Under the pieces are notes generated by a model. The model was not told where the DNA came from, did no database searches, and saw only the letters and a list, made by a program, of their open reading frames with translations. The position numbers were made by a program, and so were the translations under genes. Positions 1 to 64,000 of a DNA stretch of 64,000 nt are shown here, piece by piece (position 1 is the stretch's first letter; each line of letters begins with the position of its first letter). The stretch comes from Acinetobacter sp. CS-2 (GTDB taxonomy: Bacteria > Pseudomonadota > Gammaproteobacteria > Pseudomonadales > Moraxellaceae). The stretch covers positions 1,550,001-1,614,000 of the forward strand of contig NZ_CP067019.1 in NCBI RefSeq assembly GCF_016599715.1, in the 5' to 3' direction.

Positions 1-43
1 AGTACTTATACATCTTGAATCAGCGCAAAATGATACAGATGGG

Positions 44-70
44 GCTCACCGAAAGGTGGGCTTTTTATTT
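44..70 (+). terminator. Intrinsic terminator at left window edge
   Basis: A 7-bp stem (GCTCACC at 44-50 against GGTGGGC at 55-61) with a GAAA loop is followed by TTTTTATTT. It probably ends a phage transcript coming from left of the window. Confidence 0.75.
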
Positions 71-181
71 AATACACATAAATTTACCTGACATACAAAA
101 AACTATCGAAACGTGCTTGGAGTGTAATGAATAGAGGTGATAGTTATATATGCTTGCATTTCTGATTGGTTGAGGTGAAAG

Positions 182-307
182 ATGAAACTATTAACTTTGA
201 TTGGTACAGGTGTGGTAGCCGGATATTGTTATAAAAAGCTTAAAGATAAGAAGAATTCAAAAAACAATAATTATCATTATATGAAGGGGGATACTAAGTC
301 TTCATAA
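182..307 (+). CDS. Small phage protein with one hydrophobic segment (41 aa)
   Basis: A 41-codon frame starts at ATG 182, right behind a strong ribosome binding site (GAGGTGAAAG ending at 181). The product begins MKLLTLIGTGVVAGYCY, a short hydrophobic stretch that could be a membrane anchor or weak signal, followed by a Lys/Asn-rich hydrophilic tail. I do not recognise a family. It sits between two terminators (44-70 and 325-376), so it looks like a separately transcribed small phage gene. The good Shine-Dalgarno sequence is the main argument that it is translated. Confidence 0.5.
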   Translation: MKLLTLIGTGVVAGYCYKKLKDKKNSKNNNYHYMKGDTKSS

Positions 308-324
308 TGAAGATGGGATTGTTT

Positions 325-376
325 GTGCCCTGAGAAATGTCATGTGTAAGCAATATCAGGGCACCCAGATTTTTTT
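325..376 (+). terminator. Large hairpin with T-run
   Basis: A perfect 9-bp stem (GTGCCCTGA 325-333 / TCAGGGCAC 356-364) encloses a 22-nt loop and is followed within 5 bases by seven Ts (370-376). It reads as the terminator of the small gene at 182-307. The long loop leaves open a regulatory RNA structure. Confidence 0.65.
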
Positions 377-462
377 GATCACAAATTTATATAAAAAATT
401 AACAACACATAAAGATGGCACTTCTATAATTCTTTGGAAAAAAATAAAAAGAGTTATTGGAA

Positions 463-741
463 ATGTCTAAAATTTTTATATTAAAAGAAGTAAAAGCTAT
501 AAGTCGTTGCGGTATGAAGATAGTGGTAGAGCAGGTATTTGAAAAGGTTTTCAATGAATATGGAAGAAACCCTATATGTGTGCCTTTACCCCAAATAGTG
601 ATTAATGAAAATGTAATTAGTTTAGATGGTGAAAACACTTTTATTCATCCTGGAACAAAGAAAAAGTTCAGGGTAACAAGAGAGGAAGTAATGTTTAAAT
701 CAAAATTGCCATACCTTAAAAAGAAAAATAACCCAAAGTAG
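463..741 (+). CDS. Hypothetical phage protein (92 aa)
   Basis: The 92-residue product starts MSKIFILKEVKAISRCG. It is basic with mixed charge, has no signal peptide or membrane segment, and ends in a Lys-rich tail. I chose ATG 463 over the TTG two codons upstream. No family recognised. It lies alone between a hairpin at 325-376 and a terminator at 859-890, with no tight operon partner, which fits an accessory gene. Confidence 0.5.
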   Translation: MSKIFILKEVKAISRCGMKIVVEQVFEKVFNEYGRNPICVPLPQIVINENVISLDGENTFIHPGTKKKFRVTREEVMFKSKLPYLKKKNNPK

Positions 742-858
742 ACAAGTGAAAACAGTTCCTGTGCATTCTCTATACTTTGTTGTTAATTTTTTAGTGCTAT
801 CTTATTTTTGCGAAAACAAGAAAACGCAAATAAAACGAAGAAAATGACTACAGCACCG

Positions 859-890
859 GCCCACTTATTTGAAGGAGTAAGTGGGCTTTT
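859..890 (+). terminator. Intrinsic terminator
   Basis: A 9-bp stem (GCCCACTTA 859-867 / TAAGTGGGC 878-886) with a 10-nt loop is followed by TTTTAATT. Confidence 0.7.
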
Positions 891-1090
891 AATTGCCTGA
901 AAGTTACCTATCAGCTTTCATCTTTAATGTTAATAAATAATTAATTAAGTTATTCTAATAATTTGATTTAATTATCATTATTTTAATTTTTGGTATATTT
1001 TGCCACTGAAAAATACTTAAATGGTGTAGAAAATAACCAACAGAAACAGCTGTAGTTTCTGAATGACCTACTCCATGGTCAGTGTTTATA

Positions 1091-1123
1091 AGCCCACCAA
1101 TGTTCTCGAGGTGGGCTTTTTTT
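1091..1123 (+). terminator. Intrinsic terminator just upstream of a small gene
   Basis: An 8-bp stem (AGCCCACC 1091-1098 / GGTGGGCT 1110-1117) is followed by a 7-T run. The next gene starts only 16 bases later, an early example of the hairpin-then-start layout repeated through this prophage. Confidence 0.75.
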
Positions 1124-1138
1124 GTCAGGAGAAACTAG

Positions 1139-1246
1139 ATGCTCCAATTCCTACGCAAATTATTTTGCATACATGCATTTGATTACGAGTCAGACATATT
1201 TGCCGAGGTCGAATGTCGTAAGTGTGGTAAAACAAAACCTGAGTGA
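1139..1246 (+). CDS. Zinc-ribbon-like microprotein (35 aa)
   Basis: A 35-codon frame at ATG 1139 has a clear ribosome site (AGGAGA at 1128-1133, 5 bases upstream). The product starts MLQFLRKLFCIHAFDYE and carries Cys10, His12 and a C-terminal Cys-x2-Cys (CRKCGKTK), a layout typical of tiny phage zinc-binding proteins. No function can be given. It precedes two more small genes that run into the structural module, so it may be the first gene of that late transcript. A hairpin 1281-1315 follows. Confidence 0.6.
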   Translation: MLQFLRKLFCIHAFDYESDIFAEVECRKCGKTKPE

Positions 1247-1280
1247 TTTCTCCATTGCCGAACGTATTACGGCATATAAA

Positions 1281-1315
1281 ACCCCGCTACATACTAGATA
1301 TTGGCGGGGTTTTTC
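1281..1315 (+). terminator. Intrinsic terminator
   Basis: A 7-bp GC-rich stem (ACCCCGC 1281-1287 / GCGGGGT 1304-1310) is followed by TTTTTCTTTTC. It closes the microprotein gene. ATG 1336 of the next gene lies 21 bases on. Confidence 0.75.
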
Positions 1316-1335
1316 TTTTCTTATTGGTGGTGTCT

Positions 1336-1512
1336 ATGACAGACAAAGTACAAGCGAAACAAGACTTAGAATTTTGCAGTGCTGAGCTGTCTAAGTATCA
1401 GAATCTCAGTAGATCTGGACTGACACGCAATGAGTTGCTGGCAATCGACGGCATTATGATTAAGCTGAAAGAGCGTATTAAGAATTTGCGTTTTGCTTTA
1501 TATGAATCCTGA
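1336..1512 (+). CDS. Small helical phage protein (58 aa)
   Basis: From ATG 1336 a 58-residue protein (MTDKVQAKQDLEFCSAELSK...) is read. It is charged and looks wholly alpha-helical, a possible short coiled coil. The longer open frame upstream runs back through the 1281-1315 terminator, so the internal ATG is the sensible start. It overlaps the next gene by 11 bases, which suggests translational coupling. I do not recognise a family. Confidence 0.5.
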   Translation: MTDKVQAKQDLEFCSAELSKYQNLSRSGLTRNELLAIDGIMIKLKERIKNLRFALYES

Positions 1513-1948
1513 TCAATACAAAGCCTTAACTGATAAAGGTCCACTTAAAAAGAAACCATGTACCAGACCACTACCCAAAGCCGGTGAAAAATACTTAGAA
1601 GCATTTGAGCGATTGAAAGAAATTCTTGATCGCATGGAAATTAAGTATGAAGAGTATTTCCATTTTAAAAGCACGAAACACTGGCGTTTTGATTTGCACC
1701 TTATTGAATATCGTATGTTGATTGAAATAGCTGGTGGACCTTGGTCAGGTGGACGAAAAGGCAAACTGGCCACAAAAGCCTGGAGCATTGACCGGTACGA
1801 CCAGGCTGAAGAAATGGGCTATCGGTATATGCGCTTTGAAACCGGTGATATCAATATGGGTCGTGCTACCGCTTGGCTTAGAAATTTAAAGGCATCTTAT
1901 GGAACAGTTCAGACCATTCCCGCCGACGGATCTGATGGATCAGGCTGA
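1502..1948 (+). CDS. Vsr/DUF559-like phage nuclease (148 aa)
   Basis: The central part reads HWRFDLHLIEYRMLIEIAGG followed by PWSGGRKGK and, further on, GYRYMRFETGD. This is the pattern of the small Vsr/DUF559 type PD-(D/E)XK nucleases common in phages: Asp in the 'RFD' strand, Glu in 'LIEIAGG', and a late strand ending in 'YMRF'. By family it should be a metal-dependent DNA endonuclease, perhaps in junction processing or packaging; the substrate is not shown. I use ATG 1502 rather than the TTG at 1493. It overlaps both neighbours, so it belongs to a compact operon ahead of the terminase genes. Confidence 0.65.
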   Translation: MNPDQYKALTDKGPLKKKPCTRPLPKAGEKYLEAFERLKEILDRMEIKYEEYFHFKSTKHWRFDLHLIEYRMLIEIAGGPWSGGRKGKLATKAWSIDRYDQAEEMGYRYMRFETGDINMGRATAWLRNLKASYGTVQTIPADGSDGSG

Positions 1949-2540
1949 GGAAGAAGAAGCGATTCGTTTGGCACCGGCACCAGAGCTTAAAGAATGGGTC
2001 GTTAAAAATTGGCTGACTTTGGGCGGTGAACTCCATAACCCGGATCATGATCATATCGCTGAGCTGCTTCACGACAATGAAGAGTTCCTGGCATTTGCCT
2101 GGGCATCATCGGCCGCCGTGGCTAAAAAGCGTATGGTGCTTGGTCAGTGTGAAAAGGTGATGTTTAACCAAGGTGGCTGGAAGAAGGCGCGTCAGGAACA
2201 GCAAATGCGGGACTGGTTCGGTTTTGTGCCTCAATATTTGATTACGGTTGATGCTGCATTTTGTGAGCAAGCTTCCGATCGTGAGTTTTGTCGTCTGATC
2301 GAACATGAGCTTTATCACATTGGCGTTGAGCGCGATGCTGATGGCGAGATCATCTATAGCGACATGACTGGTCTACCTAAACATTACCTGGCTGGCCATG
2401 ATGTTGAAGTGTTCTTTGGTGAAACTAAACGCTGGGGTGCAGACGAATCTGTTAAGCGGCTTTTGGAGATATCCAAGAATGCGCCGTTTGTATCTGAAAA
2501 AAGTATGGCTGCGTGCTGTGGGAATTGTCTAATCGGTTAG
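1899..2540 (+). CDS. Putative phage zinc metallopeptidase (213 aa)
   Basis: The protein holds a zincin motif: residues RLIEHELYHIGVERD contain His-Glu-x2-His (HELYH), with more His/Glu further on (LAGHDVEVFFGE). This matches the family annotated as putative phage metallopeptidase. The C-terminus carries Cys-Cys-x2-Cys. The start at 1899 has AAAGG six bases upstream but overlaps the previous gene by 50 bases; ATG 1935 is an alternative. It lies directly upstream of the small terminase, a common place for this family. Its substrate is unknown. Confidence 0.7.
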   Translation: MEQFRPFPPTDLMDQAEEEEAIRLAPAPELKEWVVKNWLTLGGELHNPDHDHIAELLHDNEEFLAFAWASSAAVAKKRMVLGQCEKVMFNQGGWKKARQEQQMRDWFGFVPQYLITVDAAFCEQASDREFCRLIEHELYHIGVERDADGEIIYSDMTGLPKHYLAGHDVEVFFGETKRWGADESVKRLLEISKNAPFVSEKSMAACCGNCLIG

Positions 2541-2592
2541 ATTCAAATTTTTTTGCCCACTTTCCTTGATGTACCTTGATGGATGGTGATTT

Positions 2593-3090
2593 ATGGCAAG
2601 ACTTAAAAAGCATGAAAAAGTTTTTATAGTTCGTGCACTTGCACAGTTTATGACACCTACTCAGGTGGTTGAGGACATCAAGGTAAAATTAGGGGTTGAT
2701 GTTTCTCCACAACAAGTAGAGACATACGACCCAACCAAAGTTGCAGGTGCTGATCTATCGCAAGAATTTGTCGATCTATTTCATGAGGCTCGAAAGAAAT
2801 ATATTGAGCAGCCGATCTATAACATTGAAGGTGCTAATGACATTGTTCAGCTCAAGGTGTTGAGCACCTTATTTATTAAAAAGCAAAACAATACACGTGA
2901 TGCAATCAAGCTATCTGATCAAATGCAAAAGATTGTTAAAGGGTACTATGAGAAGAAAATAGAAATCACCGGTAAAGATGGCGGGCCAATTCAGCAAGAA
3001 ACTAAATCAACACATAAGTTTTCACCGGAAGAACTGGCAGGCTTGTCTGCGCAAGAGCTTTCACGTTTGGCAATTAATGGCAAGTTATGA
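2593..3090 (+). CDS. Terminase small subunit-like protein (DUF2280)
   Basis: This 165-residue protein begins MARLKKHEKVFIVRALAQFM, then has a helix-turn-helix-like region ending VSPQQVETYDPTK, typical of DUF2280 proteins that sit next to large terminases. The expected role is DNA recognition and loading of the packaging motor. The stop overlaps the start of the large subunit by 4 bases (ATGA), which supports a functional pair. The C-terminal third is rich in Glu/Ser and probably contacts the large subunit. The family match is by pattern, not search. Confidence 0.7.
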   Translation: MARLKKHEKVFIVRALAQFMTPTQVVEDIKVKLGVDVSPQQVETYDPTKVAGADLSQEFVDLFHEARKKYIEQPIYNIEGANDIVQLKVLSTLFIKKQNNTRDAIKLSDQMQKIVKGYYEKKIEITGKDGGPIQQETKSTHKFSPEELAGLSAQELSRLAINGKL

Positions 3091-4763
3091 CTTATGCAAT
3101 TGAAGATATAGCGCCACTAATTAAAGAGTGGACGATCAACATACGCCTGCCTGAAGTCATTGAAGAAATGACACGGCGTTATTACTACCGAATGCTGATA
3201 GAACAGAATGAGCTAAGTATTCAGGCTGAAATCTACAAATGTAAGAACGACCCTGCACATTGGTTTAATCACTGGGTATGGACTTATGATCCTCGGGGTA
3301 TGCCTTTTGGATTGCCAGCGAATATTCCTTTTGTCTTGCGCCCTGGTCAGGTTGAACTCGTAGATTGGTTGATTGAACGTGAGAGCACCCAAACACATGG
3401 CCTGATTGAAAAAAGTCGTGATGAAGGGATGAGTTATGTAGTCCTGGGGTTTTACTTGCACCGATGGTTATTTGTTGAAGGCTTTGCGGGTGGGGTTGGT
3501 AGTCGTAAAGAGGACCTTGTCGATAAGAAGGGTGACCCCAAGACATTGCTGCATAAGTTCCGGGACATGTTTTCCAAGTTGCCAGACTGGATGAAGCCGA
3601 GGGGCTTTGTTGAAAAAGTACATGACAACTACATGCGAATCATTAACCCGGACAACGGCGCAACCGTTACCGGTGAAGCTGGTGACAACATTGGCCGTGG
3701 TGGTCGTACCACAATGTACTTTCTGGATGAATGGGCATTCGTAGAGCGTCAAGAAGCGGTAGATGCTGCAATTTCCCAGAATACAAACGTTCATATCAAA
3801 GGGTCTACTCCCAATGGTATCGGCGATCGCTTTCACCAGGATCGTTTTAGCGGTCGTTACGCCGTCTTTACCATGCCTTGGAGAGCTAATCCTGATAAGA
3901 ATTGGCAGGCTGAGATACATGGAAAATTGATTTATCCATGGTATGAAAAGCAAAAGGCCACACTTGATGACGTTGTTTTGGCTCAGGAAGTAGATATTGA
4001 TTACGCCGCATCGGTTGAAGGCGTACTGATCCCCTCCGCATGGGTTGAAGCTGCGGTTGATTCTCATATTGAGCTCGGTATTCAGCCTTCTGGTGAGCGT
4101 AACGGTGCACTGGATGTGGCGGATGAAGGTAAGGATAAAAACTCTTTTGCTGCCCGCCATGGGATCGTATTGCAATACCTGGATACATGGTCTGGTGTTG
4201 GTGATGACATTTTTGGTACCACGCAAAAGGCTATCGATGCATGCCTGGATTTGAAGCTGAATTTGTTCTTCTACGATGCAGATGGTTTAGGTGCTGGTGT
4301 ACGCGGTGATGCTCGCGTCATTAATGAGCAGAATCAGGTGAAGGGGATGCCAGAAATTGAGGCTAATCCTTTCCGGGGATCAGGTGCAGTACATAACCCT
4401 GAGCAGGAGATGGTTGAGGCACGTAAAAACGTGGACTTCTTTGCCAATCTTAAAGCTCAGATGTGGTGGTCATTGCGACTTAGATTCCAAAACACCTACC
4501 GAGCTTTACAGGGCATGCAATATGACCCAGACAGTCTTATTTCACTCTCAACACAAGACATAGATAAGCAAGAGCTTGAACAACTTAAGCGCGAACTTTC
4601 ACAACCCACATACAGCAAAAATGGTGCAGGCAAAATTTTAGTGAATAAGCAGCCTGACGGTGCACTGTCACCAAACCGGGCTGATAGCGTGATGATTTGT
4701 TTCAGTGATATTAGAGAGCGGAAAAGAAAGAAACCTGCAGGTGCGGGTACTCGAACTTATTGA
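3087..4763 (+). CDS. Terminase large subunit (Mu gp28-like)
   Basis: 558 residues, the usual size for the packaging ATPase/nuclease. Near residues 105-120 a degenerate Walker A region is seen (EKSRDEGMSYVVLG), with Walker B TMYFLDEW near 210-217. The C-terminal RNase H-like nuclease shows acidic residues in GALDVADEGKDKNS and FFYDADGLGAG, and a closing Asp in SPNRADSVM. It should cut and pump DNA into proheads through the portal encoded next. Start ATG 3087 overlaps the small subunit stop. The head order from here (terminase, DUF935, gpF, protease, gp36, gpG) is Mu-like. Confidence 0.88.
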   Translation: MTYAIEDIAPLIKEWTINIRLPEVIEEMTRRYYYRMLIEQNELSIQAEIYKCKNDPAHWFNHWVWTYDPRGMPFGLPANIPFVLRPGQVELVDWLIERESTQTHGLIEKSRDEGMSYVVLGFYLHRWLFVEGFAGGVGSRKEDLVDKKGDPKTLLHKFRDMFSKLPDWMKPRGFVEKVHDNYMRIINPDNGATVTGEAGDNIGRGGRTTMYFLDEWAFVERQEAVDAAISQNTNVHIKGSTPNGIGDRFHQDRFSGRYAVFTMPWRANPDKNWQAEIHGKLIYPWYEKQKATLDDVVLAQEVDIDYAASVEGVLIPSAWVEAAVDSHIELGIQPSGERNGALDVADEGKDKNSFAARHGIVLQYLDTWSGVGDDIFGTTQKAIDACLDLKLNLFFYDADGLGAGVRGDARVINEQNQVKGMPEIEANPFRGSGAVHNPEQEMVEARKNVDFFANLKAQMWWSLRLRFQNTYRALQGMQYDPDSLISLSTQDIDKQELEQLKRELSQPTYSKNGAGKILVNKQPDGALSPNRADSVMICFSDIRERKRKKPAGAGTRTY

Positions 4764-4775
4764 TAAGGAAAACTC

Positions 4776-6236
4776 ATGGCAAAGTCTAAAAAAGGCAAAG
4801 CGTCAAAGAAGGCTTTGTCTTATGGCAACTTATACACTCAAGAAGCAGTTACTCAGTTCCTGGTGAATTTTGGGAAGCAACCAGATACGGATGAAGTGCT
4901 TCGTAAAGCAGGGATTGCACGTCATAAATTGCGTGTACTACTGGATGATGATGAAATTGCCCAAGCAGTCGAAACACGTCTAGATGCTCTTCTGGCCACG
5001 CCGTTACGTATTGAACCAAGTGATAGCAAAGAAGCAGAGATGCTGAATTTGATATTGAAAGAGTGGTTTTATGAAATCGCTGCAGCCGCTTTTAATGCTT
5101 TGCTATTTGGCTACTCAGTGCAAGAAGCTGTGTATGAATTAAAACCGGAAGGTTATGTGGGTATTCAGTGGATCGGTGAGAAGCCGATGCAATGGTTTGA
5201 GCCTAAGAACGACGGTCGTTTAATTTACCGACAGGATGGCCATAACGCAGAGCGTGAAGTTGATCAGGTATTTAAGTTTTTCTTAACACGCCGTAAAGCC
5301 ACATACGAGCAGCCTTATGGCAAGGCCTTGCTGGCCACACTGTATTGGTTATTCTTCTTTAAGCAAAACGGCTTTAAGTTCTGGGCAAAATTCTTAGAGC
5401 GCTTTGGTACGCCGATTCTACTTGGTAAATGCAAAGATACTGAAACTGATGATATGAGCAAAGCACTGTTAGATGCCCATGCTCAAAGTGTTTTATCTAT
5501 TGATATTGAAGATGATGTGCAAATCCTTTCTGCACCAGGAACAAGTGGGACAGCCGGTGCAGCATTCGAGGCTTTTAACAATCAATTGGTTCGTCAGATT
5601 CAAAAGGTTGTATTGGGGCAGACGCTCACCAGTGGTACCGATGGTGTAGGAAGCCGGGCATTAGGTCAGGTGCACGATAACGTCCGTATGGACAAGTTGA
5701 AGTCGGATATTCGCTTAGTGACACCAACCCTACAAGCAGTTGTTGATGCTTTGTGTGCCTTGAATCAGTGGGGTGAATACAAGGTGATGCTTGGTGAAAA
5801 ACCTAAGCCACTCAATAAAGACCAGGCAGAACGTGATGCTCATCTTAAAAATGCCGGGGCTAATCTAACACCGCAGTACTTTCTGCGTGAATATGGATTG
5901 CAGGATGGTGATATTGCTGAGGCTCAGCAATTACCAGCGAATACCCAATTCACTGCATTACCTCACCAGGCATTTAACTTTAAGGCATCTGCCAATAAGT
6001 TATCTGCAGCACAGCAGGAAGTTGAAGAGCTGACGGATGGCCAAGGTGATTTAGAGCTTTTAAATCAGGATCAGATTAAACAATTGGTTTCTGAATCCGA
6101 CAGTCCTGAAACTTTAGTTTTTAACTTGGCAAAGTTACTACCCGAGGCATCACGGACTGAGTTCACAGCTAAATTGGATCAAGCTTTATATGCGGCTGAT
6201 GTGCTTGGGTATGCGATGGCACAAGATGGGAAATAA
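4776..6236 (+). CDS. Portal protein (DUF935, Mu gp29-like)
   Basis: 486 residues with the DUF935 signature: an early DEVLRKAGIARHKLRVLLDD segment, central GYSVQEAVYEL and KPMQWFEPKNDGR, then FKQNGFKFWAKFLERFGTPI. This family forms the dodecameric portal of Mu-type heads, the channel for DNA entry and exit. The start is fixed by AAGGA about 8 bases before ATG 4776. The last 100 residues are Gln/Glu-rich and less conserved, as is usual. The head morphogenesis gene follows after 3 bases. Confidence 0.88.
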   Translation: MAKSKKGKASKKALSYGNLYTQEAVTQFLVNFGKQPDTDEVLRKAGIARHKLRVLLDDDEIAQAVETRLDALLATPLRIEPSDSKEAEMLNLILKEWFYEIAAAAFNALLFGYSVQEAVYELKPEGYVGIQWIGEKPMQWFEPKNDGRLIYRQDGHNAEREVDQVFKFFLTRRKATYEQPYGKALLATLYWLFFFKQNGFKFWAKFLERFGTPILLGKCKDTETDDMSKALLDAHAQSVLSIDIEDDVQILSAPGTSGTAGAAFEAFNNQLVRQIQKVVLGQTLTSGTDGVGSRALGQVHDNVRMDKLKSDIRLVTPTLQAVVDALCALNQWGEYKVMLGEKPKPLNKDQAERDAHLKNAGANLTPQYFLREYGLQDGDIAEAQQLPANTQFTALPHQAFNFKASANKLSAAQQEVEELTDGQGDLELLNQDQIKQLVSESDSPETLVFNLAKLLPEASRTEFTAKLDQALYAADVLGYAMAQDGK

Positions 6237-6239
6237 GCT

Positions 6240-8393
6240 ATGCAACCAGTAACTTTCCTTGAGGCGCTTCAGTTTGCTCACAGTAAGAAGATTGTCCTTC
6301 CGGATGAGTTCTATTCAATGGACCTTAAGACCAGGCAGATGGCGACTACAGTTAGCTTTCTATCAAGTCTTGAGCAAATTGAAACGGTTATCAAGGCGGT
6401 GAATAAATCCATTGCCGACGGTGGAACGTTTAATGACTTTCAAAAGCTGATTGCTGAGTCTGAAATCATTTTACCGAAGCATTACTTGGACAATGTATTC
6501 CGTACCAATATCCAGAATGCGTATGGTCATGGGCGGTGGCAACAACAGCAACGGAATAAGGCTAAACGTCCATATCTGATGTACTCGGCGATTGATGATA
6601 GCCGGGTGCGTCCTGCACATTTAGCCTTGAATCGTATTGTGCTACCAATTGATCATCCATTTTGGCTGACACATTACCCGCCGTTGGGTTTCCGTTGTTT
6701 CTTACCTGATACGAAAATTGATGGTGCCTCACATGGCGCAATTAAGAGATTTTACAGCGGGAAGGTCGTAAAGCTTGTCACCCAGTCTGGCCGCAAGTTG
6801 AGGGTCACGGCTAATCACCCAATACTTACGAGTCGTGGTTGGGTTATTGCTGAGCTCATTAAGCAAGGCGACAATTTGATTGCTTACGACAGACCAGTCG
6901 AAAGTCTTAATGCTAACGGTTTGACGCGGGAGGTATACGATAATGAGTTTGTACCCACTGCTGAAAATCTTTTCAAGTCGTTCATTAGTCATGCTCTTAC
7001 TATCGGCGAAGCATCTTCTTTCAAGTTCGATAGCAATCTTTTCACCTTTGATAGTGAAATCCACATTGATATCCTGAATGATGGTTTGTCGATCAAGATT
7101 GATTCCAATGGTGGTCAAGGCATCAAACAGCGAATGTTCGTGATCAGAAATGATGGAACCTGTTTCGAGAGCTTTGAAGCCAGCAGCACGCCTAAGAGTG
7201 GGCTTGTTGTTCCTAATATTATGCTTTCTCAGGATTCTGGCGACATTTCCCTCGGATGTGTTGAAAGTAGTAGCGACTTTATGCTTGCCGATATTTTGAG
7301 ATTGATAGAGATCAAGGACAGCAAGCTCCAACTCTCTATTGGAGTCTCTACAGGCATCCCAAGCAGCAGAGCATTGACGCTCAATTCCGCCTGGAGTCTG
7401 TTTGATGGTCTTCCACTTGACCGCTTCGGCTTGGCTTTGTGTTCTCAAGACAACGCCCTTTTTGAGGAATTGTCTAGTCACGGAGTGTCTGACGATTCCG
7501 GTCTGTTTGGATATTTGGTTGATGCTCATGCCAGCCATGTAGCAGTCGATCCAGTGGTCGATGTTGTTGAGGACTTTTTCAGCGGTCATGTGTATGATTT
7601 CCAGAGTGATAGTGGTTTATTGTCCGCAGATGGAATTATAACACATAACTGCCGGTGCACTGTGATTGCTTTAACCGAGAAACAGGCATTGAAATACGGC
7701 ATTACTCCTGATGATAAGTTGCCAGAAGTTGCCGAGGCACTGGATTGGAGTTCTCATCCGCTGCAGTTTGGTGAGCTTGAATCACTAGTTGATAAGAAGA
7801 TCAGTGCTTCATCACTGGATAAGGAATATCTCCTCGAGCAGAAAGAAGTAATTAAGGCTGAATGGACTGCGAGTAAAAAGTTGACCAGTCTTTTTGCTCC
7901 AATGGATGATAAAACCCGGGACCTGTTTGATACGGTGGCCAATACGGTGATTCCACTCGATCCACAGATCAGGCCAAGTGCAATTCGAACTTTTTTGGAT
8001 TATGTACAAGGGAATGATGCTGCACTGACTGGTTATTTAAACTCTGCTACTAGTTCACTGGCTGATGATGTGCTTAAGCGCTGGATAGGTACTGATATGG
8101 CAGCTATTCAGGCTGTGGCAAGTAATACGACCTCAACCGTGGTGGGTGCTGCAACTCTTCAGCAGGTGGCAGCTTATCAGGTCGGACAAACAGTTCAACT
8201 AAATGCGCCGTTGCTGATGGCTGATATGGCTTCAGATATCGTAATCAAGATTGAGAATGCCAAAGGTTTGGGTATTGATCTTGAAAAGCTCAATGCTGGG
8301 CAAGGTGTACTGTTTGAAATGGGATTGTCTTTTGAGGTTCTTAAGGTTGAGATTGTAGAGGAGAAAATGATTTATACTTTGAAGTTAAGATAG
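6240..8393 (+). CDS. Mu gpF-like head morphogenesis protein containing an intein
   Basis: The 717-residue product is a minor head protein of the Mu gpF/SPP1 gp7 type split by an intein. The N-extein (1-152) includes VFRTNIQNAYGHGRWQQQQ and DDSRVRPAHLALNRIVLP, hallmarks of the family, and ends PPLGFR. The C-extein (471-717) begins CRCTVIAL. Joined, they restore the conserved G-F-x-Cys-Arg-Cys motif and give a 399-residue protein, near the family's usual size. The intein is residues 153-470. Splicing should therefore be needed to make a working head protein. It sits between the portal and the protease/scaffold genes. Codons 164-450 are also read on the opposite strand as a nuclease gene. Confidence 0.9.
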   Translation: MQPVTFLEALQFAHSKKIVLPDEFYSMDLKTRQMATTVSFLSSLEQIETVIKAVNKSIADGGTFNDFQKLIAESEIILPKHYLDNVFRTNIQNAYGHGRWQQQQRNKAKRPYLMYSAIDDSRVRPAHLALNRIVLPIDHPFWLTHYPPLGFRCFLPDTKIDGASHGAIKRFYSGKVVKLVTQSGRKLRVTANHPILTSRGWVIAELIKQGDNLIAYDRPVESLNANGLTREVYDNEFVPTAENLFKSFISHALTIGEASSFKFDSNLFTFDSEIHIDILNDGLSIKIDSNGGQGIKQRMFVIRNDGTCFESFEASSTPKSGLVVPNIMLSQDSGDISLGCVESSSDFMLADILRLIEIKDSKLQLSIGVSTGIPSSRALTLNSAWSLFDGLPLDRFGLALCSQDNALFEELSSHGVSDDSGLFGYLVDAHASHVAVDPVVDVVEDFFSGHVYDFQSDSGLLSADGIITHNCRCTVIALTEKQALKYGITPDDKLPEVAEALDWSSHPLQFGELESLVDKKISASSLDKEYLLEQKEVIKAEWTASKKLTSLFAPMDDKTRDLFDTVANTVIPLDPQIRPSAIRTFLDYVQGNDAALTGYLNSATSSLADDVLKRWIGTDMAAIQAVASNTTSTVVGAATLQQVAAYQVGQTVQLNAPLLMADMASDIVIKIENAKGLGIDLEKLNAGQGVLFEMGLSFEVLKVEIVEEKMIYTLKLR
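6729..7589 (-). CDS. Antisense homing-endonuclease candidate nested in the intein (286 aa)
   Basis: On the minus strand, from ATG at 7589 to TGA at 6729, an apparently genuine protein is read. Residues 14-48 form one helix-turn-helix (CYMAGMSINQISKQTGIVRH) and residues 90-128 a second (KVATTFNTSEGNVARILRKH). Residues 150-222 look like a Vsr/EDxHD-type PD-(D/E)XK core: Glu151 in EHSLFDAL, Asp177 in NVDFTIKGEKIAIELERR, Glu188/Glu190, then SSGYKLIIVYL. DNA-binding repeats fused to a Vsr-like nuclease occur in known homing endonucleases, so I infer that it mobilises the intein. Codons share triplet boundaries with the intein frame (residue n here lies opposite residue 451-n of the head protein). 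The first 18 and last 45 residues overlap the splicing domains. The ribosome site is weak (GGAA, 9 bases). Family assignment by eye only. Confidence 0.8.
   Translation of the reverse strand: MTAEKVLNNIDHWIDCYMAGMSINQISKQTGIVRHSVTRQFLKKGVVLRTQSQAEAVKWKTIKQTPGGIERQCSAAWDACRDSNRELELAVLDLYQSQNIGKHKVATTFNTSEGNVARILRKHNIRNNKPTLRRAAGFKALETGSIISDHEHSLFDALTTIGINLDRQTIIQDINVDFTIKGEKIAIELERRCFADSKSMTNERLEKIFSSGYKLIIVYLPRQTVSIKTFDWSVVSNQIVALLNELSNNPTTTRKYWVISRDPQLAARLGDKLYDLPAVKSLNCAM
7635..7643 (-). promoter_or_regulatory. Extended -10 promoter for the antisense nuclease gene
   Basis: Read on the minus strand the bases are TGTTATAAT, a perfect extended -10 (TGn plus TATAAT). The -35 is poor, as allowed for extended -10 promoters. 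Transcription should start near 7627, about 38 bases before the ATG at 7589. On the plus strand the same 9 bases are the codons ATT ATA ACA for Ile-Ile-Thr of intein block G. Confidence 0.55.
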
Positions 8394-8419
8394 GTGAGAA
8401 AATCAAATAGACTTCAAGT

Positions 8420-8818
8420 ATGGCTAATATGAATAAAACAGAGGCTTTCAATAAACTGGGCGCATCTCCAAAGAATACAGTTTGGTCAGTTTCTGCTTTT
8501 AATAAAGATAAACAATTAGTTCTAAGCTTATGGCAAGACTTCTTTAAAACAGAAAGTGGAAAAGCAATATATGTAGATTCAATATCCAGATGGCATGGAC
8601 ATGGTAATAAAGAGTTTAGAGAAAATTTCTTAATTGCATATGAGAAAAAAATGCCTATTAGAGCTGTGATTGCACGTACAAATAATATTGAGGGTGTTAA
8701 GCGTGGAGAAGATGCTAGTAAATTTCACAATACATTTTCACCTAAATTAGATTGGATTGGAGAAATAACTTCTTGGGATGGAGATAATTTTGAAATCACA
8801 TTTGAACGTTCTACTTAG
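8420..8818 (+). CDS. Hypothetical protein between head genes (132 aa)
   Basis: The product begins MANMNKTEAFNKLGASPKNT and contains VLSLWQDFFK and ISRWHGHGNKEFRENFLIAYE. It has no signal peptide. I do not recognise a family with confidence; the 'NTVWSVSAFN...VLSLWQD' pattern recalls a small domain seen beside restriction/DNA-modification proteins, but this is weak. It is set between the gpF-like gene and the protease/scaffold gene, has AT-rich codons unlike its neighbours, and is closed by its own terminator at 8843-8864. That layout suggests an inserted accessory (moron) gene. Confidence 0.55.
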   Translation: MANMNKTEAFNKLGASPKNTVWSVSAFNKDKQLVLSLWQDFFKTESGKAIYVDSISRWHGHGNKEFRENFLIAYEKKMPIRAVIARTNNIEGVKRGEDASKFHNTFSPKLDWIGEITSWDGDNFEITFERST

Positions 8819-8842
8819 TAAAAATAGTTTTAATCAAGTAAA

Positions 8843-8864
8843 GCCGCCTTCGGGCGGTTTTTTT
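8843..8864 (+). terminator. Intrinsic terminator before the protease gene
   Basis: A CCGCC-TTCG-GGCGG hairpin (8844-8857) is followed by seven Ts and ATGG. The following gene starts 15 bases later. It fits the recurring hairpin/T-run/ATG border of this prophage. Confidence 0.75.
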
Positions 8865-8878
8865 ATGGAGCATGAAAA

Positions 8879-9844
8879 ATGCCAGATCCAAATGAGGAAC
8901 GGCTGAAGTACCTATTTAATGCTGCGGCAATTGAGGTACCAAAGGCAGAAGAAGGAAAAAAACGAACCTTTAAGGGAACAGCTTACAGTGGTGGGCGTGT
9001 AGATGGTCACTGGTATTGGGGCCGGACTGGTGTGGTCTTTGATCTTGATGGTATCGAAATTGACTCACCTACAGCACTACTGGAAGAGCACTTCGGATCT
9101 AACCGTATTGGTGTGGTTAAGCAAGTCGATACTAATGGAAAGATTGATGTTGAAGGGCACTTCTTGACCAATGAACGGGCCAAAGAAATTGTCCAGGATT
9201 CTGATGATGAGTTTCCGTTTCAAATGTCAATGTTCATTGATCCGGGTTCTGTTGAAGAAGTGAATACAGGCCAGACCGTCGTGGTCAATGGTCAGTCATT
9301 TACTGGACCTATCGCCGTGTTCCGCAATAACCGCATTCGTGAGTTCACGATCTGTTCAACAGGTGCGGATCGTAACACATCAATTAAAGCCTTCTCAGGC
9401 AAAGCCAATCCAAACCCAACCAAAGAGGACACAAACGTGACCGAATTAGAAAAAGCACAACAGGCCAAAGAGCAGGCAGAACGTGAACGCGATGATGCAC
9501 TGGCCGAACTTAAGAAGTTCAAAGCTCAAAAGCGTACTGATGATATCACTGCATTAGAAGCTGAGCTTAAAACACAGTTTAGCGTTGATGATAAAATTGC
9601 ATATACAAATATGGATGATTCGATTTTTGAGTTTACAGCCAAGCAACTTCGCCAATTCTCGGCAGGAAGTCAGCAACCACCAGCAGGACAGCAACAACAA
9701 CAGCAACCAGCACCGAGTGTTAATCCAGCATATGCACACTTATTCACTCATCAAGCTAATGGTGGTCAAGGTGGGCAAGCTCCACAAGGATCAGCTTTGG
9801 ATCAGGCATTTGCCAAATTTGCGGCAGCTCAGGAGTCTAAATAA
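8879..9844 (+). CDS. Prohead protease/scaffold-like protein (321 aa)
   Basis: The position between gpF and the decoration and capsid genes is that of the Mu gpI-type protease/scaffold. The N-terminal 180 residues form a mixed alpha/beta domain (FKGTAYSGGRVDGHWYW; LTNERAKEIVQDS; MSMFIDPGSVEEV; REFTICSTGADRNT). The last part resembles the end of peptidase domains that assemble heads. Residues about 190-230 are a strong coiled coil (LEKAQQAKEQAERERDDALA), then a Gln/Pro-rich linker, as in scaffolds. Catalytic residues cannot be fixed by eye. Start ATG 8879 has GGAG nine bases upstream. It shares one base with the next gene. Confidence 0.65.
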   Translation: MPDPNEERLKYLFNAAAIEVPKAEEGKKRTFKGTAYSGGRVDGHWYWGRTGVVFDLDGIEIDSPTALLEEHFGSNRIGVVKQVDTNGKIDVEGHFLTNERAKEIVQDSDDEFPFQMSMFIDPGSVEEVNTGQTVVVNGQSFTGPIAVFRNNRIREFTICSTGADRNTSIKAFSGKANPNPTKEDTNVTELEKAQQAKEQAERERDDALAELKKFKAQKRTDDITALEAELKTQFSVDDKIAYTNMDDSIFEFTAKQLRQFSAGSQQPPAGQQQQQQPAPSVNPAYAHLFTHQANGGQGGQAPQGSALDQAFAKFAAAQESK

Positions 9845-10227
9845 TGGGAACAATTACTCAAACCATTACCATTAATCAATTGGTGGTAGGTGATGGTATT
9901 CGTACTGAAAATGCCAAAGTAAAAACAGCAACTGCATACAAACGTGGAGATCTACTCAACGTTGGTGCCAACAACGTGGCTGATCATCCGGTAGTGACTG
10001 AAGGTGTGATTGGTGATTGGAATGCGATTGCTGTGTCAGATTTCACTGCAGAGCAATCTACATATCACTCCAACAATAATCTAGAGATGCCGATCTATGT
10101 GCAGGGTCCATTTGATATTGAGGTGGTTACTGTGAATGGAACGCCTTTAACCACTGCTCAATATGATGCAGTACGTGCACAGGCATTAAAAAACAAAATC
10201 GAACTTCGTAAGGTCGTGGGGAACTAA
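9844..10227 (+). CDS. Head decoration protein-like (127 aa)
   Basis: A small beta-rich protein (TQTITINQLVVGDGIRTENA, later YKRGDLLNVGANNVADHPV) lies directly upstream of the major capsid gene, where lambda gpD-like decoration proteins sit. The pattern of a property list ('KRGDLL... AIAVSDFTAEQ... YVQGPFDIEVV') is typical of that fold. It should bind and stabilise the expanded capsid. It overlaps the previous stop by one base (TAATG). Confidence 0.7.
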   Translation: MGTITQTITINQLVVGDGIRTENAKVKTATAYKRGDLLNVGANNVADHPVVTEGVIGDWNAIAVSDFTAEQSTYHSNNNLEMPIYVQGPFDIEVVTVNGTPLTTAQYDAVRAQALKNKIELRKVVGN

Positions 10228-10230
10228 GAC

Positions 10231-11304
10231 ATGAGTCAGACTTTTACATTTCAAAATGCACCAGTTGAATTACTGGATATACCACAGCTGGTGTTCCTGA
10301 CCGATACTACTCAAAAGGTAGATACCTGGTTGATGGATCGCTTTTTCCCTCAGCGTGTTTCGTACACTAAAAAGGAAGTTCCAGTTGGTGAGTTGAATAC
10401 AGCAACTCCACTTGCGCCGTTTGTTACCCCGAATGCAGCTGGTCGTCAAATTAAAGTGGGTGAGTCTGGCAATGTGAAATTCGTGAAGCCTGCCTACCTA
10501 AAACCAATGATGACGGTTATGCCAAGTGAAGTGCAAAACACTGCTCTTATCGCACGCTTACGTCAGTTTGGGGTGATTGCGACCGGTTCAAATCGTTTAT
10601 CTGATGCGGATCTACTTTTAATTGACCAAGCGCAAAAGGCTCTCTATCTGCGCCAATCAATTGAAAACCGAAAGCTATTAATTGCGCGTGATGTACTTCT
10701 CTACGGTAAAACAACCTTTGCTTCAGCGGACTTCCCGATGTATGAAGTGGATTACGAGCGTAACCCTGCTTGTAACTTCACTCCATTAGTCAAATGGGGG
10801 CAGGCAGGTGCTACACCGGTTAAAGACATTCAGTCGATGATTGATTTATCAGTTGAGCATTCTGGTACGTCACCTAATATGGCTCTGACTACTTCCAAAG
10901 TGTTCAATACTTTGATTAAGGATGCTGAATTTAAAGAAAAATTCATTGCTCCTTATGCGGGTATCAGCGTGCCAATCACACCGACGTTTGACCAAGCTGA
11001 TAAGCCTCAATTCCGTGGCACAGTGGATAATATTGAAATCTGGACTTATGACGTTAAGCACAGCATGGAAGGTGTTGCGGAACGTTTTATTCCGGAAGAT
11101 TTCTTTGGTTTGGTTTCTGATGCAAATGGCTGGATTGCACATTGTGCGCTTCAAAACGTTGAAGCATTTGGCCAGGCATTAGAATTCTATTTAAGCCAAT
11201 GGCAAGAAAAGAATCCTTCAAGCATTCAATTGTTAGCTGAATCATCTCCACTTGCTGTTCCCAATAACAAGAACGGTTTAGTGGGCGGTCGTGGATTCGT
11301 ATAA
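10231..11304 (+). CDS. Major capsid protein (lambda gpE family)
   Basis: 357 residues with the gpE-family start: TQKVDTWLMDRFFPQRVSYT followed by VPVGELNTATPLAPFVTPNAAGR. The middle holds the conserved QKALYLRQSIENRKLLIARD helix. By family it forms the HK97-fold shell. A good ribosome site (GGGGAA, 8 bases) precedes ATG 10231. The gene has the balanced codon use of the head module. It is followed after 10 bases by a small coiled-coil protein. Confidence 0.88.
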   Translation: MSQTFTFQNAPVELLDIPQLVFLTDTTQKVDTWLMDRFFPQRVSYTKKEVPVGELNTATPLAPFVTPNAAGRQIKVGESGNVKFVKPAYLKPMMTVMPSEVQNTALIARLRQFGVIATGSNRLSDADLLLIDQAQKALYLRQSIENRKLLIARDVLLYGKTTFASADFPMYEVDYERNPACNFTPLVKWGQAGATPVKDIQSMIDLSVEHSGTSPNMALTTSKVFNTLIKDAEFKEKFIAPYAGISVPITPTFDQADKPQFRGTVDNIEIWTYDVKHSMEGVAERFIPEDFFGLVSDANGWIAHCALQNVEAFGQALEFYLSQWQEKNPSSIQLLAESSPLAVPNNKNGLVGGRGFV

Positions 11305-11314
11305 GGAGAACTAA

Positions 11315-11587
11315 ATGCCAAAGTACATTGCAAAACAGTCGATCGGACATTTTCGTCCAGGTCAGGAAATTAAAGGGCTTGAAGCTAACCAACTTCAGGC
11401 CCTTTTAGCATCTGGGGCTATTGAAGAATATCAAGAGCTAGCAGAGCCTAAAGCAGATGGTACCGCCGCACGTTTGGCCGAGCTTGAAAAGGAAAATGCC
11501 GAGCTTAAGGCTAAGGTGGCTGAACTTGAAAAAGTAAAGTCTGCTGCGAAACCTAAAGCCACGGACAAACCGGACGAAGCTAAATAG
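11315..11587 (+). CDS. Small coiled-coil head protein (90 aa)
   Basis: The first 50 residues (MPKYIAKQSIGHFRPGQEIK...LLASGAIEEYQE) resemble the short domain found in phage proteins between capsid and gp36. Residues 52-75 form a heptad coiled coil (AARLAELEKENAELKAKVAE), then a Lys/Pro/Ala tail. A role at the head-tail interface is inferred from position only. Start set by AAGGAG 7 bases upstream. Confidence 0.6.
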   Translation: MPKYIAKQSIGHFRPGQEIKGLEANQLQALLASGAIEEYQELAEPKADGTAARLAELEKENAELKAKVAELEKVKSAAKPKATDKPDEAK

Positions 11588-11594
11588 GTGATCT

Positions 11595-12035
11595 ATGTAC
11601 GCGACTGAATCAGATTTGGTCGCACGATTTGGGAATGAGATTGAGCAGCTTAAACAGATGCTTCCATCTCAATCAGCTATTGATGATGCAATCCAGGATG
11701 CAACGGAAGAAATTAATGGCCACATCGGTGGTCGTTATCCTTTGCCGCTTCCTAATGTGCCCAGTAATTTAAAGCGTATGGCGTGTGATATTGCACGCTA
11801 TCGTCTTTATTTTCAGCAACCAACTGAAGAAGTTCGAAAGCGTTATGAGGATGCAATCGCATTCTTAAAACGTGTTGCTGATAACAAAGCGCATTTGCAG
11901 ATCCAATTGCCTGAAACAAACCAGATCGTGGATGACCAACCCAAAAACAAACCATCTACAGCACCTATAGGCGCATCTTACACCGGCGGTGTCTTTGGGG
12001 ATGCTATTCTGGATCAGATGCCAAGCATCAAGTGA
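11595..12035 (+). CDS. Head-tail connector, Mu gp36-like (DUF1320)
   Basis: 146 residues. The start MYATESDLVARFGNEIEQL and INGHIGGRYPLPLPNVPSNL are the classic DUF1320/gp36 signature. The helix 'KRMACDIARYRLYF' follows. These proteins act at the head-tail joint in Mu-like phages. AGGTGA precedes the start. The last 35 residues are Pro/Gly/Thr-rich and probably flexible. Confidence 0.82.
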   Translation: MYATESDLVARFGNEIEQLKQMLPSQSAIDDAIQDATEEINGHIGGRYPLPLPNVPSNLKRMACDIARYRLYFQQPTEEVRKRYEDAIAFLKRVADNKAHLQIQLPETNQIVDDQPKNKPSTAPIGASYTGGVFGDAILDQMPSIK

Positions 12036-12042
12036 GGTATTT

Positions 12043-12591
12043 ATGAGTGGTGTGGCAATTTCAATCGATGTTGATGGTGACTCTCCAATTCTGGCCATTC
12101 TTAAAAGTCTCTCTGATTTTGAACAGCGTAAGAGTGAATTATTTGATGATATTGGAAACACCAACACCAATGGCATTCGCTCACGTTGGATTGGTGGCGA
12201 AGGGCTAGAGGGAAAATGGCCGCTATCTGTACGAGTAATGCGCAAAGGAGGCATTACCTTACGCGATAAATCAAGACTGATGAATTCAATTACTCACAAT
12301 GTTCTTACTAATGGTGTGGAAGTTGGTACTGATGTTGTGTATGGAGCGATTCATCACTTTGGTGGTGAAATCAAACATGAAGCGCGTATGCATAGAACAT
12401 TTTTCAGTCAAAACATGCGTACAGGTGAAGTGGGTAACCGTTTTGTAAGGCGTAGTCGCTCCAACTTTATGCAAGAGACTATGGGCAAAGCCTATACCGT
12501 GAATATGCCACGTCGACCTTGGCTTGGTATTACTGAGGATGAGGAGCAAAGCATTTTGAACTCTATTAAAGGGGTGGTATTTGATGAGTAA
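12043..12591 (+). CDS. Virion morphogenesis protein, Mu gpG-like (182 aa)
   Basis: The protein matches the phage_tail_S/gpG family: LSDFEQRKSELFDDIGN..., then LTLRDKSRLMNSI-type text (ITLRDKSRLMNSITHNV), GTDVVYGAIHHFGGEI and the closing MPRRPWLGIT. These are tail-completion proteins needed to join head and tail. I chose ATG 12043 with GAGG 5 bases upstream, not the frame's earlier codons that overlap gp36. An insertion (about residues 115-145) separates the HFGGEI and PRRPWLG motifs. Confidence 0.82.
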   Translation: MSGVAISIDVDGDSPILAILKSLSDFEQRKSELFDDIGNTNTNGIRSRWIGGEGLEGKWPLSVRVMRKGGITLRDKSRLMNSITHNVLTNGVEVGTDVVYGAIHHFGGEIKHEARMHRTFFSQNMRTGEVGNRFVRRSRSNFMQETMGKAYTVNMPRRPWLGITEDEEQSILNSIKGVVFDE

Positions 12592-13015
12592 TTTTTTTGC
12601 CGTACGGGCAGAAATTGCGGAAAAACTCGAAGAGATTTCGGAATTTAAAAAAGTTTACACCCCGATCAATATAGGAATCATCACAGAACTATCTCAAGTC
12701 ACACCAAATGCTCATGTTAATTATTTCCGAACCAATGTTCTGGATATAGCCGGGAGAGGCAAGGTTACTAAACTTGGATTGCAATGGGATGTAACGGTAA
12801 CCGAGCGACATGCAGCTTCACAATTGGGTGATGGATCAAAAGCGATTGATCGAGCAGGTGAACTTATCAGCAAGGTGATAACCCTTCTTAGTGGGTGGCA
12901 ACCAGCCTCAAGTAAAGACCCTCTAAAGCTAATTAGCATTGGGGAGGAGTTTTCATCGACATGTGTATATCTCACAGCAGTATTTGAATCAACAAAATTT
13001 ACTAATCAGGAGTAA
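12584..13015 (+). CDS. Tail terminator-like protein (Mu gp37-like, DUF1834)
   Basis: 143 residues in the position of Mu gp37. Helix-rich start (FFAVRAEIAEKLEEISEFKKV) and a beta core (KLGLQWDVTVTERHAASQLG) fit the small tail terminator fold. It would cap the tail tube. Start ATG 12584 overlaps the previous stop by 8 bases; the TTG one codon earlier is less likely. AGGGG about 9 bases upstream. Confidence 0.65.
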   Translation: MSNFFAVRAEIAEKLEEISEFKKVYTPINIGIITELSQVTPNAHVNYFRTNVLDIAGRGKVTKLGLQWDVTVTERHAASQLGDGSKAIDRAGELISKVITLLSGWQPASSKDPLKLISIGEEFSSTCVYLTAVFESTKFTNQE

Positions 13016-13018
13016 ACC

Positions 13019-13777
13019 ATGTCTAATGGTTATGAATTTTTATCCCTACAAGGGGCATCACATTTAGCACGGAATCTACCAGGGGCTAAAGTTTTACGAG
13101 AACTAGGTAACCAAACCGGGGTTAAGTTAACGATTTCCTCTGATACTTTCTCGCGTTATGAATCCAAAACAGGTAAACGTCAAAAAATTGGCGAATGGAC
13201 CAAAGCTCGTGATGTTGAACTTGAAATCACAATGGATGAACAAAAGCAGGAGGATATTGCTCTAGCATTCCAAGCCGAAATTAAAGAAATTACCATTGAG
13301 AGTGTTCAGGATAAAAATCTGGGTACTGGTTTAAAAGTTGGTGACACTATCAAGCTGGATGGTTTTAATATTTCCGATTTGATGATTAGTGACTCCAAGT
13401 CTGGAACACCTACGCAATTAGTTGAAGACCAGCATTATTCTTATGATGCTAGTTACGGCAAAGTTAAAATTTTAGACTTAACTGATCTTACCCAACCATT
13501 GATTGCTGATTACACAGTAGGGGCCGTGAAAGCCACAGTCATCTTCACCATGCCTGATGATGCAGAATATTATTATTTGTTCGAAGGTATCAATGCAATT
13601 AGCGATAAGAAGTTAGCGCTTGAGCTTTGGCGCTTTAAACCATCGGTGGATGGTAATATGGATTTCATCAATGAAGAAACTGGGGAAATTTCAATTAAAG
13701 GATCAGCATTAGCTGATACAACCAAGCAACTAGATGAAAAGCTAGGAAGCTTTGGGCGTATTGTTTATCTGGATTAA
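13019..13777 (+). CDS. Tail tube (major tail) protein (252 aa)
   Basis: The protein begins MSNGYEFLSLQGASHLARNL, a start typical of phage tail tube proteins, and has a beta-rich body with an inserted 'DQHYSYDASYGKVKILDLTD' domain, then FTMPDDAEYYYLFEGINAIS and a C-terminal GEISIKGSALADTTK. No sheath gene is adjacent, so the tail should be long and non-contractile. AGGAG precedes ATG 13019. After it the tail operon is broken by the accessory block 13778-17400. Confidence 0.8.
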   Translation: MSNGYEFLSLQGASHLARNLPGAKVLRELGNQTGVKLTISSDTFSRYESKTGKRQKIGEWTKARDVELEITMDEQKQEDIALAFQAEIKEITIESVQDKNLGTGLKVGDTIKLDGFNISDLMISDSKSGTPTQLVEDQHYSYDASYGKVKILDLTDLTQPLIADYTVGAVKATVIFTMPDDAEYYYLFEGINAISDKKLALELWRFKPSVDGNMDFINEETGEISIKGSALADTTKQLDEKLGSFGRIVYLD

Positions 13778-13783
13778 CAAAAC

Positions 13784-13836
13784 ACAGGCACAAAGAACTC
13801 CACAGGTGCTTAAGCGTCTTTTTTTGTGCCTGTTTT
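13784..13836 (+). terminator. Terminator after the tail tube gene
   Basis: An 11-bp stem (ACAGGCACAAA 13784-13794 / TTTGTGCCTGT 13823-13833) with a 28-nt loop and TTT after it. Bases 13838-13921 downstream read like a short coding remnant (ending LSADKQQIDDATRQELTQS), possibly a lost gene tail. Confidence 0.55.
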
Positions 13837-13958
13837 ATTATGGAAATCAGCTTAGGTTGGGTTTATCAGCTGATAAACAGCAGATAGATGATGCTACGCG
13901 ACAGGAATTAACACAGTCGTAGGGTCACAAATATTGACATTTCTGTAACTATGGCGTA

Positions 13959-13987
13959 TTGACCGATTATGCTATATGGAATAATAT
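13959..13987 (+). promoter_or_regulatory. Sigma70-like promoter for the toxin-antitoxin pair
   Basis: TTGACC (13959-13964) and TAATAT (13982-13987) are spaced by 17 bases, about 70 bases before the toxin start. A second weaker TTGACA lies at 13934-13939. An independent promoter is what a lysogen-expressed cargo gene needs. Confidence 0.5.
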
Positions 13988-14056
13988 TCGCACATACCGC
14001 TAATAATTAACGGTTCTGCGCAAATCACTCAACCCAATCAATAAAAGTGTCTGTAT

Positions 14057-14350
14057 ATGTGTTTAACCGAAATTGAAGCTAAGCGTAAGCTTAGAGAAAT
14101 TGCAAAAGACACTAGAAAGATCAAACTAACAACGCATGTTAGGGAAAGGATGATGGAGCGCGGTATCTCACTTAAACAGATTATTTGCTGTTTTGAGTAT
14201 GGAGATATTACTGAGGGTCCTTATCCAGATACCCGTGGTGATAGTAAGTTAAATATTACTGTTCGCACTGCAGGGGAAAATATTACGACAACTGTTGTGA
14301 TTAGATGTCGTGAAGACGGGGGATTTCTCAATTGTTGTTACTACATTTAA
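14057..14350 (+). CDS. DUF4258 toxin-like protein (97 aa)
   Basis: The protein carries the DUF4258 pattern: TTHVRERMMERGISLKQI (His, two Arg, RGIS), CFEYGDITEGPYPDTRGDSK, and the late strand TTVVIRCREDGGF. DUF4258 proteins are RelE/HigB-like and often form type II toxin-antitoxin pairs with the HTH protein seen next, 15 bases downstream. By family it would be an RNA-targeting toxin; the sequence does not prove this. It is the first gene behind the promoter at 13959-13987. Confidence 0.7.
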   Translation: MCLTEIEAKRKLREIAKDTRKIKLTTHVRERMMERGISLKQIICCFEYGDITEGPYPDTRGDSKLNITVRTAGENITTTVVIRCREDGGFLNCCYYI

Positions 14351-14365
14351 AGAATAGGCACAGTT

Positions 14366-14824
14366 ATGTATCACTATGAAGAGTGTGGTTTAAGCAATGT
14401 TTGGCTTGTTGATGGTTTTGAAATAGAAATCGATGATGAATATGGTGAGTTAGTATCTATTGCATCAGTGAATGAACTTCATAAAACCATTGGCCTATAT
14501 TTGATTAATGAAAAACCAGAACTTAATGGTGAAGAAATTCGCTTCTTGCGCAAAGAATTAAATCTTTCGCAGAAAAATCTAGCAGGCATTTTAAAGGTCA
14601 ATGAGTCCACAGTCCGAAACTGGGAAAGTGATCGAGTAGAGATTGGAAAGCCTGCTGAACTTGTTTTAAGAGCCTTATATAAAGAGCAAGCCCATGGAGG
14701 TGGTGCTCTTATGGAAATGATTGAAAAGCTTAATCATCAAGAGCGAACTTTTGAAACCAACAATATGAATTTTTCATATTCGCGGAATCATTCTTGGAAG
14801 CATAAAGAATGTGAAGCAAGATAA
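14366..14824 (+). CDS. MqsA/YgiT-like HTH antitoxin (152 aa)
   Basis: The N-terminus (MYHYEECGLSNVWLVDGFEI) matches the short domain of MqsA-like antitoxins that lack zinc cysteines. Residues about 52-105 are a Cro-type helix-turn-helix (EIRFLRKELNLSQKNLAGIL, KVNESTVRNWESDRVEIGKP). It should neutralise the DUF4258 protein and repress the operon. The C-terminal 40 residues are Asn/His-rich and variable. A strong terminator (14828-14852) closes the pair, so both genes form one cassette. Confidence 0.72.
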   Translation: MYHYEECGLSNVWLVDGFEIEIDDEYGELVSIASVNELHKTIGLYLINEKPELNGEEIRFLRKELNLSQKNLAGILKVNESTVRNWESDRVEIGKPAELVLRALYKEQAHGGGALMEMIEKLNHQERTFETNNMNFSYSRNHSWKHKECEAR

Positions 14825-14827
14825 AAG

Positions 14828-14852
14828 AACCACTCTTCGGAGTGGTTTTTTA
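14828..14852 (+). terminator. Terminator of the toxin-antitoxin cassette
   Basis: A perfect 8-bp stem AACCACTC/GAGTGGTT with a TTCG loop, then T-run and AATGCTTGAATT, a variant of the border motif seen at 17402 and 18543. Confidence 0.85.
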
Positions 14853-14916
14853 ATGCTTGAATTCAGGACCATTCCAGATATAAATTAACGTCAAATTATA
14901 AAAAGCTTGAACCGAA

Positions 14917-15132
14917 ATGGTTGACTACAACAAAATCCAACAAGAAATAGAAAATATGAAATCTGGCGCTACTAAGTGGATCGGCAATGATTTTGAGTTA
15001 AATGATATGCAAGGTGTCCATCACTTTTTAATAAGCTTAGAAGATGAAGGGATTATTGATATTATTGCCCTGGGGCATGAATCACACACAGGTCATCGAC
15101 TTGTACATAAAATTAAAATTGAGAAAAATTAG
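14917..15132 (+). CDS. Hypothetical small protein (71 aa)
   Basis: A short acidic cytoplasmic protein (MVDYNKIQQEIENMKSGATK... GVHHFLISLEDEGIIDIIAL). It has no signal peptide and no family that I recognise. The His-rich end (GHESHTGHRLVHK) could bind metal, but this is only composition. Ribosome site weak. It lies in the AT-rich accessory block, transcribed like its neighbours. Confidence 0.45.
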   Translation: MVDYNKIQQEIENMKSGATKWIGNDFELNDMQGVHHFLISLEDEGIIDIIALGHESHTGHRLVHKIKIEKN

Positions 15133-15218
15133 CGCCCTAGTTTATATTTTAAATGCCTAAAACTTAGACTACACTTTATTAATTTGTTATTTTATAGGGA
15201 ATTAATGAGGGGTTTGGG

Positions 15219-15563
15219 ATGAAAAGATTATTTGCTTTAGGTTTTCTGTGTGTGTTACCTATTTTAACTTTCGCTGGAAATAAAGAAGTAAAACCAAAAT
15301 TAGATTTAAACCAATGTAAAGAAATCCTTGGGGCAGCAATTTTTAATGGGGTTTTAGAGGAGGTATGTGGGTTTAATGGTGGAGTGAAGGAAAGTTTAAA
15401 AGAGATTTATGAAAAAGGTCAGTGTAGGTATACAGTTCCTCAGTCAACGGTCGATACTTTAGCAAAAGATGTTCTAGAAGATTCAAGAATGAGATATAAG
15501 GCTTTTGGTGAAAAAGCATTCTGTGATGCTAATTTAAAAGGCTACACTGATTTAATGGATTAA
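15219..15563 (+). CDS. Secreted four-cysteine protein, copy 1 (114 aa)
   Basis: A clear signal peptide (MKRLFALGFLCVLPILTFAG, cleavage near residue 19) is followed by a mature domain with cysteines spaced Cys-x16-Cys-Gly-Phe, then Cys-x32-Cys. The gene 3 bases downstream shows nearly the same spacing, so the two are probably diverged paralogs that fold with two disulfides in the periplasm. The start has GAGGGG upstream. Such secreted prophage cargo often changes the lysogen's envelope or blocks superinfection; that is inference. No named family. Confidence 0.65.
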   Translation: MKRLFALGFLCVLPILTFAGNKEVKPKLDLNQCKEILGAAIFNGVLEEVCGFNGGVKESLKEIYEKGQCRYTVPQSTVDTLAKDVLEDSRMRYKAFGEKAFCDANLKGYTDLMD

Positions 15564-15860
15564 AAATGAAAAATATTCTAGTGATTGTAGCTACTTTATG
15601 TTTCTCTCAAACCTCATATTCTTTAACCCCAAAAAATGGAGAAGAGCCAACATTCTGTGAGCAAGTAGTTTCTGTTCACGGCTTACTATCGAGAGCCCAA
15701 ATAGAGTGTGGTTATAGAGAATATAATGAAGAACTAATATCAGACTCTGCTAAGTGCTTCAAGCATGAGTTGGGCGATGAATATGGCTCAGAAGTCTTAA
15801 TGTTCGGCATGAAAGAATATGATCGACATGTCAAAGAAGATGGAAAAGAATTTACCTGTA

Positions 15861-16961
15861 TAGGACTTACGCATTGACGGATTCAAAAAAGTATTAAAAT
15901 ACTTTATAAAGTATCTGTGATCAGACGAATTAAAAATGCTTCTACAGCAACTTGTACTCTACCCATTTATATGGGCTTTCTCATGACAGAACCGAACTCT
16001 ATTAGCTGCACACAACTTGCCGAGACTTATAACATCTCGCATGATAGTGTAAATCGCTTTCTAGAGCGTGAAGACTACACACCTCACGACCTATATCAAG
16101 AAGCAATTCAACATATTGATAATAATAAACTTATAGTCAGTATTGATGATACTGTTTTAGATAAACCGTATAGTCAGCATATGGACTTAGTTAGCTATTT
16201 TTGGTCAGGCAAACACCACCGATCCGTCAAGGGTATTAATCTCATTACCTTGTATGCGACAGATCAAAATGGTCAAAATATTCCAATTAATTTCCGAATT
16301 TATGACAAATCTGAAAGTAAAACCAAGAATGATTACTTTATGGATATGTTAAGTGAAGTACTCAGTTGGGGTGCAAAGATTCAATTTATTACAGGTGATA
16401 GTTGGTATTCATCGACTGGAAATCTAAAAACCATAAGAAAATATGGTATTCGATTTATGTTTGGTATCGACTGTAACCGTAAGGTTTCCCCAGAAAAAGG
16501 ACAATGGTTTCAACTGCGTTTATTGCCAAATTTCCATCAGGGTCAAGTGGTCTGGCTCAAAGATTTTGGCTTTGTACAATTATTTAAGACTCAGTTAAAA
16601 GAACAGCAGAGGTTTTATATTGTGCATCAAGATGAAGATGATTTATTGTCCTTTGAGAGTTTTCATGAATTACATTCAAGTCATTGGAAAATAGAACAAT
16701 ATCACCGGGTGATTAAACAGGTTTGTCATATTGAAAAGTTTCAAGTAAGACGATCTAAACTGATTTTGAATCATATTTTTTCAGCCTTGATGGCCTACGT
16801 CGAGATACAAAAGAACCAGTTTGAGCGGATCTTTGAAAATGTATATCGTTGGCAGAAGAAATTATTTAGACCAATGATCAAAAACTTCATTGATGACTTT
16901 ATTCTCGATAAAAATCATCTGCTACCACAGAGAATCTATAAATAATACTGCGTAAGTCCTA
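15861..16961 (+). mobile_element. Insertion sequence (1101 bp) with 13-bp inverted repeats and 5-bp target duplication
   Basis: The ends are perfect inverted repeats: TAGGACTTACGCA (15861-15873) and TGCGTAAGTCCTA (16949-16961). The target CTGTA is present on both sides (15856-15860 and 16962-16966). The element holds one transposase gene. Intact ends and duplication suggest recent insertion. The family is IS4/IS701-like by transposase motifs; not checked against a database. Confidence 0.9.
15917..16945 (+). CDS. DDE transposase (IS4/IS701-like, 342 aa)
   Basis: The N-terminus has an HTH-like segment (CTQLAETYNISHDSVNRFLE). The catalytic residues are visible: first Asp in LIVSIDDTVLDKPYS, second Asp in FITGDSWYSSTGN, and Glu in HWKIEQYHRVIKQ, which carries the Tyr/Arg/Glu/Lys signature of IS4-type enzymes. 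GTG 15917 is the start within the element. It fills almost the whole IS. The protein looks complete, so the IS is probably active. Confidence 0.88.
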   Translation: MIRRIKNASTATCTLPIYMGFLMTEPNSISCTQLAETYNISHDSVNRFLEREDYTPHDLYQEAIQHIDNNKLIVSIDDTVLDKPYSQHMDLVSYFWSGKHHRSVKGINLITLYATDQNGQNIPINFRIYDKSESKTKNDYFMDMLSEVLSWGAKIQFITGDSWYSSTGNLKTIRKYGIRFMFGIDCNRKVSPEKGQWFQLRLLPNFHQGQVVWLKDFGFVQLFKTQLKEQQRFYIVHQDEDDLLSFESFHELHSSHWKIEQYHRVIKQVCHIEKFQVRRSKLILNHIFSALMAYVEIQKNQFERIFENVYRWQKKLFRPMIKNFIDDFILDKNHLLPQRIYK

Positions 16962-17010
16962 CTGTAAATACATTTTAAAAGAATTTTCTGATTATGTGCG
17001 GAAGTAAATA

Positions 17011-17373
17011 GTGGAAAAGATAATTTTGATAGGAATTTTATTATCTACATCATGCAACATTTTTGCTAAAAATGAGACCACGAAGGGGGATGCTATAGAT
17101 GAAATCTGTGGCAATGTGGGTGAATATGCTGAGTCAGTTATGCGCTCAAGACAACTAGGTGAGAATATTGCAAATAGCATCAATGTCCTAAATAAAGCAC
17201 CAAAAATGGCAGAGCCCATAAGACAATATTACAAGCATATAATTTATGAAGCTTATAAAGAGCCAAAGTGGTCCACAAAAGAAAATCAAGATAATGCAGT
17301 TACTGAGTTTAGCAATAAAATGTATTTAACTTGTGCCACAGCATTTCAGAAAGAATTAAGTGATTTGGATTGA
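17011..17373 (+). CDS. Secreted protein of the cargo block (120 aa)
   Basis: GTG 17011 starts a protein with a signal peptide (MEKIILIGILLSTSCNIFAK) and a helical mature part with two cysteines (DEICGNVGEYAES and LTCATAF). The signal region has Ser-Cys before the likely cut; a lipoprotein is possible but the lipobox is poor. It follows the original stop of the IS-interrupted gene by 3 bases, so the three secreted proteins were one operon. Superficially similar in size and layout to its neighbours but with fewer cysteines. Function unknown. Confidence 0.6.
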   Translation: MEKIILIGILLSTSCNIFAKNETTKGDAIDEICGNVGEYAESVMRSRQLGENIANSINVLNKAPKMAEPIRQYYKHIIYEAYKEPKWSTKENQDNAVTEFSNKMYLTCATAFQKELSDLD

Positions 17374-17384
17374 TATGAAAATTA

Positions 17385-17407
17385 AAAGCACCGTAAGGTG
17401 CTTTTTT
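17385..17407 (+). terminator. Terminator after the secreted-protein operon
   Basis: An 8-bp stem AAAGCACC/GGTGCTTT with loop GTAA and a T-run. AATGCCTAAAATT follows directly. Confidence 0.82.
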
Positions 17408-17420
17408 AATGCCTAAAATT
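17402..17420 (+). repeat. Border motif TTTTTTAATGCCTAAAATT, copy 1
   Basis: This 19-base string is identical to 18543-18561. Each copy begins in the T-run of a terminator hairpin and leads into a structural gene (tail chaperone here, tape measure there). Partial relatives occur at 14847, 15151 and 30543. Confidence 0.8.
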
Positions 17421-17438
17421 TATACCCGAGACTCAATC

Positions 17439-18008
17439 ATGAATGATTTTTTCTTAGCAACGAACCGATCTATCACGGTGAATAATATTGAAGTCCGTCA
17501 GATCCAAATGAAGGATTTCGATACTTGGGCTACACATGCTGAACCAATCAAACAATTCCTAAAATATAAAGATCATTCAGATGAGATTTTAAACGAGCTA
17601 TTTAAGGCTCATAGCGTGCAGGTCATTTCAGCCATTACATGCATCACTGATCTGGACAATCAATCACTCTTTAAACTTGCTTCAGATGAGCAGTCATTCA
17701 AGGAACTGCTTAAAACAGTACTTCTGGTAAATCAGGCCTATTTCAAACCTGAAAAACCAAAACGTGGTGCAAAGAAAAATACTCAGACAGATGAATCCAC
17801 CTGGTTCGATTCGTTCCAGTTCCTTGTATCAATGGGCCATCAACACAATGAAATAATGGAAATGACTTACGGGGCATTTCAGGGTTACGTTAAAGCAGCA
17901 AATAAAATGTATAGACAGGGAATCATTAACTCAGCTGTTGCAGCGCGTGTAGCCCAAACTGATAAGAAGGGTTTTGAGTCATTCAAGAAAGAAATGGTTT
18001 CAGATTGA
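17439..18008 (+). CDS. Tail assembly chaperone-like protein (189 aa)
   Basis: Helical protein beginning MNDFFLATNRSITVNNIEVRQ with QMKDFDTWATHAEPIKQFL; size and location ahead of the tape measure fit the tail assembly chaperone. The late part (AANKMYRQGIINSAVAARVA) is typical of such proteins. I start at ATG 17439, since the ATG 17409 lies inside the post-terminator motif with no ribosome site. I see no slippery site for the usual -1 frameshift partner. It is separated from the tail tube by the accessory block. Confidence 0.62.
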   Translation: MNDFFLATNRSITVNNIEVRQIQMKDFDTWATHAEPIKQFLKYKDHSDEILNELFKAHSVQVISAITCITDLDNQSLFKLASDEQSFKELLKTVLLVNQAYFKPEKPKRGAKKNTQTDESTWFDSFQFLVSMGHQHNEIMEMTYGAFQGYVKAANKMYRQGIINSAVAARVAQTDKKGFESFKKEMVSD

Positions 18009-18062
18009 TCAACTAGCTACCTAAAGTTATGATGTGTAAATAATAATTGAGGGTACAGCTTT

Positions 18063-18344
18063 GTGAAAAAATTTATTTTAGTGATTATGTTGGCAGTATG
18101 TTCATCTGCTTATGCTGTAAGTGTTGACTCAGTTCGGGGTAGTACTGCGTTTGTAGAGCGTGGCAATTCATACAGCAAAATGATCGATGTTCTTGGCAGT
18201 CCAGAATCTTCATACCGACATGTTATCCATGACCGCGATGGCTGGCCACACAAAGCAACGTCCTATATTTATCAAGTTAATGGGCAGAAATATGTCATTA
18301 CAGTGGTTGATGGTGCTGTCTATAGCATTGATTGGGAGCGCTGA
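18063..18344 (+). CDS. Secreted DUF2845-like small protein (93 aa)
   Basis: GTG 18063, with GAGGG nine bases upstream, starts a protein with a signal peptide (MKKFILVIMLAVCSSAYA). The mature part (FVERGNSYSKMIDVLGSPES, then YIYQVNGQKYVITVVDG) resembles the small OmlA/DUF2845 beta fold found in periplasmic proteins. It is placed between the chaperone and tape measure genes and is probably cargo expressed from its own signals. Function unknown. Confidence 0.6.
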   Translation: MKKFILVIMLAVCSSAYAVSVDSVRGSTAFVERGNSYSKMIDVLGSPESSYRHVIHDRDGWPHKATSYIYQVNGQKYVITVVDGAVYSIDWER

Positions 18345-18346
18345 GT

Positions 18347-18504
18347 GTGAGTACAGTTGAATGTATTTCATGTGGACATGTGGGGTCAGCAAAGATCAAA
18401 GAAAAAATTCTGAATTCAAAGAATGCCCATTTTGCGCTGAACAAATAAAGTTAGCTGCAATTAAGTGCAAGCACTGTGGCTCTATGGTGGAAGACACACC
18501 CTAA
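18347..18504 (+). pseudogene. Frameshifted zinc-ribbon protein
   Basis: GTG 18347 (GGAG nine bases upstream) starts VSTVECISCGHVGSAKIKEK and then drifts to a stop at 18446. In the frame one base back, the sequence goes on FKECPFCAEQIKLAAIKCKH and CGSMVEDTP to a stop at 18504. Together they form one small protein with three Cys-x2-Cys knuckles, a known zinc-ribbon layout. The switch lies at an A6 run near 18403-18408. It is either a broken gene or a -1 frameshift product. Confidence 0.6.
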
Positions 18505-18525
18505 AAGCTATCAAAATCAAATCTA

Positions 18526-18548
18526 AACCCGCTATATGCGGGTTTTTT
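18526..18548 (+). terminator. Terminator before the tape measure gene
   Basis: A 7-bp stem AACCCGC/GCGGGTT with a TATAT loop, then six Ts. Confidence 0.82.
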
Positions 18549-18561
18549 AATGCCTAAAATT
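18543..18561 (+). repeat. Border motif TTTTTTAATGCCTAAAATT, copy 2
   Basis: Identical to 17402-17420. Here it ends 12 bases before the tape measure start, and its ATG is out of use, since CAGAGG and ATG 18573 follow. Confidence 0.8.
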
Positions 18562-18572
18562 CAGAGGTTGTC

Positions 18573-21500
18573 ATGGCTGGAAAAAATTTAACATTTAAGC
18601 TGGTAATGGACGCTGACACCAAAAGCTTTGTCACTAATGTTAATCAGTCTAAACAGGCTGCGGAAAAAGCAATAGCTGCAATCAAAGATGGATCTGCAAG
18701 TATAGTTGGTGTTTCAAGTCAAGCCGCCAAAGCTATTGATGGCATTATTCCAAAAAATGCAAATGAACGAGCCATCAAACTTACTGAGTCATTAAACACT
18801 ATTACAGAGTCATTAAAAGATGCTGATTTTGCATCTGATGGGGTAGTTGATGGGTTCAAAAAGCTTGGTGTTGATTCGGTTAGATCATTAAATATCTTAA
18901 AAGCCAATTTAGCGACTTCAAAAACAAAGCTCGAAGAGTTCTCAAAAACAAATGCAACACCAGAAGACATTGCTACTGCACAAAAACAAGTAGACGTTCT
19001 TGCAAAAGAGGTTTTACAAGCAGATACGGCATTCAAAAAATTCAGGTCAGAACTAGGTCTGGTTATTCCTGGAATTAATGCTTTATCGAATGAGTCCCGT
19101 TCCACTGCCCTGAATATGGGTAATTTAGACCAGTCAATAGGTAAGGCAAATTCTGAACTTGCACAAACTTCAACAATATCGGGCCAAGTGCAATCAAGCA
19201 TAGGGGTGTTAAAAACAGGATTTACTGCTCTTATTGGTGCAATGGGTGGTATCGGCATTGGGCTGGGGATTAAGGAACTCGCTGAAGCAGCAGACTCATA
19301 TACAAACCTATCAGCACGTATCAATATTGCTACCAGTGATGGTGGTAACTTCCAGCAAGCCATGGCTGGTGTGCATCAAGTAGCATTGATGACCAATTCA
19401 AGCCTTGATGCTACTGCCGGATTATTCACTAAAGTGAATGATATTGGTAAGCAGATGGGGCTAACCCAGCAGCAGAATTTGGATCTAGTCAAAACCATTA
19501 ACATGGCTATTCAAACAGGTGGCGGATCAGCGGCATCTACTGAAGCGGCGGTTGTTCAGTTTACCCAGGCATTACAATCTGGTGTACTTCGTGGTGATGA
19601 GTTTAACTCAATCATGGAGCAGGCCCCAGGTATCTCTAAAGCCTTGGCTCAGTCATTAGGTGTAACCACCAGTGAGCTGCGTAATATGGCTGAGAACGGT
19701 GAACTATCATCAGAGAAGGTTATCAAGGCTATACAAAACCAGTCTAAAGCAATTGAAGCCGATTATGCTAAGTTTCCTTTAACGATTAGCAATGCACTGC
19801 AGAAGATTTCTACACAGTGGCAGATTCTGATTGGTGAAATGGATCAGGCTAATGGTTCGAGTGCAACTGTAGCAAATGCTTTATCTGCAATAGCTGATAA
19901 TTTAGGAATTCTAAAAGTCTTCTTTGATGATGTTGCAGCCGGGGTGGGATGGTTTCAAGATAAGCTGTCTGAGATTGACTCATCCACTATTGAGTCGATT
20001 GGAAGCACATTAACTGCTGTGTATGACACGATTAAAATAGTCATATCCAGTCTTGCTGGAATTGCTGAAACTGCATGGAGTGCTTTCTCATCTACCCTAG
20101 ATGCTATTGCTCCTTTATTTAATACAATCTTGAATGGTAAAGAAGAAGTCAGTGGATTAACTACATTATTTAATGTTTTTAAAATTGCATTAGGCGTAGT
20201 TGCTGATGGAGCAACAGGGCTAAATATTGCGCTTAAACTACTGCTTTCCGGCATTCAGTTTATTTCAGGTGGTATTTATTCATTAAACGCCGCCGTGCTG
20301 GATTTCTTGGGCTTTGATGATCTGTCAGCACAGGCTCAAAATGCCTCAGATGCACTATTCAGACAGGCAGATAAGAATGCCTCAGAAGCTAAACGTCTAG
20401 CCTTAGAAAGTAAATCAGCTACCCGTGAAGCCATTAAAGATATTACTCAAACAGAGGCAGAGGCCAATCAGGAAAGGGTATCCAATGCCCAGCAAACCCT
20501 TGACCAGTTAAAAGCCCAGGAGGAAAAGCACAAGGCTGACTATAAGGCCATAAGTGACGAGCGAGTTAAGGCAGAGCAACAACTTTTTGATGCGCGTAAA
20601 TCTGGAAATCAAGCTGCAATTGATTTAGCTGTAAAAGGCCTTGCAGACTTAGATGCCAAGGAGAAGGCATACCAGGCTGAAAGCAAAAAGATTAGCGATG
20701 AGAAAATTAAAGCTGCTCAAGACTGGGTAAATGCTCAGCTTGTGGCAGCTGATGGGACTCAAAAAGCAGCTGATGCAGCCACTCAAAAAACTATGCAGAC
20801 CACCCTTGCAGCACAAGGGTTAAAGATTGAATTCGATGCCACCGGAAAGGCTATTGTAAAAGCCATGGATGATGGTTCTGCTGGGGTGACTAATTTAAAT
20901 AATAAATTGGTTGCTGGGCGCAAAGGTGCAGAAGCATTAGGTTTGGATTTAGATGTCGCTCTCAATCGTGTATCAAAAGGATTTGATGAGAAAAAGAAAA
21001 GCCTTGAGGATTTTGTGAATAGCCTTGAATTAATGGGAGTGAAAGGCAAACAGGCAGGAGAAGTCACTTATGAAGCTTGGCTTAAATGGCTTGAAACAGC
21101 CAAAAGTCAGGCTGAAATTGATGCAGCTAAAGCTAAGCTTAAGGAGTTTGGTGATCAGGGACAGGTTTCAACATCTCAGGTTGAGCAAGGTTTAATTGCA
21201 ATTAAACTTCAAGCCCAAAAGCTACCAGATGATATTGATCCGGTAACAGAAGCATTTAAACGTCTCGGAATTGAAACTAAAGAAAACCTAAAGCTTGCAG
21301 CACAACAGGCTTTGATGGACTACATCACAATTCGAGATAGTGGAAAGGCAACGGCTGAAGGTGTCCAAAAAGCTTACGAAAAAGCTGCTCAAGCAGCTGC
21401 AGCATCTGGTGATGCCAGTGTCATTGCCGCAACAAATGCTGCGAATGCGGGTCGCAACCTTGAAGTCCAAATCGATAACACTGGAAAAGCCTCCGTAAAA

Positions 21501-22205
21501 TCCATGGATGAATGGTCTAAAGCCAACGATCATGTTCGAGATTCAGCTCGTGGCATTGGTGATGGATTCCGTCAAGCCGGTCAAGTAGCACGTGAAGAAG
21601 CCAAGTCATCTACAGAAGCATGGGCTGATGCAGTTGCAGCAGCATCTAAACAGTTCGATGCTGAAATGAAACGTCAGGGCGAAGCACTGAGTAAAGGTAT
21701 CTATAACTATGACTCATACAGTAAGGCTGATGTTTTGGCCCAATTGAAGAGCAAGGGCTATAGTGATCAAGAGGCTCAGAAATTGGCCGGTGATATCTGG
21801 TCTAAAGCTATGGAGGCTGACCGTGCTGCCAAAGAACAGGGTTTAGGAAAGGATGGAAGCCTAGCAATGAAGGCATTGATTAATGCTGAATTTGGTAGAG
21901 CTGCATCTAAAGGGCTAACCACTCAAAACGGGACTAACAAGATCAACGAATTGTTGAGTCAAATGACTGCCAGCAGTCTTGTATCAACAGGCCCTTCAAC
22001 TAAGCCAGTTGATGTAAATAGTCTGGCACCCAATGTAAATCTAGCCGCCCCAAGTACGGCAGATAATATTAACTCAAGCGGTAAAACGGTGATTTATCAG
22101 ATTCAGTTTGGTGGCCAAACGCTTGAACTTTCTGGAACGTCAGAACAGGAATCCCTAATGAATCAACTGGTCAATCAACTTAAAACACAGGCGAAATCAA
22201 CATGA
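18573..22205 (+). CDS. Tape measure protein (1210 aa)
   Basis: Length, location and motifs identify the tail-length ruler. Residues about 220-425 hold the conserved tape measure domain (LSARINIATSDGGNFQQAMA; FTQALQSGVLRGDEFNSIME; QAPGISKALAQSLGVTT). Hydrophobic segments lie near residues 215-230 and 520-570. Long Ala/Lys/Gln-rich coiled coils fill 600-720. A 1210-residue ruler would give a tail of very roughly 180 nm at 1.5 angstrom per residue. GAGG precedes ATG 18573. The stop overlaps the next gene by 4 bases. Confidence 0.9.
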   Translation: MAGKNLTFKLVMDADTKSFVTNVNQSKQAAEKAIAAIKDGSASIVGVSSQAAKAIDGIIPKNANERAIKLTESLNTITESLKDADFASDGVVDGFKKLGVDSVRSLNILKANLATSKTKLEEFSKTNATPEDIATAQKQVDVLAKEVLQADTAFKKFRSELGLVIPGINALSNESRSTALNMGNLDQSIGKANSELAQTSTISGQVQSSIGVLKTGFTALIGAMGGIGIGLGIKELAEAADSYTNLSARINIATSDGGNFQQAMAGVHQVALMTNSSLDATAGLFTKVNDIGKQMGLTQQQNLDLVKTINMAIQTGGGSAASTEAAVVQFTQALQSGVLRGDEFNSIMEQAPGISKALAQSLGVTTSELRNMAENGELSSEKVIKAIQNQSKAIEADYAKFPLTISNALQKISTQWQILIGEMDQANGSSATVANALSAIADNLGILKVFFDDVAAGVGWFQDKLSEIDSSTIESIGSTLTAVYDTIKIVISSLAGIAETAWSAFSSTLDAIAPLFNTILNGKEEVSGLTTLFNVFKIALGVVADGATGLNIALKLLLSGIQFISGGIYSLNAAVLDFLGFDDLSAQAQNASDALFRQADKNASEAKRLALESKSATREAIKDITQTEAEANQERVSNAQQTLDQLKAQEEKHKADYKAISDERVKAEQQLFDARKSGNQAAIDLAVKGLADLDAKEKAYQAESKKISDEKIKAAQDWVNAQLVAADGTQKAADAATQKTMQTTLAAQGLKIEFDATGKAIVKAMDDGSAGVTNLNNKLVAGRKGAEALGLDLDVALNRVSKGFDEKKKSLEDFVNSLELMGVKGKQAGEVTYEAWLKWLETAKSQAEIDAAKAKLKEFGDQGQVSTSQVEQGLIAIKLQAQKLPDDIDPVTEAFKRLGIETKENLKLAAQQALMDYITIRDSGKATAEGVQKAYEKAAQAAAASGDASVIAATNAANAGRNLEVQIDNTGKASVKSMDEWSKANDHVRDSARGIGDGFRQAGQVAREEAKSSTEAWADAVAAASKQFDAEMKRQGEALSKGIYNYDSYSKADVLAQLKSKGYSDQEAQKLAGDIWSKAMEADRAAKEQGLGKDGSLAMKALINAEFGRAASKGLTTQNGTNKINELLSQMTASSLVSTGPSTKPVDVNSLAPNVNLAAPSTADNINSSGKTVIYQIQFGGQTLELSGTSEQESLMNQLVNQLKTQAKST

Positions 22206-22621
22206 AACTTATTCGCTTAGCAACATCAGAGACCGTCCCATTAGAGGACGGTTTTTTATGGCCTGATGAATTCTCATGGAAGGCTATTGAGCAGACTCAA
22301 AACTATGCAATTGATGGATCTCTGGTAATTCAGGAAGGAAAAAAGAAATCTGGTCGACCAATTACGTTGCAGCCGGCAGATCGGGAAATGGGTTGGATCA
22401 AGCTGCGTGAATTACGGACTGTTTTGGAGTGGACCAAGTTGCAGAACGAGGTATTTCAACTGCAGTTTGAACAACCACATGACAACCGGGAATTCACAGT
22501 CAAATTTAATCATCAGGATGGGGCCTTAGAGGCTGCACCGGTAAAAGGGATTCCAGCAGTATCGCTGGATGATTATTACAACGTGACCTTGCGCTTTACG
22601 GAGTTAAACGATGGCGATTGA
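22202..22621 (+). CDS. Minor tail protein (139 aa)
   Basis: A small beta-rich protein directly after the tape measure, the place of lambda M-type or distal tail proteins. It reads MKLIRLATSETVPLEDGFLW, then WKAIEQTQNYAIDGSLVIQE and a late YYNVTLRFTEL. Codons 11-19 coincide with a terminator-like hairpin (22232-22257). It overlaps both neighbours (4 and 11 bases), so expression is coupled. No exact family call. Confidence 0.6.
   Translation: MKLIRLATSETVPLEDGFLWPDEFSWKAIEQTQNYAIDGSLVIQEGKKKSGRPITLQPADREMGWIKLRELRTVLEWTKLQNEVFQLQFEQPHDNREFTVKFNHQDGALEAAPVKGIPAVSLDDYYNVTLRFTELNDGD
22232..22257 (+). other. Terminator-like hairpin inside a coding region
   Basis: ACCGTCC (22232-22238) pairs with GGACGGT (22246-22252), followed by six Ts and ATGG. 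It lies in codons 11-19 of the minor tail gene. Confidence 0.6.
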
Positions 22622-24656
22622 AACTAAGGATCTAGTGATTTACAAGTCTGAACGCTTGACTGATAACTCTGATGGCGGTGGTAAATATTCAGGCGTTGTA
22701 GTACAGGATGGCATCAGCAATAACTTGTTTAATGATATTTCTGAGATGGATCGAGCCATGGGGGATGTCTCCATGTGTAAAATCTTCCCGGCAGTGGTTA
22801 CGGAAGATACTGACTCACTAATGGGTGCAACGGTCTTTATCTCGGAGAATCCCAAAGACCCAAACGTCTCAGCATTGCTTTTCAGTACTAAAAACTGGAT
22901 GGATGAACGTCAGTCTGCACAGAACCGGGTGGAGAACTACCTGGCCAAAGGTGGGCAGATTTCCGGGACGCCATTAGATACACACTTGCAAGGTATGAAG
23001 TTGCTACAGGTAGCCATGTTTCTACAAGAAGTTGAATCTTCCGTAGGTGATACTATCGTGTTGATTAGCGATGAGGGAAAAGCTTTAGAGCATGAGCAAT
23101 ATGTGCGTATCACTAAAGTGGAAACACGAACAGCAATCATGGTGATTGATGGTAAAAATGTTGAATATAAAATTGCCACTTATACTCTTAATGATCCACT
23201 TGATATGGATTATGTTGGATTGTCAGCTCGCCAGTGGTATAGCGGTCAGGCATCAAAAACCATTATCCGTGATTCGATTGTTGCTGATACGGGTGAATAT
23301 TATGCATCGACTGACTTGTCTACTAATGCAAGTGTTGGTGAATATACAGTCAATGCTAAAAGTATTTTTGCTCAACTCATTCCATCGGCACAAACTGAAT
23401 CTCCAATTGTTGATGTTAATGCGGCAGGTGAGAGCACTATTCTAGTACCTGGGAATAGTGGATCAATCACTGCCAGTTTTTCAACTACAGTTGGAGTAAG
23501 CCAAAACCTATATATTGGCTCAGCCGTGATGCCGTCAAGCGTAGCGTTTACCTTGTTTGGTCAAGCAATCACAGATCAAGGTGGGCTTCTTAAAACATCG
23601 AGTGGTTCTCAAGTCGGCACGATTGATTACCAGCGTGGGTTAATTCAATGGACTGCAGCTGCAGGCTCTGGAGCAGCAACATTAAACATTACATTTAAAC
23701 CAGCAGCTGCACCAAATCAGTATTTCCAGTCTTATGCTGTGCCAGTTACCCAGAATAATCAAAGTACTAACTGGACCGGAGTGCTGGTCCCAATCCCGGC
23801 CCCGGGCAGCCTTTCTATTTCATATATGTCACAAGGCAAGTTTTATGAACTGAAAGATAATGGCTCAGGTCAGCTAAAAGGTACCAGTCCTTCATTTGGC
23901 TCAGGCATGATCAATTATGAAACTGGCTCCTGGTTGTTGACCACAGGGGCTTTGCCTGATGTAGACACGCCGATTCTGTTACTTTGGGGTACACCAATAG
24001 CAACCTATCAGCGCGCTAATCTGCCTGTTCTGCCTGCGAAGTTTGAATTTGACCTTGAGCAAGAGGCTATTCTTTCCGGTAGTGTGACAGTGACATGGGT
24101 ATTGGAAGGTGTAACAAAAACAGCAACTTCGAATAATGCAGGTCAATTCACTGGTGATGCAACAGGTTTTATTAATTTCGCATTAGGGAAAGGTGCTTTG
24201 ATTCCAACCAAACTACCTCAGAAAGGCGCTGTATTTAACTTTAGCTACCAGTTTGGTGAGGCAAAGACTCAGGATGTACCGCCTGCTATTCCAGACACCA
24301 ATCAACAACTGGCGTTTACAGTAGGCACTGGTGCTGCACTACAGCCAAACTCGGTCATGATTGAAGTCCCTTTAACATCGGTACTTGGCGACACAATTAC
24401 GCTTGTGGTCACTGATAATGGCTCAGGCTCACTCATTGATGCTTTTGGTCAGGTGCAAGGAACAATCAACTACACAACGGGTGTGGTAAGTATGACTCCA
24501 GCAGTTTTAACTTCATATTTCTATGAAAAAACCCCAGTAACTTCCAGTCTTGAAAGCTCATCTCAAAGTGGGTCAGGCTCATCACTACCAGCAGCTACAG
24601 TAACCACTAGCTATAAACCACAATCAAACCCTTGGGCAAACTATGTAGCCGGTTAA
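22611..24656 (+). CDS. Tail protein with repeated beta motif (681 aa)
   Basis: The N-terminal 220 residues form one domain (MAIETKDLVIYKSERLTDNS; LISDEGKALEHEQYVRIT). The rest is built of beta modules, each with a 'G-x-I-x-Y-x-x-G' turn: VGTIDYQRGLIQW, SGMINYETGSWLL, TGFINFALGKG and QGTINYTTGVVSM. Such repeats suggest an extended tail-tip or fibre-like structure. The same turn recurs in the next gene. It ends in a Ser/Gly-rich linker. Probably part of the tail tip; host binding is possible but not shown. Confidence 0.65.
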   Translation: MAIETKDLVIYKSERLTDNSDGGGKYSGVVVQDGISNNLFNDISEMDRAMGDVSMCKIFPAVVTEDTDSLMGATVFISENPKDPNVSALLFSTKNWMDERQSAQNRVENYLAKGGQISGTPLDTHLQGMKLLQVAMFLQEVESSVGDTIVLISDEGKALEHEQYVRITKVETRTAIMVIDGKNVEYKIATYTLNDPLDMDYVGLSARQWYSGQASKTIIRDSIVADTGEYYASTDLSTNASVGEYTVNAKSIFAQLIPSAQTESPIVDVNAAGESTILVPGNSGSITASFSTTVGVSQNLYIGSAVMPSSVAFTLFGQAITDQGGLLKTSSGSQVGTIDYQRGLIQWTAAAGSGAATLNITFKPAAAPNQYFQSYAVPVTQNNQSTNWTGVLVPIPAPGSLSISYMSQGKFYELKDNGSGQLKGTSPSFGSGMINYETGSWLLTTGALPDVDTPILLLWGTPIATYQRANLPVLPAKFEFDLEQEAILSGSVTVTWVLEGVTKTATSNNAGQFTGDATGFINFALGKGALIPTKLPQKGAVFNFSYQFGEAKTQDVPPAIPDTNQQLAFTVGTGAALQPNSVMIEVPLTSVLGDTITLVVTDNGSGSLIDAFGQVQGTINYTTGVVSMTPAVLTSYFYEKTPVTSSLESSSQSGSGSSLPAATVTTSYKPQSNPWANYVAG

Positions 24657-24666
24657 GTGAGGAAAT

Positions 24667-26286
24667 ATGACAATTTATCAATCACAGCCAAGTAATGTTT
24701 CGCTTGGAAATACAACATACAAGGCTTTTTCTGAAACAACAGGAATCAAGGCCCGTTACCGTGATGCTTCCGGCAGCACATCAGGAACGAAAGCTATAAC
24801 GAGTGGTGATTTAAAGTTTGACTTAACCTATGGGTTTAGTGAGCAAATTCTTGCCGGGTCTGTTCGTTTTAAAATTGGAAATGAAACTTTCATAGATCGC
24901 ACTGGCACCATTTACCGCAATGTAAACCCATTAAATGGCAGTGGTACAGCATCGGGTGAAATTCAGTATGGAAATGGTGAATTAAGCTTAACATCCTGGA
25001 CACCAAATACAGATAATGTTTTAACACTTGAATCGCTTACCACCACAACGGATTTGCCACCACTCAGCCATGTAAGTTTTAGAACCCCTGTGATTCCGAT
25101 TCGACCACAGTCACTGACTGTTGTTGTTGCTTCATTGGATTTTGGTCAACTCACATTAACTACAGACGAAAATGGCATCATTGAAACCAGTCGTGCGCAT
25201 GGTTCGATTAATCACGACACTGGTTTTGTGAATATCTATTTCTATACCAAGACTGAAATCACATCAGCTAACCGGGCAGCAATTGAGGCGAATGCCTGGT
25301 ATGACATTTTGCTTGAATATGAGGAACTGGGTAAAACTTATATCAATGTACCGGTCTGGGTGGATGCCTCATCTGTTCGCTATAACGCTGTAGCTTATAC
25401 CTATATTCCACTTGATTCTGAAATTCTAGGCTTATCAGCAACCCGGTTACCTCTGGATGGGAAAGTTCCGATTTTCCGTGTTGGTGGCATTGGGATTGTC
25501 AGCTCAAGTAAGTCTCAAGCATTGCCAAGTGCAATTGCAGGAACCACTTACAATCTGAATGATCAGCGCATTTCGTGGGCGGAATTGGAGGATGCTAACG
25601 GAACGAAAGTAGCTTTCGATTTGTACACGATTGACTATGACTATGGCCGCGTGACGCTCGGTGGTGACTTTGTTCTAGGCAGTCTGGTTGCACCGCTGGC
25701 AGTAAAATACCGTTATCAAGACATGGGCCTGATACGTGACGTGCAGATCAATGGCCAGCTGACATTCACCAAACCTTTAACCCACAATTACGATGCAGTG
25801 GACACTATTGTTGGATCTGCTTTGGTCATTGGTGATATGCAGGCACGTTACACACGAAAGTTTGTGCAAGGCTCATGGAGTGGTACATGGTCAGATGCGC
25901 CTGTAGGTGCCACAATTCCAGCGAACTACAATGATGCACTGTATCCGATTCAAGTCACAAACAAGGGCGCCATTCAGGAGCGTTGGTATATCCAGTTTAC
26001 CGATACGCAATCATTCCGCTGCATCGGTGAATATTCTGGCCAGATTGGTACCGGTACAACAAACGCAGATTATGCACCGATTAACCCAGTGACAGGCGTG
26101 CCGTACTTCACAGTTAAAAAAGAAGGTTGGGGTGAAGGTTGGGCCAATGGCAATGTCTTGCGTTTCAATACGGTGGCTGCCAATTTCCCGGTCTGGGTGA
26201 TTAGAACAGTGAAGCAATCAGAACCTACAGTATTATCAGATCAATTCCAGATTATGCTCCGTGGTGATATTGATCGCGTACTGTAA
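24667..26286 (+). CDS. Tail protein related in modules to its upstream neighbour (539 aa)
   Basis: Beta-rich protein with the 'G-x-I-x-Y/H-x-x-G' turn again (SGEIQYGNGELSLT, HGSINHDTGFVNIY, YTIDYDYGRVTLG). A later domain includes VGSALVIGDMQARYTRKFVQ and GEYSGQIGTGT. GAGG before ATG 24667. The pair of genes looks like shuffled copies of the same beta modules, with the C-terminal domain differing. A structural tail role is inferred from location between tape measure and fibre genes. Confidence 0.62.
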   Translation: MTIYQSQPSNVSLGNTTYKAFSETTGIKARYRDASGSTSGTKAITSGDLKFDLTYGFSEQILAGSVRFKIGNETFIDRTGTIYRNVNPLNGSGTASGEIQYGNGELSLTSWTPNTDNVLTLESLTTTTDLPPLSHVSFRTPVIPIRPQSLTVVVASLDFGQLTLTTDENGIIETSRAHGSINHDTGFVNIYFYTKTEITSANRAAIEANAWYDILLEYEELGKTYINVPVWVDASSVRYNAVAYTYIPLDSEILGLSATRLPLDGKVPIFRVGGIGIVSSSKSQALPSAIAGTTYNLNDQRISWAELEDANGTKVAFDLYTIDYDYGRVTLGGDFVLGSLVAPLAVKYRYQDMGLIRDVQINGQLTFTKPLTHNYDAVDTIVGSALVIGDMQARYTRKFVQGSWSGTWSDAPVGATIPANYNDALYPIQVTNKGAIQERWYIQFTDTQSFRCIGEYSGQIGTGTTNADYAPINPVTGVPYFTVKKEGWGEGWANGNVLRFNTVAANFPVWVIRTVKQSEPTVLSDQFQIMLRGDIDRVL

Positions 26287-26302
26287 ACATTAATTCAAAT
26301 AT

Positions 26303-26324
26303 GACCGCTTATGCGGTCTTTTTT
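26303..26324 (+). terminator. Terminator between tail genes
   Basis: GACCGC/GCGGTC stem with TTAT loop, seven Ts, then ATGG; the next gene starts 15 bases after. Confidence 0.8.
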
Positions 26325-26338
26325 ATGGATCAAAGAAA

Positions 26339-27616
26339 ATGGCGACAGATGTTAATGTTCAATATTTTAGTCACCTGAATGGCCTAGCACTGGGTAATAA
26401 TTGGGGTGGCTTAATTCGCTTGCTTGATAAAACCCTTGTTACTGGCATTGATTTTACCCAGATCACAGCAGCATCTATTGATGAGCAGGGTGATGTGCAT
26501 ATCACCTTATATGCAGCACACAATGCCATGTTATTTCAAGTGGTTGAGTTGACAGGTTTCACACCCACTTCACTTAACCAAAAGTATCGAATTAAAGGTG
26601 TTCCAAGCACAACTGAGCTGATTTTAAAACCACATACTGCAATTTCTGAAACAAGTGTCACAATTGTTGGTTCAGGAAAACTGGCACCACTCGGCTATGA
26701 CATCATTTTCCGTGATGCTAATGATGTAAAGCGGGTTTATCGCGCGAAAAATCCAACAGCACAACATCCATTCATTCGTATTGATGAAAGCTTAACAAGC
26801 CCAGATGGTACAACTGGGGTGTATAGCAACACCTACAACCTATTCGCTATGGTTGGGTTACTTGAACGGATGGACCATATTGATGATTTTGAAGATCCCA
26901 GTGTCCAACAACTACCCTTTGACCCTACCACCCCTGCAAAGAATTGGAATATTGTGGGAACCGGTGGCAGTGTTATTCGTGGGTGGTCAAGATGGTATTA
27001 CGCTTCACGTGGAGACGTTAACTATGTCTACGCTGATACTGGCGTACCTATAAGTGGTTTGAGACCTTTCACTCTAGTGGGTGATTCTGATTCATTCTTA
27101 ATAAATAGGAATACTATTTCTACCCTAGGCGCAAAGGCGATAATTGGATGTGGTCTTTTTCGTAGTACACTTGAAGATATAGCACCCTCATGGTTTCTTG
27201 CCTCATGTCTAAACGCTAGTGCTGCTTCCACATCTAGGTCCCTGTCAACAGACACTGGTGGTAGATCTGTGTGGGGATATAATGGTGGTTACAATACACA
27301 ATCTGTCTTTATGCTAAAACTGGGGCAGACGCAACCAGCCGCCCATGTAATTGCTGTACCCATTTTACCGGATAACCGTACAGGCTACTCAGGTATCTAT
27401 AATGGGACTGAGTTCTCAGCCTTAGAAGTTCCAGTTGTTGATCAAAACAAAGTTCTTAGGGGCGTACTCCCGCACACTTTATATCTAGGTGCTAATTTCT
27501 CAGCAATGACACAGACCTACCCTTACTCAAGTGGCTCCTCTATGTATGTTATAGACTCTGTGCAGACGGATAGTCCTATTGGCTCTACAGCATTTTATTT
27601 GGGAGAGCTTGAATGA
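26339..27616 (+). CDS. Putative tail fibre/receptor-binding protein (425 aa)
   Basis: The protein begins MATDVNVQYFSHLNGLALGN and contains a middle domain rich in aromatic residues (GGSVIRGWSRWYYASRGDVN; GDSDSFLINRNTISTLGAKA), typical of surface-binding domains. It shows less regular codon use from 26890 on, which hints at a swapped distal part. It starts after its own terminator border and overlaps the following small gene by 4 bases. Receptor binding is inference from location and composition. Confidence 0.55.
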   Translation: MATDVNVQYFSHLNGLALGNNWGGLIRLLDKTLVTGIDFTQITAASIDEQGDVHITLYAAHNAMLFQVVELTGFTPTSLNQKYRIKGVPSTTELILKPHTAISETSVTIVGSGKLAPLGYDIIFRDANDVKRVYRAKNPTAQHPFIRIDESLTSPDGTTGVYSNTYNLFAMVGLLERMDHIDDFEDPSVQQLPFDPTTPAKNWNIVGTGGSVIRGWSRWYYASRGDVNYVYADTGVPISGLRPFTLVGDSDSFLINRNTISTLGAKAIIGCGLFRSTLEDIAPSWFLASCLNASAASTSRSLSTDTGGRSVWGYNGGYNTQSVFMLKLGQTQPAAHVIAVPILPDNRTGYSGIYNGTEFSALEVPVVDQNKVLRGVLPHTLYLGANFSAMTQTYPYSSGSSMYVIDSVQTDSPIGSTAFYLGELE

Positions 27617-27909
27617 AACCATGCTCTAGAGCGGTGTTATCATCAACATTTTACTTACAAACCATCGCAGTAGGTCCTGTGGCTGCAAAAGTGTCAGGGT
27701 CAGTTAAAAAACTGGGTCAACAATATAAAGATGCAACTCTAGTACTTTACAACAAAGTAAATTTACAGCCTATAGCAGTGAAAAAACCAGATGAAAATGG
27801 TAATTATCAATTTTTAGGTCTAAATACCAATTTAAAAACTTTTATTGTGGCGTTTGATCAAAAGCAGCAATTCAACGCAGTCATTCAAGATAATGTGGTG
27901 CCGAAATGA
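27613..27909 (+). CDS. Small tail protein with Ig-like fold (98 aa)
   Basis: After a hydrophobic start, it reads VSGSVKKLGQQYKDATLVLY, then KPDENGNYQFLGLNTNLKTF and FIVAFDQKQQFNAVIQD. This is the pattern of a carboxypeptidase-regulatory-like beta domain (Gly-x-Val start, 'DENGNYQF' turn). Such modules occur in tail fibre clusters. ATGA overlaps on both sides show tight coupling. Confidence 0.6.
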   Translation: MKPCSRAVLSSTFYLQTIAVGPVAAKVSGSVKKLGQQYKDATLVLYNKVNLQPIAVKKPDENGNYQFLGLNTNLKTFIVAFDQKQQFNAVIQDNVVPK

Positions 27910-28292
27910 GTAAAACATCAATCAATGCTCGGCTTGCCATGATTCAAGCTTTTGCCAACTTTATGGATAGCGGTAGCCAGAGTGCTACCGTTATTTTTTA
28001 TGAAGGTGTTCAGCCTGAAAGTACTGATGTTGCAGCAGATTCAAGCAATACCTTGGTAACGCTAACTTTTCCAGAACCTTGTATTAAAGAAGTCACAGCA
28101 ACTTATGCCGAGCTACATCCAACAGATACAGCAACTGTGATTAAGTCAGGCACCGCAACATGGGCGCGAATTTATAATGGTGCTGGTGAAGTCACTGCTG
28201 ACTTAACAGTTGGTACTGATATTAGCTTAGTCAATACCAATTTGGCCCTTGGTGGCACATTGTCCATCACTTCGATAAAACTCAGACCATAA
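27906..28292 (+). CDS. Small tail-associated protein (128 aa)
   Basis: Beta-rich cytosolic protein (MSKTSINARLAMIQAFANFM; ATVIFYEGVQPESTD; CIKEVTATYAELHPTDTATV). It sits between the Ig-like protein and the large tail-tip gene. The start overlaps the previous gene by 4 bases. I recognise the general pattern of phage tail proteins that end in 'GGTLSITSIKLRP' but cannot name the family. Confidence 0.5.
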   Translation: MSKTSINARLAMIQAFANFMDSGSQSATVIFYEGVQPESTDVAADSSNTLVTLTFPEPCIKEVTATYAELHPTDTATVIKSGTATWARIYNGAGEVTADLTVGTDISLVNTNLALGGTLSITSIKLRP

Positions 28293-28306
28293 ATTGAGGT
28301 GTGCAT

Positions 28307-30283
28307 GTGGGAATTAATAACGAGATTGATGCACATCGGATAGATCTTGATTTTAGAAAGCCACTTGAAAGTGTTGATGCTCATAATATTGTCTTAGATT
28401 TTGGAAGTGACAGTGAGGTAAATGTAGCAGTCATTGATACTGTGCTGGACAGTGATTTCTCATTTGAAGTTGTTGCAGTATTTCAAGAAAATCCAAATAT
28501 TATTGGTCAGATCAATACAGTCTTAGACACCAGTTTTAGCTTTGAAGTTGAAGCATTCTTCACTGAAAACCTGTGTACCATTGATACAGTTTTGGATACC
28601 GAGTTTTCATTTGAAGTCGAGGCCTTATTCGACATCAATCACATTGTTGGCTTATCGCTATTTACATCAACATCATTCAGGCGAGCAATTACGCGCTTGA
28701 GCGTGACAGAAATACCTTGGGCTAAACCAATATTAAGAGTCTCAATTGAGGCTCTTTTTTATGACCAAGGTTTGGTGATTTTGAATCAGGTAGATTTTTG
28801 GCATGAGCAAGCTGGGTCGTTGAATCGTGTGATCAGGTCGCTACATGAGCAGGCAACCGGTTTAAGTTCTGATGCGTACATGATCTGGGAAGAAGCTGAT
28901 AAGCGCTTTATTCATCCGCTCTATGCGCACCAAGAAACCATCAAGCTGCGTCATAACCGAGAAACCATCTGGCAAGAAATGATTCGCAGGCGTAAGACTT
29001 TTACTTATTCGTATGAAGTAGCCCAAGTTTTTGAAAAGCACTTTTCGTTTGAGTGGGATAAAGGCCTTGAGATTGTTACCAAGTCAGATTTGCCATGGGA
29101 CAAAGCAAAAGCCATTCATTATCGTAAGCATCCGGTTTTGCCTTGGCCAAAGCCTGAGTTACCTGAATATGTTGGCTCAACAGATCTCAATTTTGTTTGT
29201 CTGTGTGATGTTGATTCACACAATGTTGTTTTAAATTTTGGTGCAGATGACTGTATTCCAGCACTGCCGAACAGAAACTGGTGGTATATCGTGAATGTAT
29301 TAACAGCCGAGCGATTAGATACCGGCGAGAAGATTAAAGTGATTGATGGTACCTACAGTACCAGCCGATCACAATGGTGCTGGACCTATTCCGTTACTGT
29401 GGCACCTACTGAAAAAGAAAAGCTTCAGCCAATTAATGGCCAGCCGGTGATTCTGAAAGTCATGATCAATGGATTTGAGCATCATATCCTGCTTGAGGAC
29501 CCAGAAGAAACTCGGCGTTTTGCCAATGTGCTATACACTTACCCGGGTCGGAGTGTAACGGCTTTAAACTCTGATAAATATGCGCCTTCGCGTTCATTTA
29601 TCCAGGATAACGAACGAACCTCTGTGCAGTTGGTGCAGGCTGAACTGGATCGGGGAAATTCCGGCACAATCCTGGACTGGAAACTGATTGATGAGTTAGG
29701 CTGGATCGTACCGGTTGAGAGCCTGAGCTATGCAGAACTTGCCCCAATAGATGCCATTAAACAGGTCGTTGATGCGGGCGGTGGCTTTATCTATAGCCAA
29801 AAATCAGGCAATACACTCACTATTTTGCCTCGGTACCAGAAAGGCTACTGGGATTCGCTGACCGTTGATGATTACGACATTTTGCTTCCTGAAAGCGTTG
29901 TGATACAGCAAAACATCAAACAGAACGATGAATACATTGCTGATTTCAATGCCATTACTATTGTGAATAGTCGCAGTGGTGAGAGCTTGAGAGTACAGCA
30001 GCGTGGCACCTCAGGCGATGTGCCATTAGAAGCAGTCACAGGGCCATTATTTAACGTGGTATCAGGTGCGAACTATGGCAAGAGCGAACTGATCCAAGCA
30101 AACGTTCAGGAGCTACATACCTTTGCAGACCTTCCGGTAAGCCAAGAAATAGGCGAAATGCTACCAGGTAAATCGATTGCATTTAATGGTCAGTGGTGGG
30201 GTGTCATCGATGGGGTGAGTGGCCGTTTCTCAGATGAAAAGGTCAATGAAACCATTACAGTGGAGCGTATCAGTCGTGACTAA
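28307..30283 (+). CDS. Large tail-tip protein with N-terminal repeats (658 aa)
   Basis: GTG 28307 is the start: GAGG at 28296-28299 is 7 bases away, but only 1 base from the GTG at 28301. Residues about 40-110 hold three copies of 'DTVLDxxFSFEVxAxF' (IDTVLDSDFSFEVVAVF, INTVLDTSFSFEVEAFF, IDTVLDTEFSFEVEALF). A middle part is rich in Trp/His (WHEQAGSLNRVIRSLHEQAT). From residue 320 on the text (NWWYIVNVLTAERLDTGEKI; ARFANVLY-like; GWIVPVESLSYAELAPIDAI) resembles tail hub/tip proteins. A terminator-like hairpin lies at 28735-28760 between the repeat part and the rest. Likely central tail-tip protein. Confidence 0.6.
   Translation: MGINNEIDAHRIDLDFRKPLESVDAHNIVLDFGSDSEVNVAVIDTVLDSDFSFEVVAVFQENPNIIGQINTVLDTSFSFEVEAFFTENLCTIDTVLDTEFSFEVEALFDINHIVGLSLFTSTSFRRAITRLSVTEIPWAKPILRVSIEALFYDQGLVILNQVDFWHEQAGSLNRVIRSLHEQATGLSSDAYMIWEEADKRFIHPLYAHQETIKLRHNRETIWQEMIRRRKTFTYSYEVAQVFEKHFSFEWDKGLEIVTKSDLPWDKAKAIHYRKHPVLPWPKPELPEYVGSTDLNFVCLCDVDSHNVVLNFGADDCIPALPNRNWWYIVNVLTAERLDTGEKIKVIDGTYSTSRSQWCWTYSVTVAPTEKEKLQPINGQPVILKVMINGFEHHILLEDPEETRRFANVLYTYPGRSVTALNSDKYAPSRSFIQDNERTSVQLVQAELDRGNSGTILDWKLIDELGWIVPVESLSYAELAPIDAIKQVVDAGGGFIYSQKSGNTLTILPRYQKGYWDSLTVDDYDILLPESVVIQQNIKQNDEYIADFNAITIVNSRSGESLRVQQRGTSGDVPLEAVTGPLFNVVSGANYGKSELIQANVQELHTFADLPVSQEIGEMLPGKSIAFNGQWWGVIDGVSGRFSDEKVNETITVERISRD
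28735..28760 (+). other. Terminator-like hairpin inside the tail-tip gene
   Basis: AAGAGTCTC (28735-28743) pairs with GAGGCTCTT (28748-28756) with one G-T pair, followed by Ts and ATGACC. It lies exactly where the repeat-rich N-terminal part gives way to the Trp/His-rich part. Confidence 0.55.
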
Positions 30284-30509
30284 TCCTTTATTCGAATTAC
30301 GAAAGCTTCTTAATCCAACCCATGCTGAATACATTGGCACTATTACATCGGCGAATCATCCTGAATACCGGGTACAGGTTGATGGTGGATCCGGTCCAGT
30401 ATTGTGCACATCAGGTACAACCTACAATTTAGGTGCCCGGGTGTTTATTGCAAATCAAGTTATCTTACGACCTGCGCCCAGGGGGTCGCATTCAGAAATT
30501 GAAGTTTAA
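30276..30509 (+). CDS. Small tail-tip protein (77 aa)
   Basis: GTG 30276, with GGAG ten bases upstream, starts VTNPLFELRKLLNPTHAEYI; it overlaps the tail-tip gene by 8 bases. The body (GTITSANHPEYRVQVDGGSG ... GARVFIANQVILRPAP) looks like a small OB-fold, as found in tail spike or hub plug proteins. It is the last gene before the lysis cassette and is followed by a terminator. Confidence 0.58.
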   Translation: MTNPLFELRKLLNPTHAEYIGTITSANHPEYRVQVDGGSGPVLCTSGTTYNLGARVFIANQVILRPAPRGSHSEIEV

Positions 30510-30526
30510 GTAAAAACAAACCAATG

Positions 30527-30548
30527 GCACCCAACTGGGTGCTTTTTT
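30527..30548 (+). terminator. Terminator between tail and lysis genes
   Basis: GCACCC/GGGTGC stem with AACT loop, six Ts, then ATTGCCAAAAATT, close to the border motif at 17402. Confidence 0.8.
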
Positions 30549-30571
30549 ATTGCCAAAAATTAGGGGGCGAA

Positions 30572-30826
30572 ATGTCTGAAACCACCGCAGCAGTAGCGGA
30601 AACATCTGCAGCAGCTTTAGGATCGAAAGCAACAGTAACCGGCGGTGCGGCAAGTTTCGCCGGTTTTTTTATGGGCATTGATTGGATGGGCTGGATTGGT
30701 ATTGGGGTTGCTGTACTTGGCTTGCTCATCAATGTCTATTTTTCATGGCAGCGAAATCAGCGTGAAAAAGCCGAGCATGAATTAAAAATGGCAAAGTTGC
30801 GAGGGCAATGTAATGTCAAAGACTAA
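30572..30826 (+). CDS. Holin (84 aa)
   Basis: ATG 30572 has AGGGGGCG upstream. The Ala/Thr-rich start (MSETTAAVAETSAAALGSKA) leads into a Gly/Ala/Phe stretch (TGGAASFAGFFMGIDWMGW) and a second segment (IGIGVAVLGLLINVYFSW), then a charged tail (QRNQREKAEHELKMAKLRGQ). Two membrane segments and a basic tail fit a small phage holin that releases the lysozyme encoded next, whose gene it overlaps by 14 bases. A hairpin with T-run lies within the first membrane segment codons. Confidence 0.75.
   Translation: MSETTAAVAETSAAALGSKATVTGGAASFAGFFMGIDWMGWIGIGVAVLGLLINVYFSWQRNQREKAEHELKMAKLRGQCNVKD
30637..30670 (+). other. Terminator-like hairpin inside the holin gene
   Basis: AACCGGCG (30637-30644) pairs perfectly with CGCCGGTT (30658-30665); seven Ts and ATGGGC follow. 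The T-run codes for Phe-Phe of the first membrane segment. Confidence 0.6.
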
Positions 30827-31358
30827 ATATTTTGTTATTGGTACAGCTTTAGCCGCCTCATTAGGCGGTTTTTTTATATCTGGGGTTAGTACTGAACAAG
30901 TTCAGGCAACCGCAATTAAAGAGGGGTATACACCAAAACCCATAATTCCAGTGAAAGGCGATGTACCAACAATTGGCAATGGCACTACTGTCTACTGTGA
31001 TGGTAAGAAAGTCACACTAAAAGATCCAGCTATTTCGAAAGAAAAAGCGCTTCAGCAACTTAAATGCCATATCGAAAAGAATGCACCAGCATTCAATAAA
31101 TCACTGCAGGGCGTAAAGGTTTCACAGGTTGAATATGACTTGTACAACGACTTCGTTTATCAGTTCGGCATCACTGCATGGAACAACTCATCCATGCTCC
31201 GAAACTTGAAGCGAGGCAAATATGTACAAGCTTGCCAGTCACTATTGAAGTGGAAATATGTAGCCAAGCGCGATTGCTCAGTCCGATCCAATAACTGTTA
31301 TGGGGTCTGGACCCGGCAAGTTGATCGCTATCAAAAATGTATGGGGGCACAACAATGA
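30813..31358 (+). CDS. Endolysin, GH24 lysozyme with signal-anchor (181 aa)
   Basis: The N-terminus (KYFVIGTALAASLGGFFISG) is a weakly hydrophobic Gly/Ala-rich signal-arrest-release anchor. The catalytic triad is in EGYTPKPIIPVKGDVPTIGN: Glu, Asp and Thr in the GH24 order. The later VEYDLYNDFVYQFGITAWNN and QVDRYQKCM match phage lysozymes. It cleaves peptidoglycan in the periplasm after holin triggering. The middle and C-terminal cysteines may pair. It overlaps the holin (14 bases) and the next gene (4 bases). Confidence 0.85.
   Translation: MSKTKYFVIGTALAASLGGFFISGVSTEQVQATAIKEGYTPKPIIPVKGDVPTIGNGTTVYCDGKKVTLKDPAISKEKALQQLKCHIEKNAPAFNKSLQGVKVSQVEYDLYNDFVYQFGITAWNNSSMLRNLKRGKYVQACQSLLKWKYVAKRDCSVRSNNCYGVWTRQVDRYQKCMGAQQ
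30851..30875 (+). other. Terminator-like hairpin inside the endolysin gene
   Basis: AGCCGCC (30851-30857) pairs with GGCGGTT (30864-30870), loop TCATTA, T-run to 30875. It codes for Ser-Leu-Gly-Gly-Phe-Phe of the signal anchor. Confidence 0.6.
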
Positions 31359-31651
31359 ATGAGTTTAAAAAAGTAAGTAATGTTTTGCTTGAATCAAATG
31401 GTATCTATTTCATTGAGTGCCCAGGATGTAAAACCTTACATCCTATCCATGTTGGTGAGCAGCATCGCATCCGATGGGGTTTTAATGGGAATTTAGATGC
31501 TCCAACATTCACCCCATCATTGATGGTAAATCAAGGTCATCCAAGCCAATGTCACTCATTTATCACCGACGGGAAGATTCAATTCTTATCTGATTGTAAT
31601 CACAGTTTAGCTGGTAAAACCGTTGATTTACTGCCAGTAGAGGAATTCTAA
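31355..31651 (+). CDS. DUF6527-like small protein in the lysis cassette (98 aa)
   Basis: The pattern FIECPGCKTLHPI, IRWGFNGNLDAPTFTPSLMV, QCHSFITDGKIQFLSDCNHS, LAGKTVDLLPV is the conserved small Cys/His protein found in many phages, often mislabelled ammonia monooxygenase. The Cys-x2-Cys plus later Cys/His probably hold zinc. Function unknown. ATG 31355 overlaps the endolysin stop (ATGA) and its stop overlaps the Rz start, so it is embedded in the lysis operon. Confidence 0.75.
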   Translation: MNEFKKVSNVLLESNGIYFIECPGCKTLHPIHVGEQHRIRWGFNGNLDAPTFTPSLMVNQGHPSQCHSFITDGKIQFLSDCNHSLAGKTVDLLPVEEF

Positions 31652-32163
31652 TGCCAATACTTTTATGGATTTGGAATAACAAGCGCTGGACTTTGATTAT
31701 CGTTCTTTTGTTGGGCTTATTTTTTCAAACATGGCATGTGAATAGTTTGGCTGGCGATTTACGCAAAGCTGAAACCGCATGCGATGCACGTGTGGCCAAA
31801 GCAATTAAGCCTTATCGAGATTCGATAGTAAAAGCTCAGGAAAAGAAAGCCATTACTGAAAAAGCCTGGTCAGATAAATATATTGAGGTAGAACAAAATG
31901 CGATTAAAAAAATACAAGATGCGAATGCTGCCGCTCGTAGTGCTGACTTGGCTGCTAGTGGGTTGTCAAAGCAACTCAGTGAAGCCAACAAACGTTTGTC
32001 CACAGCTTCCCATCCAACCATCGTTGAGTACACCATTACCAACAATGAGTTACTCGAAGCATGCACAGCAGAATATCGAAGCATGGCAGAAAAAGCAGAT
32101 GGCCACGCAATTGATGTCGAAAGATTAAGTGATGTTTGGCCGGACGAGAAAGCCCTCAAGTGA
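31651..32163 (+). CDS. Rz-like i-spanin (170 aa)
   Basis: One N-terminal membrane segment (WTLIIVLLLGLFFQTWHV) is followed by a long periplasmic coiled coil (LRKAETACDARVAKAIKPYR ... LSKQLSEANKRLSTASHPTI). This is the inner-membrane spanin, which joins the outer-membrane Rz1 to fuse the two membranes at lysis. A lipoprotein gene is nested in another frame (31898-32128), the classic Rz/Rz1 arrangement. It shares one base with the previous stop. Confidence 0.85.
   Translation: MPILLWIWNNKRWTLIIVLLLGLFFQTWHVNSLAGDLRKAETACDARVAKAIKPYRDSIVKAQEKKAITEKAWSDKYIEVEQNAIKKIQDANAAARSADLAASGLSKQLSEANKRLSTASHPTIVEYTITNNELLEACTAEYRSMAEKADGHAIDVERLSDVWPDEKALK
31898..32128 (+). CDS. Rz1-like o-spanin lipoprotein nested in Rz (76 aa)
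   Basis: The signal peptide ends with a lipobox (MLPLVVLTWLLVGCQS, Cys22). The mature protein is Pro-rich (NVCPQLPIQPSLSTPLPTMS), as Rz1 proteins are. It is read wholly inside the Rz gene in another frame. GAGG nine bases upstream of ATG 31898 supports this start. Confidence 0.85.
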   Translation: MRLKKYKMRMLPLVVLTWLLVGCQSNSVKPTNVCPQLPIQPSLSTPLPTMSYSKHAQQNIEAWQKKQMATQLMSKD

Positions 32164-32169
32164 AATTCT

Positions 32170-32208
32170 AGGAAGGTATTTCAATTAATATGAGATGCCT
32201 TCCTTTTT
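32170..32208. terminator. Terminator after the spanin genes
   Basis: A 10-bp stem AGGAAGGTAT/ATGCCTTCCT (one G-T pair) followed by TTTTT. It stands between the spanins and a convergent small gene. Confidence 0.78.
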
Positions 32209-32209
32209 A

Positions 32210-32398
32210 TTATTTAGACTTGTTTTCAACATCAGTTTTTTTGAATTCATCACTGTTTTTTGAATTTTCAGTCTTTATATTTTTGGATTCAGCTGGAAAA
32301 TCTAGGGTTGCGATAATCGGCATTGCTAATGCTGAAACACATGCAAAGGGAGATAGTGTTATTAAGATTGCGAGAAAATTGCGTTTTAAACCGAACAT
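32210..32398 (-). CDS. Small secreted protein on the minus strand (62 aa)
   Basis: Read from ATG 32398, with AAGG about 8 bases upstream, the product has a signal peptide (MFGLKRNFLAILITLSPFAC, cut near SALA) and a short Lys/Asp/Asn-rich mature tail (SKNIKTENSKNSDEFKKTDV). No family recognised. Convergent to the lysis genes and ending at their terminator, so it may be expressed in the lysogen. The plus-strand frame in the same place lacks a ribosome site. Confidence 0.5.
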   Translation of the reverse strand: MFGLKRNFLAILITLSPFACVSALAMPIIATLDFPAESKNIKTENSKNSDEFKKTDVENKSK

Positions 32399-32600
32399 AA
32401 TATTGCCTTAAAAAATAAAATAAAAATTAGAAAATTCAACTATTTAATAACTATTTGATTTAATAAGAATAAATTTAATTTAAATATCCCTAAAACTTGG
32501 TATTTGTATTATTTAGAGTAGGTATTATGTCTAATAAAAAATATATTGACATCAGTACTGAAGACATATCAGTAAAGATTAGGGATTTGTATTGGTATTA

Positions 32601-32624
32601 AAATCCCTCAAATGAGGGATTTTA
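32601..32624. terminator. Bidirectional terminator
   Basis: A perfect 10-bp stem AAATCCCTCA/TGAGGGATTT with A and T tails on both sides. It ends the minus-strand membrane protein gene and anything arriving from the left. Confidence 0.8.
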
Positions 32625-33077
32625 TAAGTTAGTCTTATATTTAATCAAAGTATCCGTGGGTATTGGCTCGGATCTCAAATGCCAACGTACCAGGTAACAG
32701 GCAAACCAAATACCGGGAATTAAAAGCAAACCAAAACCAAACCACAAGGAAACAGCAAGAGCAAATATTGAATTGACTATTCCAAAAAATGAACCGAAAT
32801 AAACAAGATATGGATGAATTTTTTTATTCATTAACCAACCAATATTCATTGCGAATAAAATAACTATGGCAATCAAGACAGAAAGTGGAAATAGAATCAC
32901 TTCAAGAAATTGGACAGCTGTGAGGGTGAGTAAAGCGGGTGAATGGCTTAGATACTCAAAGAGCCTATCAATATTGTGATGAGGTCCCATCCCAATTAAT
33001 GCTATATAAAAAAAGGGTAGAGTGAACAACCAAATTATGCAGGTGGGAGCCTGTAAATTATTTTGTGTAAGTTCCAT
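32622..33077 (-). CDS. Four-helix membrane protein, start supplied by the adjacent IS (151 aa)
   Basis: The protein has about four membrane segments (CIIWLFTLPFFYIALIGMG; VQFLEVILFPLSVLIAIVIL; YLVYFGSFFGIVNSIFALAV; FGFGLLLIPGIWFACYLV). I do not recognise a family. The start codon and first six residues (MELTQN) are encoded by the terminal inverted repeat of the IS256-family element, so the original N-terminus was probably replaced. In a prophage next to the lysis genes, a superinfection-exclusion or host-envelope role is possible but not shown. Confidence 0.55.
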   Translation of the reverse strand: MELTQNNLQAPTCIIWLFTLPFFYIALIGMGPHHNIDRLFEYLSHSPALLTLTAVQFLEVILFPLSVLIAIVILFAMNIGWLMNKKIHPYLVYFGSFFGIVNSIFALAVSLWFGFGLLLIPGIWFACYLVRWHLRSEPIPTDTLIKYKTNL

Positions 33078-34351
33078 TTTTTATAAATGATCTTTTAATC
33101 GATCATCGAACTGAATCGTAAACCAATTCATTGCTAAACGCCAATTTTGAATTGGCATGGTCCATTTTTTAGCAGCATTTGAAGTTGCTAAATAAATGAC
33201 CTTTTTCACTGAATCATCAGAAGAGAAGATCTTTCTCTTTTTAGTTGAATGGCGAATCACGCTATTCAATGATTCAATTGCATTTGTTGTATAAATCGCA
33301 TGACGTATTTCAGCAGGGTAGCTAAAGATCGTTCGGATATTTTCCCAATTTGCCCGCCAGGATTCTCCAATTTTTGGATACTGGTGATTCCATTGATCGC
33401 AGAAGATATCTAGGGACTTTAAAGCATTTTCTTCTGTACTTGCCTGATAGATCGCCTTCAATCCTGCTGTTACAGCTTTGTAGTCCTTCCAGCTCACAAA
33501 TCTCAGGCTATTGCGTACAACATGTACGATACACAGCTGGATGTCAGTATGAGGGTAGACAGAGGCTATCGCATCAGGAAAGCCTTTTAGCCCATCTACA
33601 CAGGCAACAAGAATATCTTGCACTCCTCGATTTTTAAGCTCTGTCATGACTGACAGCCAGAATTTGGAACCTTCTGTTTGAGCAAGCCACATGCCAAGAA
33701 GTTCTTTTTGGCCATCCAGGTTAATGCCTAATGCTAAATAAACTGATTTATTGATTACTGTTGAATGCTGACGAACCTTAACAACAATGCAATCTAAATA
33801 GACAACAGGATAAAGACTATCGAGTGTTCTATTTTGCCATTCTGTCACTTGTTCAATGACAGCATCCGTCACCTTACTAATAAGGGAGGCAGATACATCG
33901 GCATCGTACATTTCTTTAAAGAAAGCAACAATTTCTCTATTTGTCATTCCTTTCGCATATAGCGAAAGAATTTGATCATCCATGCTAGTAATGCGCGTTT
34001 GATGCTTCTTAATAATCTGTGGTTCAAAAGAGCCGTCACGATCACGAGGGATATCTAAAGCAAGCTGCCCATCTTGTGTTAGAACTGTTTTGGAGCTAAA
34101 ACCATTACGTGCATTAGATCCTTTCTTAGGTTGATGCTTTTCATAGCCTAAATGTTCAGAAAGCTCAGTATTCAGAGCGGTTTCGATCATGAACTTTTTA
34201 AATATGGCTGTCATTTGGTTTAAATCTTCAGGAGTTTTTAAACCTTTAGCTAATTCAGCTGCCATACTTTTGATTGTAGCTTCATCCATGTGAAGTACCT
34301 CTTTTTATTATCCTCAGTAGGATAAATGAAAATTAAGTACTTACACAAAAT
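33060..34351 (-). mobile_element. IS256-family insertion sequence (about 1.29 kb)
   Basis: Ends share ATTTTGTGTAAGT (33060-33072) and its complement ACTTACACAAAAT (34339-34351). One transposase gene fills it. The flanks (TGTAAATT left, TTAGAACA right) do not match, so no target duplication is visible, which suggests a deletion or recombination next to the element. Confidence 0.85.
33081..34289 (-). CDS. IS256-family transposase (402 aa)
   Basis: Mutator-type DDE transposase. Seen are the N-terminal LSEHLGYEKHQPKKGSNARN and DRDGSFEPQIIKKHQ, the HTH-like ISLYAKGMTNREIVAF-type segment (LSLYAKGMTNREIVAFFKEM), first Asp in VVYLDCIVVKVR, second Asp in VACVDGLKGFPDA, and Glu in NAIESLNSVIRHSTKKRK. 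The length is normal for the family and no frameshift is seen, so it is probably active. Confidence 0.92.
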   Translation of the reverse strand: MDEATIKSMAAELAKGLKTPEDLNQMTAIFKKFMIETALNTELSEHLGYEKHQPKKGSNARNGFSSKTVLTQDGQLALDIPRDRDGSFEPQIIKKHQTRITSMDDQILSLYAKGMTNREIVAFFKEMYDADVSASLISKVTDAVIEQVTEWQNRTLDSLYPVVYLDCIVVKVRQHSTVINKSVYLALGINLDGQKELLGMWLAQTEGSKFWLSVMTELKNRGVQDILVACVDGLKGFPDAIASVYPHTDIQLCIVHVVRNSLRFVSWKDYKAVTAGLKAIYQASTEENALKSLDIFCDQWNHQYPKIGESWRANWENIRTIFSYPAEIRHAIYTTNAIESLNSVIRHSTKKRKIFSSDDSVKKVIYLATSNAAKKWTMPIQNWRLAMNWFTIQFDDRLKDHL

Positions 34352-34464
34352 TTAGAACAGTCCCCAGGTGGTCACAATTTTTATTATCACTGATTTCACC
34401 TATCATTAATCCAGTTCATCCAAGACAACTTATTTTAACTTAGTCGGAAGCTTGATATAAAATT

Positions 34465-34611
34465 TTAACTTCTAATCAAACTCAAAACTACAAACTCACA
34501 CCCATGATCATAATCAAAACAACTATGCCACACCGACCAGCCTGACTTTTTATTCCATGGCTCGGCAAATTTTATGCAGTACTCAATGTAAAAGTTTTCC
34601 AATGTTTTCAT
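34465..34611 (-). CDS. Small protein downstream of the integrase (48 aa)
   Basis: ATG 34611 lies just after the integrase stop, with GGAAAG (end of the integrase gene) 8 bases upstream. The product starts MKTLENFYIEYCIKFAEPWN and goes on SGWSVWHSCFDYDHGCEFVV. It is aromatic and Cys-rich and has no family that I know. A truncated relative lies at 46627-46701 (MKPWEYFYIEHT...) with a matching upstream stretch, so it belongs to a repeated small-gene family. Confidence 0.5.
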   Translation of the reverse strand: MKTLENFYIEYCIKFAEPWNKKSGWSVWHSCFDYDHGCEFVVLSLIRS

Positions 34612-34613
34612 TT

Positions 34614-35837
34614 TTATTCTTTCCACCCATCTACAATATCAGCCCACTGTTGTAACATATCCCTGCGCTGGTTCATGTACTTAGCATGATTATAAGATGC
34701 TCTAACTTTGTTTTGTTCAGCATGAGCTAACTGCTTCTCAATCCAATTTTCATCAAAATCCAATTCATTTAATATTGTTGATGCAGTTGCCCTAAAATCA
34801 TGTGCTGTTACTGCTTTTAATCCCATATTTTTAAGAGCTGCATTCAATGTGGCACCACCAATAGGATTGGAGTCACCACCACTATAGACAGCAGGAAATA
34901 CATATTCCTTGTTTCCAGATTCAATGTACTGTTGCTTCAATAAAGCATAAAGCTGCTCTGACATTGGCACCAGGTGGATTCTATTTTTCTTTGTTGTTCT
35001 CTCTTGCGAATTGTTTCTTGTGGAGATTGGGAAATTAATAACCCTGGATTCAAAGTCTATATAAGACCATTTCATGCGTCTTATTTCTACAGATCGTAGC
35101 ATTGTATATGCCATTGTGAGTAACGCGTTTCTAACTGTTGCAGATCCACGAAAACTATCCAATCCCTTTCTAAAGTGTGATTGTTCTTCTTTGGTTAATG
35201 GTCTTGCGTGTTCAATATCAGGTCGAATTATTGATCCCCTGACTGCATAGGTTGGATCATTTTCAGCTCTTAAAGTAGCAATAGCGTAGCGCATGACAGC
35301 GCCGATAATTTTTATATTATTGAGTGCAGTAATCTCTCCTGTACCTCTTTTTCCTGTTGTTCTAACGCGAGACACTGTAGATCTTGCAATATATAAGACC
35401 TCAGCAGCCGATACTTCAGAAACATTCTTAGAGCCTATGATTGGGTAAATATCAATTTCAAGGGATTTTGTTATCTTGTTCAGGTATCCACTGGATCTAT
35501 CTTTTAAAATTTCCGTAATATATTCTTTTGCAACAAGCTCAAACGTGTTTGCATTCTGAATGCTGGCTTCGATTTTTTCAGTTTTCCTAATCTGAGCTGG
35601 ATTTTTGCCATCACTCAATAAAGCTCTGGCTTCATCTCTAGCTTTACGTGCGTCTGATAAACTTACGGCTGGATACTCACCAAGACTCAGCATTGATGCT
35701 TTACCATCAAAGCGATATCTATAGCGCCATAATTTAGAACCGCTTTGTCTTATCTCAATACAAAGCCCATTGTGATCGGCTATACGGTAAGGCTTTTCTC
35801 TAGGCTTTAAGCTTCTGATTTTTGTGTCTGTTAGCAT
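34614..35837 (-). CDS. Phage tyrosine integrase (407 aa)
   Basis: Full-length integrase of the DUF4102 group: arm-binding domain (MLTDTKIRSLKPREKPYRIA; LWRYRYRFDGKASMLSLGEY), SAM-like core (residues 100-190), and a catalytic domain with Arg in TMLRSVEIRRMKW, His-x2-Arg in TAHDFRATASTIL, His in QLAHAEQNKVR, and the Tyr in SYNHAKYMNQRR. It should integrate and, with a partner, excise the prophage. It sits at the right end, reading away from the nearby host junction. Confidence 0.93.
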   Translation of the reverse strand: MLTDTKIRSLKPREKPYRIADHNGLCIEIRQSGSKLWRYRYRFDGKASMLSLGEYPAVSLSDARKARDEARALLSDGKNPAQIRKTEKIEASIQNANTFELVAKEYITEILKDRSSGYLNKITKSLEIDIYPIIGSKNVSEVSAAEVLYIARSTVSRVRTTGKRGTGEITALNNIKIIGAVMRYAIATLRAENDPTYAVRGSIIRPDIEHARPLTKEEQSHFRKGLDSFRGSATVRNALLTMAYTMLRSVEIRRMKWSYIDFESRVINFPISTRNNSQERTTKKNRIHLVPMSEQLYALLKQQYIESGNKEYVFPAVYSGGDSNPIGGATLNAALKNMGLKAVTAHDFRATASTILNELDFDENWIEKQLAHAEQNKVRASYNHAKYMNQRRDMLQQWADIVDGWKE

Positions 35838-36016
35838 ATGTGAGTAAGTGTCGATGAAGACATGAAATTTAGGTGATTACTCACCATATTACTCACTAAT
35901 TTTGATTTTGCATATAAGGTTTAGATTCTGCTTAATTTGATAAGTCTTTAATTGATAAAAATATAATTTTTTTAAATTTGTTGTAATTTGTTTAGATTTT
36001 TAAAATATCGTTTTCC
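35838..36016. other. Right prophage end (attR region)
   Basis: Between the integrase start and the ybaK fragment is a very AT-rich stretch. Repeated TTACTCAC/ACTCACTA motifs (35877-35900) and an opposed GTGAGTAAGTGTCG near 35839 may be integrase arm sites. The host frame becomes recognisable at 36017 ([12 protein letters not shown]) and its open frame ends upstream at a stop at 35993, so the crossover lies near 35996-36020. The core cannot be fixed without the left junction. Confidence 0.55.
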
Positions 36017-36331
36017 GATGACAAGAACTACTTTGTAGCAGTTTTACCGGTCAATCATCAATTAAATTTAAAGAAAGTGGCAGCGGCTGTAGGCTGTAAA
36101 AAATTACAAATGGCCGATCCTAAAAATGCCGAACGTTTAACGGGTTATATGGTTGGGGGAATCAGCCCGGTTGGCCAGAAAAAACGCTTAAAAACAGTGA
36201 TTGATGCTACGGCACAGCAATTGCCAAAAATATATGTTAGTGGTGGTAAAAGAGGTCTGGATATTGGCATAAAACCACAAGATTTAGCTCAGGTTTTAGG
36301 TGCACAATTCGTAGATGTGCTGGACTTATAA
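36017..36331 (+). pseudogene. ybaK: ybaK/ebsC-like Cys-tRNA(Pro) deacylase, 3' fragment
   Basis: The frame reads [20 protein letters not shown], then [40 protein letters not shown] and [17 protein letters not shown]. That is the C-terminal two thirds of YbaK, which removes Cys from mischarged tRNA-Pro. The N-terminal third is missing because the prophage joins here. The first ATG inside the fragment could only give a protein lacking the start of the fold. Whether the phage carries a replacement 3' end at its left junction cannot be seen here. Confidence 0.85.
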
Positions 36332-36356
36332 AATTTATTTAAAGGCTGCTAATCAA

Positions 36357-36381
36357 CCCTAAAGAAATTTAGGGCTTTTTT
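36357..36381 (+). terminator. Terminator after the ybaK fragment
   Basis: CCCTAAA/TTTAGGG stem with GAAA loop and six Ts. Confidence 0.82.
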
Positions 36382-36686
36382 ATACAGGGTTTAGCGATTG
36401 GCGTACTGCTCTAAGATACGATTCAATATGGCTCGACTGTACTAACTAAAACAAAGAACTTACCGCAATAGATGTGAATGCCAATATGAAAGTTGGCTTT
36501 AGGAACTTGTGATTAAGTGTTTATAAGTTTAGAGGAATTATAAATCAGTTTATAGTCATGAGGTGGCTTGTATCAGTAGCATAACAGTTATCCCTATTAT
36601 TTTTTGCCGTGAGTAATGCTGGAATTGATGCTCTACTTTATATTAAAGTTATGGTTCAGGAAAAAAGTATTGTTAAATCATGATGA

Positions 36687-36839
36687 TATAACAGGTCGCT
36701 AAAGATACATCAAGCTAATATCGAGGTGAGGGATACACAGGGCTATTGGGCTGTAAAAATAACCGTTTGCACCTGGGATATGCTTGATGAACTGAATAAA
36801 TTTCAACATTGGCTGAATATTGTTAAGCCAATGCTTTAA
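36687..36839 (+). pseudogene. Short coding remnant, possibly a WYL-regulator tail
   Basis: In one frame the bases read ...QANIEVRDTQGYWAVKITVC, TWDMLDELNKFQHWLNIVKP, ML, then stop. The pattern resembles the end of WYL-domain regulators, but the upstream part has stops and no start codon. The rest of 36382-36895 shows no gene. Treat as a decayed 3' end. Confidence 0.35.
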
Positions 36840-36895
36840 TCAATTGCATCAAATTCATGGTTAAATAAAGTGATTGAATTTAATGTGAATTTTAC

Positions 36896-37525
36896 GTGTT
36901 TCTAAAGCCTTCAATTCCGGTTGTGCCAACGCTTGCACAGGACTATCCTGAGTGGCATAAAGGGCGTACGCATTATTCACTGTGGTATCTGGAAATTCAG
37001 CAGCCCGAATTGCTGCATTATTTACATCAGCTGCGTCAGCACTTTTCCGACCTGCTGTACACGCCAAATACTCGCCAGTTTCATATTACCTTGTTTATTT
37101 GCGGATTTTTGACCACTCACCAGCAGGCTTGGGATGACGATTTTAGCCAGCAACGATTACAACAGCAAATTGAACTTTTAAACCGGGAAAAAAAATCTTC
37201 ATTTAAACTAAGGTCCGGATGCTTAAATAGTTTCGAAAGTGCGCTTTTTATTGAAATTGATGATATTGAAGGAAGCCTGGCCGAGATTCGTCAACAGTTA
37301 TATACCTGTTCAGCAGAAGTCGCAGCATTGCAATATTGTCCTCATATCACTTTGGGTCTGTATAAAGACCATATTAATAGCGATGCGGTTTTTGAGCGTA
37401 TGCAAAATATTCCACAGCAGCAATTTGAATTTCAGATCCAGCAATTAACTTTTGGGACCTACAATGCCCAAACCTTGCAGGGTCCATTAACACCATACCA
37501 TCAAGTTATTTTGGGTGATGCATGA
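36896..37525 (+). CDS. 2H phosphoesterase / 2'-5' RNA ligase-like protein (209 aa)
   Basis: Two His-x-Thr motifs, HITLFICGF (about residue 62) and HITLGLYKD (about 147), mark the LigT/2H phosphoesterase family, whose members act on cyclic or 2'-5' phosphodiesters. The product starts GTG 36896 with a weak ribosome site. Its stop overlaps the cobU start (ATGA), so it is the first gene of the cobalamin operon as seen here. Its real substrate is unknown. Confidence 0.72.
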   Translation: MFLKPSIPVVPTLAQDYPEWHKGRTHYSLWYLEIQQPELLHYLHQLRQHFSDLLYTPNTRQFHITLFICGFLTTHQQAWDDDFSQQRLQQQIELLNREKKSSFKLRSGCLNSFESALFIEIDDIEGSLAEIRQQLYTCSAEVAALQYCPHITLGLYKDHINSDAVFERMQNIPQQQFEFQIQQLTFGTYNAQTLQGPLTPYHQVILGDA

Positions 37526-38040
37526 TTCAACTCATTTTAGGCGGCGCCCGTTCCGGCAAAAGTCGTTTGGCGGAACAAGCCGCAAAAGATTCAGGTTTAC
37601 CTGTCAGTTATATTGCAACGGCTCAAGCTTTAGATACAGAAATGCAGGAACGTATTCATCATCATCAAATGCAGCGTCCTGCCCATTGGCAGCTGATTGA
37701 AGAGCCTTTATCACTGGCAGAGCGATTGCAGCAAATTGACGCAGCAAATCAGCTGATCTTGGTCGATTGCCTGACGCTATGGATGACTAATCTGTTAATG
37801 CATGAAGATGAAAATCTGCAAGCTGTAGAATGTGAAAAATTACTGGATGTGCTGCCAAGTTTGCAATCACAAATCATTTTGGTGAGCAATGAAACCGGAT
37901 TGGGCGTTGTTCCCATGGGTGAGATCAGCCGCAAGTTTGTAGATGAATCTGGCCGCCTACATCAGCAACTTGGAAAAATTGCCGATAAAGTGATGTTTTG
38001 TGTAGCTGGTTTTCCCATGATTTTAAAAGGAGAGAAATAA
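37522..38040 (+). CDS. cobU: Adenosylcobinamide kinase/guanylyltransferase
   Basis: The P-loop is at the start (LILGGARSGKSRLAEQAAKD). Then come SYIATAQALDTEMQERIHHH and LVDCLTLWMTNLL, the CobU/CobP signature, with SNETGLGVVPMGEISRKFVD near the end. It phosphorylates adenosylcobinamide and transfers GMP to it. 172 residues is normal. Stop and cobT start share one base (TAATG). Confidence 0.93.
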   Translation: MIQLILGGARSGKSRLAEQAAKDSGLPVSYIATAQALDTEMQERIHHHQMQRPAHWQLIEEPLSLAERLQQIDAANQLILVDCLTLWMTNLLMHEDENLQAVECEKLLDVLPSLQSQIILVSNETGLGVVPMGEISRKFVDESGRLHQQLGKIADKVMFCVAGFPMILKGEK

Positions 38041-39092
38041 TGAACTGGTGGTTAGATGCGTGTAAAACGCCAAGTGCAGAAGCCCGACTACAGGCTGCAG
38101 AGCGTCAATTACAGTTAACCAAACCAACCGGTTCACTTTCTGAACTGGAAAATGTTGCGATTCAGTTGGCCTGTTTGCAAAACAATCAGCGCCCGAGCAT
38201 TGATAAACCGTGGATTACCATTTTTGCCGGTGACCATGGCGTGATGGAAGAAAAAATTTCAGCCTATCCGCAAGCGGTAACTCGCCAAATGCTGCAAAAT
38301 TTCACCAGTGGTGGAGCCTGCATTAGCGTAATTGCCAAGGAATACAACGCCAGACTGCAAGTGATTGACTGCGGTTCAGTCGGTGAGGCTTATGAATATG
38401 CGGGCGTTGAACGTTATTGCATTATCCCGGGTACGGCTAACTTTGCCAAACAAGTGGCCATGACTGAAGCACAATGTATAGAGGCTTTAAATCTTGGTCG
38501 TAAAAGTGTAGATGAGGCAGTTGCAGAGGGTGCTTCAATCTATGTGGCTGGGGAAATGGGTATTGGCAATACCTGTTCTGCTTCTGCTGTCGCCAGTTTT
38601 TTGCTGAATGAACCCGCAGAGCAACTGACCGGTGTAGGGACAGGGATCGGTGAAGAACAGCTCAACCATAAGAAAAATGTCATTAACCAGGCGATAGCAT
38701 TACACACAGAATATGTAGGCAGTGATGCATTTAAAGCCTTGTGCGCCGTGGGTGGCTTGGAAGTGGCTGCAATGGTCGGTGCTTATATTCGCTGCGCACA
38801 GCTGGGTTTGCCTATGGTGGTCGATGGCTTTATCACGACCGCATCTGCACTGGTAGCCGTACGATTAAATCCTGCCGTACGTGAATGGATGCTGTTTGGT
38901 CACCAATCAGCTGAATATGGGCATCAGCGTTTATTGCAAGAACTGAATGCCAACCCTTTGCTGAAACTGAATTTACGCCTGGGAGAAGGCAGTGGTGCTG
39001 GTGCAGCTTTAGGAATCATCAAGCTGGCATGTAGCCTGCATAACAATATGGCGACTTTTGCTGAAGCCGCCGTGACAGGTGAAAAAGTTTAA
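38040..39092 (+). CDS. cobT: Nicotinate-nucleotide:dimethylbenzimidazole phosphoribosyltransferase
   Basis: 350 residues. Seen are RQLQLTKPTGSLSELENVA, FAGDHGVMEEKISAYPQAVT, the GEMGIGNTCSASAVASFLL segment and the closing LGEGSGAGAALGIIKLAC with the catalytic Glu. It makes alpha-ribazole phosphate for the lower cobalamin ligand. I start at ATG 38040, overlapping the cobU stop, with GGAGAG upstream. Confidence 0.93.
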   Translation: MNWWLDACKTPSAEARLQAAERQLQLTKPTGSLSELENVAIQLACLQNNQRPSIDKPWITIFAGDHGVMEEKISAYPQAVTRQMLQNFTSGGACISVIAKEYNARLQVIDCGSVGEAYEYAGVERYCIIPGTANFAKQVAMTEAQCIEALNLGRKSVDEAVAEGASIYVAGEMGIGNTCSASAVASFLLNEPAEQLTGVGTGIGEEQLNHKKNVINQAIALHTEYVGSDAFKALCAVGGLEVAAMVGAYIRCAQLGLPMVVDGFITTASALVAVRLNPAVREWMLFGHQSAEYGHQRLLQELNANPLLKLNLRLGEGSGAGAALGIIKLACSLHNNMATFAEAAVTGEKV

Positions 39093-39119
39093 TCTGCCTA
39101 GATTTAAGGATGATTTAAG

Positions 39120-39728
39120 ATGTACAGGATTGATCTGCTGCGTCATGGCGAGACCGAGCTGAGCCATACTTTACGTGGTTCAACCGATGATGCCTTGACG
39201 GATTCAGGCTGGCAGAAAATGCAACAAACGGTAGATCAATTCTTAAAAAATAATTCACCTAACCCTTGGGATGTTGTGTTTAGTTCGCCTTTGCAGCGCT
39301 GTGCTTTATTTGCAGATGAAATTGCCAGCAATTTAAAGCTTGAACTTATTCTAGATCGAAATTTGCAGGAAATGCATTTTGGCGATTGGGAAGGGGTTTC
39401 TACGCAAGAGATCTATGAAAAGCAGCCGGAGGCATTGGCGCAGTTCTGGGAAACTCCAACCCGATTTAGTCCCCCTAATGCAGAAACCATGCAGCAGTTT
39501 CAGCAGCGTATTTTAAATGCGCTGCAACAGATTCAGGGTTCCATGCAGCAACATCAATTTGCACATGCAATGGTGGTCACGCATGGCGGGGTGATTAAAC
39601 TGTTAAAATGTCTGGCATTCAATCAACCCTTGGACAATATTTTAAAAATGTCTGCTGAACTGGGGCAATTCAATCATTTTGTTCTGCATGATGATTTAAG
39701 CATTGACTATGTGGAGCAATCAGCATGA
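39120..39728 (+). CDS. cobC: Alpha-ribazole phosphatase (histidine phosphatase)
   Basis: The catalytic LLRHGETELSHTLRGSTDDA is at the N-terminus, with VVFSSPLQRCALFADEIA, EMHFGDWEG and VVTHGGVIKLL later, the usual histidine phosphatase set. In this operon the substrate should be alpha-ribazole 5'-phosphate. It overlaps cobS by 4 bases. Confidence 0.88.
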   Translation: MYRIDLLRHGETELSHTLRGSTDDALTDSGWQKMQQTVDQFLKNNSPNPWDVVFSSPLQRCALFADEIASNLKLELILDRNLQEMHFGDWEGVSTQEIYEKQPEALAQFWETPTRFSPPNAETMQQFQQRILNALQQIQGSMQQHQFAHAMVVTHGGVIKLLKCLAFNQPLDNILKMSAELGQFNHFVLHDDLSIDYVEQSA

Positions 39729-40474
39729 CACCATTTTTTATTGCGCTACAGTTTTTAACCACATTTCCGATTCCATTAAAACAGATGCCAAGCAAACAGC
39801 AAAATGGTCAGTCTTTGCTATTTTATCCCATAGTCGGCTTGATTATTGGCCTGATTCTATTTGCACTTGCCTATCTTTTACAGGATATCCCGGTCATTTT
39901 ATTAAGCAGTGCGATTTTAGTACTGTGGATCTGGCTGACAGGCGGGTTGCATCTGGATGGTCTGGCAGATACGGCAGATGCCTGGGTTGGTGGTTTTGGT
40001 GATCCTGAGCGTACCTTAGCCATTATGAAAGACCCGAACTGTGGGCCAATAGGGGTGCTGAGTTTAATCATCCTGTGCCTGCTAAAATGGTCTGCGCTAT
40101 ATGTATTATTGGAACAGCAATACTATTCAGCCCTGATTTTATTTCCGCTATTGGGTCGTTTAGCGCCGTTATTTTTATTTTTAACCACCCCTTATGTGCG
40201 CCAAAAAGGTTTAGGCACTTCAATTGCAGAATTTATTCCGAAAACTGCCGCCCTTATTGTATGTGTATTAAGTTTACTTACATCGCTTTATTGGGGATGG
40301 GCTGGAATGCTGTGTGCTCTATCTATGCTCGGTACATTGCTTTATTTAAGATACAAATTTATCCAGCGTATTGGAGGAATCACCGGTGATACGGTAGGGG
40401 CGAGTATTGAAATTTGCGAGGCGGTGAGTCTTTTGAGTTTCATTGTAGCCAGTTTTTATTTAACCATCACATGA
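39725..40474 (+). CDS. cobS: Cobalamin synthase (adenosylcobinamide-GDP ribazoletransferase)
   Basis: 249-residue membrane protein with the CobS motif WLTGGLHLDGLADTADAWVG, then DPERTLAIMKDPNCGPIGVL, and a C-terminal RIGGITGDTVGASIEI. It joins alpha-ribazole to adenosylcobinamide-GDP at the inner membrane. It is the last gene of the operon, which holds only the late assembly steps, consistent with a corrinoid-salvaging organism. Confidence 0.92.
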   Translation: MTPFFIALQFLTTFPIPLKQMPSKQQNGQSLLFYPIVGLIIGLILFALAYLLQDIPVILLSSAILVLWIWLTGGLHLDGLADTADAWVGGFGDPERTLAIMKDPNCGPIGVLSLIILCLLKWSALYVLLEQQYYSALILFPLLGRLAPLFLFLTTPYVRQKGLGTSIAEFIPKTAALIVCVLSLLTSLYWGWAGMLCALSMLGTLLYLRYKFIQRIGGITGDTVGASIEICEAVSLLSFIVASFYLTIT

Positions 40475-40522
40475 TTAAAAAGAGGAAGTGAGCAGCCTGA
40501 TCACCTAAACAGAATCACTTCC
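40475..40522 (-). terminator. Terminator of the lrgAB operon
   Basis: GGAAGTGA (40484-40491) pairs with TCACTTCC (40515-40522) and, on the minus strand, is followed by a TCTTTTTTAATC tail. Confidence 0.55.
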
Positions 40523-40541
40523 GTATCATGGGCATTGTCAC

Positions 40542-41234
40542 TTATAAATAAGTGACAACCATGGAAATAATTGCCGGTCCCAGCAGCACCATAAATACCC
40601 CTGCAAGCACCATGGTCAAACAGGCCACTACACCTTCCTCACGATGGCGCATAAAGGCTTTACTGGTACCAAAACCATGTGCCGCATTCCCAAAAGACGC
40701 GCCTTGAGCAAAGCGTGAATTGAGTTTGAGTGCCAGTAGAAGCATATCTCCCATCGCTACACCCGCAATCCCGGTAATCATGGTAAATAAAATCACCAGT
40801 TCAACTGAACCACCTATATGGGAAGTGAGTTCCATGGCAAAGGGCGTGGAAATGGAACGGGCCATTAAACTGTAAGACGTAGTCTGATCAAAATGAAATA
40901 ATTTTGCCAGATAAAATGCGCTGATCACACCGGCAATCATGCCCACCACAATGCCTAAACCAATCGACAAGGCATGTGCTGTAATGACTTTGCGATATTC
41001 ATAAATCGGAATGGCAAAGGCAATGGTCGCAGGTCCCAACATCCAGATCAGCCATTGATTTTCCAACATATAGGTATCATAGGAAATATTGAACGCCAGC
41101 ATCAATATCAACAGAATAAGAGGCACAAAAATACCGGGTGCCAACAGCATGTAGGGATATTTTTTATGCAGTTTTTTAGCCAGTACATAACAGATGAATG
41201 TCCCGAGAAAACATATAAGCGCAGTCAGGTTCAT
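40542..41234 (-). CDS. lrgB: LrgB/CidB family membrane protein (230 aa)
   Basis: Multi-span membrane protein with the conserved LMARSISTPFAMELTSHIGG and ARFAQGASFGNAAHGFGTSK-type segment (RFAQGASFGNAAHGFGTSKA). LrgB/CidB proteins work with LrgA/CidA in murein hydrolase control and transport of small metabolites such as pyruvate in other bacteria. The gene starts one base after the lrgA stop on the minus strand. Confidence 0.85.
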   Translation of the reverse strand: MNLTALICFLGTFICYVLAKKLHKKYPYMLLAPGIFVPLILLILMLAFNISYDTYMLENQWLIWMLGPATIAFAIPIYEYRKVITAHALSIGLGIVVGMIAGVISAFYLAKLFHFDQTTSYSLMARSISTPFAMELTSHIGGSVELVILFTMITGIAGVAMGDMLLLALKLNSRFAQGASFGNAAHGFGTSKAFMRHREEGVVACLTMVLAGVFMVLLGPAIISMVVTYL

Positions 41235-41235
41235 G

Positions 41236-41670
41236 TTATTTTCCCTGTTCTAACAGGTGTCGGGATTGTGGTTTATGCTTTAAACGGGCTTCCAGTTTAA
41301 AACCGAAATATACGCTATAAGCTGTAGCCAGCATCACACAAAAAGTGCCGATCACGACTGATAAAATCAGTTGCCAGCCTTGGGTCAAAAGCAGGTCTTT
41401 ATATTTAATGATGCCGACTACACAAGGAATAAATAACAAGACCAGTTCACCGAGAATAAAATCTGAACCTGTTTTAATCCATTGCAGTTTAAACAGGCCA
41501 CTCAGTAAAGCCATTAACACCAATAACAGGCCAATAACCCCGGCAGAAACCGGTAAATTGAGCGCATGTTGTATCAGTGAGGAAACCCACCAGATGAAGA
41601 TCAGCAGACTGAGCTGTAATACCACCTGAGCAATATAAATTGATGGAGCAGAATGTGAGGAAGTAGACAT
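41236..41670 (-). CDS. lrgA: LrgA/CidA family membrane protein (144 aa)
   Basis: Four membrane segments are visible, including VVLQLSLLIFIWWVSSLIQH, LPVSAGVIGLLLVLMALLSG (the Pro-x-Ser-x2-Gly motif) and LVLLFIPCVVGIIKYKDLLL. This is the holin-like partner of LrgB. It precedes lrgB as one operon. A LysR gene is divergent 96 bases away and is the likely regulator. Confidence 0.85.
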   Translation of the reverse strand: MSTSSHSAPSIYIAQVVLQLSLLIFIWWVSSLIQHALNLPVSAGVIGLLLVLMALLSGLFKLQWIKTGSDFILGELVLLFIPCVVGIIKYKDLLLTQGWQLILSVVIGTFCVMLATAYSVYFGFKLEARLKHKPQSRHLLEQGK

Positions 41671-41766
41671 AATCAGAAAATATAAAAACTTGCAGGTATT
41701 TTAAATTTGACCATGTGTTCATATTATGAATAATAAAAAAAAGATTATGCATAAATGGAATGATAG

Positions 41767-42666
41767 GTGGATATTAAGAGTCTGAGCATATTCGTTAAAA
41801 TCGTGCAATTGCAAAGTTTTACCCGAACAGCAGAGGAGATGTGTGTGACCCAGCCCACCATCAGTAAGACCATACATCACCTGGAACAGGAAATTGGTGT
41901 GGCTTTATTTCACAGGGGGGATGCCGGGCGTAAAAGGGATGTTGCCTTAACCTATACTGGTGAACAAGTGTATCAACATGCTTTGGTCATACTGGAACAA
42001 CAGCAACGTATTTTTGAAACAGTGGCTAAAATCCGTCAACTCAAACAGGGAAAATTAACCCTGGGTTTACCGCCATTAGGTTCAGTTTTACTCAGTAGTT
42101 TAATTGCCAAGTTTCACAAGCAATATCCACATATCGAATTAAGTTTTCTGGAAGTCGGTGCATCTGCGATTGAAGATGCCATTTTGGCGAAAAAAGTCGA
42201 TGTTGGCATTTTACTGGGACATTTAAAACCGGTACTGAGCGGCATCCCGATTATGGATTCCCCTTTATGTTTGCTTTCTCGAAAAGATACCCAGTGGAAG
42301 AATCGACAAACCGTAAAATTGATTGAATTAAAAGAAGAGTCTTTTTTACTTTATGATGATTCCTTCACTTTAAACAATATGATTATTCAGGCAGCAAATT
42401 ACGTCGGTTTTGAACCGCATGTGGTTTGTAAAAGTAGCCAATGGGACTTTATTGCCAAAATGGTCGAGTCGGATGTAGGGATTGCTTTGTTGCCAAAAAT
42501 TTATTGTGAACAGTTGGATCAGGAAAAATATAACATCAGCCTACTGGAAAGCCCTCATCTAAACTGGACGCTGAGCATGGCCTGGAATACTACTGTTGCC
42601 ATGAACCCTGCAACACGGGCATGGTTAAAAATTATTGAGGAAAATCGGGATAAAATTCACTTTTAA
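41767..42666 (+). CDS. LysR-type regulator divergent from lrgAB (CidR-like)
   Basis: N-terminal winged helix (SIFVKIVQLQSFTRTAEEMC, VTQPTISKTIHHLEQEIGVA) and a C-terminal effector domain (LTLGLPPLGSVLLSSLIAKF). 299 residues, normal length. Start GTG 41767. Divergent LysR next to lrgAB is the arrangement of CidR, so I infer control of lrgAB. Confidence 0.85.
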   Translation: MDIKSLSIFVKIVQLQSFTRTAEEMCVTQPTISKTIHHLEQEIGVALFHRGDAGRKRDVALTYTGEQVYQHALVILEQQQRIFETVAKIRQLKQGKLTLGLPPLGSVLLSSLIAKFHKQYPHIELSFLEVGASAIEDAILAKKVDVGILLGHLKPVLSGIPIMDSPLCLLSRKDTQWKNRQTVKLIELKEESFLLYDDSFTLNNMIIQAANYVGFEPHVVCKSSQWDFIAKMVESDVGIALLPKIYCEQLDQEKYNISLLESPHLNWTLSMAWNTTVAMNPATRAWLKIIEENRDKIHF

Positions 42667-42691
42667 AAAAACTTGGTTGGCAGCCGACTGT

Positions 42692-42933
42692 AAAAAACAG
42701 GGTTTGGATGCAGACTGAATCCCATTTTAATGTCTATGGCACATTGGGCAGATCAGTGAATGAATGAAGATTTAGGACAGCCAATGCAATATACGCATAA
42801 AAGTTGTGGTCATAAAATGACCCTGCGACTAGTGTGTTCGGAGTGTCATGAAACGCTGCATGTCAATGAGGTTAAAGCTGAACTGACGCGAGATGATTAC
42901 GAGTACCGGGAACACCACAAAAGATCATCCTAA
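42692..42933 (+). pseudogene. HxlR-family regulator, C-terminal remnant
   Basis: One frame reads KTGFGCRLNPILMSMAHWAD, Q, stop (TGA 42757-42759), then MNEDLGQPMQYTHKSCGHKM, TLRLVCSECHETLHVNEVKA and on to a stop at 42931. This is the end of an HxlR regulator, where the stop stands at a position normally occupied by Trp ('WADQW'), a TGG-to-TGA change. The N-terminal DNA-binding part is gone. Decayed gene. Confidence 0.65.
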
Positions 42934-42950
42934 ATCTTTCCCTTCAGGAT

Positions 42951-43265
42951 TTATAGACAATTCGGCGGTTTTGGAATGCCTGCCAGACGGCTTAAATGAC
43001 GTGCCACCAGACCAGTCTTAAATTGCTCTTGCAAGACGGCATTATTGATATCAGCACTGACAGTTTTCATCAGGAATTTGATCAGTGGACGGGTGGCCGG
43101 TGAATGTCCAAACTGTTGATAGAACTGGCGTACTGCATGCAAAACTTCAAAATGCCACGCTGTAAGTTGCAGCTCCAGAGAGTTTGCCAACTCTTGAGCC
43201 ACCGCTTCATTCCAAATAGTGTAATCGACTAAGTGACCATCTTGATCGAGTTCTAAATTCATCAT
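42951..43265 (-). CDS. tusE: Sulfur relay protein TusE/DsrC (104 aa)
   Basis: The protein has the DsrC/TusE pattern (WNEAVAQELANSLELQLTAW, HFEVLHAVRQFYQQFGHSPA, TRPLIKFLMK) and ends GIPKPPNCL, with the penultimate Cys that takes over the persulfide from TusBCD. I start at ATG 43265; ATG 43262 is equal. Last gene of the tus operon. Confidence 0.88.
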   Translation of the reverse strand: MMNLELDQDGHLVDYTIWNEAVAQELANSLELQLTAWHFEVLHAVRQFYQQFGHSPATRPLIKFLMKTVSADINNAVLQEQFKTGLVARHLSRLAGIPKPPNCL

Positions 43266-43275
43266 TAATCTCAAA

Positions 43276-43560
43276 TTAGTTCAAGCGAATACAGCGGGTA
43301 TAGTTAAGGCAAATATCTGCAAATTCTGCATAAGAAATCAGCTGTAAATTATCGGTTGTTTGTCCTGCCAGGATCTCTGCATCGGTGTCCAGTACATACA
43401 CCTTGTCCAATGGTTGCAGAAATGGATGCTGTAGTTGCAGGACCGATTCCCCCATCAGCACAACCGTATCTTCAGGGCTATAAACCTGTTGCAATTTGCT
43501 CAAAACATTCGGGGTTGCTGAAAAAGTACTTTGCACCAAATATAAGCTTTTATTCGACAT
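43276..43560 (-). CDS. tusB: Sulfur relay protein TusB-like (94 aa)
   Basis: DsrH/TusB-like small protein (MSNKSLYLVQSTFSATPNVL; DTVVLMGESVLQLQHPFLQP; LDTDAEILAG). It lies between tusC and tusE and should form the TusBCD complex. The start ATG 43560 is preferred over the TTG six codons earlier. Confidence 0.75.
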   Translation of the reverse strand: MSNKSLYLVQSTFSATPNVLSKLQQVYSPEDTVVLMGESVLQLQHPFLQPLDKVYVLDTDAEILAGQTTDNLQLISYAEFADICLNYTRCIRLN

Positions 43561-43580
43561 AATCAGTTTACTCTTCAACT

Positions 43581-43931
43581 TTACCAGTACAGTACAAAAT
43601 CAAAACTTTGAATGAAATCAGGATTTAACTCAACAAATTCAATATCCTGTTGAGCATTGGCTACAAAGTGTGAATGTTGATGTTTGTTTTCAATCAAAAT
43701 TGGGCTAAGGTCATAAAATTCAAAGCTATCAACCATGTTGGATGCCACTTTAAAGGCATGTTTAAGCTGATCGAATGGCAGTTCGGCATTGAGTAAACTT
43801 AAGGCCGCATCTTGCAGTAAAACTTTCACTTCACAGCCAAAAGTTGCCAGTACCATCGTGGCAGACAGGCTTTCATGCACCTGCAAATTGGCCAGATTGG
43901 CTTGGGTCAGAATAACGAGTACAGATTTCAC
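43581..43931 (-). CDS. tusC: Sulfur relay protein TusC-like (116 aa)
   Basis: DsrF/TusC-like (KSVLVILTQANLANLQVHES; GCEVKVLLQDAALSLLNAEL). GTG start at 43931 with AAAGG 8 bases upstream. Operon position between tusD and tusB supports the call. Confidence 0.78.
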   Translation of the reverse strand: MKSVLVILTQANLANLQVHESLSATMVLATFGCEVKVLLQDAALSLLNAELPFDQLKHAFKVASNMVDSFEFYDLSPILIENKHQHSHFVANAQQDIEFVELNPDFIQSFDFVLYW

Positions 43932-43974
43932 ACAATTTACCTTTTAAAAGCGACAAAGACCAAAAAATATCGTC

Positions 43975-44343
43975 TTAGAATTGAATCAGACGTTGTGTTG
44001 ATTGCACTGCATCGGCAAGTTCACCCAGACCAACCAGTTCAAAGCCTTGTGCAAGATTGTGTTGGCTAATCTGATGTCGTTTGGCATTTTCCTCATCGCT
44101 AATACCACGCGCCAAAGCAGCACTCACGCATACCGGTAAGCGAATTTCCAGTTTTTGCCATTCTTCCGTCAGGTTACGCTGATCATCCGGAACCCATTGC
44201 AAGGCATTTGCTACAGCTACACCATCTTGATAGAAGAACACGCGAAATGGCTGGTTTTTAGCGTGCAGGGCCTGAGCCAGACCCAGGGCATGCCAGGCGT
44301 AAATCGAGGTTGGAGCGGAGGTAATTAGTAATAAGGTACTCAT
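43975..44343 (-). CDS. tusD: Sulfurtransferase TusD-like (122 aa)
   Basis: DsrE/TusD fold (LLLITSAPTSIYAWHALGLA; FRVFFYQDGVAVANAL) with the catalytic Cys in RLPVCVSAALARGI. First gene of the minus-strand tusDCBE operon, which passes sulfur to the 2-thiouridine modification of tRNA wobble bases. Confidence 0.85.
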   Translation of the reverse strand: MSTLLLITSAPTSIYAWHALGLAQALHAKNQPFRVFFYQDGVAVANALQWVPDDQRNLTEEWQKLEIRLPVCVSAALARGISDEENAKRHQISQHNLAQGFELVGLGELADAVQSTQRLIQF

Positions 44344-44905
44344 CGAAATTCACTTGAAGAATGCCCAATCCAATATTGATGCATCCAAACTTCATAAGAA
44401 AAGGGTAGTATACAATGATTTTAGGTAGTATCTAAAGAATTCAGAACTTAATGTTAAAATTATTTAAAAAATAATTATTTAAAAACAATGCTTTATTTTG
44501 GTTTGTCAAAGTTAAAAATCATAAAACCTGTTTTTTTATCTGCATGAAATTCCCTATATTTCCTTCCTTTTTTCACATTATTGGTAAAATAAAAAGTAAT
44601 CTGAACCAGATCTACACCAATGCTGGCCTTTTCAAAAGAAAACCCATCACTGGGATGGGTTGGGTAGCGTTACTTCATTATTACATGTCATGGTTTTCTT
44701 TGATTTTGGCTTGATAGTAAGGTAAGTGAACGTTGTAAAAATGATGATATCTTGATTTTAATCTTTGATTAATTTTGGGAATAGCTAGCAGATATATATT
44801 TAAATCTAATGAAATTAATGTCTTAATAGAAAAATAATTGTTATACTCTCGCCAATTTTGAGCACAGCCGTGCCTATTTATTTCTTTGAATTGTAAATAC
44901 TTTTT
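44344..44905. other. Intergenic region with one hairpin
   Basis: No gene is seen in these 562 bases. They contain the tus promoter side, a hairpin at 44639-44661, and a possible -10 (TATACT, 44842-44847) for the downstream gene. Confidence 0.5.
44639..44661 (+). repeat. Hairpin AACCCATC/GATGGGTT, copy 1
   Basis: An 8-bp stem with loop ACTGG. A near-identical hairpin (loop ACAGG) lies at 45424-45447, so the two flank the DUF2147 gene. Confidence 0.65.
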
Positions 44906-45364
44906 ATGAACCGTAAATTTTTTGCTGCTACTGCATTATTTTTTGGGCTAATCAATCCATTAGCCGCTATGCCATTCGATCCGTTAATTGGCACTTGGAA
45001 AGTTATTGATGATCGTACTGGTTATTATGTTTCAGATATCGTGATTCGTAAGAATTCTAAAACGCAACAGTACAGTGCTGTCATTACTAAAAATCGATCT
45101 TTACCTGGTGTTGCAAGTTCTGAAGTATGTAGCAAATGCCAAGGTGAACTGAAGAATCAGCCAATTTTTGGAATGGAAGCTCTTAAAGGTCTGGTTGCTG
45201 ATACTAGCAATAAACAATTTAACAAGGGTATTTGGATTAATACGCAGGATGGACGTGTATATGATATTGATGCCAGTTTAAATGCTGCTGGAGACCAAAT
45301 GAAAGTCAATGGTAAAGCTAAAAGTGCCAATGTAACTAGCATCATGACTTGGAAGAAGCTCTGA
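44906..45364 (+). CDS. DUF2147 secreted protein (152 aa)
   Basis: Signal peptide MNRKFFAATALFFGLINPLA followed by the DUF2147 pattern (DPLIGTWKVIDDRTGYYVSD, CSKCQGELKNQPIFGMEALK, GIWINTQDGRVYDIDASLNA). A lipocalin-like periplasmic protein of unknown role. The Cys-x2-Cys may form a disulfide. It stands alone between two near-identical hairpins. Confidence 0.8.
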   Translation: MNRKFFAATALFFGLINPLAAMPFDPLIGTWKVIDDRTGYYVSDIVIRKNSKTQQYSAVITKNRSLPGVASSEVCSKCQGELKNQPIFGMEALKGLVADTSNKQFNKGIWINTQDGRVYDIDASLNAAGDQMKVNGKAKSANVTSIMTWKKL

Positions 45365-45866
45365 TATAATTCTCAAGTGATTATTTTTATTGGTAAATAA
45401 ATTATAAGCAAGAATAGGCAAAAGAAACCCATCACAGGGATGGGTTTTGGGAATTAGTGCTACTTAGTTATTACAGGTCTTACCTTCGAATCCGGCCTTG
45501 CCTATAAAATAGCGAAAGTTTATTTCAGAAATAAGAAACCCACCGAAGTGGGTCTGTGCGATCGGATACTATCCGTAGTATTTGATCATTAAAGTATGCT
45601 TAATATATTACTATTTTATTTAAGCTTGTTTAACAACTAGGCGTATAGAATTTTTGGTGGTGTTTCAAAAAGTATGCTGGCGTTAAACAAACTCATTTTT
45701 AGTTCAATATAGAGAATGTACTGTATGACTTTAGTTAGATCAATATACTAAAAATATGTTGAACTCATGCAGAATAGTATTATAGACCCAGTCTCAACAA
45801 AGAATTGAGATGCTGAATATTATAAAGTCTTGCGACTTACGCTTAAAATTAGAAATGGAAAAAATT
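45365..45866. other. Intergenic region with terminator hairpins
   Basis: No gene in these 502 bases. A hairpin with T-run (45424-45447) ends the DUF2147 gene. Another (ACCCAC/GTGGGT, 45538-45553) follows. The rest is AT-rich. Confidence 0.5.
45424..45447 (+). terminator. Terminator, hairpin copy 2
   Basis: AACCCATC/GATGGGTT stem with loop ACAGG and TTTT. Confidence 0.65.
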
Positions 45867-46610
45867 ATGTCAAATAAATTTAATAATAAAGTGGCCTTAG
45901 TTACTGGAGCTGGTTCTGGTATTGGCAAAAGTACGGCTATGCTTTTGGCTCAACAGGGCGCAAGTGTGGTGGTTTCAGATATTAACCTGGAAACTGTTCA
46001 TAAAGTTGCTAATGAGATCATATCTTTAGGTGGGAAAGCTGTAGCAAATAAAGCCAATATAGCTGAGCCTGAAGATATGAAGGCAGTGGTTGAATTTGCT
46101 GTCAGCACATATGGCGCATTGCATTTAGCATTCAATAATGCGGGAATTCTGGGGGAGCTTAACCCAACTGCAGAATTGAGCATTGATGGGTGGCATCGTG
46201 TGTTTGATGTTAATCTAAATGGGGTATTTTATAGCATGCGCTATGAGATTCCTGCAATATTGGCTGCAGGAGGTGGAGCGATTGTTAATACCTCTTCAAT
46301 TGCAGGCTTAATCGGGTTTAAAAATATTCCTGGCTATGTGGCTGCAAAGCATGCTATTACCGGATTAACAAAAGCAGCGGCATTGGAATATGCGGATCAA
46401 GGTATTCGCATTAATTCAGTACATCCAGGTTATATTAAAACGCCTTTAAGTGCTGAGATTGATGAGGTAGAGATGGTGAAATTACATCCGATTGGTCGAG
46501 CCGGCTATCCCGAAGAAGTTGCTCAGGTCGTTGCCTTTCTGCTCTCTGATGATGCTTCATTTGTGACTGGCAGTCAGTATGTGGTCGATGGTGCATATAC
46601 TTCGCAATAA
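45867..46610 (+). CDS. SDR family oxidoreductase (247 aa)
   Basis: Classical short-chain dehydrogenase: NAD(P)-binding VALVTGAGSGIGKSTAMLLA, NNAGILGE, catalytic Ser in NTSSIAGLIGF, Tyr-x3-Lys in GYVAAKHAITGLT. An Asp in VVVSDINLE after the second strand suggests NAD rather than NADP. Start ATG 45867 has GGAA 6 bases upstream. Monocistronic. Substrate unknown. Confidence 0.82.
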   Translation: MSNKFNNKVALVTGAGSGIGKSTAMLLAQQGASVVVSDINLETVHKVANEIISLGGKAVANKANIAEPEDMKAVVEFAVSTYGALHLAFNNAGILGELNPTAELSIDGWHRVFDVNLNGVFYSMRYEIPAILAAGGGAIVNTSSIAGLIGFKNIPGYVAAKHAITGLTKAAALEYADQGIRINSVHPGYIKTPLSAEIDEVEMVKLHPIGRAGYPEEVAQVVAFLLSDDASFVTGSQYVVDGAYTSQ

Positions 46611-46626
46611 AAAACAACAAAGATGG

Positions 46627-46701
46627 CTATCTGCGTTTAGTTGTTTGGCTAGGATCATGTCTTATCGTGTGTTCTATGTAAAAGTATTCCCATGGTTTCA
46701 T
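46627..46701 (-). pseudogene. Truncated copy of the small ORF found beside the integrase
   Basis: On the minus strand ATG 46701 starts MKPWEYFYIEHTIRHDPSQT and stops after 24 codons. The first ten residues and the upstream bases (GAATAAAAATGAAA) match the 48-residue gene at 34465-34611. It looks like a deleted relative, perhaps a trace of another integrated element. Confidence 0.45.
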
Positions 46702-46844
46702 TTTTATTCCTCTTGATGAGTTTCATCATTCATTGAATAAGTTTTTATTTTTTTCATAAACAATATACAGTTCATAGCCATAACTGCAACACATTCAATA
46801 TTCCAAATCTTTAAGATGGTGTTATAGTGCTCTTGCAGATTTAG

Positions 46845-46875
46845 CCGACTCAAGAGAATTTTGAGTCGGTTTTTT
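46845..46875 (+). terminator. Terminator or short RNA upstream of galE-like gene
   Basis: CCGACTCAA/TTGAGTCGG 9-bp stem and six Ts. A TATAGT -10 candidate (46823-46828) lies just upstream, so a very short transcript ending here is possible. The remaining bases 46702-46965 hold no clear gene. Confidence 0.65.
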
Positions 46876-46965
46876 GCTTTTAATATCTGTGGATAAGTTG
46901 TTGTAAACACCAAAATTACACCAATGAATTGCAAGGTACTGATTATTATAAGGAGTATCTATACA

Positions 46966-47973
46966 ATGATTTTAGTGACGGGTGGTTTAGGCTTTATAGG
47001 CTCACATATTGCGTTAAGCCTGATGGCTCATGGACAAGAAGTCATCATTGTTGATAATTTATCCAATGCAACTTTACAAACCTTAGAACGACTTGAATAC
47101 ATTTCCGGCATGTATGTGCCTTTTGTCAAAATTGACATCCGAAATACACCTGCCTTAAACAAAGTTTTTGAACAATATTCTGTAGAAGCCGTCATTCACA
47201 CCGCTGGTTTTAAATCGATAGAAGAATCTGCGCTTAAACCGTTGGAATATTATAATGATAATGTCAGTTGTATTATGAGTTTGCTGCGATCTATGCAGCG
47301 TACAGGCATTCGAACCTTAATTCACTTATCCAGTCTGGCGGTCTATGGTCAGTCCAGCTTAATTTTGAGCGAAGATACGCCATTTAATTATTCCTACCCA
47401 AATCCGTATATCAAATCGCAACAGATGATGGAAGAAATTATCCGCGATACCGCACTGACCGACAATGAATGGAAAATTGCCATTTTAAGATTGTGCAATA
47501 TTGCTGGAGCTTTTGAACATGCCGTGCTCGGGGAGTTTGTTGCGCCATTGCCGAAAAACATTATTCCACTGGCTTTACAGGTTGCAGCGAGAAAACGTGA
47601 TTATATTGAGCTGCGTCAACAGGCACAGACTTTGGATCGTACTGTTGAGCGCAGCTTTCTGCATGTATTAGATTGCTGTGATGCCATTTTCGCAACTTTA
47701 CAATGGTTAAGGGCTCAGCCTTATACTTGTGATGCTTTTAATATTGCAGGACAAAATATGTCCATTCGAGCCTTGCTCAGTGAAGTTTCAAAAGTCACCC
47801 AGACTGAAATCAAAACCATTGATGCGCCGTTTTATACTTATGCTGAATTGGATCAGGTAGGGGCGACCTCAGGTAAAGCCCATGAAATTTTAAAATGGCA
47901 ACCTAAGCGCACCATTACCCAAATTATTGAAGATGCCTGGCGTTTTTATCAACAAACACTGAAAGGAAATTAA
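46966..47973 (+). CDS. galE: UDP-glucose 4-epimerase-like protein (335 aa)
   Basis: GalE-type SDR: MILVTGGLGFIGSHIALSLM, IIVDNLSNATLQTLERLE, HTAGFKSIEESALKPLEYYN, LSSLAVYGQ and a C-terminal TSGKAHEILKWQPKRTITQI. AAGGAG precedes ATG 46966. Odd: the Tyr-x3-Lys motif reads Tyr-Ile-Lys-Ser-Gln (NPYIKSQQ), so the Lys four residues after Tyr is Gln. Activity as an epimerase is therefore doubtful. The name rests on overall similarity. Confidence 0.7.
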   Translation: MILVTGGLGFIGSHIALSLMAHGQEVIIVDNLSNATLQTLERLEYISGMYVPFVKIDIRNTPALNKVFEQYSVEAVIHTAGFKSIEESALKPLEYYNDNVSCIMSLLRSMQRTGIRTLIHLSSLAVYGQSSLILSEDTPFNYSYPNPYIKSQQMMEEIIRDTALTDNEWKIAILRLCNIAGAFEHAVLGEFVAPLPKNIIPLALQVAARKRDYIELRQQAQTLDRTVERSFLHVLDCCDAIFATLQWLRAQPYTCDAFNIAGQNMSIRALLSEVSKVTQTEIKTIDAPFYTYAELDQVGATSGKAHEILKWQPKRTITQIIEDAWRFYQQTLKGN

Positions 47974-48107
47974 AGCAGCTGAGAAACAAAGTGAAGTATG
48001 TAAATAATAATCATTTACAATTATAATATGTTTGATTAAGATCATTAAATATGGCAAAACTAATGAATTGGCTTAAGTAATAACACTACATGGATATGAG
48101 GTTGAAC

Positions 48108-49502
48108 ATGCAAACACGTATTGAACATGACACCATGGGCGATGTTGAAGTTCCCAGTGAAGCAATGTGGGGTGCGCAAACGCAGCGTAGTTTGCAAAAC
48201 TTTAAAATTGGCCAAGAACGTTTACCGCGACCGATGATTCGGGCGATGGGTCTGGTAAAAAAAGCAGCAGCCATTACCAATGCCGAGTTAGATCAAATTC
48301 CGCATGAATTGTCACACTATATAGTCAATGCAGCAGAAGAAGTGATTGCCGGAAAGTGGGATGGCCAGTTTCCACTGGTGGTGTGGCAAACCGGGTCTGG
48401 TACGCAAAGCAACATGAACTGCAACGAGGTGATTGCCAATATTGCCAACCAGAAACTGGGCAATCCTTTAGGTTCACAAAAGCCGGTCCATCCCAATGAC
48501 CATGTCAATCGTGCTCAATCGACCAATGACTCGTTTCCCACTGCCATTCATGTGGCTGCAAGTCTACAAATCAATGAATTGCTGATTCCTGCCGTACAAC
48601 GTTTACGCGATACTCTAGAGGCTAAATCGCAAGAATTTTCCGACATTGTCAAAATTGGCCGTACCCATTTACAGGATGCAACACCCTTAACGCTCGGGCA
48701 AGAATTTAGTGGCTATGTGTCACAACTGGATCATGCCTTAAAACGTTTGCATTATGCCTTACTGGGTTTATATGAATTGCCTTTGGGGGGCACAGCAGTT
48801 GGAACAGGTTTAAATGCACATCCGGAGTATGCAGTAAAAGCTGCAGCACAGTTAGCTAATTTAACCGGTTTGCCATTTGTAACGGCTCCGAATAAATTTG
48901 AAGCTTTAGCTGCGCGTGATGCTGCGGTATTTGCCTCTGGGGCTTTAAAGACGTTGGCAGTGAGTTTAAATAAAATTGCCAATGATATTCGCTGGTTGGC
49001 CAGTGGTCCGCGCTGCGGTTTTAGTGAAATCCGTATTCCTGAAAATGAGCCAGGTTCAAGCATTATGCCCGGCAAGGTCAATCCAACCCAAAGTGAAGCC
49101 ATGACCATGGTGGTGGCACAGGTGCTGGGGAATGATACGACTATTAATGTCGCCGGAGCTTCGGGCAACTTCGAGCTGAATGTGTTTATGCCGGTCATTG
49201 CATTTAACCTGTTGCAATCGATTCAACTGTTGGGCGATGCATGTAACAGCTTTAATGATCATTGTGCCGTTGGCATTGAGCCCAACCGCGAAAAAATTGA
49301 TCATTTCCTGCATAATTCACTGATGTTAGTCACTGCTTTAAATCCGGTGATTGGTTATGAAAATGCTGCTAAAGTGGCAAAAACAGCATATAAGGAAGGC
49401 AAAACCTTAAAACAGGTCGCGGTCGAATTGAACCTGGTCACTGCCGAACAGTTTGATGCCGTGGTAATTCCGGAAAATATGGTTTCACCTAATGTGAAAT
49501 AG
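48108..49502 (+). CDS. fumC: Class II fumarate hydratase
   Basis: 464 residues. Motifs: [78 protein letters not shown] and the signature [16 protein letters not shown]. It hydrates fumarate to malate in the TCA cycle and is the iron-free form. GAGG 6 bases before ATG 48108 decides the start. Confidence 0.95.
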
Positions 49503-49603
49503 CCATCTAAAAGTTGGAACAGCTATCAATTGATCATCAGTGGTTTTTATCTGGGGCATATATGCGTACAATAGTCCTAGAAATTAACTGCTGATGATTG
49601 ATT

Positions 49604-50095
49604 ATGCTTGACGTTTATTTAACAGATGTTCAGAAAAAGGTGCAATTTAAGGATTATCCGGGTGAGCATCCTGTTAAATTTATTTTGAATTTTAAAAAGA
49701 TTTTTCCGAGTGTGATGGAATTATTGCTTCCGGTTCTGCCTGGCGATGAAAATCTGGATGAAATGACCTGGGAATCGACCACTGAAGATTTTGAATTGTT
49801 CAAATTATTACTTAGCGGCTGGGGCGTGATTGAATTACGTTTAAATGCGATTTCTCAATTTAAAAATAAAAACTATGCCGATCAGCTAGTCAAAACTGCG
49901 CAGCAAAAGCGTAAAGAGTTTGCGAAAAACAACCATCAATTGAAAACTGTAGAACTCGATTATCTGTTTATGCACGAAATTCACGCACTGATTGATGCAG
50001 AACTGGTTGAAATTGGTGAAAAATTCTATTTGCCCACACTGCGTGATCTGTGGAAACATAAAGTTCCGCAAAATGTGTTAAATGCCAAATTTTAG
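49604..50095 (+). CDS. Hypothetical protein (163 aa)
   Basis: Soluble protein (MLDVYLTDVQKKVQFKDYPG; WESTTEDFELFKLLLSGWGV). The later half has a helix rich in Lys/Gln and ends LPTLRDLWKHKVPQNVLNAK. I do not recognise a family. The next terminator at 50117-50143 shows it is a single-gene unit. Confidence 0.6.
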   Translation: MLDVYLTDVQKKVQFKDYPGEHPVKFILNFKKIFPSVMELLLPVLPGDENLDEMTWESTTEDFELFKLLLSGWGVIELRLNAISQFKNKNYADQLVKTAQQKRKEFAKNNHQLKTVELDYLFMHEIHALIDAELVEIGEKFYLPTLRDLWKHKVPQNVLNAKF

Positions 50096-50116
50096 AACAG
50101 CATAAAATACGATAAC

Positions 50117-50143
50117 AATCCTCCAAATATTGGGGGATTTTTT
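50117..50143 (+). terminator. Intrinsic terminator
   Basis: AATCCTCC/GGGGGATT stem with one G-T pair and a six-T run. Confidence 0.8.
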
Positions 50144-50377
50144 ATGCCAGTTTTAGCTGTAAAAAGATAAACTTAAGCTATTTAAATGCATCTATATAAA
50201 AAATTAAAGATTTAATTATCAATAAAATGTACTAGAAATTGGAATTATTATTGCATATGGTAAGACAGCAACACATTTACCTAAATATTGTTATAAAAGT
50301 AGATATTTCACATTTTATTAACAGTGAGGGTAGATTGTTTCAAATTTTCGCGAAGAAATATCACAGGATTTCATTCA

Positions 50378-50980
50378 ATGTCGAATCAGTTTTTAGATTT
50401 AATTAAGAAACGCCGTACCATTTATGCAGTCGGTAAAAATGTAGAGCAAAGCCCAGAGTATTTAACTGATTTGATTAAGCATGCGATCAAACAGAGTCCA
50501 TCCTCTTTTAACTCGCAGTCTTCACGTGCCGTGATTCTGTTTAATGCTGAGCATGAAAAATTTTGGGGTTTTGTGAAAGAAAAACTCAAGTCTTATGCCA
50601 AAGATGAAGAAAGTGCAGCAAAAACCAGTACCAAAATGGACAGTTTTGCCGCAGGTGTGGGTACCGTTTTATTCTTTGAAGACATGGATGTGATTAAAGG
50701 TTTGCAAGAGCAGTTCCCGTCTTACGCAGAGAATTTCCCGATCTGGGCAGAGCACTCAACAGCCATTGCCCAGTTCGCAACCTGGACCGCCTTACATACT
50801 GAAGGTTTAGGCGCTTCACTTCAGCACTATAACCCGATCGTGGATGAACAGGTACATGCTGAATGGGAAATTCCAGCCTCCTGGAAACTGCGTGCCCAGC
50901 TGGTCTTTGGTTCAGTAGAAGGTGAAGCCAAAGATAAAGCTTATATAGATGATGCAACGCGTTTTAAGGTATTTAAGTAA
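50378..50980 (+). CDS. Nitroreductase family protein (200 aa)
   Basis: FMN-binding nitroreductase of the small Frm2/HBN1-like group: FLDLIKKRRTIYAVGKNVEQ, AIKQSPSSFNSQSSRAVILF, GVGTVLFFEDMDVIKGLQ, and the LHTEGLGASLQHYNPIVDEQ segment. ATG 50378 with AGGA about 8 bases upstream is chosen over the earlier in-frame codons. Substrate unknown. Confidence 0.82.
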   Translation: MSNQFLDLIKKRRTIYAVGKNVEQSPEYLTDLIKHAIKQSPSSFNSQSSRAVILFNAEHEKFWGFVKEKLKSYAKDEESAAKTSTKMDSFAAGVGTVLFFEDMDVIKGLQEQFPSYAENFPIWAEHSTAIAQFATWTALHTEGLGASLQHYNPIVDEQVHAEWEIPASWKLRAQLVFGSVEGEAKDKAYIDDATRFKVFK

Positions 50981-50993
50981 TTCATAATTTTTC

Positions 50994-51020
50994 GAAATCC
51001 CCTTTATAAAAGGGGATTTC
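50994..51020. terminator. Bidirectional terminator
   Basis: A perfect 12-bp stem GAAATCCCCTTT/AAAGGGGATTTC between the convergent nitroreductase and MFS genes. Confidence 0.85.
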
Positions 51021-51070
51021 ATATATTTTAGCCAATGGTTTTAATTTTTCCTGGCGGTATTGGAAAATGA

Positions 51071-52276
51071 TTAAGCAGCGTTAACGGCTTTGTTTCTCAC
51101 TTTATGTCCATGTAGCACATAGTAAAAACCAATACAGATCAAAGCTGCAATCGCGCTATACATATACAACTGCGCGTAATCAATATAATCCAGCGCCATA
51201 CCAATAAAGTAGGGACCAAAACCAAGACCTGCATCGAGGAAAATGAAGAAGGTCGATGTAGCAAAGCCCATACGGTCCAGTGTGGTACTTTTCACAGCAA
51301 CAGTCTGACAAACTGACTGAATGTTGCCATAGCCCAGACCAAGCAAGCCTGCACAAATCAACAAGGTCATCGGACTATGTGCCTGACTAAGCAGATACAA
51401 GGCAAATGCCATAATTATAAATGCAGGATACATAATGATATTTTCACCTTTACGATCCATCAGTGGGCCGGTAAAGGGACGTGAAAATAAAATCGCAATC
51501 GCATACATTAAGAAGAAGAAAGAAGCTGTTTCAACCAGATCAATTTCTTTGGCATAGAAATTAATAAAGGATAAAACGCCTGAATAACAAATCGATGTAA
51601 ATAACATGATGATCGAAATCGGCAAAGCTTTCATTTCAATAAATTGGGAAATGAAACTTGGCTTTTGTACACTGACCTGAGTTTCAACAGTTTTAGTATG
51701 TTGTGGCAAGTTAGGCACTTCAATCATCAAGGCCACAACCAGACAGCTCACCGCAACAATGGTAGATAAGGCGAAAATCGAGTTATAACCAACATGCAAC
51801 ATCATCCATATTGCTAGGAATGGGCCAATCGCGGTACCCAATGTACTGCTCATGCTGTAGTAACCAATCCCTTCACCACGACGGGTCGGCGGTAAAATCT
51901 GCGCGATGATGGTGCCCAATACAGTCGATGCCATACCCATCATAAAACCATGCATGAAACGCACACCCAGCAAGGCAGCGACATTCATGGGAATAAAATA
52001 GAATCCTGAAAAAATCAAAAATCCAATTAAACCCACAATCATGGTGGTTCTGTGACCAAAACGTTCCAGAAACTGACCGACAAATAAACGACCAATCAGG
52101 GTACCGACAATGAACAAACCGGAAATCAGACCGGCCTGAGCCGTGGTTGCACCCATTTCAGCGATGGCATAGCCGACAATGACCACCACCAGAAGATAAA
52201 AGGTCAGGACCAGCTGAAAGTTAATCGAGCTGACAAGAATAAAATTTCTTGTCCATAAGGGCGTATGTTCACTCAT
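51071..52276 (-). CDS. MFS transporter (401 aa)
   Basis: Twelve membrane segments are expected from the pattern; the motif after helix 2 is LIGRLFVGQFLERFGHRTTM, and FSRPFTGPLMDRKGENIIMY is its repeat in the second half. Probably a drug or metabolite exporter. It starts inside the stop of the MarR gene (4-base overlap), so the regulator and transporter form one operon. Confidence 0.85.
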   Translation of the reverse strand: MSEHTPLWTRNFILVSSINFQLVLTFYLLVVVIVGYAIAEMGATTAQAGLISGLFIVGTLIGRLFVGQFLERFGHRTTMIVGLIGFLIFSGFYFIPMNVAALLGVRFMHGFMMGMASTVLGTIIAQILPPTRRGEGIGYYSMSSTLGTAIGPFLAIWMMLHVGYNSIFALSTIVAVSCLVVALMIEVPNLPQHTKTVETQVSVQKPSFISQFIEMKALPISIIMLFTSICYSGVLSFINFYAKEIDLVETASFFFLMYAIAILFSRPFTGPLMDRKGENIIMYPAFIIMAFALYLLSQAHSPMTLLICAGLLGLGYGNIQSVCQTVAVKSTTLDRMGFATSTFFIFLDAGLGFGPYFIGMALDYIDYAQLYMYSAIAALICIGFYYVLHGHKVRNKAVNAA

Positions 52277-52710
52277 GATTGACCACCTTTCATCTCTTGC
52301 AGATGTTCCATAAGTTGATGAAGGGTGTTTAGCGTACTGTTTTGCGCAGCCTGATCTAAGGGCAAGAGCAGCTGTTGTTCAAACAGGTCCAGTTTTTCAG
52401 AGCAGGTTGCAAAAAGTTGTTGACCTTGAGTGCTCAGGATCAGTTTCTTTTGCCGTTTATCATCAGTGTCGACCTGATCCAAAACCTCCAATTGTATTAA
52501 TGCATGAATACGTTTTGCAATCGAAGGTTTGGAAACATTCAGATATTCCGCAATGTCGATAGAGGTACAGCCTTGTTTCAGCTGTATCACATACAACACC
52601 TGCCACAAGGAATAATTCAACTTATGTGGAAGCAAAATGGTATTGATTTCATCGCTCATTAAGCGTGCACAGCGCAGCAATGAAGCACGAAATTTAAGGG
52701 GATTTGGCAT
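52273..52710 (-). CDS. MarR-family regulator (145 aa)
   Basis: Winged-helix repressor: LNYSLWQVLYVIQLKQGCTS, IDIAEYLNVSKPSIAKRIHA, LIQLEVLDQVDTDDKRQKKL. The Asp-x-Arg wing is present. First gene of the operon with the MFS transporter and probably its autorepressor. A TAGTTAGCTAGGGTAACTAA-type palindromic stretch before the start may be the operator. Confidence 0.85.
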   Translation of the reverse strand: MPNPLKFRASLLRCARLMSDEINTILLPHKLNYSLWQVLYVIQLKQGCTSIDIAEYLNVSKPSIAKRIHALIQLEVLDQVDTDDKRQKKLILSTQGQQLFATCSEKLDLFEQQLLLPLDQAAQNSTLNTLHQLMEHLQEMKGGQS

Positions 52711-52866
52711 AATAGTTAGCTAGGGTAACTAAATTGAGATAACTTTACGTCTGTTGAGTTGATTGTTCAAGTATTAGTCAGGGAGCAAGAATGATTTATT
52801 CTGAAAATGACAGAATCATATTAAGGCACTTCAATTCTCAATAATAAGTTGCATTTCAAAATTATT

Positions 52867-52932
52867 TATACCGGTTTGTCTTACTGGGTGTTCCGCGACA
52901 AAGTGCGCATTGGTGATGAAGGCTATCATTAA
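52867..52932 (+). pseudogene. cydB-like 3' remnant
   Basis: The frame YTGLSYWVFRDKVRIGDEGY, H, stop resembles the end of the cytochrome bd/cyanide-insensitive oxidase subunit II. Nothing of the gene upstream survives. The DUF2474 gene that normally follows it is present 9 bases downstream, which supports the reading. Confidence 0.5.
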
Positions 52933-52941
52933 GGACTAAAT

Positions 52942-53055
52942 ATGAAACTTTCACAGATGCAGTGGTTTATTGTGTTGTGGCTAGGTGGATTTTTTGCTTT
53001 AGCGTTGATGGCCGGGGCATTCCGACTGCTTGTTCAACTGGCTTATTATCTTTAA
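52942..53055 (+). CDS. DUF2474-like small membrane protein (37 aa)
   Basis: ATG 52942 with AAGGA 7 bases upstream. The product is MKLSQMQWFIVLWLGGFFAL and ALMAGAFRLLVQLAYYL, a single membrane helix like the DUF2474 (CydX-like) subunit encoded behind cydAB. Here the oxidase genes are missing, so it is an orphan. Its terminator (53073-53104) follows. Confidence 0.6.
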   Translation: MKLSQMQWFIVLWLGGFFALALMAGAFRLLVQLAYYL

Positions 53056-53072
53056 TTGTTGATAATAAATTT

Positions 53073-53104
53073 TAAAGTGGTTTGTTTTTAACAAGCCACT
53101 TTAT
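53073..53104 (+). terminator. Terminator after the DUF2474 gene
   Basis: AAAGTGGTTTGT/ACAAGCCACTTT 12-bp stem with one G-T pair, AT-rich tail. Confidence 0.65.
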
Positions 53105-53182
53105 TATTTAATCCGCCAGTGTAATCCATGAAATCAAACTCGAATCTATATTTGAAGATGATTATTTATCTGTTCTGAAATT

Positions 53183-53737
53183 CTATTTATTTCGCTTACG
53201 ATAAACACTAGGGCGTACCGGATGCGAATTTTTCCATAAGCCTTTTTTCTGCTTCTTGGCCTGATGTTGTAGAGCTAACCATTTCTGTTTTTGCGTCGGT
53301 TTTTTAATATATTCCTCATACACCCATGCCGCGCCGCGTTTGACCAGTTCCTGATTGATATTTCGTCTAAAACGGTAAATGACGCCAACGCAGCGCCCAT
53401 AGCGATCGACATCGGTAATCTCGACACGAACCAGTTTGTAATACACCATTTTTTTAACCAGACGCTGAGATTCCTTGCCATAGGTTTGTGTTGATTCGGG
53501 AGCATCAATATAGGCAAAACGCAGTTTGGTTTCTGAGCGACGCAAGTTATAGCGCGTACAGGTGATGGTATCGCCATCACTCACCGCAATGACTTTGCAC
53601 CAGTATTTTTTTCCTTTTTTAAACGGTTTAAATACATCGGTAAGGAAAGCGTGAATTTTGCGGAAGATAAAAAACAGCACTGCACAAAGCAGCATGCCCA
53701 AGATAATGAGCCAAACAGGGGAGAGATTTGCCAACAT
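53183..53737 (-). CDS. Membrane-anchored thermonuclease-like protein (184 aa)
   Basis: A membrane segment (VWLIILGMLLCAVLFFIFRK) is followed by a staphylococcal nuclease domain: VIAVSDGDTITCTRYN, LRFAYIDAPESTQTYGKESQ, ITDVDRYGRCVGVIYR and the closing GAAWVYEEY. Active-site Asp, Glu and Arg positions are present. It would cut nucleic acid at the cell surface or periplasm. The C-terminus is very basic. Confidence 0.82.
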   Translation of the reverse strand: MLANLSPVWLIILGMLLCAVLFFIFRKIHAFLTDVFKPFKKGKKYWCKVIAVSDGDTITCTRYNLRRSETKLRFAYIDAPESTQTYGKESQRLVKKMVYYKLVRVEITDVDRYGRCVGVIYRFRRNINQELVKRGAAWVYEEYIKKPTQKQKWLALQHQAKKQKKGLWKNSHPVRPSVYRKRNK

Positions 53738-54080
53738 AGATAAAATTTGTGGAATTTGACTTGAAAATACCAGTCCAGATTCAACAATAAAAAGATAAAA
53801 AATGAGCTGCTATATTAATGGAAATTCTCAAAAATAATGGCTTGAGAAATAGTCAAATAGCATTAAAAGCCTTGCCAGTTCAGCATTTCGGTTATTTATT
53901 CAGTAAAAGGTGATATCTGCATAAAAAATCATTCAGATCCATAACAAATACTCAAAATAGCCTAAGCATTTATCTTTTACTCTGCAAAAAATGAGTCATA
54001 AAACGCTTCGTTTCTAAGATGGTAGCTGTTGATTGTACTTATAAATAGCCTAAGCAAAATAATAGATCTATTAAAATAGC

Positions 54081-54998
54081 CTAAGTAAAAATTTTAGTTA
54101 TTTCGCTGCGCAAAAATTGATGACGCGAATTTTCTTCCAAATCTTTATGCCAATACATCCCCAAAGTAATTAGCGGCAAGTCCACAGGCACTGTAAAAAT
54201 ATTTAATGTAGTAGAAAGTTGTAAATGACTAAGCAAATTTTGAGGAATAGTTAAAACGGATTGAGGGTTTTGTAGCAAAATCTGTAAAGCCGTTGAGTAA
54301 TGTTGGCAACGTAAAAAAATCTGTCGCGACAGTTGTTTGCGGTTTAAATATATATCTTCAACCAAAACTCCAGTTCGGCGTGATGAAACTCCAATATGTG
54401 GAGCAGCGAGATAAAGCTGTTCTGTCATTTCAGGTTGCTGTGTACATACCACAAATTGATCTTGTACCAGTTTCTGAAATTGAATTTTCTCACCGAAGTT
54501 TTGTTCCAGATCAATGACAAAGTCTATTTGCTGGGTGGCGAGATCTGTGACAAGCGTTTTACGGTCTAATTTGCTACTGAAAAATTGAATTTCTAAATTT
54601 AGACCTTGAAAGTGCTGCACCAGTTTGGGAAAAATCATCGGTTCAATTTCATCATGGACCGCAATTTTCAAACTTTGGACCATGCTTGGTTCAAAACTCT
54701 GCTTTTGCATTGAAATATTTTGAATGGTAAACAGCGCATTTTTAATTGCAGGATAAATCTGCTCGGCAAACGGTGTGGGCAACATTTTACTGCTAGCACG
54801 TGCAAATAAATCATCCTGCAAATGCTGTCTTAAACGCTGTAAGGCATGACTGGCGGCCGATTGACTGATACATAAAATCTGCGCGGCTTTGGATATGCTT
54901 TTTTGTTCATACACTGCAATAAATAAGGGATACAAGTTAATGTCTATACGGTGAAAATTCCCCATATCAATGACTGCTTTATTATGAATATTTTTCAT
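54081..54998 (-). CDS. LysR-type regulator (305 aa)
   Basis: Winged helix (LFIAVYEQKSISKAAQILCI, SQSAASHALQRLRQHLQDDL) and effector domain. Divergent from the acyl-CoA dehydrogenase operon with 94 bases between the starts, so it is the likely regulator. ATG 54965 (MGNFHRIDINLYPLF) is an alternative start; neither has a clear ribosome site. Confidence 0.83.
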   Translation of the reverse strand: MKNIHNKAVIDMGNFHRIDINLYPLFIAVYEQKSISKAAQILCISQSAASHALQRLRQHLQDDLFARASSKMLPTPFAEQIYPAIKNALFTIQNISMQKQSFEPSMVQSLKIAVHDEIEPMIFPKLVQHFQGLNLEIQFFSSKLDRKTLVTDLATQQIDFVIDLEQNFGEKIQFQKLVQDQFVVCTQQPEMTEQLYLAAPHIGVSSRRTGVLVEDIYLNRKQLSRQIFLRCQHYSTALQILLQNPQSVLTIPQNLLSHLQLSTTLNIFTVPVDLPLITLGMYWHKDLEENSRHQFLRSEITKIFT

Positions 54999-55092
54999 AG
55001 TGTGATATTGAATTAAATCATTTTATTCATAATAGTTTTCGGGTTATGGTGTTGTAAAGCGTATAAAACATAATATTTGAAGGAAAGTCGCC

Positions 55093-56337
55093 ATGTTTGA
55101 ATTATCAGCACGTGCACAAGACTATATTGAAAGAACCAAAAAGTTCATTAAAGAAGAAATTGAACCGGTTGAAACCGAGTTTTGGAATGATGTCCATGAG
55201 CTCAATCAAGGGGGAGACTGGACAACATGGCAATGGCCCACTCAACTTGAAATATTAAAAAATAAGGCTAAGGCAGTGGGTCTTTGGAATATGTTTTTGC
55301 CATGTCCAGAATTGGGGCAAGGTTTATCAGTTCAGGAATATGCACACATTGCCGAACTTTCCGGTCGTAGCTTGCTTGCACCGACGGTCTTTAACTGTAA
55401 TGCACCAGACAGCGGCAACATGGAAGTGTTGTGGCGTTATGGTTCTGAAGAACAAAAACAGCAATGGCTCACACCATTATTGGAAGGCAAAATTCGTTCA
55501 GTATTTTGTATGACTGAACCTGCTGTGGCATCTTCTGATGCCACCAATATGCAGGCTACGGCGATTGTCGAGGGAGACGAAATAGTTCTGAATGGCCGTA
55601 AATGGTGGTCATCGGGTTTGGGCGATCCCAATGCAAAAATCATCATTTTTATGGCGCATACGCCTGATGAAAGCAAAGACCGTCATCATCAACATTCCAT
55701 GGTTTTGGTTCCTGTAGATACTACGGGCGTAACAATTGAACGCATGCTGCCAGTGTTTGGGGTCTATGATGCGCCACATGGTCACGGCGAAATTAGCTTT
55801 AATAATGTCCGTGTGCCAGTAGCGAATTTTATTGGTGGTGCAGGTCAGGGTTTTGAAATTGCGCAAGGCCGTTTAGGGCCAGGTCGTATTCATCATTGTA
55901 TGCGTTGTATCGGTGCAGCAGAAAAATCTTTAGAGTTGATGATTGATCGTGGTATGAGTCGTACTGCTTTTGGCAAAGAAATTTTAAAGCTGGGTGGCAA
56001 TCTGGAACGTGTTGCAGAAGCCCGTGTGGCCATTGACCAGGCACGATTACTTACACTTTATGCTGCTTACAAGATGGATACTTTAGGTAATATGGCAGCA
56101 CTGACTGAAATCTCAGCAATTAAAGTGGTTGCACCAAGCGTACTGGAAAAAGTGGTAGATATGGCCATACAGATACACGGTGGTGCTGGTGTTTCTCGTG
56201 ATACACCTCTAACAGGATTCTTTGCTCAGGCTCGAAGCTTGCGTTTGGCCGATGGCCCAGATGAAGTGCATAAAGGCATGATTGCTAAACTTGAATTGGC
56301 AAAACGCGGTTACAGTTCAGGTCGGAAAAAAGATTAA
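55093..56337 (+). CDS. Acyl-CoA dehydrogenase family protein (414 aa)
   Basis: ACAD fold: AELSGRSLLAPTVFNCNAPD, FCMTEPAVASSDATNMQATA (FAD/substrate loop), GRKWWSSGLGDPNAKIIIFM, IHHCMRCIGAAEKSLELMID, and the C-terminal QIHGGAGVSRDTPLTGFFAQ. It resembles the ACAD10/11-like group found next to a phosphotransferase gene. With the next genes it suggests breakdown of an unusual (possibly hydroxylated) acyl substrate. AAGGA before ATG 55093. Confidence 0.87.
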   Translation: MFELSARAQDYIERTKKFIKEEIEPVETEFWNDVHELNQGGDWTTWQWPTQLEILKNKAKAVGLWNMFLPCPELGQGLSVQEYAHIAELSGRSLLAPTVFNCNAPDSGNMEVLWRYGSEEQKQQWLTPLLEGKIRSVFCMTEPAVASSDATNMQATAIVEGDEIVLNGRKWWSSGLGDPNAKIIIFMAHTPDESKDRHHQHSMVLVPVDTTGVTIERMLPVFGVYDAPHGHGEISFNNVRVPVANFIGGAGQGFEIAQGRLGPGRIHHCMRCIGAAEKSLELMIDRGMSRTAFGKEILKLGGNLERVAEARVAIDQARLLTLYAAYKMDTLGNMAALTEISAIKVVAPSVLEKVVDMAIQIHGGAGVSRDTPLTGFFAQARSLRLADGPDEVHKGMIAKLELAKRGYSSGRKKD

Positions 56338-56459
56338 TTACATAAATAGTTGAGGCTGCTTATCACTTGCCTGAAAATTTTGCTGTTTATGAGAAATTAA
56401 ACGGGTATAAATAAGTAAGCGATGAAGTGTTATAACATTGATGATTTAGGGAAATAACA

Positions 56460-57581
56460 ATGTCAGTGATTGATGTGGGTGGGAAGGTTCGTCAAGGCGA
56501 AGAACTGGATGTCATTGCTGTTGAGAATTGGCTCAAAGCACAAGGAACTGATTTACAGGGTCAAGCCGAAGTTACACAATATTCAGGTGGAGCGTCCAAC
56601 TGGACTTACCGTTTGAAATACGACAATACGGACTTGATTTTACGCCGTCCCCCTAAAGGAACCAAAGCCAAATCTGCGCACGACATGGCACGTGAATACA
56701 ATGTGCAAAAAAATCTGGCACCATTCTATCCTGTACTGCCTGAAATGGTGGCGCTCTGTCAGGATGAATCGGTGATTGGCTGTGATTTCTATGTCATGCA
56801 ACGTGTGGAAGGCATTATTCCACGTGCCAATTTACCCAAAGAGCTCAACTTTAATGAAGCTCAGGTCCGTGAATTGTGCATCAATGTCATTGATAAATTG
56901 ATTGAGTTGCATCAAGTTCCTTATCAGGGTACAGAACTGGAAAAGCTCGGCAAGGGCGAAGGCTATTGTCGTCGTCAGGTAGAAGGCTGGGATGCTCGCT
57001 ATGAAAAAGCCAAAACCCTAAATGTACCGTCTTTTAAATATGTCCGAAACTGGCTAAAAGACAATATCCCTGCCGATTCAAAAACCTGTGTCATTCATAA
57101 TGACTGGCGTTTTGATAATGTAATTTTAGATCCGAAGCATCCGACACAAGTAATTGGCGTTCTAGACTGGGAAATGGCAACCCTCGGCGACCCTTTAATG
57201 GATTTGGGTTCAGCCCTCGCGTATTGGGTTGAAGAAAGTGACAATCAAATTTTTAAAGCCACGCGTCGTCAGCCCACCAATTTAAAAGGTATGTTCACGC
57301 GTCAGGAAGTGGTGGATTATTATTTGCAAAAAACTGGCTTGCAAACAGAGAACTGGACCTTTTATGAAGTGTTCGGCATTTTCCGTTTGGCCGTGATTGC
57401 GCAGCAAATCTATTATCGCTACTACCATAAACAGACCAATAATCCAGCCTTTAAGGATTTCTGGGTAGTGATTCATGCCTTGCATATCCGTGCGCTTAAA
57501 TTGATTGGCCTGCAAAAACTTGAGGCCAATGAACTGGCTCAAAAATATATCGCGAAATTTAAGGAATTGATGCCGACATGA
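56460..57581 (+). CDS. APH-type phosphotransferase (373 aa)
   Basis: Aminoglycoside-phosphotransferase fold: QYSGGASNWTYRLKYDNTDL, LRRPPKGTKAKSAHDM, the catalytic VIHNDWRFDNVILDP and the metal-binding VLDWEMATLGDPLMDLGSAL. In ACAD10-type clusters this kinase phosphorylates a hydroxyacyl-CoA; that role is inferred from the neighbour. It overlaps the next gene by 4 bases (ATGA). Confidence 0.85.
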   Translation: MSVIDVGGKVRQGEELDVIAVENWLKAQGTDLQGQAEVTQYSGGASNWTYRLKYDNTDLILRRPPKGTKAKSAHDMAREYNVQKNLAPFYPVLPEMVALCQDESVIGCDFYVMQRVEGIIPRANLPKELNFNEAQVRELCINVIDKLIELHQVPYQGTELEKLGKGEGYCRRQVEGWDARYEKAKTLNVPSFKYVRNWLKDNIPADSKTCVIHNDWRFDNVILDPKHPTQVIGVLDWEMATLGDPLMDLGSALAYWVEESDNQIFKATRRQPTNLKGMFTRQEVVDYYLQKTGLQTENWTFYEVFGIFRLAVIAQQIYYRYYHKQTNNPAFKDFWVVIHALHIRALKLIGLQKLEANELAQKYIAKFKELMPT

Positions 57582-58276
57582 CCACAATTTATCTGATTCG
57601 TCACGGGCAAGCCTCTTTTGGGGCTGAAAGTTATGACCAGCTTTCTCCCAACGGCGAATTACAGGCGAAATTATTAGGGCAATATTTCGACCAGATTCTA
57701 AAAGAAGCACCTTATGTGGTGTCAGGTTCGATGCAACGTCATCAACAGACAGCCAACTTGACTTTGGCACAATGTTTTCCTGAGGCTGAGATTCAGACCG
57801 ATAGTGCATGGAATGAATTTAATCACCAGCAGGTTTTTGCCAGATACGAACCACGTTTTAATGAACCACATCTGTTAAAGCAGGATGTCGCCAAGGAAGA
57901 TAATCCTCGGGCTTACCTGGCTAAAATTTTTGAAGGGGCGATTGAGCGCTGGACGGGTGGTGACTATCATCATGAATATGATGAATCTTGGCCGCATTTT
58001 AAAAACCGGGTTGAAACAGCATTGCAAAACTTATGTGATGAACTGGCTAAAATCAAACCGCGGTATGCCGTAGTGTTTACCTCTGGCGGTGTGATTTCGG
58101 TAGCTGCAGGAAAACTGTTAGAGCTGAATGCTAACCGGACTTTTGCCTTAAACTGGGCAATCGCCAATACCAGCATGACCACACTACGTCTGGTGGGAAA
58201 TGAACCACAATTACTGAGCTTGAATGAACACCATTTTATTAAGGCCGAAGATCCCGGCTTACTGACCTGGATCTGA
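57578..58276 (+). CDS. Histidine phosphatase family protein (232 aa)
   Basis: Catalytic TTIYLIRHGQASFGAESYDQ at the start and a late VVFTSGGVISVAAGKLLELN. The second His of the family (usually 'THGG') is replaced by Ser-Gly-Gly (TSGGV), so check activity. Third gene of the ACAD operon, coupled to the kinase by overlap. Confidence 0.8.
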   Translation: MTTIYLIRHGQASFGAESYDQLSPNGELQAKLLGQYFDQILKEAPYVVSGSMQRHQQTANLTLAQCFPEAEIQTDSAWNEFNHQQVFARYEPRFNEPHLLKQDVAKEDNPRAYLAKIFEGAIERWTGGDYHHEYDESWPHFKNRVETALQNLCDELAKIKPRYAVVFTSGGVISVAAGKLLELNANRTFALNWAIANTSMTTLRLVGNEPQLLSLNEHHFIKAEDPGLLTWI

Positions 58277-58302
58277 TTAAAAAAATAGCAAAGGAAGACA
58301 AC

Positions 58303-59046
58303 ATGGCAAAAACAATTTTAATTACCGGGGCAAGTTCAGGGATTGGTGCAGGTATGGCACGTGAATTTGCACAAAAAGGCTATAACCTTGCCATCTGCGC
58401 CCGTCGTTTGGAACGTCTGGAAACATTAAAACAAGAACTGGAAAGCAAGTACAGCGTAAAAGTCATAGCCAAAACCTTAGATGTGACCCATTACGATCAA
58501 GTCTTTGAAGTGTTCCGTGCATTTAAAAAGGAATTTGGTACCATTGACCGTATTATTGTCAATGCTGGGGTGGGTGAAGGTCGCCGGATTGGTAAAGGTA
58601 ATTTTGAAATTAACAAAGCCACTGTCGAAACTAACTTTATTTCAGCTTTGGCACAATGTGAAGCTGCGGTTGAAATTTTCCGTGCGCAAAATGCAGGGCA
58701 TCTGGTGATGATTTCATCTATGAGCGCTATGCGTGGCATGCCGAAACATTTAACCGCGTATGGAGCAAGCAAAGCCGGAGTAGCTCACCTGGCTGAAGGC
58801 ATTCGTGCCGAGTTGATTGATACCCCGATTAAAGTCACCACCATTTTCCCAGGTTATATCCGTACAGAACTGAATGAAGGTGCGAAAAAACTGCCTTTTG
58901 AAGTGGATGAAAAAACCGGTTCGCATTTACTGGTCAAGGCCATTGAAAAAGCACCAGTTAAAGCTTATGTGCCACAGTGGCCCTGGTTACCTTTAGGCTT
59001 GGCCATGAAAGTATTGCCACTGAAACTGGTCAATAAGTTGGGTTAA
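58303..59046 (+). CDS. SDR family oxidoreductase (247 aa)
   Basis: KTILITGASSGIGAGMAREF, ICARRLERLETLKQEL (Arg pair suggesting NADP), NAGVGEGRRIG, MISSMSAMRG and Tyr-x3-Lys in TAYGASKAGVAHL. Last gene of the operon with the acyl-CoA dehydrogenase, 26 bases after the phosphatase, AAGGAAG upstream. Likely oxidises or reduces an intermediate of the same pathway. Confidence 0.83.
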   Translation: MAKTILITGASSGIGAGMAREFAQKGYNLAICARRLERLETLKQELESKYSVKVIAKTLDVTHYDQVFEVFRAFKKEFGTIDRIIVNAGVGEGRRIGKGNFEINKATVETNFISALAQCEAAVEIFRAQNAGHLVMISSMSAMRGMPKHLTAYGASKAGVAHLAEGIRAELIDTPIKVTTIFPGYIRTELNEGAKKLPFEVDEKTGSHLLVKAIEKAPVKAYVPQWPWLPLGLAMKVLPLKLVNKLG

Positions 59047-59061
59047 TTTTAGGATTCTAAA

Positions 59062-59085
59062 AAGCTCATTCAATGGGCTTTTTTT
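59062..59085 (+). terminator. Terminator of the acyl-CoA dehydrogenase operon
   Basis: AAGCTCAT/ATGGGCTT stem (one G-T pair), seven Ts. Confidence 0.8.
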
Positions 59086-59131
59086 ATACGCTGGAAAACA
59101 TTGTAAAACTAAGCTCGATAAAAAATAACAT

Positions 59132-59158
59132 CATCAGCAGATTCAGCAGATTCAGCAG
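59132..59158. repeat. 9-bp tandem repeat, three units
   Basis: ATTCAGCAG occurs twice in tandem (59141-59158) after one near-copy (CATCAGCAG). The rest of the gap 59086-59307 shows no gene. Confidence 0.75.
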
Positions 59159-59307
59159 ATATCGACCACCCTCAACCCTAGATTATTACTGACCTGATGT
59201 AGCACATTCACTATTTAATTAGATGAAACTTATTGTAATTTAAGTCAATGCTTCTCACCCCATAAACTCTTATATTGATGCAGATATCATCGTGAATCTT
59301 ATTTTGT

Positions 59308-60018
59308 ATGCTGTTAAAAATTTCAACCATCGTTCTGATTCCATCCCTGATTATTCAAGGCAATGCCGTTAAGAAAAATACTCTACGTTTAGCAGAACCA
59401 GAAGGACAACGTCAGGGGACAGTTGGAACTGGAAAAATGCTGTCTATTTTAATTTTAGGAGATTCGGCTGCGGCTGGAGTCGGTGTTGCAACTCAGGAAG
59501 ATGCTTTACTCGGTGCAGTGCTGAAGCAGTTAAAAGATGGCTATGAAATCAGTTATCAACTTGAAGCTACCACTGGTCATACCAGCGGACAAGTGATTCA
59601 GACGGTAAAGAATATGCCCAATCAACACTTTGATGTGGTGATTACCTCAGTCGGTGTAAATGACATTACCAAACTGATCTCACCTAAAGACTGGATTCAA
59701 AAGCAGCAACAACTTTATGCAGAAATTAACCAGAAATTCACGCCTGAATTAGTTATTGCATCTGGCGTGCCACCGATGAACATATTTCCTGCATTACCTC
59801 ATCCACTGGCCTGGTTATTTGGACAATATGCCAAAGGCATGAATAAAAATCTTACGAAATTTGTTCGGCAGAACGGCAATATGCAATGGATTGAATATGA
59901 TTTGCAACGTTTTAAAAGCCTCAATCTGGAAATGGCAAAGGATGGTTTTCATCCCAGCAAGGAAATTTATACACTTTGGGGTGAACAGGTTGCAGATAAA
60001 ATTCGTCAAATGTTTTAA
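59308..60018 (+). CDS. SGNH/GDSL-family esterase (236 aa)
   Basis: Block I LGDSAAAGVGVATQ (catalytic Ser), block III TSVGVNDITKL (Asn), block V KDGFHPSKEIY (Asp and His). The hydrophobic start (MLLKISTIVLIPSLIIQGNA) may be a signal or anchor. It hydrolyses an ester, substrate unknown. The next gene follows after 30 bases. Confidence 0.82.
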   Translation: MLLKISTIVLIPSLIIQGNAVKKNTLRLAEPEGQRQGTVGTGKMLSILILGDSAAAGVGVATQEDALLGAVLKQLKDGYEISYQLEATTGHTSGQVIQTVKNMPNQHFDVVITSVGVNDITKLISPKDWIQKQQQLYAEINQKFTPELVIASGVPPMNIFPALPHPLAWLFGQYAKGMNKNLTKFVRQNGNMQWIEYDLQRFKSLNLEMAKDGFHPSKEIYTLWGEQVADKIRQMF

Positions 60019-60048
60019 ATTAAGCTGAAGACGGATAAATAGACTGTT

Positions 60049-60642
60049 ATGAGCACCGAACCAAATATTGAAACCCATCCACTGGAACCTTTTTTACCAC
60101 CAGATGCTAGATTGCTGATGATGGGTAGCTTTCCACCACCTAAAGCCCGCTGGAAAATGGAGTTCTATTATCCAAATTACCAAAATGACATGTGGAAAAT
60201 TTTTGGTTTGGTATTCTTTGGCAATAAAGAACATTTTTTAGATATTGCCAATAAAAATTTCAAGGAACAGCAGATACGTGATTTTTTAATGGAAAAAGGC
60301 ATCGCAATTTTTGATACGGCGTACCAAATTATCCGTTTAAAAGGCAATGCTTCGGATAAATTTCTGCACATTGCTCAAGCAACTGATTTAAACAAGCTGC
60401 TACAGCAGATTCCTGAGTGTAATAGCATCATGACAACTGGAGATAAAGCAACCGATACCTTGATGCTTTCAATGCCAGAACATACTGAAAAACCGACAAT
60501 TGGTCATGCCTCAAAAACCTACTTTGCGGAACGTGAATTGACTTTATATCGGATGCCATCTTCATCCCGTGCTTATCCACTTGCTTTGGAGAAAAAGGCC
60601 GAAGCTTATGCTCAGTTATTTAAGGAAATAGGCTTACTGTAA
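60049..60642 (+). CDS. Uracil-DNA glycosylase superfamily protein (197 aa)
   Basis: The N-terminal motif LLMMGSFPPPKARWKMEFYY and the late MPSSSRAYPLALEKKAE fit the UDG-superfamily fold of the small bacterial glycosylase-like group. The usual catalytic motif A is divergent, so base specificity is unclear. Probably co-transcribed with the esterase. Confidence 0.72.
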   Translation: MSTEPNIETHPLEPFLPPDARLLMMGSFPPPKARWKMEFYYPNYQNDMWKIFGLVFFGNKEHFLDIANKNFKEQQIRDFLMEKGIAIFDTAYQIIRLKGNASDKFLHIAQATDLNKLLQQIPECNSIMTTGDKATDTLMLSMPEHTEKPTIGHASKTYFAERELTLYRMPSSSRAYPLALEKKAEAYAQLFKEIGLL

Positions 60643-60817
60643 GTAAGTTATGTAAATCAAGACTTAATTAAACGCATCCAAAGAGCTGACTGTATTTCGT
60701 CCATTTTAGGCTGTGCTGGAAAAAGTTTTTGATATCTTTACGAATGTCATCGAAAACTTTTCAAATGATAAATAGATTTAAAAAGGAATTTAAGTGATTC
60801 AGAGTAGGCCAGAAAAG

Positions 60818-61255
60818 TTATCCATCATATTCCACATAGTCCCATAAATTTAAACGGGATTTAATCTCTTTACGGATATTCGGCAACATTGGCAGCAGGG
60901 TTCCGTCAATCCACAGGCTTAAGGCCTGAGCAGAAATCACCTGCTGATTGGCATCTATAATTTTTGCGCCTTTGACCATCACCAGAGTTTCTTCACTCGC
61001 TGCTGTTTCAATGCCTTTAAACAGGACTTGGAGTTCAAAACCGGTATCTTGAATCAGCCATTCCAGTTCCAGCTGCACATTTTGATTGGATTTTAAAATG
61101 GCCTGACCTTCAATTAATTCAGAATCGGACTGGCAATCATGCTCTACACGAACTTTCGCTAAAAACCAGTCTTGGCGGCCTAAATCGTCCAGCGTTTTAT
61201 ACGGGGTTAAAATATCACTTAAATTAAATTGACGGCTTAAATCAAAAAATTGCAT
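60818..61255 (-). CDS. Hypothetical protein (145 aa)
   Basis: Soluble acidic protein (MQFFDLSRQFNLSDILTPYK; WFLAKVRVEHDCQSDSELIE; ALSLWIDGTLLPMLPNIRKE). I do not recognise a family. Single gene, no clear ribosome site visible. Confidence 0.6.
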   Translation of the reverse strand: MQFFDLSRQFNLSDILTPYKTLDDLGRQDWFLAKVRVEHDCQSDSELIEGQAILKSNQNVQLELEWLIQDTGFELQVLFKGIETAASEETLVMVKGAKIIDANQQVISAQALSLWIDGTLLPMLPNIRKEIKSRLNLWDYVEYDG

Positions 61256-61580
61256 TGCAGAAGGTCACGATTGGGAGAGAGCTGAGTTAAAAACTCGAAA
61301 AATGGCATGTTAAATCAAATTAAGAAACGAGTAAAATCATTGTGTTGATTGATCTAAAATATATATAAATAACATTTAATTTCTTATAAGTCTTTGCAGA
61401 AATATTCATCAGGGAAGTGCCCAGTCTGATAGATGAGACAAGCCAGATTATAGACTTGCAGCTTTTATTAAGGCGGGTTGTGTAGATTCATGAGCACAAT
61501 ATGATCTCGTGCTGATCTTCCAGTACTCGATGATTTAGAAAGACAAGGCCTGTGTGTGTTTTAATGTCATTAATTTGTCA
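61256..61580. other. Intergenic region without recognisable gene
   Basis: 325 bases between two minus-strand genes. No convincing frame or hairpin; it should contain the promoter of the downstream hypothetical gene and the 3' end of the phospholipase transcript. Confidence 0.45.
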
Positions 61581-63140
61581 TTACATCATCCATTCAATGG
61601 GGAGATATGACACCGCTTGCATGCTAAAACGCTGAAATCTGGTCGATTGGGGATCATGTGAATACTCTGTGCGAGTTCCATCTTTATGATGCTCTATCCA
61701 AATCACTTCACCTTGTGGATTAAGTTTTAATTCATAGGCAATAAGCGGTAAGTATTTATCTAAAGAGTCGGAAATTTGTTGTTGTAAGATAGTGGATTCG
61801 ACCATCAGTCCTACTTCGCTATTTAAATTGGCGGAACGAGGATCAAAATTGGCAGAACCAATAAACACCATGCCATCTATATCCAAAAACTTGGCATGCA
61901 AACTGGAGGCATTTTTCCCCTTAGCTGGAATGACGTTACCTGTCATCACTTCATACCAGGTCCGTTTATTGCGTTCTATATAGGGCTTAAATTCATATAA
62001 TTTTATCCCGTTTTTCAGTAAATCATGGCGATATTGTCTATAAAAGGCATGGACCAAAGGAACGTCATTGGCAAGGAATGAATTGGTCAGCACTCGAACA
62101 TTCACGTTGTTTTGGGCTAAACTGGTTAAATAATCCCTGCCTTTTTTTGTGGGGACAAAATAGGCAGAGACCAGCTCCAGATGCTGTTCAGGTTTTCCCA
62201 CAAGCTGCATTATTTGACGGTAAATCAGTTGATTATCCGATGCCTGAGCGCGAATTTTATCGGGTGAATCTGCGACAAAATGTGCTTTTGCCCAGTTAAT
62301 CGGACGATCTTTTAGATGTTCAGTGATCTGTTTTTCAGCCAGTTCAATCCGCCTTTTTAGCTGGTCTTTTTGTAAGGCAGTCAGCTCATAATATCGACGT
62401 AATTTGGCAAGCTGTTCTGGACGACTTTTACCCAACAGCAGGGGTATAGGATAACTTAAATCATCACTCCAAAAGTCCTGAAATACTTTGTTGGCATGCT
62501 TCACCGCAGTGCCATAAAACAAAATGTCCATATCGGTAAACTGGAAAGACTCACTGGCTTCAAAGTATTCACGGCTAATGTTGCGGCCACCGGTCACCGC
62601 TATGGCACCATCGGCAATAATCAGCTTGTTATGCATACGGCGATTAATTTGCTTGAAACGAAAAACATAATCAAACACGCGCAGTTTTCTGGCTCTAAAG
62701 GTATAAGGATTAAAGATTTTAATTTCAAAATTGGGATGCTGTGCCAGTTGTTTTAAGGTTGCATCGAGTTGAGAACCGTTCTGGTCATCAATCAACAAAC
62801 GGATTTTGACCCCACGATCAGCGGCTTTGAGCAATTCAGCCAGCATCAGATGGCCAATCGAGTCATCTTCCCAGATGTAATACTGCAAATCGATATTATA
62901 TTGTGCTTTATTAATCAGATGCAGCCTTGAAGCAATACTGATAAAAGCATCATCTAAAGCAAGATAGGCGGTGAGGCCCTGGTTAATTTGTGTATCTACA
63001 TTGGAACCGTTTAACCAGTGCTCGGCATGCACCTGAATGGGAGACTGCTTTTTGGATTCATTCATCGGCAAACTGCACCCCGTCATTGTAAAAATTGTAA
63101 CAGCAAACATGACAGCATGCATGGATGGTCTAATCTGCAT
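61581..63140 (-). CDS. Phospholipase D-type lipoprotein, cardiolipin synthase C-like (519 aa)
   Basis: Lipobox in FAVTIFTMTGCSLP (Cys22). Two HKD motifs: MHNKLIIADGAIAVTGGRNI and SLHAKFLDIDGMVFIGSANF with FDPRSANLNSEVGLM. Early DDAFISIASRLHLINKAQYN and YYIWEDDSIGHLMLAELL match the ClsC-like group. It should work on phospholipids at the envelope. 519 residues, complete. The gene is single. Confidence 0.85.
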   Translation of the reverse strand: MQIRPSMHAVMFAVTIFTMTGCSLPMNESKKQSPIQVHAEHWLNGSNVDTQINQGLTAYLALDDAFISIASRLHLINKAQYNIDLQYYIWEDDSIGHLMLAELLKAADRGVKIRLLIDDQNGSQLDATLKQLAQHPNFEIKIFNPYTFRARKLRVFDYVFRFKQINRRMHNKLIIADGAIAVTGGRNISREYFEASESFQFTDMDILFYGTAVKHANKVFQDFWSDDLSYPIPLLLGKSRPEQLAKLRRYYELTALQKDQLKRRIELAEKQITEHLKDRPINWAKAHFVADSPDKIRAQASDNQLIYRQIMQLVGKPEQHLELVSAYFVPTKKGRDYLTSLAQNNVNVRVLTNSFLANDVPLVHAFYRQYRHDLLKNGIKLYEFKPYIERNKRTWYEVMTGNVIPAKGKNASSLHAKFLDIDGMVFIGSANFDPRSANLNSEVGLMVESTILQQQISDSLDKYLPLIAYELKLNPQGEVIWIEHHKDGTRTEYSHDPQSTRFQRFSMQAVSYLPIEWMM

Positions 63141-63159
63141 AATTGTTATGAAGTCATAA

Positions 63160-64000
<841 letters not shown>

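Follow-up and report, generated by a model that had tools for sequence, protein, structure and literature searches.

A phage minor head gene interrupted by a predicted intein whose opposite strand encodes a conserved, probable homing nuclease

A predicted intein interrupting a phage minor head gene carries, on the opposite strand of the same DNA, a conserved protein with predicted helix-turn-helix (HTH) and Vsr-like nuclease domains which, judging from sequence comparison and structural models, is very likely a homing endonuclease that mobilises the element. We also think it probable, with somewhat less assurance, that this is one of a widespread type of fully double-coding mobile intein, in which 0.8-1 kb encode a self-splicing intein when read forward and a complete, autonomously expressed homing-endonuclease gene when read backward. 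In such elements, the promoter, ribosome site, start codon, and part of the fold of the nuclease would be reverse complements of codons of the splicing blocks, because of which the two selfish halves could be transferred only as one. The proposed process would involve 1) translation of the head protein from the plus strand, unharmed because the Hint halves would splice the intein out; 2) expression of the minus strand as a gene of its own, with a predicted extended -10 in block G, a Shine-Dalgarno (SD)-like site and ATG in block F, and, inside or just past block A, a stop codon; 3) production of the nuclease without reliance on splicing or on the late operon; 4) recognition and cleavage of the uninterrupted conserved Cys-codon site in the head gene of another phage; 5) repair from the intein-bearing copy, by which both readings would be inserted together; and 6) a plus-strand middle that stays open and whose residues, as comparison indicates, follow the minus-strand wobble in their variation, which would make it mainly a shadow of the nuclease.

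In the window (the whole stretch of 64,000 nucleotides that was analysed), the plus frame from 6240 to 8393 is a single ORF of 717 aa, with the following parts:

6240 to 6695, plus strand: N-extein, a Mu gpF-like minor head protein (MuF domain; PF04233 E=1.6e-19; phrog_220 2e-55)
6696 to 7649, plus strand: predicted intein of 318 codons, C1 to N318 (TIGR01445; AF2 model; structural matches)
6807 to 6821, plus strand: block B (TANHP), whose complement gives antisense residues 257-261
7584 to 7601, plus strand: block F (GHVYDF), whose His codon CAT (7587-7589) is the antisense ATG
7650 to 8393, plus strand: C-extein, resuming at CRC (junction comparison with intein-less relatives)

The preliminary description had placed the intein at 6696..7649 and counted 286 antisense residues over 287 of its 318 codons, values that the ORF reading returns unchanged. 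It had also taken the plus frame for a complete splicing intein, a prediction that is supported. Block G is GIITHN, and the intein, read directly in the window, extends from C1 through TANH to a terminal HN with Cys at +1. The TIGR01445 model of intein N-termini passes its cut-off (25.7 vs 24.5 bits), and PF14890 (Intein_splicing) matches the 717-aa frame under the Pfam cut-off (E=3e-5). Among relatives, C1, T38, H41, and N318 are kept in 62/62, with Cys at +1 in all 62 rows, a conservation that is partly built in by the design of the search, the residues of the window being read directly. Hint-fold splicing halves are predicted at about residues 1-67 and 280-318 around an unfolded middle; in the AF2 model of the intein (A13), ten-residue blocks reach pLDDT 82-97 over 1-60 and 281-318 and lie under 50 in segment 123-270. 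For this model, inteins and Hedgehog autoprocessing domains make up nearly all of the top 50 Foldseek rows (best E=3.6e-3). Positions 6696-7649 are thus a predicted self-splicing intein. A canonical large intein with an in-frame LAGLIDADG or HNH nuclease was rejected: a Pfam search of the 717-aa plus frame returned no nuclease domain, and the middle is predicted to be unfolded. A group I or II RNA intron with an antisense nuclease gene was rejected as well, since Rfam matched nothing in window positions 6400-7950 at E values up to 1 and nothing at the gathering score in five relatives (L005, L008, L010, L012, L014), although an undescribed RNA family would escape Rfam.

The antisense ORF runs from ATG to TGA in register with the plus codons, and its span of 287 codons includes the stop. 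The features of this strand are:

6729 to 7589, minus strand: antisense ORF of 286 aa with predicted HTH domain(s) and a Vsr-like PD-(D/E)XK nuclease domain (ORF list, profiles, fold, conservation)
7461 to 7562, minus strand: predicted N-terminal HTH, antisense residues 10-43 (AF2 helices 10-18, 23-30, 34-43; HTH_7)
6765 to 7154, minus strand: predicted nuclease domain, antisense residues about 146-275 (AF2 model, fold matches, conserved residues)
7137-7139, 7059-7061, and 7026-7028, minus strand: conserved antisense residues E151, D177, and E188 (alignment of 62 inteins)
7599 to 7602, minus strand: SD-like GGAA, 9 nt before the antisense ATG (motif by inspection, without a null test)
7635 to 7643, minus strand: extended -10 promoter-like TGTTATAAT, inside the block G codons, 45 nt before the antisense ATG

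Two HTH segments and a Vsr-like core had been proposed for this protein. The predicted N-terminal HTH stands (HTH_7 in 14/19 family members and HTH_23 in 13/19, at E up to 0.1), as do a second one (model helices 102-108 and 113-122, with fold matches around residues 79-134) and the Vsr-like assignment, which is based on the family profile and predicted fold, both giving homology to the Vsr-like catalytic domain; the Pfam nuclease matches of the single window protein are weak (DUF559 E=0.001, just under the cut-off). AlphaFold, suggested as a check on both proteins, returned an HTH plus Vsr-like fold for the antisense protein, and Hint halves with an unfolded middle for the intein. The antisense protein is thereby predicted to resemble the fold of I-Bth0305I, an EDxHD (Vsr-like) homing endonuclease according to PMC3943268. 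The tethered DNA-binding modules of EDxHD enzymes have likely counterparts in HTH_7, HTH_23, and the model helices, and the comparison with the motif covers three positions, E151, D177, and E188, all conserved (62/62, 61/62, and 62/62 inteins); the plus residues facing them alternate L/F, I/V, and F/L. Foldseek with the antisense model gave no PDB match at E <0.001, and a PDB search with the single protein gave chance matches only. The solved chains of NGO0050 (3hrl, DUF559-like) and of the Vsr endonuclease (1cw0), of 94-155 residues, align with the model in its nuclease part only. The overlap of the antisense gene with both splicing halves is borne out, its ATG lying in block F and the complement of block B in the nuclease: antisense residues 257-261, WVISR in the window and YGVIR in relatives, overlap strand 256-260 of the model.

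A search of all proteins found 3 relatives from the single sequence and 12 from the profile, the latter including a hypothetical protein of 188 aa from Edwardsiella phage MSW-3. No free-standing nuclease relative was seen: 398 + 369 genomes, in overlapping draws, gave two full-length matches, L073 (the window) and L074, both inside inteins. The remaining matches in these draws span only part of the nuclease profile, and among those listed as loci (37 of 39), none has a TxNH-bearing frame across the midpoint.

Could the minus ORF be a chance shadow of the intein, considering how often G+C-rich genes leave a codon-aligned antisense frame open? With the Leu/Ser content taken as it is and codons used as in 17 coding stretches nearby (the two exteins and 15 genes), the probability of meeting no antisense stop is 1e-12. 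Openness alone is insufficient, since the terminase gene, one of these stretches, has an antisense run of 272 codons, and since an open frame is expected in GC-rich members from Gordonia and Pseudomonas (P0 0.13-0.39), even if P0 falls to 3e-10 in AT-richer members (L005). It is the pattern of substitutions that decides. Within the middle of the intein, 27/27 non-overlapping pairs from the 62 inteins differ preferentially at plus codon position 1, which is the antisense wobble, a reversal of the exteins, where position 3 is favoured in 25/26 (26 of the pairs have exteins). Identity is higher for the minus protein than for the plus middle in 1824 of the 1830 pairs drawn from 61 inteins with an extein (means of 0.29 and 0.20). 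Together with the conserved antisense E/D/E, the bias in start codons, and the profile and fold matches of nuclease and HTH, this rules out the chance shadow, which we find scarcely conceivable. As far as sequences can tell, the reality of the antisense gene is settled by conservation: the codon-position pattern, the conserved residues, and the recurrence of the layout.

The same data bear on the idea that the plus middle is itself a functional domain, such as a divergent in-frame endonuclease, the antisense reading being secondary. A few plus columns are conserved (F93, G113, D114, L131), but L131 faces the conserved antisense Q168 and G113 faces A186, two residues before E188; the pLDDT blocks of residues 101 to 270 are at 28-47, and the lack of a Pfam nuclease match and the identities above also speak against this idea, which is very unlikely. 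The preliminary description, in which the plus middle was shadow-like and devoid of any known nuclease, agrees with the Pfam result, the predicted lack of fold, and the wobble pattern.

The opposite-strand layout, for which relatives had been sought, recurs with the antisense gene in the same register in 17/17 loci first examined, 39/39 found by nuclease homology, and 80/80 found by a 65-residue splicing block. These sets overlap, and the searches are partly layout-dependent, as the seed from the splicing block has codons in common with the antisense C-terminus and the search profile was built from family members. A viral scan counted 482 relatives and listed 80 of them. Out of 135 loci processed, 30 were left out (intein end missed by the motif), and the other 105, clustered at 97%, gave 62 distinct inteins with defined ends. 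Other insertion sites and host proteins also come with the antisense gene (L159, L175, L180, L026); the frame of L027 that was examined showed no C-terminal splicing half. The preliminary description held that frequent minus-frame stops in homologues would tell against it; as a rule they are not seen, the exceptions being L129, with one antisense stop, and L176, with both frames broken. These two copies show, at the level of their reading frames, that the element decays, and L129 suggests that the nuclease can still be lost by itself through point mutations. The window copy might then be dead too, the element being mobile elsewhere through its antisense nuclease and retained here only because an imprecise excision would ruin the head gene. 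We find this quite unlikely: the window copy keeps the conserved residues, the start codon, the SD-like site, and a perfect extended -10, and its middle differs from that of L003 mostly at antisense wobble positions (54/8/28).

Several features are consistent with autonomous expression of the nuclease. First, a start codon lies at the block-F residue in 57/62 inteins (53 ATG, 3 GTG, 1 TTG); among the other five, L012 and L017 have one a codon further in and L005 four codons further in. Second, the block-F His is encoded by CAT rather than CAC at 53:3 vs 188:269 in exteins (p=2e-17), or 35:2 when counted over 41 lineages (p=4e-12). Third, TGnTATAAT is perfect in 13/62 inteins vs 0.7 expected from codon choice (by lineage, 8/41 vs 0.5), and the summed extended -10 score was reached by 0/2000 resamplings. 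The 297 control windows from exteins held 0 perfect sites (0.1 expected), with a mean score under their null and 7 windows vs 4.3 at a score of 7 or more. The extended -10 thus precedes the antisense start more often than codon choice predicts and is a candidate promoter. Perfect sites are absent from inteins above 0.56 GC, and 17/62 inteins lack an SD-like 4-mer of the motif set used. A scan for paired -35/-10 consensus found none on the minus strand and 2 on the plus strand, with 2.0 expected.

Intein-less alleles, patchy distribution, and excess similarity of the intein in most pairs fit homing, as far as these comparisons reach. The uninterrupted junction is GGGTTTCCGT|TGCCGGTGC, and 13 of the 14 intein-less relatives examined read GFR|CRC across the site (L064 lacks the junction by the motif used). 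The N-extein DNA of L014 is covered to at least 80% in 330 phage records and its intein DNA in 70, numbers that express DNA coverage, not junction reading. A tblastn search with the intein matched 131 phage records, 12 of which were examined from the 40 matches listed; it matched 63 Salmonella records, in agreement with 65 in the coverage comparison. Two Vibrio records have a match of 35-44 bases, too short to count. In 12/15 pairs, the intein DNAs are more alike than the extein DNAs, the exceptions being L160/L164, L012/L017, and L026/L032; only these 15 pairs have intein identity >0.7, and double coding by itself lowers intein divergence. Some phage homing endonucleases also work in phage competition, and the HTH part could act on DNA by binding alone, so the antisense ORF might be a real, selected DNA-binding nuclease whose main work is to keep out rival phages through cleavage of their head genes, or to regulate late transcription, the intein serving only as a shelter. 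Presence or absence at one exact codon boundary, patchiness among related phages, and the closer intein DNA are the traces of homing, and make this rather unlikely as the main function. Homing is compatible with the exclusion of rivals through cleavage of their empty site.

In textbook inteins, the nuclease is an inserted in-frame domain, LAGLIDADG or HNH, as in PI-SceI. The introduction of PMC11855218 likewise places homing endonucleases in frame inside the spliced protein. Such inteins share with the predicted element described here a Hint-fold splicing element, a homing nuclease, a conserved part of a gene, and empty alleles, but their nuclease is a domain of the spliced protein, whereas here it would be a separate opposite-strand gene overlapping the splicing motifs. 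In contrast to the element of I-Bth0305I, that of the window lacks an RNA intron signal and has its nuclease antisense to, and codon-aligned with, a Hint coding frame. The gene of I-DsqI is also antisense to its host element, a group I intron of nuclear rDNA, and expression in vivo and cleavage of the intron-lacking site are reported for such nucleases in PMC9548176; unlike in the window, the host is a eukaryotic RNA ribozyme intron in an rRNA gene, and the nuclease shares no codons with a protein. The ShiLan element, described in PMC11855218, spreads as a mobile in-frame insertion in a phage methylase gene with its nuclease in another frame, but it is an out-of-frame HNH enzyme in an insertion without splicing motifs; an insertion of this type is ruled out by the Vsr-like antisense nuclease and the splicing motifs. 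Our literature searches turned up no report of a nuclease antisense to an intein, although a preprint on actinobacteriophage inteins of 'non-canonical architecture' (10.1101/2025.01.02.630785, cited in PMC11855218), which lay outside our search, might bear on priority. The proposed layout, an intein mobilised by an independently expressed antisense nuclease, gains support from its recurrence, the selection on the minus protein, and the predicted nuclease fold.

A separate antisense gene would uncouple the timing of the nuclease from the late head operon and from splicing, and the layout would bind nuclease and intein base by base, which bears on how homing endonucleases persist. Annotation would be hiding a family of nucleases, the antisense gene being annotated in none of the 12 phage records first examined. 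The element would also be a clear example from nature of long antisense double coding in codon register, documented directly by substitutions. Both proteins, intein and antisense nuclease, are small.

The window carries a Mu-like prophage head region on a bacterial chromosome contig, with genes for a Mu portal, a MuF minor head protein, capsid E and a tape measure. As the preliminary description had it, the plus frame holds an intein with its splicing motifs (C1, TxxH, HN and Cys+1 are all found), and the same DNA holds an antisense ORF. The two share a codon register:

6240-8393, plus strand: MuF gene, split by the intein
6696-7649, plus strand: intein of 318 codons, between GFR and CRC
6729-7589, minus strand: antisense ORF of 286 codons, in register with the plus codons
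7643-7635, minus strand: extended -10 of the window, TGTTATAAT
33081-34289 and 34614-35837, minus strand: Mutator-family transposase and phage integrase, after the prophage tail region

We infer that the homing endonuclease has its own gene, antisense to the intein and overlapping it codon by codon: the intein would splice, and the antisense nuclease would be transcribed, would cut DNA and would home. In sequence comparisons, the arguments are the recurrence of the layout, its register, selection on the minus protein, the start-codon and -10 biases and the empty sites; the likeness to nucleases is seen in the protein sequence and in its predicted fold.

First, the opposite-strand layout recurs in relatives, a check that the initial proposal suggested. 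A tblastn search of sequenced phages with the intein matched 131 records, 109 of them from Salmonella, Gordonia, Pseudomonas and Klebsiella phages, and a relative of the antisense protein (82%) occurs in Acinetobacter sp. ANC 4204. In three overlapping sets, a long, register-matched antisense ORF is present in 17/17 loci of a first set (12 fetched phage records, the window and four IMG/VR loci), the antisense gene lies within a long plus-strand ORF in 39/39 loci from nuclease-alignment searches of IMG/VR and GTDB, and the antisense nuclease is found in 80/80 relatives, of 482, returned with a 65-residue alignment of the plus-strand splicing block. The weakest profile match among these 80 (E=3.9e-11) is a contig-end fragment. 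This seed reads as the nuclease C-terminus on the other strand, so the test is not fully blind; the antisense matches extend far past it. At L027:960-2783, the nuclease and the N-terminal splicing half are present, the C-terminal half being unseen in the printed plus frame. After 30 of 135 loci were dropped because the intein end was not found, the rest formed 62 clusters at 97% DNA identity. Two broken copies count against our reading, yet a homing cycle would also predict them: L129:3001-4040 has an intact plus frame and one stop in the nuclease frame, which is either a decaying nuclease of such a cycle or a sequencing error, and in L176:3001-3490 both frames are truncated, the plus frame by a stop at codon 161.

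Second, as read from substitution patterns, selection acts on the minus protein. Where both strands code with aligned codons, the wobble base of the antisense codon pairs with plus position 1. We compared nine first pairs, then 27 non-overlapping nearest pairs: in the intein middle, differences at plus position 1 exceed those at position 3 in every pair of both sets (sums over the 27 pairs at positions 1, 2 and 3: 2216, 1094 and 1555), and in the exteins position 3 is favoured over position 1 in 25/26 pairs (1013, 808 and 1847; the exception is L177/L189). Mean identity over 61 clusters is 29% for minus proteins and 20% for plus middles. Antisense E151 and E188 are conserved in 62/62 and D177, N175 and R204 in 61/62 each, and the plus residues opposite E151, D177, N175 and E188 alternate between L/F or I/V (with one Ala opposite N175), as expected if the antisense Glu, Asp or Asn is fixed and its wobble base varies. 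Of 23 plus columns conserved at 85% or more, 19 fall near the ends (residues 1-59 or the final 22), leaving four in the middle (F93, G113, D114 and L131). The position-1 bias bears out, in the main, the suspicion that the plus middle is a shadow.

Third, the intein is predicted to hold the promoter, start and stop of the antisense gene. The start codon falls on a block-F residue, nearly always His, in 57/62 clusters (53 ATG, 3 GTG, 1 TTG), one codon further in for L012 and L017 and four for L005. This His is encoded by CAT in 53 and CAC in 3, vs 188:269 in exteins (p=2e-17), and the ratio is 35:2 over 41 lineages (<55% nuclease identity; p=4e-12). The extended -10 TGnTATAAT lies upstream in 13/62, where synonymous resampling of the plus codons predicts 0.7, and in 8 of the 41 lineages vs 0.5; 0/2000 resamplings reach the observed sum. 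That only a minority has it counts against our reading. Of 297 extein control windows, none holds a perfect site (0.1 expected) and 7 reach a score of at least 7 (4.3 expected); their mean score, 3.54, is below the null of 3.72. A paired -35/-10 site sought on the minus strand was not found. By raw count, an SD-like 4-mer of the motif set used precedes the start position in 45/62; the 17/62 lacking one also count against the reading, and some of them hold near matches, e.g. CGAGA. In the 17 first-set loci, the antisense frame terminates at plus codons 2-18.

Fourth, the distribution suggests mobility. Across 149 genomes of the genus, only the window's own match, among those listed, runs through the intein. 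Thirteen of 14 intein-less loci fetched read GFR/CRC at the site, the 14th having no junction by the motif used. For L014 (Jerseyvirus, Guernseyvirinae by its record), N-extein DNA covers at least 80% in 330 phage records and intein DNA at least 80% in 70, the remaining extein-matched records being classed by match alone. In 12/15 pairs the inteins are more alike in DNA sequence than the exteins (e.g. L175/L181, 0.93 vs 0.64); L160/L164, L012/L017 and L026/L032 lack this transfer signature, against the reading. Double coding itself lowers intein divergence, but even plus position 1 of the middle, where the nuclease is almost unconstrained, changes less often per codon than extein third positions in 8/9 first pairs (not L012/L017), most starkly in L009/L015 (8 in 228 middle codons vs 56 in 150 extein codons). 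The antisense gene is also present in inteins elsewhere:

L159:3001-3999: second MuF site, insertion after RTNVQ
L180:1773-2771: phrog_760 protein, NQIGA/CSIN
L175:3001-3963 and L026: VG15-type genes

The unit of intein and antisense nuclease has thus changed insertion site and host protein. In L162:955-3000 and L168:583-3000, the intein lies in a gene that fuses the MuF domain to a portal protein.

Group I introns of rDNA are known to carry antisense homing nucleases, as described for I-DsqI (PMC9548176), whereas here the nuclease is antisense to an intein. In a phage methylase, an HNH nuclease has been described that is encoded out of frame in an insertion lacking splicing motifs (PMC11855218), in contrast to an antisense nuclease on an intein that has them. 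A nuclease antisense to an intein was not found in the literature searched, one actinobacteriophage-intein preprint lying outside its scope. In annotation, the intein itself is named in one record (Escherichia phage Snoke), another gives 134 codons' length of the antisense strand as a hypothetical gene product, and the nuclease has a relative in phage MSW-3, a hypothetical protein of 188 aa. MZ560703, MT677934 and OQ507916 name the intein-bearing head protein 'NAD+--asparagine ADP-ribosyltransferase', which is a strange name for an intein-containing MuF protein. Elsewhere in the window, the terminase gene (3087-4763) is overlapped by a 252-aa antisense ORF (3468-4226, minus strand) and has a stop-free antisense run of 272 codons, probably due to chance.
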